Source of the DNA: Vicingaceae bacterium
GTDB lineage: Bacteria > Bacteroidota > Bacteroidia > Flavobacteriales_E > Vicingaceae
Length of the DNA: 41,627 bases
NCBI GenBank assembly: GCA_029251425.1
Contig: JAQXDJ010000440.1
Location: forward strand, 1-41,627
Reading direction: 5' to 3'
Below, piece after piece: positions 1 through 41,627 of this stretch. Under the pieces are notes generated by a model that was not told the DNA's origin, ran no database searches, and saw only the letters and a program-made list of their open reading frames with translations. Numbering within the stretch: the first letter of the stretch is position 1; each line of letters starts with the position of its first letter. The position numbers were made by a program, and so were the translations under genes.

Positions 1-24
1 CTAATAAATACATTAACTATAATT

Positions 25-1110
25 ATGAAATTTATATTTTTATCACTTTTTACAATATTATTGAACCTCAATAGTATGTGTCAATCTTCTAAAATCACTC
101 CTGGTTTTTCTAAAATAGAATATTCTGAGTTACTAAAAATATCGACAAGACAAAGTGACTCTCTTTACAATAAGGAACTACCTGCTCCTAAAAAGTTCAG
201 CAGAGTTTATAGGTCTAAAGTCGTAGGTCTTGATAACCGTTGGGAATTATGGACATCAAAAGATTCCATAGCTACAATAAGTATAAGAGGAACAACCTTA
301 AAATTAGAAAGTTGGATTGAGAACTTTTTTGCAGCAATGCTACCTGCCTCGGGAACAATCCATTTGAGTGATTCTCTGATTTATAATTACCACCTAAGCA
401 ATAATAAAAGAGCATCTGTACATGCTGGGTGGCTGATTGGCACTCTTTCTTTATATGAAGATATACTACCCAAAATTGATTCTTGTCTAGATAGTGGTAC
501 TAATGATTTCTATATAATTGGACATAGTCAAGGTGGTGCTATAGCATATTTACTCACATCTATGTTACACGATCTGAAAAGTAAAAATTTAAAATATAAA
601 AACCTAACAATAAAAACTTACGCTAGTGCTGCCCCAAAACCTGGCAACCTATATTATGCATATGAATATGAAGCTCTCACTCAAAATGGTTGGGCTTTTA
701 ATGTTGTTAACTCCGCTGATTGGGTTCCAGAAGGTCCATTTTCCATACAAACAACAAATGATTACAATACGCTTAACCCTTTTAAGTATGTAGATGATGC
801 TCTTAAAAAAACTTCATTCCCTAAAAACATTATACTTAAACATGTCTATAATCAACTAGACAAACCGACTAAAAAAGCCAAAAAAAGATTCAATAGAAAT
901 CTAGGTCAACACATGTCTAAACAAATTAAACATTATTTCCCCGATTTTAAATCTCCAAATTTTCAAGAAAGCACAAATTATGTCCGTGTTGGTAAAACCA
1001 TCGTTTTATATGCTGATGAAGAATATTTTAAAGTATTCCCTAATACTGAAGGTGAAATATGGCAGCATCACAAATTTGAGGGCTACTTCTACTTATTAGA
1101 AAAAATATAG
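25..1110 (+). CDS. Secreted lipase (class 3)-like alpha/beta hydrolase
   Basis: N-terminal hydrophobic signal peptide; nucleophile-elbow motif GHSQGG; TYASAAPKPGN context typical of lipase_3. Confidence 0.75.
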   Translation: MKFIFLSLFTILLNLNSMCQSSKITPGFSKIEYSELLKISTRQSDSLYNKELPAPKKFSRVYRSKVVGLDNRWELWTSKDSIATISIRGTTLKLESWIENFFAAMLPASGTIHLSDSLIYNYHLSNNKRASVHAGWLIGTLSLYEDILPKIDSCLDSGTNDFYIIGHSQGGAIAYLLTSMLHDLKSKNLKYKNLTIKTYASAAPKPGNLYYAYEYEALTQNGWAFNVVNSADWVPEGPFSIQTTNDYNTLNPFKYVDDALKKTSFPKNIILKHVYNQLDKPTKKAKKRFNRNLGQHMSKQIKHYFPDFKSPNFQESTNYVRVGKTIVLYADEEYFKVFPNTEGEIWQHHKFEGYFYLLEKI

Positions 1111-1300
1111 TTAACAAGGTCTATAGCTCATAGCGGTTCGGCCGTTATTGCTCGTGCTAATGTCGTCCATAGTCCGCCAAATCTTCGATTTGGATTTTAC
1201 TCTCGAAATTTAAAATCCAAATCGAAGATTTGGCTAAGTGGTAAACCGTTTATTTCTGTAACTTCGAAATCGCTACAAGCTATAGACCTTGTTAACTATA
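1106..1300. repeat. Nested inverted-repeat element: outer 23-bp perfect arms (1106-1128 / 1278-1300), inner 24-bp perfect arms (1176-1199 / 1211-1234)
   Basis: Direct reading: TATAGTTAACAAGGTCTATAGCT pairs with AGCTATAGACCTTGTTAACTATA; GCCAAATCTTCGATTTGGATTTTA pairs with TAAAATCCAAATCGAAGATTTGGC; lies between convergent genes. Confidence 0.85.
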
Positions 1301-1366
1301 CTTTTTCAAAACTTAAAATTCTCTTCGTTGAAAAAACTAATTCAGCTGGCATTGCCAACATAACTT

Positions 1367-1888
1367 CTAACTTTTCTTTATTTTTTCTTCTATTTTCGTG
1401 GTAGAATAACCATCAACAAATTGGATAACATTTACTACTCCTCCATTTTGGTTTACCACATCAGAACCTACTATATATTTCTTATCAGAAGCATCTGTAC
1501 AATTTGCATCGTAATCCCCCCCTTTAATTAAAACATCGGGTTTAATTTTAGAAATTAATTCAAAAGGAGTGTTCGCATCAAATATTACAACAGCATCTAC
1601 AAATTCTAATGCAGCAATAATTAAAGCTCTAGAGTTTTCATCTTGTAAAGGCCTACTATCTCCTTTTCCTAAACGCTTAACTGAAGCGTCAGCATTTACA
1701 GCCACAATTAGTTTATCCGCAAAATCTGCTGTTTGTGCTAAATATTCAATGTGCCCACGATGTAAAAGATCAAAAACACCATTGGTAAATACTATTTTTT
1801 GATTTGTTCCTTTCCAAGTTTTAATAACATCCAATAATTGCTCTTGAGCAACTACTTTATTCTTTACCGATTCAAACTTGCTACTCAT
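1367..1888 (-). CDS. rfaE2: D-glycero-beta-D-manno-heptose 1-phosphate adenylyltransferase (HldE C-terminal/RfaE2 type)
   Basis: FTNGVFDLLHRGHIEYL nucleotidyltransferase motif; VNADASVKRLGKGDSRPLQDE; stand-alone RfaE domain II length. Confidence 0.9.
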   Translation of the reverse strand: MSSKFESVKNKVVAQEQLLDVIKTWKGTNQKIVFTNGVFDLLHRGHIEYLAQTADFADKLIVAVNADASVKRLGKGDSRPLQDENSRALIIAALEFVDAVVIFDANTPFELISKIKPDVLIKGGDYDANCTDASDKKYIVGSDVVNQNGGVVNVIQFVDGYSTTKIEEKIKKS

Positions 1889-2862
1889 TAGGCAATTTGT
1901 TTTTTATTGGTAAATGGTAAAACAAATAACGATACCAACCCTGCCAAAATAGTAAACAGTGTTAACGCAGACCATGCTAACATACTAAATGATCCAGCAT
2001 TTTCTATCCCATACAATTGACTTAACAATGTTGCAACCATAAACGGATAAAGTCCTAATCCTCCTGGCGAAGCAGAAATAGCGACAGCACCAACTACAAA
2101 GGCGGCAAAAACAGCATTCATGCTTAACCCTGCAGTTTCTGGTAGTGCAAAAGCACAAACCCAAATCATTCCAACATAACAACCCCAAATAAATAAAGTA
2201 TGTAAAATATATGCCGCTCGTTGTTTTAATTTAAATATTGTTTTAACACCCTCTAAAACACCTTTAATTAACCCTAAAACTTTTTCTTTTAAAATCGGAA
2301 TTTTTAATATAGCAACGATTCCAACTAAAATAGCCCCTGCAGCAGTAAAATAAACCCACATAGGTATAACAGTTTCAGTTTTTCCAGAGTTTCGAATTTC
2401 ATTAAACGCCTCTAAATCTTTTTGTAAATAAAGCGTAATTCCTAACACAATACTGAGCATTACTAAATCAATAATTCGTTCTACAATTATGGTCCCAAAA
2501 ACTTTATCAAACTTAGTATTTTCTTGAAATTTAGCATAGTACCCTGCACGAGCAACTTCGCCCGACCTAGGTATTGTTAGATTAATTAAATAACCAATCA
2601 TAACACTGTGATACATTTTCCAAAAATTAGGTTTATGCCCTAAAGGTTCTAACATATATTTCCACCTGTAAGCCCTACTCATGTGACTTAATAACATAAT
2701 AATTAATCCGTAAAACAAATAAATATAGTCTGCTTTTATAAATGCTTCTTTTAAGCTAGTTAGCTCCTCTTCAGACATATTAGAAATAAAAAACCACGTT
2801 AAATAAACTCCAATTCCGAGCGGAAGAACGATTTTAAGAATATTAATTAAGGTTTTTTTCAA
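1888..2862 (-). CDS. Lysylphosphatidylglycerol synthase TM region/UPF0104 (flippase-like) membrane protein
   Basis: Multi-TM protein; SHMSRAYRWKYML and SASPGGLGLYPF motifs; TAATG overlap with rfaE2. Confidence 0.8.
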   Translation of the reverse strand: MKKTLINILKIVLPLGIGVYLTWFFISNMSEEELTSLKEAFIKADYIYLFYGLIIMLLSHMSRAYRWKYMLEPLGHKPNFWKMYHSVMIGYLINLTIPRSGEVARAGYYAKFQENTKFDKVFGTIIVERIIDLVMLSIVLGITLYLQKDLEAFNEIRNSGKTETVIPMWVYFTAAGAILVGIVAILKIPILKEKVLGLIKGVLEGVKTIFKLKQRAAYILHTLFIWGCYVGMIWVCAFALPETAGLSMNAVFAAFVVGAVAISASPGGLGLYPFMVATLLSQLYGIENAGSFSMLAWSALTLFTILAGLVSLFVLPFTNKKQIA

Positions 2863-2884
2863 AGCTATATTTTGAATCGTAAAA

Positions 2885-3721
2885 TTAGTTAATAATTGTC
2901 ATATTGTCGATTAGCCTAACTCCACTTACATTAACCGCTGTAAAGGCAATATATTTATCTGCATGGCCCCAATTTATAATTGGCTCTAAAGTTAATTCAT
3001 CTGCAATTTCAAAATATTCTGGATCAAAGTTTTTATGCTCACTCATTTCTTTCAAAAAATGACTTTTTAATTCTGAAACAGACTTATGTTTATGCTCACA
3101 AACGTATTTAAGTGCTTTGCTAATTATACTCGCTTGTTCTTTTTCAACGCTTGACAAGCGCTCATTTCTTGAGCTCATTGCTAGTCCATTTTCTTCTCTA
3201 AAAATTGGGCAGCCCACTATTTTTGTTGGAGAATTAATTTGTTTTGCCAAAGCTTTAATTACAGCTAATTGTTGGTAATCTTTTTCTCCAAAATAGGCTC
3301 GAGTTGGCTTTAATATTTCAAAAAACCGCTCAATAACAATAGCTACTCCATTAAAATGCCCGGGTCTATGTTCGGCTTCCATTACCTCTGAAAGTGTTCC
3401 AAAATCAAAGTTTTTTTCTACTTTTTGAGGATACATTTCTGTAACACTTGGTATAAAAACAACATCACAACCTCCTGTTTTTAACTTTTCTAAATCAGCT
3501 GGTGTATTTCTAGGGTATTTTTCTAAATCTTCTTTTTTATTAAACTGTTTTGGATTTACAAAAATGCTACAAATAGTGAGCTCATTTTCTTCTTTAGAAA
3601 TATCAATCAATGAAATATGAGCTTGATGTAAAGCTCCCATTGTAGCAACAAAACCAACGCTTTTTGTTGCATGTTGAGATAAGTAATTTTGTATTTCTTT
3701 AACCGTATAAAATATTTGCAT
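2885..3721 (-). CDS. panC: Pantoate--beta-alanine ligase; internal Met (MQIFYTV) preferred as start over ORF start 3739
   Basis: GFVATMGALHQAHISLI, SIFVNPKQF, RPGHFNGV, FGEKDYQQL motifs. Confidence 0.93.
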   Translation of the reverse strand: MQIFYTVKEIQNYLSQHATKSVGFVATMGALHQAHISLIDISKEENELTICSIFVNPKQFNKKEDLEKYPRNTPADLEKLKTGGCDVVFIPSVTEMYPQKVEKNFDFGTLSEVMEAEHRPGHFNGVAIVIERFFEILKPTRAYFGEKDYQQLAVIKALAKQINSPTKIVGCPIFREENGLAMSSRNERLSSVEKEQASIISKALKYVCEHKHKSVSELKSHFLKEMSEHKNFDPEYFEIADELTLEPIINWGHADKYIAFTAVNVSGVRLIDNMTIIN

Positions 3722-3806
3722 ATTTATATAAGCTTTCAATTTGGCGCAAAATAAATCATTTATTTAGAGATATAGCTTGTTAAAAGCTGTTAATCCAACA
3801 TGTAAA

Positions 3807-3838
3807 CTTGACAATCCCCTAAAAATAGCGTACTTTTG
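3807..3838 (+). promoter_or_regulatory. Bacteroidota sigma-A-type promoter: CTTG(-33) N20 TACTTTTG(-7)
   Basis: Matches TTTG-N19-TAnnTTTG consensus closely, 24 bp upstream of the ATG at 3862. Confidence 0.65.
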
Positions 3839-3861
3839 CATACTAAACTTATAGGCAGATT

Positions 3862-4692
3862 ATGAAAAAGAAGAAGATTTTATTTATATCCCAAGAAATT
3901 ACACCATACCTAGAAGAGAACGAGTTAGGTCACTTTGGAAGGTATTTACCACAAGGAATCCAAGAGGACGGAAAAGAAATTAGAACATTTATGCCAAAAT
4001 TTGGCTGTATCAATGAAAGAAGAAATCAACTACACGAAGTAATTCGCCTTTCTGGTATGAACTTAATCATAAACGACAACGATCACCCACTAATTATTAA
4101 AGTTGGGTCTATACAGGCTGCCAGAATGCAAGTTTACTTTATAGACAGCGAAGACTTTTTCCAAAGAAAAGCTGTTTTCCATGATAAAAAAACTGGCGAA
4201 GAATTTAAAGATAATGATGAAAGAGCAATTTTCTTTGTGAGAGGCGTTTTAGAAACAGTAAAAAAATTAGGTTGGGTGCCAGACATTATTCACTGTCATG
4301 GTTGGATGACCAGTTTAGTTCCTCTTTACATTAAAACTTCATTCAAAAAAGAACCTATTTTTGAAAATTCAAAAGTAATTTTCTCATTATACAATAATGA
4401 TTTCGAGCAACCGTTAGACAAAGACTTTGCTAAAAAAGCATTGATGGATGACATTTCTGATGAAGCAATTGCTGATTATGCAGACACCTCATTTGTTGGC
4501 TTAAACAAAGCTGCAATGAATGCTGCTGATGCGGTTATAATGGCAAGCGAAACTATTAATCCTGAGCTAGAAAAACACTTTAACGAAAGTGCTAAACCAA
4601 AACTAGGATATCAAGCTCCTGAAGATTACATTGCTGCTTATTCTAATTTTTATGATGAAATTTTAGAAGGGTCAGAAGTATTACAAGATTAA
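3862..4692 (+). CDS. Glycogen/starch synthase N-terminal (GT5) domain-only protein
   Basis: ILFISQEITPYL..., IHCHGWMTSLVPLYIKT match GT5 N-domain; 276 aa, no C-terminal GT-B domain. Confidence 0.75.
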   Translation: MKKKKILFISQEITPYLEENELGHFGRYLPQGIQEDGKEIRTFMPKFGCINERRNQLHEVIRLSGMNLIINDNDHPLIIKVGSIQAARMQVYFIDSEDFFQRKAVFHDKKTGEEFKDNDERAIFFVRGVLETVKKLGWVPDIIHCHGWMTSLVPLYIKTSFKKEPIFENSKVIFSLYNNDFEQPLDKDFAKKALMDDISDEAIADYADTSFVGLNKAAMNAADAVIMASETINPELEKHFNESAKPKLGYQAPEDYIAAYSNFYDEILEGSEVLQD

Positions 4693-4710
4693 AATAACTT
4701 AATATAAAAA

Positions 4711-6006
4711 ATGAATTTAACTTTTTTATTGCAAAAAGGGTTTTTACTTTCTGCGCTATTTCTAATTTCTGTTCTGTTTTCTTGTAAAAAAGACGGAAAA
4801 ATTTCTCCAGATTTTGACAATGGGAATTTATCAATTATTTATACTGATACTTTTTCAATTCAATCTACCGTTGAAAAAGATGATCCTTCACAAACAGACC
4901 TTATTCCTTTTCAACTTCTAGGAGTTTATAATGATCCTGTTTTTGGTGTTAGATCATCCTCTATCTATACAAATGTTGGGTTAACAGGTGCTACCGATTT
5001 TGGTGATAGCCTTACAGTAGATTCTTTAGTTTTATCATTAACTGTTTCACAATCATACGGAGACGCCTCTTCATCTATTACGGCTAACGTCTTTGAGTTA
5101 AGCAGCCCTTTAAGTAGTTCTACATCTCATTTTTCTAACACGTATTCTTCTGTTAAAAACGTACTCTTAGGAAGTCGTTCATTTACACCAAGTACAATGG
5201 TAGATTCAGAACTGCGTATAGTGATTACAGACACGTCCTTACTTGGTCCTATACAACGAGACTCTTTTTATGTTGACAATAATGAGTTTTATACAAAACT
5301 TAGCGGCTTACATATTGTTACTTCTGATACTGCAGGTGGTAGCCCTGTAATTAATACAAATTCAGGAGCTTTTGCTCTATTTAATTTCAGCTCTTCCGCT
5401 TCTAAACTATCTATATATTATAGAAATGGTAACGCTTCTGATGCACCAAGCAAAGTAGAAGACCTAACTCTTGATAGCCGTGTTAAAACCTATTCTCGAT
5501 TTATAAATGACTATTCGGGAACAGATGTTGAAAAACACCTTAATAATGACCCTTCAAAAAATACAAACAGAATTTATGTTTCTGACATGGAAGGGACAAG
5601 AACAAAAATCGAAATTCCATATATTAAAAACTTAGCTGATCAAGGGCAAATCTCAATCAATAAAGCAGAAATGACTTTTACCATTGAAACAGGCACTGAC
5701 GATGCCCCAAACAATGTTCTTGAAGCATTAACCTTGTCAGGTATTAATTCTAATGGAGATGCTTACAATCTTATTGATGAAAGTGAAGGAGATGAACATT
5801 TTGGAGGAACCTATAATTCAACATCTAAAACAATATCGTTTAATATAACTCGACATATTCACGAAATAATTAACGGAACAATAACTGATTACGGAATGTA
5901 TTTAACACCTAATGCTGCCATAGTTGTTCCAAACAGAGCTGTATTTAATTCTGAAAACAGTCCTACTTTCAAAACTAAACTAGAAATTACTTACTCAAAA
6001 CTTTAA
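4711..6006 (+). CDS. DUF4270-like putative lipoprotein
   Basis: LFSCKKDG lipobox; FSIQSTVEKDDPSQTDLIPFQLLGVYNDPVFGV characteristic of DUF4270. Confidence 0.8.
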   Translation: MNLTFLLQKGFLLSALFLISVLFSCKKDGKISPDFDNGNLSIIYTDTFSIQSTVEKDDPSQTDLIPFQLLGVYNDPVFGVRSSSIYTNVGLTGATDFGDSLTVDSLVLSLTVSQSYGDASSSITANVFELSSPLSSSTSHFSNTYSSVKNVLLGSRSFTPSTMVDSELRIVITDTSLLGPIQRDSFYVDNNEFYTKLSGLHIVTSDTAGGSPVINTNSGAFALFNFSSSASKLSIYYRNGNASDAPSKVEDLTLDSRVKTYSRFINDYSGTDVEKHLNNDPSKNTNRIYVSDMEGTRTKIEIPYIKNLADQGQISINKAEMTFTIETGTDDAPNNVLEALTLSGINSNGDAYNLIDESEGDEHFGGTYNSTSKTISFNITRHIHEIINGTITDYGMYLTPNAAIVVPNRAVFNSENSPTFKTKLEITYSKL

Positions 6007-6009
6007 AAT

Positions 6010-7854
6010 ATGTGTGGAATTGTTGCTTATGTTGGAGATAAACAGGCTTATCCAATTGTAATTAAAGGTTTAAAAAGATTAGAATATAGAGGTTACGACA
6101 GTTCTGGAGTTGCCTTAATTAACAACAACAATCTAAATCTATACAAAAAGCAAGGGAAGGTTGTTGAGTTAGAAAAATTTACAGAAGGTAAAGATATCAC
6201 TAGCACAGTCGGCATTGGGCACACAAGGTGGGCAACACATGGTGCACCTAACGATACTAATGCACATCCACATTACTCAAAATCAAAAAATTTAGCAATA
6301 ATTCATAACGGAATTATTGAAAACTACGCAAGTTTAAAAAAAGAATTAATTCAAAGAGGTCACGAATTTTATAGTGATACAGATACTGAAGTATTAATTC
6401 ACTTAATAGAAGATATACAATATGTTGCAAAAGTAAATTTGGTTGAAGCAGTGAGAATCGCTCTTAATGAAGTAATCGGAGCTTACGCTATTGTTATTAT
6501 TTCTAAAGATGATCCTAATACAATGATTGCTGCTAAAAAAAGTAGTCCTTTAGTAATTGGTGTTGGAAAAGAAGACGATTATTATGTTGCTTCTGATGCA
6601 ACACCATTTGTAGAATACACTAATGAAGTTGTATATTTAGATGATGAACAAATTGCTGTAATCAAAAAAGGAGAAGATCTACGTTTAATTGATATTAAAA
6701 ACCAAGAAATTACACCATATATTCAAGAACTAGAGCTTCAATTGGAGGCAATTGAGAAAGGTGGTTACGACCATTTTATGTTAAAAGAAATATATGAGCA
6801 ACCAACCTCTATAAAAAACAGTATGCGAGGAAGAATTGATGTTGACAAGGGCATTGTTTCTTTAGGTGGAATAAGGGATTATGAGCAAAAAATAATAAAT
6901 GCTAATCGTATTATTATTGTTGCCTGTGGTACATCTTGGCATGCCGGTTTGGTTGGAGAATACCTATTTGAAGATTTAACCAGAATTCCTGTAGAAGTTG
7001 AATACGCATCAGAGTTTAGATATAGAAACCCTATTATAAACGAGAATGATGTTGTTATTGCTATTTCTCAATCAGGAGAAACTGCTGACACCTTGGCTGC
7101 AATTAAACTTGCAAAAGAAAAAGGAGCAACAATTATAGGTATTTGTAATGTTGTTGGCTCTACCATTTCTAGAGAAACACATTGTGGCTCATACACTCAT
7201 GCTGGGCCAGAGATTGGTGTTGCTTCAACCAAAGCTTTTACAGCTCAAGTAACGGTTCTATCTTTAATGGCACTATCTATTGCTCATAAAAAAGGAGCCG
7301 TTTCAGAGTCTAGATTTAGATTACTATTAGCTGAACTAAACGCAATTCCGAGCAAAGTTGAACAGATGCTTCAGTCTGACGAACAAATAAAATATATTTC
7401 AAGCTTATTTAAAGACGCTTCTAACTTTTTATATTTAGGAAGAGGGTATAATTTCCCAGTAGCTTTAGAAGGTGCTTTAAAGCTAAAAGAAATATCATAC
7501 ATCCACGCTGAAGGATATCCTGCTGCAGAAATGAAACACGGTCCTATTGCTTTAATAGACGAAGAAATGCCTTTAGTTGTTGTTGCAACTAAACATAGTA
7601 AATATGAAAAAGTAGTAAGTAACATTGAAGAAGTTAAAGCTCGTAGTGGGAAAATAATTGCTATTGTTACAGAAGGAGATACCGAGGTTAAAGCTATTGC
7701 AGACCACGTTATTGAAGTTCCTGAAACAGAAGATGCTTTAAGTCCTTTACTAACATCTATACCTATGCAGTTATTATCTTATCATATTGCTGTAATGAGA
7801 GGTTGTAATGTAGATCAGCCAAGAAATTTAGCTAAATCTGTAACGGTAGAATAA
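6010..7854 (+). CDS. glmS: Glutamine--fructose-6-phosphate aminotransferase (isomerizing)
   Basis: MCGIVAYVGDKQA N-terminal Cys; LEYRGYDSSGVAL; SQSGETADTLAA; C-terminal QPRNLAKSVTVE. Confidence 0.97.
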   Translation: MCGIVAYVGDKQAYPIVIKGLKRLEYRGYDSSGVALINNNNLNLYKKQGKVVELEKFTEGKDITSTVGIGHTRWATHGAPNDTNAHPHYSKSKNLAIIHNGIIENYASLKKELIQRGHEFYSDTDTEVLIHLIEDIQYVAKVNLVEAVRIALNEVIGAYAIVIISKDDPNTMIAAKKSSPLVIGVGKEDDYYVASDATPFVEYTNEVVYLDDEQIAVIKKGEDLRLIDIKNQEITPYIQELELQLEAIEKGGYDHFMLKEIYEQPTSIKNSMRGRIDVDKGIVSLGGIRDYEQKIINANRIIIVACGTSWHAGLVGEYLFEDLTRIPVEVEYASEFRYRNPIINENDVVIAISQSGETADTLAAIKLAKEKGATIIGICNVVGSTISRETHCGSYTHAGPEIGVASTKAFTAQVTVLSLMALSIAHKKGAVSESRFRLLLAELNAIPSKVEQMLQSDEQIKYISSLFKDASNFLYLGRGYNFPVALEGALKLKEISYIHAEGYPAAEMKHGPIALIDEEMPLVVVATKHSKYEKVVSNIEEVKARSGKIIAIVTEGDTEVKAIADHVIEVPETEDALSPLLTSIPMQLLSYHIAVMRGCNVDQPRNLAKSVTVE

Positions 7855-7856
7855 AA

Positions 7857-8315
7857 TTACCTTCCCCACATAATAATTTGAGGAGTGTCCTCAAATTTTT
7901 CAAGATCTTTGGTAAAGATGATATTTATCATATCTATTAAAGGTAAAATACCTAACCCTCCAAGAGTTATAGAGTACAACACGGGAGTTCTTTGATGGGT
8001 TCCTAAATATATTCTGTGCCCGCCTAAAAACCCAGTAAAAACAGTAAGCAATATTGCTTTCCCTCTTTTAAATTTAACTTTTGGTGTTGCTTTCTCTGAA
8101 ATTAACTGCTCTAACTCTAATTGAGCCTCAATAATAATTTCATATTGTTCTTGAGTTAATTTTATGGATCCGTTATCTGCGTGAATGCTTAAAGAAAAGA
8201 AAATAAAGCAAACAAAAATTAATATTTTTTTTACAAGCAAGCTTTCTTTATCTTTCCTTTGCAAAAAAGAGCTGTTTTGATGAATATAATCGCAACTAAA
8301 AATCATTGAATACAA
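7857..8315 (-). CDS. TM2 domain-containing protein; real start probably downstream of the listed ORF start
   Basis: GFLGGHRIYLGTHQRTPVLYSITLGGLGILPLIDMINI is a TM2 domain; signal-peptide-like segment LVKKILIFVCFIFFSLSIHA begins ~27 residues in. Confidence 0.75.
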   Translation of the reverse strand: MYSMIFSCDYIHQNSSFLQRKDKESLLVKKILIFVCFIFFSLSIHADNGSIKLTQEQYEIIIEAQLELEQLISEKATPKVKFKRGKAILLTVFTGFLGGHRIYLGTHQRTPVLYSITLGGLGILPLIDMINIIFTKDLEKFEDTPQIIMWGR

Positions 8316-8334
8316 AACTAAGAATTAAATATAC

Positions 8335-9189
8335 ATGTCTATAGATATAAATAACATACCCAGTTTAAAAGCTGATTTTCAATTTACCACCACTAACCAT
8401 ATTGACACTATACTTGACAAAAGTTTTAACATTAACGATGAAAACAAAAAACTAAAACTTATTTTAAGTTTAATAGATTTTACAACTTTAGAAGGCTCTG
8501 ATACTCCTAGTAAAGTTGAAGCAATGTGCGACATTGTGTTAGAATTAGAAAAAAGAAATAATATTCCTAATGTAGCTGCAATTTGTGTTTACCCAACATT
8601 TGCAAAAATTGTGCGTAATAAATTAACTGGCACAACTGTAAAAACCGCTTGTGTTGCTGGGGCATTTCCTTCAGGGCAATCCTCTCTCGAAATTAAACTA
8701 CAAGAAATTAAATGGGCAATTCAAGAAGGTGCCACTGAAATTGATATGGTAATCTCTAGAGGAAAATTATTCGAAGGAAAATACCAAGAAGTTTTTGATG
8801 AAATTGTTGCTATAAAGAAGTGTTGCGGAGGTGTTCATCTTAAAGTTATTATTGAAAGTGGTGAGCTTCAAAACAATCAAAACATTAGGGTTGCAAGTGA
8901 TTTAGCAATGTATGCAGGGGCAGACTTTATAAAAACCTCAACAGGAAAAATAAGTGAAGGTGCAACATACAACTCAGTATATGTTATGCTAGATGCTATT
9001 AAAGACTATTATAACGCTACAGGTAAAAAAATAGGAATGAAGCCAGCTGGAGGAATAAGTAACATTCCTACTGCAATTAACTATTTAAAATTGGTTGAAA
9101 ATACTGTAGGTGATGAATGGTTATCTCCAGACTTATTTAGATTTGGAGCAAGTAGTTTAGCAAAAATTGTTTTAGATAAATTATCATAA
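8335..9189 (+). CDS. deoC: Deoxyribose-phosphate aldolase
   Basis: IDFTTLEGSDTPSKVE, VCVYPTF, KVIIESGEL, DFIKTSTGK, MKPAGGI motifs. Confidence 0.93.
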   Translation: MSIDINNIPSLKADFQFTTTNHIDTILDKSFNINDENKKLKLILSLIDFTTLEGSDTPSKVEAMCDIVLELEKRNNIPNVAAICVYPTFAKIVRNKLTGTTVKTACVAGAFPSGQSSLEIKLQEIKWAIQEGATEIDMVISRGKLFEGKYQEVFDEIVAIKKCCGGVHLKVIIESGELQNNQNIRVASDLAMYAGADFIKTSTGKISEGATYNSVYVMLDAIKDYYNATGKKIGMKPAGGISNIPTAINYLKLVENTVGDEWLSPDLFRFGASSLAKIVLDKLS

Positions 9190-9192
9190 ATA

Positions 9193-10005
9193 ATGAATCG
9201 AGAAGATTGGCTCCTTATAATAATTAATGCATCATTAGAAGCTGGGAGAGAAATATTAGATGTTTATAATGCTGACTTTTCGGTAGAGCTAAAAACAGAC
9301 AGTTCACCAATAACTCAAGCGGATAAAAACGCACACCACATTATTATTAATACCTTAGAGAAAACAAACCTACCTATTATAAGTGAGGAGGGGGAGCAAA
9401 CTCCCTATCAAAAAAGGAAAGATTGGAAGCAATTTTGGATGGTGGACCCTTTAGATGGAACCAAAGAGTTTGTAAATAGAAATGGAGAATTTTCCGTTAA
9501 TATTGCACTTATAGAAAATGGAAAGCCAACAATGGGAGTAATTTATATTCCCGTTCAGCAAGCCCTTTATTTTGCAGATAAACAAGCTTACAAAATTGAA
9601 AATTTTAGCAAGCCTATTTATTCTATTACCAACTTATTGGTAAATGCCGAACAACTTCCACTAATTCAAAATCGCTCTAACTTCATTGTTTTAGCAAGTC
9701 GTTCACACATGAACGAACAGACAACAAGCTTTATAAATAAATTAAAGGAAAATTATACTCATTTAACAATTCAACAAAAAGGAAGTTCTTTAAAGCTATG
9801 TACAATTGCCGAAAATTCAGCTGATATTTACCCTCGTTTTGGACCAACAATGGAGTGGGACATTGCTGCGGGACATGCAATTATTAATGCTGCTGGAGGC
9901 TCAGTAATTAATTGGGAAACAAAAACCTCATTACAATATAATAAAGAAAGCTTATTAAACTCTTCGTTTATTGTCAATTCAACTTCTCAAATACAAAGCC
10001 TTTAG
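9193..10005 (+). CDS. cysQ: 3'(2'),5'-bisphosphate nucleotidase
   Basis: SEEGEQ, WMVDPLDGTKEFVNRNGEFSVNIALI, EWDIAAGHAII inositol-monophosphatase family motifs. Confidence 0.92.
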   Translation: MNREDWLLIIINASLEAGREILDVYNADFSVELKTDSSPITQADKNAHHIIINTLEKTNLPIISEEGEQTPYQKRKDWKQFWMVDPLDGTKEFVNRNGEFSVNIALIENGKPTMGVIYIPVQQALYFADKQAYKIENFSKPIYSITNLLVNAEQLPLIQNRSNFIVLASRSHMNEQTTSFINKLKENYTHLTIQQKGSSLKLCTIAENSADIYPRFGPTMEWDIAAGHAIINAAGGSVINWETKTSLQYNKESLLNSSFIVNSTSQIQSL

Positions 10006-10585
10006 CCATCAAATATTCTACAGCTTTAGGTAAAGCATATTTCAAGTTTCTTTCTGCCTTTAGGCTATCATGAAATACAATTATAGAACCTGAAACAGTA
10101 TTTTCAACTACATTTTCATAGCATTTTTTAGGAGTTAAATTTTCATCGAAATCACCACTCAACACATCCCACATAACAATTTTATACCTTAAAGAAAGTG
10201 TATTTAATTGTGGCTTTTTAATCCTTCCGTAAGGAAGTCTAAAAAGCTTAGAATCAACTGTCTGCTGGCATTCAATTACGTTTTTAATGTATTCACCTTT
10301 ACTTGTTTTCCAGCCATTTAAATGGTTGTGTGTGTGGTTCCCAACTGCGTGCCCTTCGGCTAAAATTCGTTGATAGATTTGAGAATACTTGTTTACATTA
10401 TCTCCTATACAAAAAAAAGTAGCTTTAATATTATACTCCATTAACAAATCCAATACCCATTCGGTTATCCCTGGTACTGGACCATCATCAAAAGTTAAAT
10501 AAATTTTATTGTCATCATTCGGCAAATCCCAAACCAATTTAGGGTAATACTTTTTTATTATGGTTGGAATTTTAGCTAAAAACAT
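9974..10585 (-). CDS. Polysaccharide deacetylase family protein (NodB homology)
   Basis: YLTFDDGPVPGITEWVLDLL, ATFFCIGDN, GHAVGNHTHNH, FRLPYG motifs. Confidence 0.92.
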   Translation of the reverse strand: MFLAKIPTIIKKYYPKLVWDLPNDDNKIYLTFDDGPVPGITEWVLDLLMEYNIKATFFCIGDNVNKYSQIYQRILAEGHAVGNHTHNHLNGWKTSKGEYIKNVIECQQTVDSKLFRLPYGRIKKPQLNTLSLRYKIVMWDVLSGDFDENLTPKKCYENVVENTVSGSIIVFHDSLKAERNLKYALPKAVEYLMAKGFVFEKLN

Positions 10586-10586
10586 T

Positions 10587-11411
10587 TTACTCTACTTCAG
10601 AAGCATCTGGACCTATTAAGTTTTTTACAATTCGTTCTGCAATTAAAGGGAACTGAACTCGAATAATTTTATCAATATCATTTTCATTAGAAGAAAATCT
10701 CGATTTAATAGCACCGCTACTTAGTTCTTTTCCCACATTATCAAAAATGGTGTAATGTACTTTAATTTCTCTTTTGTACCCTTCATCAGATGCTGCATAA
10801 CGCATGTCAGCACCTCTTTTAATGTCTAACTGATTAATAAAAATATAGTGTGATGCGCTAAATTTAGAATTTAAGCTAGGTAGTAGTTTTTCATTCACCA
10901 AAGTTGTTTTCATATACTTTTCACGATTATCAACCTGTGAGACCACCTGCCCTCCTTGAATACCCGCTTCAATATACTCTTCTTCCTTTTTCTTCTTTTT
11001 AAACTTTCCGATTAATTTCGTCCCCACATTTTCTTTCTTAACCACAACCTCTTCAGGCACCAATTCATATTTATATCCTATAGAATTATAAATATACCCT
11101 AACTCTTTTCTTGACTCGTTTGGTGGAATAGAATAAAAAGACAAAGGGTTATAGTAGTTTTTTAAGGCAATGAAGATCTCTCTATCTAAAGCTGCCCTAA
11201 ACTTTGCTTTTATTTCCTGAAAATTCATTTGATGATTTTGAGCTAAGTCTCTATCAATATCTGAAATATACATTTTAGCCTCAAAAGGAATAATCAACAC
11301 TGAAGATCTGGAAGATATAGCAGGTTCGTTAAGACTCCCTGTCGTATTGTTCTGTGCGAAAGTAGCTGTCGTGCTTATTAAAGCAATCAAACAAATAAAT
11401 AATTTTTTCAT
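10587..11411 (-). CDS. Secreted hypothetical protein
   Basis: Signal peptide MKKLFICLIALISTTATFAQ; no recognised domain; long intact ORF co-oriented with neighbours. Confidence 0.6.
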   Translation of the reverse strand: MKKLFICLIALISTTATFAQNNTTGSLNEPAISSRSSVLIIPFEAKMYISDIDRDLAQNHQMNFQEIKAKFRAALDREIFIALKNYYNPLSFYSIPPNESRKELGYIYNSIGYKYELVPEEVVVKKENVGTKLIGKFKKKKKEEEYIEAGIQGGQVVSQVDNREKYMKTTLVNEKLLPSLNSKFSASHYIFINQLDIKRGADMRYAASDEGYKREIKVHYTIFDNVGKELSSGAIKSRFSSNENDIDKIIRVQFPLIAERIVKNLIGPDASEVE

Positions 11412-11510
11412 GCGTGTTGGATTAAATCTCTTGATTAGTAAAACTACTTTAATCCAATAATAATGCCGCAGGCAGAAATACTGTTTTTAAACAAGAATAA
11501 GTTAGTAAAG

Positions 11511-12851
11511 CTAAAACCTTAAAAAGTCTGTATTTGCATAAATCATAAACAGCAATAAGAAAATCATTCCTGCCATTTGTGCATATTCCATTAACTTTTC
11601 ATTCGGTTTTCTTCGAGTAATTATTTCATACATTAAAAACATTACATGCCCTCCGTCTAATGCTGGAATCGGTAACAAGTTCATAAATGCCAATACTAAT
11701 GAAATCCAAGCTGTTTTTTCCCAGAAGTTTTGCCATTTCCATTTTGTTCCAAAAACTTTAGAAATAGAATAAAACCCTCCCATCCCTTTATAAGCACCTG
11801 TACTAGGGTTAACCATTTTTTTAAAGCCATTATAATACTTGGTTATTTCTTCTTGAGCTTTTCCTGCCCCTCTACCAAAAGCAGCAAAAAAGCCATACTT
11901 ATTTGTTTTCGTTTCATAAATACCCTGCTCACCTAACTCTTCAACAGAATATGGGTATCGAGCAACTCCTAAAATATTAGAGTCTGGAATAAGCATCGGA
12001 ATAGAAACTGTTTTTCCTTCACGTAAAACTTTTAATTCTACATTTTGGTTTGTATATTTCTCTGCAAGAGCTTTAAACTCATCAAAATACTTTATTTCAT
12101 CATTATTAATTCCGACAATCTGATCTTTTAGCATTAACCCTGAATTTTCAGCAACATATCCTTTTCCAATTCCTGCAACTGTAAATGGAATTCTAGGATA
12201 CAATAAGCCTTGTCCTAATTTCTTGCTTTCAATTAATTTCCCTAAAACATCACCTGGAACCTGTAGTTTTAATTCTTCTCCACCTCTATTAACAGTAATT
12301 GTTTCAGCATATAACATGTTTTCTACAGAGTTAAAGAACCCCTGGTACGTTTCTCCATTAACCAACACTATTTTATCTCCTGTTTGAATTCCAACACTTT
12401 CAGATAAAACTTCGTTCATAACAAATACACCATCTGTTAAATTCTCATTCGGCAAATATTTTTCGCCATAGCCCATCAAAACAAAACTGTAAATTAAAAA
12501 CCCAACAATAACGTTTACGATAATTCCTCCTAACATTATAATTAAACGCTGCCAAGCTGGTTTAGATCTAAATTCCCATGGTTCAGGTTCTTTCTCCATT
12601 TGCTCTTTGTCCATGCTTTCGTCAATCATTCCAGCAATCTTTACATATCCTCCCAAAGGCAACCAACCGATACCATACTCAGTTTCTCCAATTTTTTTCT
12701 TATAAACAGAAAACCAAGGATTAAAAAAAAGGTAAAAACTTTCTACTTTAGTTTTAAAATATTTAGCAGCAATAAAATGTCCGCCTTCGTGTAAAACTAC
12801 AAGAATAGAAATGCTTAAAAATAATTGTCCAAACTGTATAACGTATTCCAT
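11511..12851 (-). CDS. rseP: RIP metalloprotease RseP (site-2 protease)
   Basis: HEGGHFIAAKYF zinc motif; PDZ-like segments; NLLPIPALDGGH. Confidence 0.95.
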   Translation of the reverse strand: MEYVIQFGQLFLSISILVVLHEGGHFIAAKYFKTKVESFYLFFNPWFSVYKKKIGETEYGIGWLPLGGYVKIAGMIDESMDKEQMEKEPEPWEFRSKPAWQRLIIMLGGIIVNVIVGFLIYSFVLMGYGEKYLPNENLTDGVFVMNEVLSESVGIQTGDKIVLVNGETYQGFFNSVENMLYAETITVNRGGEELKLQVPGDVLGKLIESKKLGQGLLYPRIPFTVAGIGKGYVAENSGLMLKDQIVGINNDEIKYFDEFKALAEKYTNQNVELKVLREGKTVSIPMLIPDSNILGVARYPYSVEELGEQGIYETKTNKYGFFAAFGRGAGKAQEEITKYYNGFKKMVNPSTGAYKGMGGFYSISKVFGTKWKWQNFWEKTAWISLVLAFMNLLPIPALDGGHVMFLMYEIITRRKPNEKLMEYAQMAGMIFLLLFMIYANTDFLRF

Positions 12852-12881
12852 TTAATCTAAAATTAGGGGCGAAGTTATGAT

Positions 12882-14048
12882 TTAAATTAGAGATTTAGCA
12901 AATTCTCTAGCCTGAGCATTTGTGCTCACATAGTCTTCGTATGTTGGTGTTTTTATGAAAGGTATTTCTTCCATACATTTTTGATTGATCTCGGCAATTT
13001 CTAAAAACTTTATTTCATCATTTAAGAATGCTTCTACTGTAATTTCATTGGCAGCATTTAAAACACAAGCAGCATTTCCTCCTTTTTCCATAGCCTCATA
13101 CGCTAAGGCAAGGTTTAAAAAAGTTTCTTTATCTGGTTGCTCAAAAGTTAATTGAGGGTAGTCCATAAAGTTAAAGCGTGGAGATTTAGAAGTAAATCGA
13201 TATGGAAAAGATAAGGCATATTGTATTGGATGTTTCATGTCTGGTAGTCCCATTTGCGCCTTCATACTACCATCTTCAAACTGAACAATAGAATGAATAA
13301 TTGATTGTGGATGAACAATTACATCTATTTGTTCTGGTTTTAAATTAAACAACCACTTTGCTTCAATTACCTCCAACCCTTTATTCATTAATGTAGCTGA
13401 ATCAATAGTGATTTTTGCTCCCATCTCCCAATTCGGGTGTTTTAAAGCTTGTTCTTTAGTTATGTTTTTTAACTCATCTGATTTTCTACCTCTAAAAGGG
13501 CCACCAGATGCAGTTAGATAAATTTTTTCAATTTTATTTTGAACCTCTCCTGTTAAACACTGAAAAATTGCGCCATGCTCTGAATCTACCGGCAAAATTG
13601 CGACTCCATTTTCTGCAGCTAGTTTGGTAATTAACTCTCCTGCCACTACCAAAGTTTCTTTGTTTGCTAAAGCAATATTCTTTTTTGCTTTAATTGCCTT
13701 AATCGTTGGCAGTAAACCTGCGTAACCAACTAATGCAGTTAACACAATATTTACATCTTCCATTTCTACCACCTGAGCCAAGGCAGTTTCACCAGTAAAC
13801 GTTTTAATGTCGTGTTTCCATAATTTCTCTGAAACTTCTTCAAAGCGAGACTCATCAACTATTACAACCGCGTTAGGTTTAAATTTTATGGCTTGCTCAA
13901 TTAATAAGTCAGCATTTCTATTAGCAGTTAAAACCTCTACTTGAAATTTGTCTGAATGTTCTTCTATTACTTCTAAAGCTTGAGTGCCGATAGAGCCTGT
14001 TGAACCTAAAATGGCTATTTTTTTCTTGATGACTTCTTGATTGTCCAT
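12882..14048 (-). CDS. dxr: 1-deoxy-D-xylulose-5-phosphate reductoisomerase
   Basis: AILGSTGSIGTQALEVI; ALANKETLVVAGE; PVDSEHGAIFQCL; SGGPFRG. Confidence 0.96.
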   Translation of the reverse strand: MDNQEVIKKKIAILGSTGSIGTQALEVIEEHSDKFQVEVLTANRNADLLIEQAIKFKPNAVVIVDESRFEEVSEKLWKHDIKTFTGETALAQVVEMEDVNIVLTALVGYAGLLPTIKAIKAKKNIALANKETLVVAGELITKLAAENGVAILPVDSEHGAIFQCLTGEVQNKIEKIYLTASGGPFRGRKSDELKNITKEQALKHPNWEMGAKITIDSATLMNKGLEVIEAKWLFNLKPEQIDVIVHPQSIIHSIVQFEDGSMKAQMGLPDMKHPIQYALSFPYRFTSKSPRFNFMDYPQLTFEQPDKETFLNLALAYEAMEKGGNAACVLNAANEITVEAFLNDEIKFLEIAEINQKCMEEIPFIKTPTYEDYVSTNAQAREFAKSLI

Positions 14049-14053
14049 TTACG

Positions 14054-15379
14054 TTATTTCGATTTTCTGGAATTTGTTTTTATTTCATCCATCAACACTT
14101 TTTTAGCTTGGCTATATGATTCAATGTGAATGTAATTTCCATGACCAGTTTCAGCAATAGATGACATCGATTTAACAGTTGTTTTTTTGTTTTTAACACC
14201 CACAACCGAAATAGAAACTCCTTTTTCATAGTTCTGTGCAACATTTTCTAAAATATCATTACCTTTTAAAATGAATCCCCCATCAGTAGCTATAATTACT
14301 TGATTATTACCCTCCTCTATTTTATTAGCTCTAGCTATCTGATACGCTTTTTTAATTCCTTTACTACCTGCAGTATATCCACCTGCTGTTAATTCCTGTA
14401 TCAATTCTGTTATTTTAGCTTTATCTGTAACATATTCCGATTTTAAAACCGTTGTTACATTTGAAGCATAAGTTACAATTGCTAACTTATCTATCGGCCT
14501 AAGTCCGTTTAACAATTCAATCATTGAAGCTTTTAATAAATCCATACGCCCTTCTTGTTTCATAGAAACAGAAGCATCAATACAAAAAACAACATTGTTT
14601 GGGGCAAATAAATTTACTGGCAGCTCTTTTGTAGAAATAGTATCTGCAGGTTCAATTACTACAAGCTCTTCAACAACAGTGTCTTCTTTAGCTGCAATAA
14701 CTTCTTCTTCTGTTGGCTCGCCTAACTCAAACTCTATATAATCATTTTCTGAATTAAGCTCAAAATCTTTTTCTTTTGCCCCGTAATTTTCTGCATTAAC
14801 TACGAAATAATAATTGTCCCATTTCAAACTTTGAATAACAAACCCTTTTTTATCCGTTTGTAAAGCTTTATAGTTTAGTCCATCCCAAATAATCTGAACT
14901 GTTGCATTTTTTATTGGCTTTTTAGTGTTTATATCTACAACCTTAATTTTTACATTTTTTCGTTCTTCAGTCGGTTTCGTTTGTACTTTTATTTCAGGAC
15001 ATTCGGTTGATTCATTAATGTTAAAGGTTTTAGCATCTCCTTCAATGGTTAAGGTGATAGGCTCATTATTAACATTTACCCAAATAGGAATGTCTTTTTT
15101 GAATTTCCCTTTCTTTTTTGGAGTGTATTTAATTCTAACAATAATAGTACTATCAGGTAAAATCTCTTTTTTAGAGAATTTCACATCTATCCCATAAGGT
15201 TCTTCCAGCCTTAAAATGGTTGCTTTTTCTTTACCTGCATTGGTAAACGTAAAGTCAAAATACTTTTTATCTGCTTTATTTACTTCTCCTAAATTATGGT
15301 AAGAAGTGTTAAAAACAACTTGAGCTGAAAGTTTGCTTATAAAAAAGCAACTAAATATGATAATTAAGATTTTCTGCAT
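14054..15379 (-). CDS. DUF1573-like N-terminus, carboxypeptidase-regulatory-like segment and VWA domain secreted protein
   Basis: Signal peptide; FNTSYHNLGEVNKADKKYFDFTFTNAGKEKATI (DUF1573-like); NVVFCIDASVSMKQEGRMDLLK MIDAS motif. Confidence 0.8.
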   Translation of the reverse strand: MQKILIIIFSCFFISKLSAQVVFNTSYHNLGEVNKADKKYFDFTFTNAGKEKATILRLEEPYGIDVKFSKKEILPDSTIIVRIKYTPKKKGKFKKDIPIWVNVNNEPITLTIEGDAKTFNINESTECPEIKVQTKPTEERKNVKIKVVDINTKKPIKNATVQIIWDGLNYKALQTDKKGFVIQSLKWDNYYFVVNAENYGAKEKDFELNSENDYIEFELGEPTEEEVIAAKEDTVVEELVVIEPADTISTKELPVNLFAPNNVVFCIDASVSMKQEGRMDLLKASMIELLNGLRPIDKLAIVTYASNVTTVLKSEYVTDKAKITELIQELTAGGYTAGSKGIKKAYQIARANKIEEGNNQVIIATDGGFILKGNDILENVAQNYEKGVSISVVGVKNKKTTVKSMSSIAETGHGNYIHIESYSQAKKVLMDEIKTNSRKSK

Positions 15380-15560
15380 AGTTTCTTAGAAACAATTTTA
15401 CTGCCAAAATTACGATTTCGTTTTTACAAGACGGATTCGAATCTATTTAAAATACTAGCAGAATAATATGTTACTTTTTTTGGCAAACTATTGATTTTTA
15501 TTATATTCGTGCGTCTTTTAGTCTGAACAACTCGTCTAAAATTTATAAAACTATAGTAAA

Positions 15561-18500
15561 ATGTCAAAAAAAATATTTTTGTTTTTATTTCTAGGGATTT
15601 TTTCAATCTCATTATTTTCTCAAGAAACAACAAGAAATAAGCCTACTGAGCTTGAGTTATATCAAAAAATGAAAAGCGAAGGCACTATTCCTTTGGGGTT
15701 TCAATTTTCAAACCCAGAAATTCTATTTAAAACAAATGGAAAAAAACCAGGAAAAGGTACTCCTAATGATAAAAATGCAGGCTGTGGGTGTTATGTAGCT
15801 CCTGATGCAACCTATACTCAAGCTTTTGCGGCTAACGATGATGGAAGTACAGCTTCTTTGGCTATCCCCTTTACATTTCAATTATACGGAACAAACTACA
15901 CAAGCTTATTTATAAATAATAATGGAAACATTTCTTTTGGAACATCGTACTCCTCATTCTCATCTAATCCATTCCCAGATCCTAGTTTCGTAATGGTAGC
16001 TCCTTTTTGGGGGGATGTTGATACACGAGGCGTGGGTGGAGGTTCTGTCTCTTATAAAATCACTCCAACAGCAATGTATGTTAATTGGGTAGGTGTTGGA
16101 TATTATAATTCACAAACAGATAAATTAAACACCTTTCAATTAATTATAACTAATGGTCTTGATCCTGTTTTACCCGCGGGTAATAATATTGCTTTTTGCT
16201 ATGAAGATATGCAATGGACTACAGGTTCTGCATCTGGAGGAACAAACGGATTTGGAGGAACACCTTCAACTGTAGGTGTCAACAAGGGTGATGGCACTAG
16301 TTTCATTCAAATAGGTCGTTTTGATCAACCCGGAGCTGCTTATGATGGTGGTGGTGGCTTAAATGATGGTGTTAGTTGGTTAGATAATCAATCATTATAT
16401 TTTAATGTAGCAAGTAGCACAAACATACCCCCTATTGCTAATTTTACACCAAATATTTTTAATGGAGCTGGAGGTGGTGCGTGTGACACATTAAAAATGT
16501 GTGGTGCAAATGACACTCTTATTATTGACGCCTTATTCTTGTCTCCAGAAATTGGGGAAACAACGACTGTTTCTGTTAATTTTAACGGAAATACGGGGTT
16601 CACGCTACTTAATAATTCTCCAGGAAACCCCGCAAACATTTCTGTAGGGGTTGTTGCTCTACCTACAAATGGAGGCATGAATACTATTACGTATACAGCA
16701 ACAGATAATGGTACACCCGCGCAAACAACTATTGTTGACGTAAACGTATATGTTGACACTACTAACTTAAACTCATTTAACCCTGTAATTTCTGGAGATT
16801 TAGATTTTTGTGACGGTGGAAACAGCGTTCTTGATGTGGCTCCTTCAAACCTGACCTCCTATATTTGGAGCACAGGATCAATTGACACTACAATAACTGT
16901 AGATAGTTCTGATACTTATTGGGTAACCGTAGAAAACCAAGGGTGCTATAAAACTGTTAGTGTTGACGTTGTGGAACACGTTGTAAACCCAATAGTTACA
17001 GGAGATACTATTGTATGTCCTGGTGACAGTGTTTTGTTAAACGTAACCCCTGGATATGACTCTTATTTATGGAGTTCTTCAGCTACAGATATTTTTGATA
17101 GTGTATATGTTCAACAAGGAACATATACTGTAACAGCTGATTCGGGTGCTTGCTCAGGCACCTCTGACCCGTTTACGGTAAACCTTTTTCCGGCAGCGGT
17201 TACTATTGTAGGTAATACTACATATTGTTTTGGTGATAGTGTTCTTCTAGATGCAGGACCATCATTTGATACCTACTTGTGGAGTAATGGACAGACAACA
17301 CAGACGACCTATGTAACACAGGGAACTTACACTGTTGATGTTACATTAGGAACCTGTAATGCTGTCAGTTCTCCTCATACTGTTAATGTTATAAATGTTC
17401 CTAAACCAATCATTACCGGACTTCCGAGTATTTGTGCAGGAAGCCCTGTAATATTAGATGCAGATAGTGTTGGAACAGGGTATGACACCTTTTCTTGGAA
17501 CACAACACCTGTTCAAACATCTCAAACAATTACTGTTAGTCAGGCTGATACACTTATTGTAATTGCAACAATTTTAGGATGTTCCGACACTTCAGCACAA
17601 TTTATTGTTTCCGAAAACCCATTACCATTACCAATAATTTCAGGAAATCTATTCTATTGTGCTAACGATAGTAGTGGAGCAACTTTATCAACTGTAACGG
17701 ATTATACGTCTTATGTATGGTCAAATACAGATGTCACACCAACATCTGTTGTTTCTGCCGGGCCCATTTCTTTAACTGTAACTGACTCTAATGGTTGTGT
17801 AGGCACAGTTAGTACTACAGTTACCTCAGCAACACCAAGTACAAGTATTTCTGGTCTTCAGCCTTTTTGTATTGGCGAAACAATAATTATTAATGCAGGT
17901 CCTGGTTTTAGTGCTTATTCTTGGGACTCTGGAGAAAATTCTGCAAGCATTAGTGCTGGTCATGGTTCTCACACTGTTACTGTAACAGATATAAATGGAT
18001 GTACTGCTTTAGCAACTCTTGTTCTAAATGGAAACCCTACACCTGCTGTTTCTTTTACAATTAGCCCAACCAATCAATCAGAGCCAAACCAGCCAGTTAT
18101 TTTTACAGATGCCTCTACAATTAGCTCTGGAAACATAGATTTTTGGAATTGGAATTTTGATGTTTCTGCTGTTAGTGGTGCAAACCCTAATGGAGCATCA
18201 ACACAGGGTCCGCATTCTGTAACTTATACAGAGCAAGGACCTCTAACGGTTAGTCTGACAGTAACATCTGACAGCAACTGTGTCGCTTCTTATTCTGAAG
18301 ATTATTTAATAATAAGTGATATTGTTATTCCAAATGTTATTAGTCCAAATGGAGATGGATCTAATGATTTCTTAGTTTTTACAAACTTAGAGTTTCGTTC
18401 AGGAAACAAACTAACTGTTTTAAACAGGTGGGGCGGGAAGATTTTTGAAACGGAAAACTATAAAAACGATTGGAGCGGTGGTGATCATTCTGAAGGAACA

Positions 18501-18569
18501 TATTTCTACATATTAACTGTAGATGACCTTGATGATCCAATCAAAGGAACATTTACCCTTTTTAAATAA
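15561..18569 (+). CDS. T9SS type-B (gliding motility-associated C-terminal) protein with NIDO-like N-terminal region and Ig/PKD-like repeats
   Basis: Signal peptide; FINNNGNISFG...MVAPFWGDVDTRG nidogen-like region; six similar ~70-aa repeats; C-terminal IPNVISPNGDGSNDFLVF...LNRWGGKIFE. Confidence 0.85.
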   Translation: MSKKIFLFLFLGIFSISLFSQETTRNKPTELELYQKMKSEGTIPLGFQFSNPEILFKTNGKKPGKGTPNDKNAGCGCYVAPDATYTQAFAANDDGSTASLAIPFTFQLYGTNYTSLFINNNGNISFGTSYSSFSSNPFPDPSFVMVAPFWGDVDTRGVGGGSVSYKITPTAMYVNWVGVGYYNSQTDKLNTFQLIITNGLDPVLPAGNNIAFCYEDMQWTTGSASGGTNGFGGTPSTVGVNKGDGTSFIQIGRFDQPGAAYDGGGGLNDGVSWLDNQSLYFNVASSTNIPPIANFTPNIFNGAGGGACDTLKMCGANDTLIIDALFLSPEIGETTTVSVNFNGNTGFTLLNNSPGNPANISVGVVALPTNGGMNTITYTATDNGTPAQTTIVDVNVYVDTTNLNSFNPVISGDLDFCDGGNSVLDVAPSNLTSYIWSTGSIDTTITVDSSDTYWVTVENQGCYKTVSVDVVEHVVNPIVTGDTIVCPGDSVLLNVTPGYDSYLWSSSATDIFDSVYVQQGTYTVTADSGACSGTSDPFTVNLFPAAVTIVGNTTYCFGDSVLLDAGPSFDTYLWSNGQTTQTTYVTQGTYTVDVTLGTCNAVSSPHTVNVINVPKPIITGLPSICAGSPVILDADSVGTGYDTFSWNTTPVQTSQTITVSQADTLIVIATILGCSDTSAQFIVSENPLPLPIISGNLFYCANDSSGATLSTVTDYTSYVWSNTDVTPTSVVSAGPISLTVTDSNGCVGTVSTTVTSATPSTSISGLQPFCIGETIIINAGPGFSAYSWDSGENSASISAGHGSHTVTVTDINGCTALATLVLNGNPTPAVSFTISPTNQSEPNQPVIFTDASTISSGNIDFWNWNFDVSAVSGANPNGASTQGPHSVTYTEQGPLTVSLTVTSDSNCVASYSEDYLIISDIVIPNVISPNGDGSNDFLVFTNLEFRSGNKLTVLNRWGGKIFETENYKNDWSGGDHSEGTYFYILTVDDLDDPIKGTFTLFK

Positions 18570-18580
18570 AAAATAAAGAG

Positions 18581-18620
18581 CAATAAAAAAAGGCGTTCAA
18601 TTGAACGCCTTTTTTTATTG
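18581..18620. terminator. Bidirectional intrinsic terminator, 40-bp perfect palindrome
   Basis: CAATAAAAAAAGGCGTTCAA|TTGAACGCCTTTTTTTATTG, GC stem flanked by A7/T7 on both sides, between convergent genes. Confidence 0.92.
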
Positions 18621-18634
18621 CTAATAATTAAGCC

Positions 18635-19330
18635 TTACTTTAAGCTCATCACATCTTTTGTAGCCTGAGAAAGTTCTTTTTCTATTTCTCCAAAATGCGT
18701 TTTATAATCTGATCGGCTTCGCTTAATTACTTCTAGTGCCTCCTCTCTTCCGTAAACATCAGTGATTTCAACCTTAGGCTCTGCTTCTCCTGGAATCCCT
18801 TTATATGTTAAAAAATAATGTTTTAATCTTTTTACTATTGATTCTGGGCAGTCTTGAATATCCTTCCATTCTTCATACACCTCATCCCCTTTTAAAACCG
18901 CAATAATTTTATCATCAGCTTCTCCACCATCTATCATTCGGAATCCTCCAATAGGAATTGCCGGAACAATAATGTTTCCATGTGTAATGTTCCTTTCAGT
19001 CAATACACAAATATCTAACGGGTCATTATCTCCTAAAATATTATTTTTTCCTGTTTGCTGCATACAATATTCTGCAACCTCATCAGAACAATATGTTTGT
19101 GGGAGAAACCCGTATAGTGCAGGAACAATATTTGAAAATTTTTGAGGACGATCTACTTTTATGTAGCCTGATTCTTTATCAATTTCATACTTTACAGAGT
19201 CACTAGGAGTCATCTCAATAAACGACATTACTTCATTTGGGGCATTATCTCCAATATTAACCCCATGCCAAGGGTGTGATTGATAACGTAACCCTAGCTT
19301 ATTATATAAGTTTCTTAATGCACTTTCCAT
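18635..19330 (-). CDS. ppa: Inorganic pyrophosphatase (family I)
   Basis: YGFLPQTYC, GDNDPLDICVLTE, GGFRMIDGGEADDKIIAVL motifs. Confidence 0.93.
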   Translation of the reverse strand: MESALRNLYNKLGLRYQSHPWHGVNIGDNAPNEVMSFIEMTPSDSVKYEIDKESGYIKVDRPQKFSNIVPALYGFLPQTYCSDEVAEYCMQQTGKNNILGDNDPLDICVLTERNITHGNIIVPAIPIGGFRMIDGGEADDKIIAVLKGDEVYEEWKDIQDCPESIVKRLKHYFLTYKGIPGEAEPKVEITDVYGREEALEVIKRSRSDYKTHFGEIEKELSQATKDVMSLK

Positions 19331-19357
19331 AGCTCTTTAAAATTTAAGAGCGCAAAT

Positions 19358-22300
19358 TTAATCAAAATATCCTGCCAATACAGCTGTTTTTTTGAATGAC
19401 TTTACATCTCCATCAGCACTAAAAGCTTCCACTAAAATAATGTAAATACCTATCCGCGCCTTTTCATTTCGCTCATTAATTCCGTCCCAACTAAAAGTTC
19501 CTGAAATACCTAGCAATTCATTTTGAATAAGGTTTTTAACTAGCCTTCCTTTTGCATCATAAACAATTACTGTAGCAACATACCCTGGTTCAGAAAAATT
19601 ATAAGAAATATTTAAAACATCATCTACACCATCATTATCAGGTGAAAAAGTTTCTGGTTCAACAACAATTTCCTCTCCCTCATTGTTTGTCATTTGATAT
19701 TGTGAATTTTCAAATCCAGGAGTAGCGAAACCTTCACCTTCTGCCGCAGAATGCCAATTAGAGTCATCACTTGTTGGCCTATCATAATCTATACGCTCTA
19801 AAGAAACTCCATCCTCACTATTTAATAATGCAAAATGCATATCATCTTTATAATGAAATTCATCCACAATTATATCTAAATTATTAATCAGATAAACATC
19901 TCCTTCATCATTACTATAAGTAGGAAAACTTTCCATTTGCAAAAATGCATCTGAAACCGAATTCATATAATCGTTTTCAACAGCCCCGCTATTTGTACTT
20001 AAGAGCACAAACTCTCCTGGTAAAATAAGTTTTGGATGTTCAATTAATGGTTTATAATTATCAATACTATCATTATCTAAATTAGCCAAGTTCCAGTTTT
20101 GCAAATCAATAAACTTATTCGAATTGTTGTAGATTTCTACAAAATCTACCCCTCCATTTAATGGGTTAAAGAGCACTTCATTAATGACAATATCTTTAGA
20201 CGAACCTTGTTCTGGTAAAGCAAAAATTGCAGTATTGTTAGATCCTATCGTGTTTCCTACACAATCGAAAGCCCCTGTTATTGTAACTGTATATTTTATT
20301 TGATATGTTAGTTTATTGGTTAAATGAAGTTGTACATTTTTCCCATCTAAAACCTCAACAGCAGTTATTGAAATGCTATTATTAATAACATAAATAGCTG
20401 CCAACATTCCTTCATTATCTAGCGGCTCACTAAAAGTGACCAGCACTGTAGAATCATTTAAAGCATTCGCCTCTGTAACTTGTGGTAAAACTACATCTGG
20501 ATTTGTTCCAAAAGCAGTGTTTTGTGTTCCTGGTGTTCCTCCAAAAAACTTTGTTGAGGCAATCCAATTCTCTGCTTCTCCACACGGGTTGTTAGGGTCA
20601 ATCATTTCTAAACTCCATCCACCATCTTTTTTATTATCATCTCTATACCACTCATCAAAATAATGTATCCTATGAATTAAGCTTGTGTCAGGAGCAAACA
20701 ATGTAATGTCATCTTCGGCATTATTTAAAGAGGGTAAACTATTTACTGTAATTACTTTTCCATAAGGAACAAACTCAACTTCAAATGAATTGTCACAAAC
20801 AATAATATGTTCTCCTGGTAAAATTTTACCTACATTAAGTTGGTCCATGCTTGTTAAATCTGCAATCCAACAATCGGTTAAATCAATAATTTTATTGGTT
20901 GTGTTGTATAATTCTAAATAATCTGCCAAAGGCAAACCGTTACTTGGTGTAGGGTCTGGATATAATTCATTAATAACAATTTCATATTTCTGAGGGGCTT
21001 TACCTATTCCAAAATCAATTGTGTTTGAACTTAATAGATTTCCTGAACAATCATTTGCTCCTGCAACACTTAAAGTATAAACCGTTGACGAATCTAATGT
21101 TGAACCTAATGTTAAATCTGCTCCTTGAAGGTTGTTATTTACAACAATGCTCATCACAACAATTCCGTTTGTTAATGTGTAAGCAGCATTTGCAATACTC
21201 GCACTATCCATTGTTTCATTAAAAACAACATTTATTTGATTTCCTGCCAAAATATTTACTCCTGAAATAATTGGATTATCAGTGTCTGGAGCATTGTTAA
21301 ATACCGAATTTAGTGTTCCTGGTGTTCCGCCTATTGCATCATTTGAAGCTATCCAATTTAACGAATTACTACACGGATGATTTGGGTTAATCCTTTCTAA
21401 TGTATAACCTCCATCATCTTTAACACCATCTTGATACCAACCAATATCATAAGCTACAATATCTAAAATGCTATTATTGTCATCCATTAATGTTAAACTA
21501 TCACCCCCATTCGTTAATGCAGAAAACGAACTAATACCTATTACATCTCCAAAAGATTGGTAAAGTAACGTATCATTAATATCACACAAAATAACATAGT
21601 TGTTCGGTTGTAAAATAAAGTTAGGCAGCGCTTTAACTGTAGTTGTATTTACAAATTTCCAGTTATTTAATACAAAGGTGTTATTTGATGAGTTATACAA
21701 CTCAACAAACTCTTCTGTTGGCAAACCAATTTGAGGGCTGGGGTCTGCAAAAATTTCATTAATAATTACATCACCATTATTGGGAGCTATTACTACCAAA
21801 TACGAAAATGGTTCAATTATTCCTGTTGTGGCATTCCCTAAGGAATCCTCAACATTGTTAATCGTTAAATTATAGTTTTGACCGTTAGTAAAAGGCGCTC
21901 CGAATGTTAAATGAACTATTGATGAGTCAAGAGCGTCTCTAACTGCTGCACTTGGATTTCCAAGCCCTAAATCTGCCGAATAATTAGTTAATGTTTGAGA
22001 GGTTGTTAATCCAACCGGTTCGTTAAAATAAGCGTCCAAAGTTGTTGAGCTTTGCACAACCAAAGAATCAATTAATGGAGAAGCTGTATCTCCAACAATA
22101 GCGCCTACGCTGAAATTATCAAAAAAATGTCCATTAATTGGACTTGCTGCTCCAGATTGCGTAATCGAAACACCAAAAAAACTAGAAGTATTTATAGCAT
22201 TATCAACAATCGTCCCTATTGTAACTAAACTACTTGCAGCGCCATCATCATAAAATAATGTCCAATTATTTGTTACATCTCTAGTAACTCTAACATTAAA

Positions 22301-22744
22301 AGGATTATTACTGCTGCTGTTTACACTACTATTAGGGCCATCAATTAAAAGCGTTGTCGCTCCTCCAACTATTTTATATAATGAAACCTCATCTGGAGTT
22401 CCTCCTATTCTCACAAAATATCCATCATTAGGTGTTGTTACGTTAGCAACGTCAGACATTAGATATACATCCACATAATTTGCTCCAGATGTACTAAACT
22501 GCATGTTAAAGAAAAAATCCCATTGTGCATTTACAGCTAAAGTTGATGGAGTGCTTAAGTAATAGTTGTTAGCACCCGTATTTTGGGAGTTTAATTCGCC
22601 AGCAGTTACTGTAAATAATCCTGCATCTCCACTCCATGTCGGATTATTAATAAAATCCCCATCCGAAAAATCATCTACAAATTGAGCAACTGATATTTGA
22701 GCAAACAACAAGCAAATACCAACATATAATAATTTTTTAATCAT
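19358..22744 (-). CDS. Large secreted protein with three lamin-tail domains, Ig-like (SbsA-type) segments and FlgD-like/T9SS C-terminal region
   Basis: VINEIFADPSPQIGLPTEEFVELYN, VINELYPDPTPSNGLPLADYLELYN, VINEVLFNPLNGGVDFVEIYN; C-term ETFSPDNDGVDDVLNI...FSWDGINERNEKARIGIYI. Confidence 0.85.
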   Translation of the reverse strand: MIKKLLYVGICLLFAQISVAQFVDDFSDGDFINNPTWSGDAGLFTVTAGELNSQNTGANNYYLSTPSTLAVNAQWDFFFNMQFSTSGANYVDVYLMSDVANVTTPNDGYFVRIGGTPDEVSLYKIVGGATTLLIDGPNSSVNSSSNNPFNVRVTRDVTNNWTLFYDDGAASSLVTIGTIVDNAINTSSFFGVSITQSGAASPINGHFFDNFSVGAIVGDTASPLIDSLVVQSSTTLDAYFNEPVGLTTSQTLTNYSADLGLGNPSAAVRDALDSSIVHLTFGAPFTNGQNYNLTINNVEDSLGNATTGIIEPFSYLVVIAPNNGDVIINEIFADPSPQIGLPTEEFVELYNSSNNTFVLNNWKFVNTTTVKALPNFILQPNNYVILCDINDTLLYQSFGDVIGISSFSALTNGGDSLTLMDDNNSILDIVAYDIGWYQDGVKDDGGYTLERINPNHPCSNSLNWIASNDAIGGTPGTLNSVFNNAPDTDNPIISGVNILAGNQINVVFNETMDSASIANAAYTLTNGIVVMSIVVNNNLQGADLTLGSTLDSSTVYTLSVAGANDCSGNLLSSNTIDFGIGKAPQKYEIVINELYPDPTPSNGLPLADYLELYNTTNKIIDLTDCWIADLTSMDQLNVGKILPGEHIIVCDNSFEVEFVPYGKVITVNSLPSLNNAEDDITLFAPDTSLIHRIHYFDEWYRDDNKKDGGWSLEMIDPNNPCGEAENWIASTKFFGGTPGTQNTAFGTNPDVVLPQVTEANALNDSTVLVTFSEPLDNEGMLAAIYVINNSISITAVEVLDGKNVQLHLTNKLTYQIKYTVTITGAFDCVGNTIGSNNTAIFALPEQGSSKDIVINEVLFNPLNGGVDFVEIYNNSNKFIDLQNWNLANLDNDSIDNYKPLIEHPKLILPGEFVLLSTNSGAVENDYMNSVSDAFLQMESFPTYSNDEGDVYLINNLDIIVDEFHYKDDMHFALLNSEDGVSLERIDYDRPTSDDSNWHSAAEGEGFATPGFENSQYQMTNNEGEEIVVEPETFSPDNDGVDDVLNISYNFSEPGYVATVIVYDAKGRLVKNLIQNELLGISGTFSWDGINERNEKARIGIYIILVEAFSADGDVKSFKKTAVLAGYFD

Positions 22745-22858
22745 GCATTAAAAGTAGCCATTTAGTTGATGAAATAAAAATTATTAATCCTTCTCACATT
22801 TGGTTAATTCTGTGCAAGTTCTTTGTATTTTTATCTTTTGATTATAAATTTATAACAA

Positions 22859-23848
22859 ATGAAAATAGCTGTAGTTGGTGCAACCGGAATGGTTGGACAA
22901 GTAATGTTAAAAGTGTTAGCCGAAAGAAAATTTCCTATAACAGAAATTATTCCTGTTGCTTCTGAAAGATCGGTTGGTAAAACAATTGAATTTCAAGGGA
23001 ATAATTTTACTGTTGTTGGTATGCAAACCGCTGTCGATATGAAAGCTGACATTGCTATTTTTTCTGCAGGTGGGGGAACTTCTTTAGAATGGGCTCCGAA
23101 ATTTGCAGCGGCCGGAACAACAGTTATTGACAATTCTTCGGCATGGAGAATGAACCCAAACAACAAGTTAATTGTTCCAGAAATTAATGCATTTGAGCTA
23201 ACAAAAGAAGATAAAATAATTGCCAACCCAAACTGTTCTACCATCCAAATGGTAATGGTAATGAACCCTCTGCATAAGAAATATAAAATTAAAAGAACCA
23301 TTGTTTCTACTTACCAATCAATTACTGGTACAGGCGTAAAAGCTGTACAACAATTAGAAAATGAAAAAAATGGTGTTGAAGGTGAAATGGCTTATCCTTA
23401 TCCAATAGACCAAAACTGCTTACCACATTGCGATGTTTTTGAAGAAAATGGATACACCAAAGAAGAAATGAAACTCGTAAATGAACCTAAAAAAATATTA
23501 GGGGATGTTGGCCTTAATATTACAGCGACTGCTGTACGAGTACCTGTAGTTGGAGGTCATTCTGAAGCTATAAACATTGAATTTGAAAATGATTTTGATT
23601 TAGCTGATATTCGTAAAATATTACACGAAACAGATGGGATAACTTTACAAGATAATCCCGACACCAATACTTATCCAATGCCAATTTATGCCCAAGATAA
23701 AGATGATGTTTTTGTTGGAAGAATAAGAAGGGATGAATCACAACCAAACACCATTAATATGTGGGTGGTTACAGATAACTTAAGAAAAGGCGCTGCAACA
23801 AATGCTGTGCAAATCGCAGAATATTTAGTTGAACAAAATTTAGTATAA
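22859..23848 (+). CDS. asd: Aspartate-semialdehyde dehydrogenase
   Basis: AVVGATGMVGQVMLKVL; NPNCSTIQMVM; CLPHCDVF; VPVVGGHSEA. Confidence 0.95.
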   Translation: MKIAVVGATGMVGQVMLKVLAERKFPITEIIPVASERSVGKTIEFQGNNFTVVGMQTAVDMKADIAIFSAGGGTSLEWAPKFAAAGTTVIDNSSAWRMNPNNKLIVPEINAFELTKEDKIIANPNCSTIQMVMVMNPLHKKYKIKRTIVSTYQSITGTGVKAVQQLENEKNGVEGEMAYPYPIDQNCLPHCDVFEENGYTKEEMKLVNEPKKILGDVGLNITATAVRVPVVGGHSEAINIEFENDFDLADIRKILHETDGITLQDNPDTNTYPMPIYAQDKDDVFVGRIRRDESQPNTINMWVVTDNLRKGAATNAVQIAEYLVEQNLV

Positions 23849-23849
23849 C

Positions 23850-24851
23850 ATGAGCAAATACAACACACTTAAAGAGTTAATAGCTATTGATTCGCCAACT
23901 GGTTACACTGATAACGCTAGTAAATACATTTTCGAACTGTTAACCAGCTATGGTTACTCGCCAGAATACACTAACAAAGGCGCAGTAAAGTGTGCGTTAG
24001 GTCCAAAACCAACATTAGCTATTGCAGGACATGTAGATACATTGGGAGCAATTGTCTCTGGAATTAAAGCAGATGGAACGTTAGCTTTTTCTCTTTTGGG
24101 AGGGTTATCCCTAACTGGAGCTGAAGGTGAATATGTAAAAATTATTACACACTCTGGAAAAACCTATACAGGAACAATCTTGATTAATAACCCTTCAGTA
24201 CACGCCAACAACGAAAAAGAAAAAACTCAACGAAGCATCAAAAGCATGCACATTCGAGTAGATGCTGAAGTCTATAACAAAGAGGATGTTGAAAAACTAG
24301 GAATTGAAGTTGGTGATATTATTTGTGTTGATGTAAAATATCAGGAACTTGATAATGGCTTCATTAAATCACGTTTCCTAGACAACAAAGCAGGGTGTTA
24401 TGTTTTGTTTGAATTAGCAAGAAGGCTAAAAGAACAAGGTAAAGAAGTCCCTGTAGAAATATTCTTTTCTAATTATGAAGAAGTTGGGCATGGAGGCACC
24501 GTAGGTTATTCAGAAGAAATAGAAGAACTATTAGTTATTGATATGGGGGTTTTAGGGGATGATTGCCAAGGAAATGAAGTAAGTTGCTCTATTTGTGCAA
24601 AAGATAGTAGTGGCCCTTATGATTACGAATTCAGAAAAAAACTAGTTGACTTGGCTCAACAAAACAACATCCCTTACAAAGTAGATGTTTACCCTCATTA
24701 TGGTTCTGATGGTTCTGCAGCTTTAAGAGCAGGGAATGATTTTAGAGTAGCCTTAATAGGAATGGGAGTTGCTGCTTCACACGGAACTGAACGTACGCAC
24801 ATAAAAGGCATAGAAGCAACTATAAATTTATGCTTAGCTTATATTAATTAA
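23850..24851 (+). CDS. M42-family metallopeptidase (glutamyl aminopeptidase/endoglucanase family)
   Basis: AGHVDTLGAIV; KSRFLDNKAGCYV; SNYEEVGHGG; SHGTERTH metal-binding motifs. Confidence 0.88.
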   Translation: MSKYNTLKELIAIDSPTGYTDNASKYIFELLTSYGYSPEYTNKGAVKCALGPKPTLAIAGHVDTLGAIVSGIKADGTLAFSLLGGLSLTGAEGEYVKIITHSGKTYTGTILINNPSVHANNEKEKTQRSIKSMHIRVDAEVYNKEDVEKLGIEVGDIICVDVKYQELDNGFIKSRFLDNKAGCYVLFELARRLKEQGKEVPVEIFFSNYEEVGHGGTVGYSEEIEELLVIDMGVLGDDCQGNEVSCSICAKDSSGPYDYEFRKKLVDLAQQNNIPYKVDVYPHYGSDGSAALRAGNDFRVALIGMGVAASHGTERTHIKGIEATINLCLAYIN

Positions 24852-24864
24852 ACATTAAAGAAAA

Positions 24865-25065
24865 ATGGAAGAAGTAACAGAACAAGAGAAAAAGACAATT
24901 GCTCAAAAGTTTAAAGACTTTCAGCTCCAAGGTTTAATTTCTTATGGAAAGTATTTAACTGACCAGCTAGAATACGCTTCAAAATCTGACATAAGAAAAG
25001 CATACAAAAAATACATTGAAGATCAGATTGTGATGAATAATGAAAAAATTGAGAAACTAAAATGA
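24865..25065 (+). CDS. Small hypothetical protein, 66 aa
   Basis: Charged helical ORF in operon, ATGA overlap with next gene. Confidence 0.55.
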   Translation: MEEVTEQEKKTIAQKFKDFQLQGLISYGKYLTDQLEYASKSDIRKAYKKYIEDQIVMNNEKIEKLK

Positions 25066-25667
25066 AATTTTTAACAACGTTATTATCTATTCTACTTTCC
25101 TTGACATTGTTCAGTCAAAAAGAAATGTATGAAATATGCCCAATTAAAAATTCTGAAGAAGTTCCGAATGTAAACTTAAAGAACACAAAAGGAGAAACCA
25201 TTAACTTAAAAAAGTATATTGGTAAAGCCCCTGTTGTAGTCATTTTTTACCGAGGCGCTTGGTGTCCATACTGTACAAGACACCTTTCGGCATTGCAAGA
25301 GGTTAAACCTCAAGTTGATAGTTTGGGTTTTAAATTAATTGCTATTACCCCTGACAACTTTACTAAACTCGATTCCACAAAATCAAGAACAAAAGGGTTG
25401 GAGTATCAATTGTTATCAGATCAAAACCTTGAAGCTATAAATGCTTTTGGAATTGGTTGGAAAATAAACGATGAACTTTATAAAAAATATAAAGACAGTT
25501 ACGGAATGGATTCCGAATGGTGGTCTGGATCAAAACACCACGTGCTACCTGTACCTGCTGTTTTTATTATTAAAGATGGTAAAATCCAATACCAACATGT
25601 TGATCCAAACTATTCAAACAGGTTAGAACCCAAACTCTTATTAAATCTGTTAAAGACAGTAAAATGA
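25062..25667 (+). CDS. Secreted peroxiredoxin-like/AhpC-TSA family protein
   Basis: Signal peptide; VVIFYRGAWCPYCTRHLSAL with CPYC redox motif. Confidence 0.85.
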   Translation: MKFLTTLLSILLSLTLFSQKEMYEICPIKNSEEVPNVNLKNTKGETINLKKYIGKAPVVVIFYRGAWCPYCTRHLSALQEVKPQVDSLGFKLIAITPDNFTKLDSTKSRTKGLEYQLLSDQNLEAINAFGIGWKINDELYKKYKDSYGMDSEWWSGSKHHVLPVPAVFIIKDGKIQYQHVDPNYSNRLEPKLLLNLLKTVK

Positions 25668-25673
25668 TATTCA

Positions 25674-26489
25674 ATGACAGAACCTATTGTTTCTTCTCAA
25701 TGGCTTTTTGAAAACCTCAACCATCCAGATTTAGTTATTTTGGATGCTAGTGTAACAAAAGTAACGGAAAATCAAGATAAAACAATTGATAACACTCAAA
25801 TAAAAGGAGCCCGTTTTTTCGATTTAAAAAACAGTTTTAGTAATAAGGCTGCTAATTTACCAAACACATTCCCTAATGCTGCTCAATTTGAATCTGAGAC
25901 CCAAAAACTAGGAATAAACAATGATAGTTTAATTGTTGTTTACGATAACTTAGGAATTTATTCTAGCCCAAGAATTTGGTGGATGCTAAAAACAATGGGA
26001 CACCAAAATGTTTCAGTACTAAACGGAGGGTTACCCGACTGGTTAGAAAACGGATATCCAACAGAAGAAAAACAACTGCAACAATACAAGTTAGGGAATT
26101 TTAAAGCTAAACTAGATACTGAAAAAGTTAAAAACTTTGCTTTTGTAAAAGCAAACCTCAATAATGAGAATAGCATTATTATTGATGCTCGTTCTTCTGG
26201 TAGGTTTAACGGAACTGATCCTGAACCAAGAGAAGATTTAAGAAGTGGAAGCATTCCAAATTCTTATAACATTCCTTTTGATGATGTTTTAGATAATGGT
26301 AAGTTTAAATCTAAAGAAGAATTAAAAGCCATTTTTTCAAAAATTAATACTGAAAACAAAGAGCTAACCTACTCTTGTGGTTCAGGATTAACTGCTTGTA
26401 TTATTTTGTTAGCTGGTGAGTTAGTAATCCCCAACCCAACAAGTGTTTATGATGGCTCTTGGACCGAGTGGGCGCAAAAAGAAAGCTAG
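25674..26489 (+). CDS. Sulfurtransferase (two-rhodanese, thiosulfate/3-mercaptopyruvate type)
   Basis: SSQWLFENLNHPDLVILDAS; IIDARSSGRFNGTDPEPREDLRSGSIPNSYNIP; active-site loop SCGSGLTACI. Confidence 0.9.
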   Translation: MTEPIVSSQWLFENLNHPDLVILDASVTKVTENQDKTIDNTQIKGARFFDLKNSFSNKAANLPNTFPNAAQFESETQKLGINNDSLIVVYDNLGIYSSPRIWWMLKTMGHQNVSVLNGGLPDWLENGYPTEEKQLQQYKLGNFKAKLDTEKVKNFAFVKANLNNENSIIIDARSSGRFNGTDPEPREDLRSGSIPNSYNIPFDDVLDNGKFKSKEELKAIFSKINTENKELTYSCGSGLTACIILLAGELVIPNPTSVYDGSWTEWAQKES

Positions 26490-26502
26490 TAATTTCATCT
26501 GA

Positions 26503-26652
26503 TTGTCATTTTGAGTAATAATTTGTTGCAAATTTATTTGCTATACAAATTGCAACCGAAAAATCTATTGATTCAAACAGCCCTGTTTTAGATCCTTCAC
26601 TTTGTTTTATTTCGAAAATAAATTTTCGATAAAACTTCATTCAGCATGACAA
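26503..26652. repeat. Composite palindromic intergenic element with imperfect TTGTCATTTTGAG / TTCAGCATGACAA ends and two internal hairpins
   Basis: Direct reading; hairpins 26525-26556 (GTTGCAAATTT/AAATTGCAAC) and 26604-26635 (GTTTTATTTCGAAAAT/ATTTTCGATAAAAC). Confidence 0.6.
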
Positions 26653-26656
26653 AAAA

Positions 26657-27325
26657 TTAAGCTTTGATTTTCAAAATCAAATTAGGATCTAAGCAGTTTT
26701 TTAAATCTGCTTTTTGGTTGGATAAAGAAGTTACTCCTGGAAAATCACCTTCCATTCCTTTCATATCTTGTATTACTTGAAAATGTAAATGAGGAGGATA
26801 ATCTCCATTATCCGGGTAATTACCAATTGCCGCAAAATCTTCTCCTGAACTAATCGTTTTTCCCGCTTCTAATCCAGCTAAAGATTTTGTTGTTAAATGT
26901 CCGTAAAGCGTATAAAAAGTGTTTCCTTTTAAATTGTGTTCTAAAATAATTGTTGGTCCGTAGTTTCCTTCACCTAAATTGTTTTTAAAACTGTGTATTT
27001 TCCCTTTTAATGGAGCAAAAACAGGTGTTCCTGCAGTTGTCCACAAATCTAATCCTAAATGGATAAATCGTTCCTCTAATTCCGAAGAATTAAATTCTTC
27101 GCTTCGTTTATAAATGTTTCGGGGTTCATTATAGCCTCCAACAGCAATTGTAGTGTTATTATCCCTTAAATACTGGTTTACAAATTCAGAAAACTCTTCA
27201 GAATTATTAGTGTCAACTTTCGCTAAACCTGGGTTGTTTTGAGATAAATCTATCCAAACAAAATCATCGGTTTCAGCTTTTACAACTGGGCTAAATTCAG
27301 TTTCAGAAAGAAGCGCTTCTAACAT
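26657..27325 (-). CDS. M23-family (LytM-like) peptidase domain protein without an obvious signal peptide
   Basis: HLGLDLWTTAGTPVFAPLKGKIHSF; TLYGHL; PPHLHFQV. Confidence 0.85.
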   Translation of the reverse strand: MLEALLSETEFSPVVKAETDDFVWIDLSQNNPGLAKVDTNNSEEFSEFVNQYLRDNNTTIAVGGYNEPRNIYKRSEEFNSSELEERFIHLGLDLWTTAGTPVFAPLKGKIHSFKNNLGEGNYGPTIILEHNLKGNTFYTLYGHLTTKSLAGLEAGKTISSGEDFAAIGNYPDNGDYPPHLHFQVIQDMKGMEGDFPGVTSLSNQKADLKNCLDPNLILKIKA

Positions 27326-29118
27326 TAGTCATTCAGTTTCAATACCGCCATAAATGCTTTTGGCGGAACTTCTACACTACCAATTTGTTTCATCTTTTTC
27401 TTTCCTGCTTTTTGTTTTTCTAAGAGTTTACGCTTACGCGAAATATCTCCACCGTAACATTTAGCTGTTACATCTTTACGCAATGCAGAAAGTGATTCTC
27501 TAGATATAATTTTTGCTCCGATAGCCGCCTGTATTGCAATAGCAAACTGTTGTCTTGGAATTAATTCTCTTAATTTTTTACAGATTTTCTTCCCTAGCTC
27601 GTAAGCATTATCTTTATGCACCAAAGCAGATAAAGCATCAACCATATCTCCATTTAGCATGATGTCCATTTTTACCAAATGCGATTCTCTAAACCCAATT
27701 GGGTGATAATCGAAAGAAGCATACCCTCTTGAAATAGACTTTAATCGATCATAAAAATCAAAAACAATCTCAGCTAAAGGCACATTAAAATTCAATTCAA
27801 CCCTATCTGTTGTTAAATAAACCTGATTGGTTAATTCACCTCTTTTTTCAATTGCCAAACTCATAATTGGCCCAACGTAGTCCGATTTTGTAATGATAGA
27901 AGCTTTAATATAAGGCTCCTCCATTTTATGAATCATACTTGGATCTGGAAAATCTAACGGGTTATTTACAACAATAGGTGTTTCTTTGTCTCTTGTTAAA
28001 AATGCTCGGTAAGATACGTTAGGAACTGTGGTAATTACAGTCATATTAAACTCACGTTCTAACCGTTCTTGAATAATTTCCATGTGCAGCATTCCTAAAA
28101 ACCCACATCTAAAACCAAAACCTAAGGCTGCAGAACTTTCTGGTTCAAAGGTTAACGAAGCATCGTTCAATTGCAATTTTTCCATTGCATCTCTCAGCTC
28201 TTCAAACTCATCGGTATCTACAGGGTAAATTCCTGCAAAAACCATTGGTTTTACATCCTCAAACCCCTGAATTGCCTCTGCTGGGTTTCCAACAGTAGTA
28301 ATCGTATCTCCAACCTTTACCTCTTTAGCAACTTTAATTCCTGAAATAATATACCCAACATCTCCGGTTTTAATCACCTTCTTAGGTTCTTGTTTCATTT
28401 TTAACGTTCCTATTTCATCAGCAAAATATTCTTTATCTGTGTTGATGAACTTTACTTTTTCCCCTTTTTTAATTTCCCCATTTAACACTTTAAAATAAGC
28501 GTTAATCCCTCTATAAGAATCAAAAACAGAATCAAAGATTAATGCTTGAAAAGGTGCATCTGGATCTCCAACTGGAGCAGGAACTCTTTTTACAACTGCC
28601 TCTAAAATATCCTCTACGCCTAACCCTGTTTTACCGCTAGCCGATAAAATATCATCTCTATCACACCCTATCAAATCAACAATTTGATCTTTAACTTCCT
28701 CTGGCATTGCACTTTGCAAATCCATCTTATTCATTACCGGAATAATTTCTAAATCATTCTCGATAGCCAAATAAAGGTTAGAAATTGTTTGCGCTTGTAT
28801 TCCTTGTGTTGCATCAACAATTAACAAAGCTCCCTCACATGAGGCAATAGAACGAGAAACTTCATAAGAAAAATCTACGTGTCCGGGAGTATCAATTAAG
28901 TTCATTACATAGTTCTCTCCTTCATAAGGATACTCCATTTGTATGGCATGACTCTTAATGGTAATACCTCTCTCTCGCTCAATATCCATATCATCTAAAG
29001 TCTGCTCTTGCAACTCTCTGTCCGATATTGTTCCCGTAGTTTGTAGTAATCTATCCGCCAAGGTACTCTTACCATGATCAATGTGAGCGATTATACAAAA
29101 ATTTCTAATGTTTTTCAT
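27325..29118 (-). CDS. lepA: Elongation factor 4
   Basis: [38 protein letters not shown]-terminal [27 protein letters not shown]. Confidence 0.98.
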
Positions 29119-29199
29119 GTGTCGATAATAAGTGACAAACTTACTTCTTTAAATCTTCTGTTACAATACTAATTCATTATCAAAAAGATGAAATATAAT

Positions 29200-29230
29200 T
29201 TCGTTTTAATGTCTTCACGTATTACATTTG
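29200..29230 (+). promoter_or_regulatory. Bacteroidota sigma-A-type promoter TTCG-N19-TACATTTG
   Basis: -7 box exact match to TAnnTTTG with N19 spacing, 37 bp upstream of the metF ATG. Confidence 0.5.
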
Positions 29231-29266
29231 CAAATTATATTCTATTTTATAGAGAATTAATAACAA

Positions 29267-30223
29267 ATGAAAGTAACCGAACACTTAAAAAATGCGAAAA
29301 AACCAATTTTTTCGTTAGAAATATTACCCCCATTAAAAGGTAAAGGAATTCAATCTATTTATGACGGTATTGATCCTCTTATAGAGTTTGGGCCTTCATT
29401 TATTAATGTTACTTACCATAGAGAAGAGTTTGTTTATAAGAAACGAGAAAAAGGTTATTTAGAAAAAATCTCCATCAAAAAAAGACCTGGAACGGTTGGT
29501 ATCTGTGCGGCAATCGTTAATAAATACAAGGTAGATGCAATCCCACATATTATTTGTGGAGGATTTACAAAAGAAGAAACCGAAAACGCTTTAATCGATT
29601 TAAGCTTTTTAGGGATAGATAATGTTTTAGCATTACGTGGTGATCCAATAAAAACTGAAGCTGCTTTTGTGCCAGAAGAAGATGGACATGCTTATGCTGT
29701 TGATTTAGTGAAACAAGTTGTTGGGTTGAATAATGGAGAATATATGGATGAGGATTTACAAAATGCCAATCCAACTAGTTTTAGTATTGGTGTTGCTGGT
29801 TACCCAGAAAAGCATTTTGAGGCTCCCAATATGAAAAATGACTTAAAGTTTTTAAAACAAAAGGTTGAAGCTGGGGCTGACTACATAGTAACGCAACTCT
29901 TTTACGACAACCAAAAGTTTAAAGATTTTGTAGCTTTATGTAGAGAAAATGGAATTACAGTTCCTATTATTCCAGGGATAAAACCAATTTCTAATAAAAA
30001 ACAAATACTGTCTTTACCTAAGTTTTTTCATATTGACTTACCTGACGAATTGGTAGATGCTATTGAAAATGCACCAGATGCTGACGCAGTTAAACAGGTA
30101 GGAATTGATTGGGCCATTAAACAATCTAAAGACTTAATAGATTCTGGAGTACCCTGTATCCACTACTATACAATGGGTAAATCTTTAGCAGTAAGAGAGG
30201 TGGTGAAAGCTTGTTTTGGTTAA
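29267..30223 (+). CDS. metF: Methylenetetrahydrofolate reductase
   Basis: FSLEILPPLKGKG; FINVTYHREE; LRGDP; TQLFYDN. Confidence 0.94.
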   Translation: MKVTEHLKNAKKPIFSLEILPPLKGKGIQSIYDGIDPLIEFGPSFINVTYHREEFVYKKREKGYLEKISIKKRPGTVGICAAIVNKYKVDAIPHIICGGFTKEETENALIDLSFLGIDNVLALRGDPIKTEAAFVPEEDGHAYAVDLVKQVVGLNNGEYMDEDLQNANPTSFSIGVAGYPEKHFEAPNMKNDLKFLKQKVEAGADYIVTQLFYDNQKFKDFVALCRENGITVPIIPGIKPISNKKQILSLPKFFHIDLPDELVDAIENAPDADAVKQVGIDWAIKQSKDLIDSGVPCIHYYTMGKSLAVREVVKACFG

Positions 30224-30807
30224 TTACTAACCATCAACTTCGCCACATATTTTCCAATAATATCAAATTCTAAATTGATTTTATCACCTGGTGTTAAGGT
30301 GTTAAAGGTTGTGTGTTCTTTTGTATAAGGGATAATACAAACCGAAAATTGATTGTCTTGTGAGTTAACTACTGTTAAACTCACTCCGTTAACCGTAATA
30401 GATCCTTTTTCTACTGTTACATTACCATTTGTTGGCACATACTCAAAAGTAAACATCCAGCTTCCATCTTCTTCTTTTACAGCTTTACAAATGGCTGTTT
30501 GGTCAACATGTCCTTGTACCACATGTCCATCAAAACGACCATTGGCTGCCATTGCTCGTTCTAAGTTTACAGTACTTCCAACAACTAAATGACCAATGTT
30601 TGATTTATCTAACGTCTCTTTAATAGCGGTTACTGTATAAACATCATCATTAATTTTAACGATAGTTAAACACACGCCATTATGTGCTAAACTTTGGTCA
30701 ATTTTCATTTCGTTGGTAAAATCGCATCTCACTGAAAAATGAACATTTTCTCCTTCTTTTTCAATAGCAATAACTTCGCCTAAACCCTCTATAATTCCTG
30801 TAAACAT
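30220..30807 (-). CDS. ribE: Riboflavin synthase alpha chain
   Basis: MFTGIIEGLGEV; LAHNGVCLTIV; GHVVQGHVD; KGSITVNGVSLTVV duplicated lumazine-binding motifs. Confidence 0.95.
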   Translation of the reverse strand: MFTGIIEGLGEVIAIEKEGENVHFSVRCDFTNEMKIDQSLAHNGVCLTIVKINDDVYTVTAIKETLDKSNIGHLVVGSTVNLERAMAANGRFDGHVVQGHVDQTAICKAVKEEDGSWMFTFEYVPTNGNVTVEKGSITVNGVSLTVVNSQDNQFSVCIIPYTKEHTTFNTLTPGDKINLEFDIIGKYVAKLMVSN

Positions 30808-30822
30808 ATTTTATTCTTTTTT

Positions 30823-30848
30823 ACCCTTCGACTCCGCTCAGGGTGACA
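30823..30848. repeat. Short dispersed-repeat-like palindrome ACCCTTCGACTCCGCTCAGGGTGACA
   Basis: ACCCT/AGGGT stem; sequence resembles widespread 'CTTCGACTCCGCTCAGGGTGACA' intergenic repeats. Confidence 0.55.
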
Positions 30849-30863
30849 AAATTAGATTTTTTC

Positions 30864-33503
30864 TCACTTATTTCTTATCAATGTAACAAAACCCTTAATT
30901 ACTCTGGGTTTAGAGCCATCCAAACAAACCTCATTAATTGTGCAAACATAATAATAGGTTCCGTCAGCACAAGGTGACTGGTTTTCTTGATTGGTACCAT
31001 CCCAATTAATATCTGGATCTGTAGTTTGGAAAACCAACTGTCCCCAACGATTAAATATTTGTACCTCAACCGTCTCTACAAAACTATATGGAAACGGAAT
31101 TACAAAATCATTTTTACCATCATTTCCTGGAGTAAAAACATTGGGTAAACGATAAACATTACAAGCCGTATCAGGTAGATCTGTTGGGGTTGAAACGCAA
31201 CCTAAATTACCTGCACAAGCGCCATTTGGGTTATCTACACAAACAGAATCACTATAAGCACTTTCATTCCCCACAGAATCTATCCCGGTAATTACATAAC
31301 ACCCCACAATAGATTCAATATCAGCATGTAGATAACTCGTGTCTGTACCGTTAGGTATATTAGCAATCAAACTGTACTCTCCTGTTAAAGAATCTTTTCT
31401 AAAAATATTAAACTGCAACACATCATCAGCACAACCGGGGTTTTGAATCTGCCAATACAATTTGTTTTCTTGTGCTTCACAATTTACTTCAATACACAAG
31501 CTTGGTGGGCAAGGAATAACATTATCAATAGGTTGTCCGCAATTTTCTTGCGAATTATTTTCTATTGGTGAAATGGTTCCTGGCAAAGAGTAAGTTCCGA
31601 TACTTTTTATTTTATAACAATATGTTTTCAGGTTCGCTAAGCCTGTATCAACATAAGTTTGATTGGTAGTTATATCTAACGAATCGAAATTTAGTGTTAT
31701 TGGATTTTGTTTATAAATTACATATTGAGAATTAGCCCAAGGCACGTTTTCATTCCAACTCAATGTTATCTGATTGTCTGATGGTGTTAAATTTAAATAA
31801 ACAGAAGAAGCAACTGTAGAGCTACCCATAAACTCTCTTACACCAGCAGTTAAATTATAAATGTCTATTCGATAATAGTATTCAATATCTCTGGTGTTTA
31901 AAAGCGTGTCTGTGTAGGAAGTGTCATTTATGCTCGCTGTAGAATCAATCAAAACCATGTTGCTCGTATTTTGTTCTCCTCTATAAACTAAATAACGATA
32001 AGGCCCAGGAAACTGAACGGTGTTGTGCTCTGTTGGTTTAGACCACTCCACATAAATAGCTCCGTTAGTTTGGTTTGTATTGTTAACATTCACCCGAGTT
32101 ATAACTGCAACATCTTTTACCAAATGGTCACAAGCTTCATCTGAGGCTATACTTTCTGCTCCATCAGGAAAGCAAGCTACAACTCTATAACAATACTCTT
32201 CACCTATAACTAATCCCTGCCCATTATTATCATCACTAAAAGTTGTACTAATTAAAGAGTTTGTTGTTCCTATTAACTGAAAACCTACTGAAGCAGGAAT
32301 TCCTGTTTCACAAACTCCTGGAGACCAATTTGAAGCACCCAGTTTTCGATAAATTTTATACTGAGAAATAGGCGAACAAATACTTTGGTTCCAATTTAAT
32401 GTAATAGTATTAGCCAAAACTGATGTTGTTAAATTTTCAGGTTTTGGAGCTATTACTTTAATTCTTGTAGTATGAAAATCTGCCAAATTATATGGCCCGG
32501 CCTGAACTGCTTTTATAGAGACGGAATAAGGTCCTTTTCTAACATTACTACAGTTTGTTTCCCAATAAAAACTAGCTGTTGTAGAAGTTGATGGCGCTGA
32601 AGTTTGTTGAAACAATGCTGAATTCTGAACCAAGTAAGGTGTTCCTGTTGATGTAAGTGTTACAGGAAAACTCCCTGTTGTAGTATAGTTAACATCCAAG
32701 GTATCTCCTGCAATTACACAAGTGTCTGTTACTCCAACAATATTTGGTGGAGGATCACAACCTCCAACAACAGTAATTTGCATATCTCTTAAAATACTTC
32801 CTATTTTATTTCCATCTCTAAACTCTTCAATTAAAATAGCTACATTATACTCCCCTATTGCTATGGGTGAATCCCAAATTAAATCTCCTGTAAGATTATC
32901 TATCGTAATAAAACTGGATGCTTGTGGCAACTGATACCCAGGTATTGGAGCTCCATTTTCTCTAAAGCTAGGACTTAGAGAGTAATATAAACTATCCCCG
33001 TCAGGATCTATAGCCCCAGGATTGTGCACATAAGTAAAACCAACACAAGCATTATCAATAGGAGGATTTAATAGCGTAGGAGAATTATTCGCGCCTAAAA
33101 AAGGGTTAATATAAAGCTGAGTTTGTAAATAAAATATAATGTTAATTGAGTTTGGAATATTCATGCTTCCAGCATTTCTGTTAGGGTCTTCTACTCTAAT
33201 CAGATAGGGTGATGGTGATGCTCCAGGATAAGTGTGTTGGGCAACATAAGTATTTTTTTCAATATCATTCCCCAACGAAATTTGACTTACCCGCTCAATA
33301 GAATCTTGAACAGTTCCATCTCCCCAAAATATTCCTAAATTCGGCCGTTCAGCAGTACTCGATTCTTTAACATAGGTAACAACAGTTACCTCATAAGTTA
33401 ATCCCGAAACATGTGTAAAAGTTATTTCTCCAGCACGATTGTGCGTTGCAAATACATTTCCTGCAAACGATAGTAATAATATGATTATGAGATTTTTTAG
33501 CAT
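30864..33503 (-). CDS. T9SS type-B sorting-domain secreted protein with FN3-like repeats
   Basis: Signal peptide ending NVFATHNRAGEITF; FN3-like segments; C-term LPNVFTPGNDGKNDFVIPF...IFNRWGQLVFQT. Confidence 0.88.
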   Translation of the reverse strand: MLKNLIIILLLSFAGNVFATHNRAGEITFTHVSGLTYEVTVVTYVKESSTAERPNLGIFWGDGTVQDSIERVSQISLGNDIEKNTYVAQHTYPGASPSPYLIRVEDPNRNAGSMNIPNSINIIFYLQTQLYINPFLGANNSPTLLNPPIDNACVGFTYVHNPGAIDPDGDSLYYSLSPSFRENGAPIPGYQLPQASSFITIDNLTGDLIWDSPIAIGEYNVAILIEEFRDGNKIGSILRDMQITVVGGCDPPPNIVGVTDTCVIAGDTLDVNYTTTGSFPVTLTSTGTPYLVQNSALFQQTSAPSTSTTASFYWETNCSNVRKGPYSVSIKAVQAGPYNLADFHTTRIKVIAPKPENLTTSVLANTITLNWNQSICSPISQYKIYRKLGASNWSPGVCETGIPASVGFQLIGTTNSLISTTFSDDNNGQGLVIGEEYCYRVVACFPDGAESIASDEACDHLVKDVAVITRVNVNNTNQTNGAIYVEWSKPTEHNTVQFPGPYRYLVYRGEQNTSNMVLIDSTASINDTSYTDTLLNTRDIEYYYRIDIYNLTAGVREFMGSSTVASSVYLNLTPSDNQITLSWNENVPWANSQYVIYKQNPITLNFDSLDITTNQTYVDTGLANLKTYCYKIKSIGTYSLPGTISPIENNSQENCGQPIDNVIPCPPSLCIEVNCEAQENKLYWQIQNPGCADDVLQFNIFRKDSLTGEYSLIANIPNGTDTSYLHADIESIVGCYVITGIDSVGNESAYSDSVCVDNPNGACAGNLGCVSTPTDLPDTACNVYRLPNVFTPGNDGKNDFVIPFPYSFVETVEVQIFNRWGQLVFQTTDPDINWDGTNQENQSPCADGTYYYVCTINEVCLDGSKPRVIKGFVTLIRNK

Positions 33504-33567
33504 CTAGAATCAATAAAGTTACTGTTTTTTTACCTACTGGTTAGTACCGTTAAAAAAGTGATAAATA

Positions 33568-34692
33568 TTAATAATTAATCACTTGCTGCTCTATGTTTTC
33601 AGGAATTACTCTTTCCTCATACTCTTGAGTTCTTAATTGTGGCTCAAAACCTGCTTTTTTAATTGATTCTTGAATCCCATCTGCAGTAAAACGATGTGGT
33701 GCTCCTGCTGCTGAAACTACATTTTCTTCAATCATTATTGAACCAAAATCGTTTGCCCCTGCATGTAAACAAGTTTGAGCAGTTTTTTCTCCAACTGTTA
33801 ACCATGATGCTTGAATGTTGATAATGTTTGGCAACATAATTCTACTCAAAGCAATCATTCTAATATACTCATCATCAGTTACATTGTTTGATACTCCTTT
33901 TACCCTTTTCAACAATGTCCCGTCATCCATAAATGGCCAAGGAATAAATGCTAAAAACCCTTTAGCATCTGCTGGTTTTTCACTTTGAACCTGTCTGATA
34001 TCAACCAAATGTTCAAAACGCTCAGCAACTGTCTCAATATGCCCAAACATCATTGTTCCTGATGTTGTAATATTTAATTTATGAGCAGCTCTCATAACGT
34101 CCAACCATTCTCTACCAGAACATTTTCCTTTCGAAATTAACCTCCTAACTCTATCGTTTAGTATTTCTGCTCCAGCACCTGGTAAAGAATCCATCCCCGC
34201 TTCTTTTAAAGCAATCAAAACTTCAGTATGAGAAATTCCTTCAAGCTTAGCAATATGAGCAATTTCTGGCGGACCTAAAACGTGTAGTTTAATGTCTGGA
34301 AACATTTCTTTAATCCCTATAAATGTTTCACAGTAATGTTTTAAACCTAGATCTGGATGATGTCCTCCTTGTAACAATAGTTGATTCCCCCCATATTTTA
34401 TGGTTTCCTCAATTTTTGTTTTATACTCTTCCATTGTGGTAACATAAGCCTCCTCGTGTCCAGGAACTCTAAAGAAATTACAGAACTTACAGTTTGCAAT
34501 ACATACGTTGGTGGTATTTAAGTTCCTATCAATTATCCAAGTTACTTTATTGTGCTTTTTTTGTTGTTTTTTAAGCTCATTTCCAACAAACATTAACTCA
34601 GCCGTTGAAGCATTGTGAAATAAAAACTCTCCCTCTTCAGCACTTAAAAAATCTTTGTTTAAGGCTCTTTTTAATAATGATTCTACCTGCAT
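33568..34692 (-). CDS. mqnC: Cyclic dehypoxanthinyl futalosine synthase (radical SAM); start corrected to MQVESLLKRAL
   Basis: NVCIANCKFCNFF (CxxxCxxC); LLLQGGHHPDL; GMDSLPGAGAEIL. Confidence 0.88.
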   Translation of the reverse strand: MQVESLLKRALNKDFLSAEEGEFLFHNASTAELMFVGNELKKQQKKHNKVTWIIDRNLNTTNVCIANCKFCNFFRVPGHEEAYVTTMEEYKTKIEETIKYGGNQLLLQGGHHPDLGLKHYCETFIGIKEMFPDIKLHVLGPPEIAHIAKLEGISHTEVLIALKEAGMDSLPGAGAEILNDRVRRLISKGKCSGREWLDVMRAAHKLNITTSGTMMFGHIETVAERFEHLVDIRQVQSEKPADAKGFLAFIPWPFMDDGTLLKRVKGVSNNVTDDEYIRMIALSRIMLPNIINIQASWLTVGEKTAQTCLHAGANDFGSIMIEENVVSAAGAPHRFTADGIQESIKKAGFEPQLRTQEYEERVIPENIEQQVINY

Positions 34693-34759
34693 TTCTGTGT
34701 TTTTAATCTGCGTTATTATTCTTAAATTCGCTTTTTCAAAAATACTACAAAAAACAACC

Positions 34760-36166
34760 ATGGATATAAAAAAAGCAAGCAAATTAGGTGCAAAAGATAA
34801 TGCAGCTTATTTAATTACATCTGACAAAGACATTTCTTCTAAAGATTTTTCTAAAGAAGAAATCACATACATCAAAAAAGAGATTAAAGCCGAACAAAAA
34901 CAAATTACAATTAACCGTTTAACCAACTTGGTTTATGTTATTGTTTTAACTTCCGACACAGATTACAAAGCTGATGAAAAAGCAAGAATTGCAGCTCACA
35001 ATTTAACTTCTAGTTTAAATCAAGCAAAAATCAAAAGTGTTTCTATTGTTTCTAATTTATCAGTAACTGGAGCTTTTATTGAAGGAATTGCTTTAACAAA
35101 CTACCAGTTTTTAAAATATTTTTCTGATAAAAAAGAAAATACTTTAAACTCAGTTAAAGTTCTCGGAAACCTTAAACCTGCAGAATTAGTAGAAATTCAA
35201 AATACAGCAGATGCTACCAACTTTGCAAAAGATTTAGTAAACGAGCCTCAATCTTTTTTAACAGCTACACAAATGGCTAAAGAAATTAAAAAGCTTGGTA
35301 AAGAAGCTGGTTTTAGTGTTGAGGTTTTCAATAAAAAGAAAATTGAAACCTTAAAAATGGGAGGTTTATTAGCCGTGAATAAAGGGAGTATTGAACCACC
35401 AACTTTTTCTATTTTAGAGTGGAAACCAAAAAACGCTAAAAACAAAAAGCCCATTGTTTTAGTTGGTAAAGGTGTTGTTTATGATACCGGTGGTTTGAGT
35501 TTAAAACCTACAGCAAAATCTATGGACTTTATGAAGTGTGATATGGGAGGAGCTGCTGCTGTAATTGGCGGACTTTATGCTATTTCTAAAAACGAACTAC
35601 CTTATCATGTAATTGGTTTAGTTCCTGCTACTGATAACAGACCAAGTGGAGATGCTTATGCTCCTGGAGATGTTATTACTATGCACAACAAAAAAACAGT
35701 TGAAGTTTTAAATACTGACGCTGAAGGGCGCATGATTATGGCTGATGCATTAAGTTATGCTCAAAAATATAAGCCAGAATTAGTAATGGATATTGCAACT
35801 TTAACTGGTGCGGCAGCTGCTGCAATTGGTCATTATGGCGTTGTAGGAATGGGAAATGCTGGAGAAAAAACAATGAGCAAATTAAAAGAAAGTGGAAACA
35901 ACGTGTTTGAAAGAATTGTTGAGTTCCCTTTTTGGGATGAATATAACGAACAGTTAAAATCTCCTATTGCAGATATCACAAACCTTGGTAATGGTTCTGG
36001 AGGATCAATTACAGCTGGTAAATTTTTAGAAAACTTTACTAACTATCCATACATTCATTTAGATATTGCTGGACCAGCATTTTTACATGCACCTATTAAT
36101 TATCTATCGAAAGGTGGTACTGGTGTTGGGGTTCGTTTATTTTATGATTTCGTAAAAAACTATTAA
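34760..36166 (+). CDS. Leucyl aminopeptidase (M17); start corrected to MDIKKASKLG
   Basis: VGKGVVYDTGGLSLKP; MKCDMGGAAAVIG; NTDAEGRMIMADALSYA. Confidence 0.93.
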   Translation: MDIKKASKLGAKDNAAYLITSDKDISSKDFSKEEITYIKKEIKAEQKQITINRLTNLVYVIVLTSDTDYKADEKARIAAHNLTSSLNQAKIKSVSIVSNLSVTGAFIEGIALTNYQFLKYFSDKKENTLNSVKVLGNLKPAELVEIQNTADATNFAKDLVNEPQSFLTATQMAKEIKKLGKEAGFSVEVFNKKKIETLKMGGLLAVNKGSIEPPTFSILEWKPKNAKNKKPIVLVGKGVVYDTGGLSLKPTAKSMDFMKCDMGGAAAVIGGLYAISKNELPYHVIGLVPATDNRPSGDAYAPGDVITMHNKKTVEVLNTDAEGRMIMADALSYAQKYKPELVMDIATLTGAAAAAIGHYGVVGMGNAGEKTMSKLKESGNNVFERIVEFPFWDEYNEQLKSPIADITNLGNGSGGSITAGKFLENFTNYPYIHLDIAGPAFLHAPINYLSKGGTGVGVRLFYDFVKNY

Positions 36167-36167
36167 A

Positions 36168-37208
36168 ATGTCAAAAAAAGTAAGGTTAGGAATTAGTGTT
36201 GGTGACATTAATGGAATTGGAATGGAGGTTATTATTAAAACTTTCAAAGACAATCGAATGATGGATATCTGCACTCCAATAGTTTATGGATCTTCTAAAG
36301 TTTCTACATTTCATAGAAAAGCACTTCAGATTAATGACTTTAGCTTTAATATAATTAAAAGCGCCAAAGAAGCCAATGCAAAAAAAGCAAACATTATTGA
36401 TTGCTGGAAAGAAGATGCTGAAGTCACATTTGGACAATCAACAGAAACAGGTGGTAAATATGCGCTAGCATCATTAGAAGCAGCAACGGAAGACCTAAAA
36501 AAAGGAGAAATTGATGCTTTGGTAACAGCTCCAATTAATAAGGATAACATACAATCTGAAGAATTTAATTTTCCTGGACATACCGAATATTTAACAGATA
36601 AATTTGAAGGTGAATCTTTGATGTTAATGGTAAATGACAACATCAAAATAGGTGTTGCTACCAATCATATTCCTTTAAGTAAAGTAGCCAACACACTAAC
36701 CGCTGATACTATTTTTGGTAAACTGAAAATACTAAACAAAGCTTTAATTCAAGATTTTTGTATTACCAGTCCTCGAATTGCAGTTTTAGGATTAAATCCA
36801 CATGCTGGAGACAATGGCCTTCTTGGAAAAGAAGAAGAAAATGTAATTGTACCAGCTATTGATAACGCAAAGAGTATTGGAATAAACACTTTTGGGCCTT
36901 ACCCCGCTGATGGTTTTTTTGGTTCGGGAAACTACCAAAAATTTGATGCTATTTTAGCAATGTATCACGATCAAGGATTAATTCCTTTTAAGTCACTTTC
37001 TTTTGGTGAAGGGACTAACTTTACTGCTGGGTTAAATGTCATTAGAACATCTCCAGATCATGGTGTTGCTTACGAAATTACTGGACAAAACAAAGCAGAT
37101 GAAGGTTCGTTTAGACAAGCTGTTTATACTGCTTGTGATATTTATAAAAACAGACTTTTTGCTGCTGAAATTAATGAAAACCCATTGAAGCCAGCTAAAG
37201 GGAAATGA
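36168..37208 (+). CDS. pdxA: 4-hydroxythreonine-4-phosphate dehydrogenase
   Basis: GISVGDINGIGMEV; APINKDNI; FPGHTEYL; GLNPHAGDNGLLG; MYHDQGLIPFK. Confidence 0.96.
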   Translation: MSKKVRLGISVGDINGIGMEVIIKTFKDNRMMDICTPIVYGSSKVSTFHRKALQINDFSFNIIKSAKEANAKKANIIDCWKEDAEVTFGQSTETGGKYALASLEAATEDLKKGEIDALVTAPINKDNIQSEEFNFPGHTEYLTDKFEGESLMLMVNDNIKIGVATNHIPLSKVANTLTADTIFGKLKILNKALIQDFCITSPRIAVLGLNPHAGDNGLLGKEEENVIVPAIDNAKSIGINTFGPYPADGFFGSGNYQKFDAILAMYHDQGLIPFKSLSFGEGTNFTAGLNVIRTSPDHGVAYEITGQNKADEGSFRQAVYTACDIYKNRLFAAEINENPLKPAKGK

Positions 37209-40200
37209 CTCATACAAAAAATACAAGTAACCTAAAATTAAGACGCAAATATGCGTCTTTTTTGGCTTTGTCATTTGTGTTTTTTATGGCGTGCAACACT
37301 CAAGTTGTAGATGATGACATTCTTCCAAAATCTATCAAAGAATACCATATAGATTGTGATTTAGAAAAATTTCAAACAATGTTTGAAAACTATGAGAAGA
37401 ACAATTACACCCCTGTAAAAGTTACTTTTAATGGCGAAACCCGAACGGCTAAAATTCGTGTTAGAGGTGATACTTCTCGTAAAAATCCAAAAAAATCTTT
37501 AAAAATAAAATTTGATTCTTTATCTATTGATGGTGTTCCTAAAACATTAAACCTAAACGCAGAGTACGAAGACAAAATCTACATAAGACAATTTATCTCA
37601 AGCAAAATAATGCAAAAAGAAGGTGTGTCTTGTTTCAATTCTGAACATGTTAAAGTGTACTTGAATGGTAATTTTTACGGTTTATTCCTACAGGTAGAGA
37701 ATATGGACAAAAACTTCTTAAAAAGAAACAATCTTTCTACAAAAGGCAATCTATATAAAGCAACTAAAGATGGTGCTTGTCTGAGTATTTTTGATGATAT
37801 TAATGTTAAATGGGAGAAAAAAACAAATAAGAAAAGTGACCATAACGACTTATCTGAGCTAATAGATAACATTAATAATGTTCCTGACAGTAATTTTCAT
37901 TCTTTTATAAAAACTAGTTTCGAATATGATAAATTGATCAATATCTTGGCACTTAATATGTTTTTATCTAACAGTAGCACTTATTATCACAACTACTATC
38001 TATACCATGATTTGTATAATACAGGTAAGTGGCAAATGTTCCCGTGGGATATGGATAAGAGTTTATCGTATTATAACTGGATGCCCTACACCTATCACAG
38101 AACATCTAGTGAATGGGAATCTGACAACCCTCTTGTTGAAAGAGCAATTCTTTGCGAACCAATGTTTAATGACATCAAAAAAAGAATAGAAGAGCTTCAT
38201 AAATCACGATGCAATGACACTTATCTCACAGTAGTTATTGATGGGTTAACACCGCTTCTTAAAAATATCATCCCTCTAGATACACTCGATAAAGTCGTTT
38301 CTGCTAAAGAATGGAGTAAGTCTCTCAATAAAGAAAAAAGATATTTCAACAATCACTACAAACTACTTCAGCAACAGTTTAACAGGCAGCCGTTGAGTTT
38401 TAAAGTAGCCCGATTTACACAAGTACAAACTGAAAATGTTACTTTTAATTGGTCAACATCTGCTCATCCTGCCAATAAAAAAATCTCTTACACCATTGCT
38501 TATGGAACCGATTTTTTATTAGAAGATAGTTCTAAAACAAAATACATAACTAATATAACTGATACCTTTTACACATTAACAAAAAAACTTCCTGAAAATA
38601 CTTATTATTGGAAAGTAACAGCTTTTGATGGTGATTTTTACACAGATGGTTTCAATACTAAAAACATATTTGAGGTTAAAAAAGGAACGCCACTTCCAGA
38701 ATTAATTGAAACAGATTTAACACTTACAAAAGCTAACTCTCCTTATTCGGCTAAAAAAACAACTACCATCAATAAAGATGTCACGCTAACAATAGAAGCT
38801 GGTGTTGAAGTTCACTTAGCACAAGACGCTACAATTACATGTAATGGAAATTTAATTTCAAATGGAACGAAAGAACATCCTATTGTTTTTATGCCAAACA
38901 ACGCTGCTACCGAATGGGATTTTATTTATTTCTACGAACCTTCTGAAAAGGCTTATTTCAAAAACACGATTTTTAAAGATGGGACTTTGAATGCAAAAAA
39001 AACCAACCTAATATTAGATAGCTGTTCTATGTTAATTGATAAAAAATTTATGGGTGATGGGTGGAACGATAGAAAAGTCTTAATTTATAGTGGTGATGGG
39101 AATGTCCACATCAAAAACAGCTCTTTTGAAGGGAAACGAGAGGGTGAAGGTATTATTTTATTTTATGGTGAAGCTATTGTAGAAAACTGTCAATTAAATA
39201 ATGTTCCAGATGCTATAGAATATATTAGCATGAACAAAGGCCTTGTTAGGAACAACTATGTAACAAACTCTCCTGACGATGCCATTGATTTAAATAATTG
39301 TAACAACATTTTAATTGAGAACAATGTTTTGTTTAATAACACGGACAAGGGAATATCTATTGGTACTGAACAATATGGTGCATCTTTAAAAAACATTCAG
39401 ATTAATAATAATTTAATTGTTGGAAACAAATCAGCAATTTCTGTAAAGGATAGTTCTGTTGCCCACATTAGCAATAATACCCTCTTTAAAAACAAATACG
39501 GGATTAGAACCTACAAGAAACGAGAAGATTACACTAAAGGAGGAGAGGCATATATCCAAAATACCATTTTTGATAAATGTGATTATGAAAGCGCATCTGC
39601 AGATGAATTTTCTGAAATAGCAATTACTAATTCTATCGTAAGTAAAAAAACACTACAGGGAGAAAACAATATTACCAAAGACCCTAGTTTTGTTGATGCA
39701 GTTGGAAACAATTTTCATCTAAAGGCAAACTCTCCATGTGTAAGTTCAGGCAAAAACAAAGTTCACATGGGTGCATTTAGTATAAATAGTACTCCTGTTA
39801 GTTTTTCTAAACTACACCTAAAATCTAACATTGAAAAAAACACTGGCGATTGGATTGAGTTAATTAACAACTATAACATTCCCCTTGATTTATCATCATA
39901 TAAAATTGTAATTAAAGAAGGTGAAAAAAAGAAAGAGTTTGTTTTTCCAATAGGTACAATTTTAAAGCCACTAGAAAAAATACAAATTGTTAACGACTAT
40001 TATAAGTTTATCAAACACCATTCTTATTTTTCAATTTTGGGAGGATTACCAAAACTAAACACAAACAAATCAACAATACTTTTAATTAATACTAATGGAG
40101 ATATTATTGACACTTATAGTTATGGTAAAATTAGTTGTTCAAAAAAAGAAAGTATTACGTTAATCTCTAACGAAATCAATGATATTAATAAAAAAGAATG

Positions 40201-40219
40201 GCAAGTTTTAATTAAATAA
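37205..40219 (+). CDS. CotH kinase-like lipoprotein with FN3-like, right-handed parallel beta-helix and lamin-tail-like C-terminal regions
   Basis: IRVRGDTSRKNPKKSLKIKF, YGLFLQVENMDKNFLKRN, WQMFPWDMDKS (CotH); repetitive NNxx(V/I)xN beta-helix strands; GDWIELINNYNIPLDLSSYKIV (LTD-like); lipobox FMAC. Confidence 0.85.
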   Translation: MTHTKNTSNLKLRRKYASFLALSFVFFMACNTQVVDDDILPKSIKEYHIDCDLEKFQTMFENYEKNNYTPVKVTFNGETRTAKIRVRGDTSRKNPKKSLKIKFDSLSIDGVPKTLNLNAEYEDKIYIRQFISSKIMQKEGVSCFNSEHVKVYLNGNFYGLFLQVENMDKNFLKRNNLSTKGNLYKATKDGACLSIFDDINVKWEKKTNKKSDHNDLSELIDNINNVPDSNFHSFIKTSFEYDKLINILALNMFLSNSSTYYHNYYLYHDLYNTGKWQMFPWDMDKSLSYYNWMPYTYHRTSSEWESDNPLVERAILCEPMFNDIKKRIEELHKSRCNDTYLTVVIDGLTPLLKNIIPLDTLDKVVSAKEWSKSLNKEKRYFNNHYKLLQQQFNRQPLSFKVARFTQVQTENVTFNWSTSAHPANKKISYTIAYGTDFLLEDSSKTKYITNITDTFYTLTKKLPENTYYWKVTAFDGDFYTDGFNTKNIFEVKKGTPLPELIETDLTLTKANSPYSAKKTTTINKDVTLTIEAGVEVHLAQDATITCNGNLISNGTKEHPIVFMPNNAATEWDFIYFYEPSEKAYFKNTIFKDGTLNAKKTNLILDSCSMLIDKKFMGDGWNDRKVLIYSGDGNVHIKNSSFEGKREGEGIILFYGEAIVENCQLNNVPDAIEYISMNKGLVRNNYVTNSPDDAIDLNNCNNILIENNVLFNNTDKGISIGTEQYGASLKNIQINNNLIVGNKSAISVKDSSVAHISNNTLFKNKYGIRTYKKREDYTKGGEAYIQNTIFDKCDYESASADEFSEIAITNSIVSKKTLQGENNITKDPSFVDAVGNNFHLKANSPCVSSGKNKVHMGAFSINSTPVSFSKLHLKSNIEKNTGDWIELINNYNIPLDLSSYKIVIKEGEKKKEFVFPIGTILKPLEKIQIVNDYYKFIKHHSYFSILGGLPKLNTNKSTILLINTNGDIIDTYSYGKISCSKKESITLISNEINDINKKEWQVLIK
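37240..37263 (+). terminator. Intrinsic-terminator-like hairpin AAGACGCA-AATA-TGCGTCTT followed by T-run, inside the 5' end of the CotH ORF
   Basis: Direct reading: 8-bp perfect stem, 4-nt loop, uninterrupted Ts; 32 bp after the pdxA stop. Confidence 0.6.
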
Positions 40220-41627
40220 ATGTCTTACCTGAAAAAAATACTTCTTTTTATTATTGCCGCTTTAGCTGCTATTTTTACTACAACTCAGTGCTCATTTAAT
40301 AAAGAGTGGAGCTATGTTTTTATACCTAATCAAACAGAAAGTTTAACCCAAGCTTTTTTCTCCGAAATTACATGGAAAACTCCATCAAAGAACAGTAAAA
40401 TTTCTACACCTGAAAATAAAGAAGAACTAACTTTAATTCTAACACGAGAGTTTGCTGTAAATGACTTGGAAGAATTTACATCGATTTTATTAGAGTATGA
40501 TCATCGGTTCTCCACTGAAATTTACATTAATAATAAAAAATGTTTAACAAGACATAAGCACTTGATAACTTCTGAAAATCCAGGAAAAAACATTGACAAA
40601 CTTGATGTTTATAAATATGGAAATAAAAGAGTATTTATATCGAAGCTAGAGTTAGAGCCTTTTCTTAAGAAAGGGAAAAACTCCATCCATATTGTTATTG
40701 CCAATCTAAATGAAATCAATTCTTTCAGAATCAACAAATTATCTCTTAAACTAATTGATAACGAAACTCTAAAATCAGAGCGCGTTTTTACAAGCACTAC
40801 ACTGCCTATTTTAATTGTAAACACCAACAACTTAACTATTCCTGATGAGCCAAAAATTAAAGCTACACTAAACATTATTACAGGAAATAAGCTTAACAAA
40901 TTAAGTGATTCTTCAATTTTTCACAATATTAAAATTGAAGTTAGAGGAAATACCTCTCAGTCTTTTGCGAAACAGTCGTACAGTTTTAATCTTTATGATA
41001 CTAACTTTGTAAAAACTGCAAGCTCTATTTTAGACTTGCCCCCTTCTAAAAAATGGGTGCTACAGGGGCCTTATTCTGATAAATCATTAATTAGAAACCC
41101 ACTCACTTACTCTTTATATAGAAGCATGGGTAATTATGCTCCTCAAACGCATTTTGTGGAGCTCATTATCAACAAAAACTATAGGGGTGTTTATGTTCTT
41201 ACAGAAAAAATTCAAACAGGAAAAAATCACCTTAATATCCCAAAATTAATTCAAAACGCTAACGATAGTACAAAACATACTGGTGGTTATCTTTTGGAGC
41301 TAGATAGAAGCCCGTGGAGATCAAACTACCCTCCAAAAAATGACACGTCAGCGATTCCTGTTGCGTATTGTGTTTTTTCTCCAAAACCCCACAAAATAAA
41401 TACAGTTTTAGAACAAAAAATTAAAACTCAATTTAACACATTTGAAACACACCTATACAACAATGATAATCCTTTTAATTATTTAGATACTAATTCCTTT
41501 ATAGATTACTTAATTATTACAGAGCTAACCAGAAATACTGATGGCTACTGTTTAAGTACGTTTTTATATAATAAAGATATTAATAACCCTATTCCTAAAT
41601 TTTACATTGGTCCTATTTGGGATTATA
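40220..41627 (+). CDS. Second CotH kinase-like protein, truncated by window end (absent from the ORF track)
   Basis: ATG at 40220, open to window end: MSYLKKILLFIIAALAAIFTTTQCSF...; IKIEVRGNTSQSFAKQSYSFNLYD, KKWVLQGPYSDKSLIRNPLTYSLYRSMG, NYRGVYVLTEKIQTGKNHLNI, GGYLLELDR. Confidence 0.9.
   Translation, partial: MSYLKKILLFIIAALAAIFTTTQCSFNKEWSYVFIPNQTESLTQAFFSEITWKTPSKNSKISTPENKEELTLILTREFAVNDLEEFTSILLEYDHRFSTEIYINNKKCLTRHKHLITSENPGKNIDKLDVYKYGNKRVFISKLELEPFLKKGKNSIHIVIANLNEINSFRINKLSLKLIDNETLKSERVFTSTTLPILIVNTNNLTIPDEPKIKATLNIITGNKLNKLSDSSIFHNIKIEVRGNTSQSFAKQSYSFNLYDTNFVKTASSILDLPPSKKWVLQGPYSDKSLIRNPLTYSLYRSMGNYAPQTHFVELIINKNYRGVYVLTEKIQTGKNHLNIPKLIQNANDSTKHTGGYLLELDRSPWRSNYPPKNDTSAIPVAYCVFSPKPHKINTVLEQKIKTQFNTFETHLYNNDNPFNYLDTNSFIDYLIITELTRNTDGYCLSTFLYNKDINNPIPKFYIGPIWDY

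Follow-up and report, generated by a model that had tools for sequence, protein, structure and literature searches.

Locus and Domain Organization

Do two adjacent genes for exported CotH-family proteins encode two kinases that act side by side, or does one of them encode a partner of the other? The question arises at the right-hand end of contig C127, which was analyzed over its whole length of 41,627 bases and is referred to here as the window. The genome to which it belongs is incomplete and consists of 2.54 Mb in 463 contigs. A sequence-only reading had noticed two adjoining CotH open reading frames (ORFs) on the same strand and had taken them for two different exported kinases. The ORFs are as described there, the motifs quoted from them are found, and both match the Pfam CotH family and the solved CotH structure 5jd9. 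The genes and domains are as follows:

36168-37208, + strand: pdxA, conserved neighbor upstream of cotH1 (ORF, comparison with related genomes)
37205-40219, + strand: cotH1, exported CotH-family protein, predicted pseudokinase (ORF of 1004 aa, Pfam, 5jd9 match, orthologs)
37454-38362, + strand: CotH domain of CotH1 (HMM match in the genome search)
39086-39526, + strand: right-handed β-helix of CotH1, residues 628-774 (Pfam PF13229, E=2e-14)
39794-40126, + strand: lamin tail domain (LTD) of CotH1, residues 864-974 (Pfam PF00932, E=5.9e-10)
40220-41627, + strand: 5' part of cotH2, exported CotH-family protein, predicted kinase (ORF, Pfam, orthologs)

The genes are tightly packed, with an overlap of 4 bases between pdxA and cotH1 and with cotH2 beginning 1 base past the cotH1 stop codon, i.e., without a gap. 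From its N terminus, CotH1 consists of a lipobox-like start, the CotH domain, an FN3-like linker, the β-helix, and the LTD. The cotH2 ORF, at 40220-41626, encodes 469 aa and is open at the contig end, whilst full-length orthologs measure 610-660 aa. Extension of the contig had been proposed in the sequence-only reading, but none of the other contigs of the same genome carries the missing C-terminal part of CotH2.

Both proteins score far above the curated cut-off of 23.8 bits for the Pfam CotH family (PF08757), CotH1 over residues 84-386 (E=2.2e-50, 172.5 bits) and CotH2 over residues 239-469 (E=6e-36, 125 bits). The top PDB match for CotH1 as well as for CotH2-type proteins is 5jd9, with E=1.1e-20 for CotH1 and E=2.3e-7 for a complete CotH2 ortholog of 654 aa from Flavobacteriales MAG NORP85. 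NCBIfam profiles gave only sub-threshold matches, and nothing credible, carbohydrate-binding families included, was found for the N-terminal region of CotH2 in Pfam or the PDB. AlphaFold2 models of the CotH1 domain and of NORP85 CotH2, computed with two sequences per alignment, reached pLDDT values of 33 and 36 and were unusable; the structural statements made here therefore derive from sequence alignment. The kinase domains of CotH1 and CotH2 are 25% identical (E=2e-8) and fall in separate CotH clades, so that a recent duplication is ruled out, in agreement with the strong divergence noticed earlier. In CotH1 orthologs, the hydrophobic N terminus ends in a lipobox-type cysteine, and CotH2 orthologs also have a hydrophobic start but in most cases lack such a cysteine. 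Because of these export-type N termini, we infer that both proteins are exported.

Catalytic-Site Residues

In Bacillus subtilis, CotH is inactivated by the substitutions D228Q and D251A (PMC7821199), and a review has equated the active-site residues of CotH with D166, N171, and D184 of PKA (PMC12189002). The equivalents used here are Asp228 for PKA D166, Asn233 for N171, and Asp251 for D184. The sequence of 5jd9 reads NFDGFVHN, with the Asp 5 residues ahead of the Asn and 23 ahead of the Asp of PWD. This spacing fits D228/N233/D251, and the B. subtilis numbering was therefore transferred to the alignment. The relevant positions in the window are:

37976-37996, + strand: catalytic-loop segment STYYHNY of CotH1, with first codon AGC for Ser258 (alignment, pattern, residue check)
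38048-38050, + strand: codon of CotH1 Asp282, corresponding to metal-binding Asp251 (PWDMD), kept (alignment, residue check)
41540-41542, + strand: codon of CotH2 Asp441, corresponding to catalytic Asp228, kept (alignment, residue check)
41621-41623, + strand: codon of CotH2 Asp468, corresponding to metal-binding Asp251, kept (alignment, residue check)

The catalytic segment of CotH1 aligns with that of 5jd9 without gaps (LSNSSTYYHNYYLYH vs. TQNFDGFVHNYALYH), and D228 is replaced by Ser258, whereas N233 and D251 are present as Asn263 and Asp282. A serine is found at this position in every CotH1 ortholog. CotH2 reads NTDGYCLS...PIWDY and retains both D228 (Asp441, with Asp in 9/9 CotH2 rows) and D251 (Asp468). 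Thus, the PWDMD and PIWDY signatures, on which the sequence-only reading had relied, are indeed present, but they represent only half of a catalytic site, and the catalytic-loop Asp is missing in CotH1. Since D228 is absent in every CotH1 ortholog, CotH2 is the only one of the two that makes a good candidate for a kinase. The sequence-only reading had also advised a check of the catalytic residues; D251 withstood it in both proteins and D228 in CotH2, but not in CotH1. The initial observation of a CotH gene pair is thereby confirmed, and its reading corrected: instead of two kinases, the locus most likely encodes one kinase and one pseudokinase.

CotH2 in turn has Ser instead of Asn at position 233, where CotH1 has kept the Asn, and the position of D253 is Asn in complete CotH2 orthologs. 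This Ser233/Asn253 pattern, which counts against the prediction of CotH2 as a kinase, is common to a broad D-type subfamily whose members may be inactive; Ser occurs at position 233 in 33/118 D-type domains of a survey of CotH domains that comprised 138 rows, mainly from 60 related genomes. At position 228, this survey showed Ser in all 13 rows of the clade that contains CotH1 (the S clade), taken from four families, Asp in 112 of the 116 D-type rows having a residue there, and His in all seven rows of a divergent third clade. Apart from position 228, the site in the S clade is well preserved: G51, D86, N117, G122, N233, W250, and D251 are kept in 13/13 rows, N226 in 12/13, and R91 and E128 each in 11/13. 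The segment 250-290 is the best conserved part of CotH1, with a mean pairwise identity of 0.87 vs. 0.73 for the domain, which rules out decay and argues for the selective loss of one residue.

The same conservation could be taken to mean that CotH1, like CotH2, is an active exported kinase that uses another catalytic base and has surface-protein targets of its own. The remaining active-site residues including D251 are strongly conserved, and the acidic residues Asp269 and Asp284 lie close to the site. However, the uniform Ser in the S clade against the near-uniform Asp in D-type proteins, together with the inactivity of B. subtilis CotH carrying D228Q (PMC7821199), makes this explanation rather improbable.

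Conservation of the Pair

Conservation of the pair in relatives, which had been named as a point to survey, extends to nine genomes of the genus and to another genus. A CotH domain is present in 37/60 related genomes. Within the genus, cotH1 occurs in 10/14 genomes and is followed directly by cotH2 in nine of these (G000, G002, G003, G004, G006, G007, G008, G010, and G013), mostly with a spacing of 0 bases; in G003 and G006, the two genes overlap by a short stretch, and in G001, the two genes are on two separate small contigs. In the four genomes without cotH1 (G005, G009, G011, and G012), the whole segment is gone. The gene order pepA-pdxA-cotH1-cotH2 recurs in G046, which represents a second genus of the same family. 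G005 and G009 contain an H228-type CotH in the same interval, the one of G005 having a β-helix. A D228 CotH lies near an H228 CotH at three loci (L122, L126, and L162), whereas several others stand alone. With several members unpaired and the alignment less secure, the H228 proteins were dropped as evidence for a second pseudokinase clade.

All S228 proteins group in one clade, with an SH-aLRT value of 100, in what is a quick tree without bootstrap and with several long branches; a single origin would therefore suffice for them. Members were found in three further families of the class, i.e., in genomes G076 (locus L202), G313 (L203), and G225 (L204). The S228 genes of G076 and G313 are each followed on the same strand, at a distance of at most 3 bases, by a gene for a D228 CotH. 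In G225 (family f10), the S228 gene is followed by a gene for a 177-aa protein and then by a frame-broken remnant of an LTD-CotH gene, the only partner seen in this family. Taken together, an S228 gene is followed by a same-strand D228 CotH gene in two genera of f1, in f32, and in f62, with a spacing within about 20 bases. A paralog without the catalytic residue thus stands beside an intact one in three families, and beside a remnant in a fourth. The intact partners in G076 and G313 have Fn3-associated N-terminal modules, plus an LTD in G313, and their clade is far from that of CotH2 of the window, so that partners span two CotH clades. Because the partners come from different CotH clades in different families, it is the pairing of an S228 with a D228 CotH that is conserved, and not a constant partner protein.

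For comparison, a same-strand CotH neighbor within 1.5 kb was found for only 7 of the 57 other judgeable D-type CotH genes. A one-sided Fisher test of pairing against this background gave p=0.0035 when three lineages were counted and p=0.0006 for four, for a sample that consists of the sequences fetched and includes these few independent lineages. Such figures bear on the possibility that the two genes adjoin each other by chance, through vertical inheritance within one genus, and that CotH1 and CotH2 act independently. Most instances do come from one genus, where non-carriers lose the whole segment, but the low background rate and the recurrence of pairing in three further families (in one of them broken), with a partner from another CotH clade, make such an accident improbable. 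The S228 genes are patchily distributed within these families, being present in 1/4 genomes in f62 and 1/9 in f10. Searching the DNA of 395 genomes of the class and 396 of the phylum for the pattern of the S228 motif, which motif variants would escape, yielded no further S228 CotH, and the type is therefore rare and patchy. The STYYHNY pattern also matched in G273 and G086, but outside CotH genes.

Gene Neighborhood and Possible Substrates

The large repeat proteins of the genome had been suggested as substrates of the pair. This suggestion finds no backing, as no gene for a Ser/Lys-rich repeat protein is present within the window or beside the pairs, and the neighborhood in the genus points to envelope glycans instead. 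There, pdxA is followed by a variable island with changing sets of genes for an O-antigen ligase-type protein (Wzy_C-type), a carbamoyltransferase, an SxtJ-like protein, a GT2, a methyltransferase, a GDSL esterase, a DUF6056 protein, and a GH5. A role in envelope glycans is therefore plausible in the genus of the window. No glycan genes were seen beside the pairs of G076 (f32) and G225 (f10), and two S228 proteins from other families carry T9SS sorting tails. Judged from these gene contents, the glycan island is thus not part of the shared core, which would consist of an exported S228 CotH and a D228 CotH.

These observations also bear on the possibility that the pair modifies an envelope polysaccharide, by phosphorylation or otherwise, and not a protein, which would be compatible with the partner roles proposed below. 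The ligase, carbamoyltransferase, SxtJ-like, GT2, methyltransferase, and GH5 genes of the island agree with it, and so does the β-helix of CotH1, a fold frequent in carbohydrate-binding proteins. Fam20B, which phosphorylates a sugar, offers a parallel, and in Streptococcus intermedius, both aggregation and the amount of Pel are influenced by a secreted CotH encoded in the pel cluster (PMC12345266). Against it, no glycan genes lie next to the pairs in G076 and G225, and the N terminus of CotH2 matches no carbohydrate-binding family. On balance, modification of polysaccharide to the exclusion of protein is unlikely, although of the alternatives considered here it fares best.

A Possible Pseudokinase-Kinase Module

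The cotH1-cotH2 pair may thus constitute a module of an exported pseudokinase (CotH1) and an exported kinase (CotH2), likely with a surface glycoconjugate or an envelope protein as its target, a proposal for which we regard the chances as evenly balanced. CotH2 would be the catalytic kinase, held at the envelope by its N-terminal hydrophobic segment. CotH1 would be its lipoprotein pseudokinase partner, with a kinase-like domain that lacks the catalytic Asp and with the β-helix and LTD as additional modules. It could bind CotH2, the substrate, or both, and would activate, position, or anchor CotH2. A surface glycoconjugate or envelope protein is the likely target because the pair of the genus sits in a glycan-gene island. 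The model builds on what the alignments and gene orders display, namely homology, the absence of D228 from CotH1 but not from CotH2, adjacency that is conserved, and the change of partner clade; from these, we infer a physical complex, activation, and a substrate. The model would further require a supply of ATP beyond the cytoplasm, which speaks against it. The predicted status of CotH1 as a pseudokinase rests on one residue (D228 to Ser), and some kinases with odd residues turn out to be active. Alternatively, neither protein might be an enzyme; both would then serve the envelope in a structural or binding capacity while keeping a CotH fold, and a shared structural role would explain their pairing. 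This would suit the lack of D228 in CotH1 and of N233 in CotH2 and its subfamily, the extra modules on both proteins, and the expectation that no ATP is available beyond the cytoplasm. It is highly improbable, however, as it would be difficult to account for the near-invariance of D228 and D251 among D-type proteins, CotH2 included, if no catalysis took place.

Relation to Known Systems

With CotH of the CotB-CotG-CotH system of Bacillus (PF08757; PDB 5jd9/5jda), the pair shares the domain family, the D251-type Asp in both proteins, and D228 in CotH2. It differs in that the proteins have export-type N termini and are paired, in that CotH1 lacks D228, and in that a neighboring gene for a Ser/Lys-rich repeat substrate is absent. 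Secreted CotH proteins are also encoded in pel/VTC-type clusters, e.g., SIR_1594 of S. intermedius (PMC12345266) and CP4_0465 of Clostridium perfringens (PMC2879425). Like the pair of the window, they represent CotH beyond sporulation in surface loci, and some related clusters among the genomes analyzed here hold a second CotH without D228 (L122 and L126). However, they belong to other CotH clades, and no VTC-type gene adjoins the pair of the window.

A precedent for a pseudokinase-kinase pair in the secretory pathway is Fam20A-Fam20C (PMC4421793, PMC5413348). In both cases, secreted atypical kinase-like paralogs are involved, one of which lacks a catalytic residue and is kept together with an intact one. 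The CotH pair, in contrast, consists of adjacent bacterial genes, and it belongs to another family; since Pfam finds CotH and not Fam20C in both proteins, the likeness is one of analogy and not of membership. CotH1-CotH2 is best read as a possible functional analog of Fam20A-Fam20C. No description of such a pair was found in the searchable literature on CotH with pseudokinases, lamin tail domains, or Bacteroidetes, in line with the earlier view of a candidate for an undescribed system.

CotH domains occur commonly in bacteria that do not sporulate, but nearly all understanding of the family comes from spore coats. With a catalytic Asp that was lost naturally, a loss that has been conserved, and an intact CotH gene alongside, the pair offers a clean case for asking whether an exported pseudokinase controls an exported kinase, and it also bears on what is modified and on where extracytoplasmic ATP originates. 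Tentatively, and with the chances somewhat against it, the S228 CotH may be a pseudokinase of single origin that teams up with D228 kinases of various clades and controls the phosphorylation of surface glycoconjugates or proteins. If so, the CotH family would have given rise to exported pseudokinase-kinase pairs proper to bacteria, as a counterpart of Fam20A-Fam20C.

CotH-related proteins and lamin-tail modules

Lamin tail domain modules, one of which is present in CotH1, are found repeatedly among the CotH proteins of the window's genome and its relatives. In addition, an exported protein of 1128 aa, encoded at 19358-22744 of the window, contains repeated lamin-tail-like segments as read by eye. 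A group of long CotH proteins (about 1360-1530 aa) is encoded at four loci:

L206, 5762-10285, long CotH protein
L208, 3-4070, long CotH protein
L209, 1410-5999, long CotH protein
L210, 4124-8698, long CotH protein

These proteins resemble the beta-helix part of CotH1, and a Gln or a gap is found in the column of the catalytic Asp228 (B. subtilis CotH numbering), where the alignment is uncertain.

In G225, a genome of another family with an S228 CotH, the expected partner gene (L204:9791-11710) is broken by frame changes, which represent either assembly errors or a pseudogene.

CotH proteins with His at position 228 and the pdxA-mnmG interval

Three loci contain a CotH with His at the Asp228 position (H228) on the same strand as an intact CotH, either adjacent to it (L122:2533-5769 and L162:562-5951) or at 1.4 kb (L126:4272-10019). 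In L122 and L126, the H228 CotH is adjoined by DUF4956-like and VTC-like genes, families named by eye. An H228 CotH of 980-999 aa also occupies the pdxA-mnmG interval of G005 and G009, two same-genus genomes without the CotH pair. Within the window's genus, this interval is a variable envelope-glycan island, as seen when L229 and L230 are compared with L066-L074 and the window (36168-41627).
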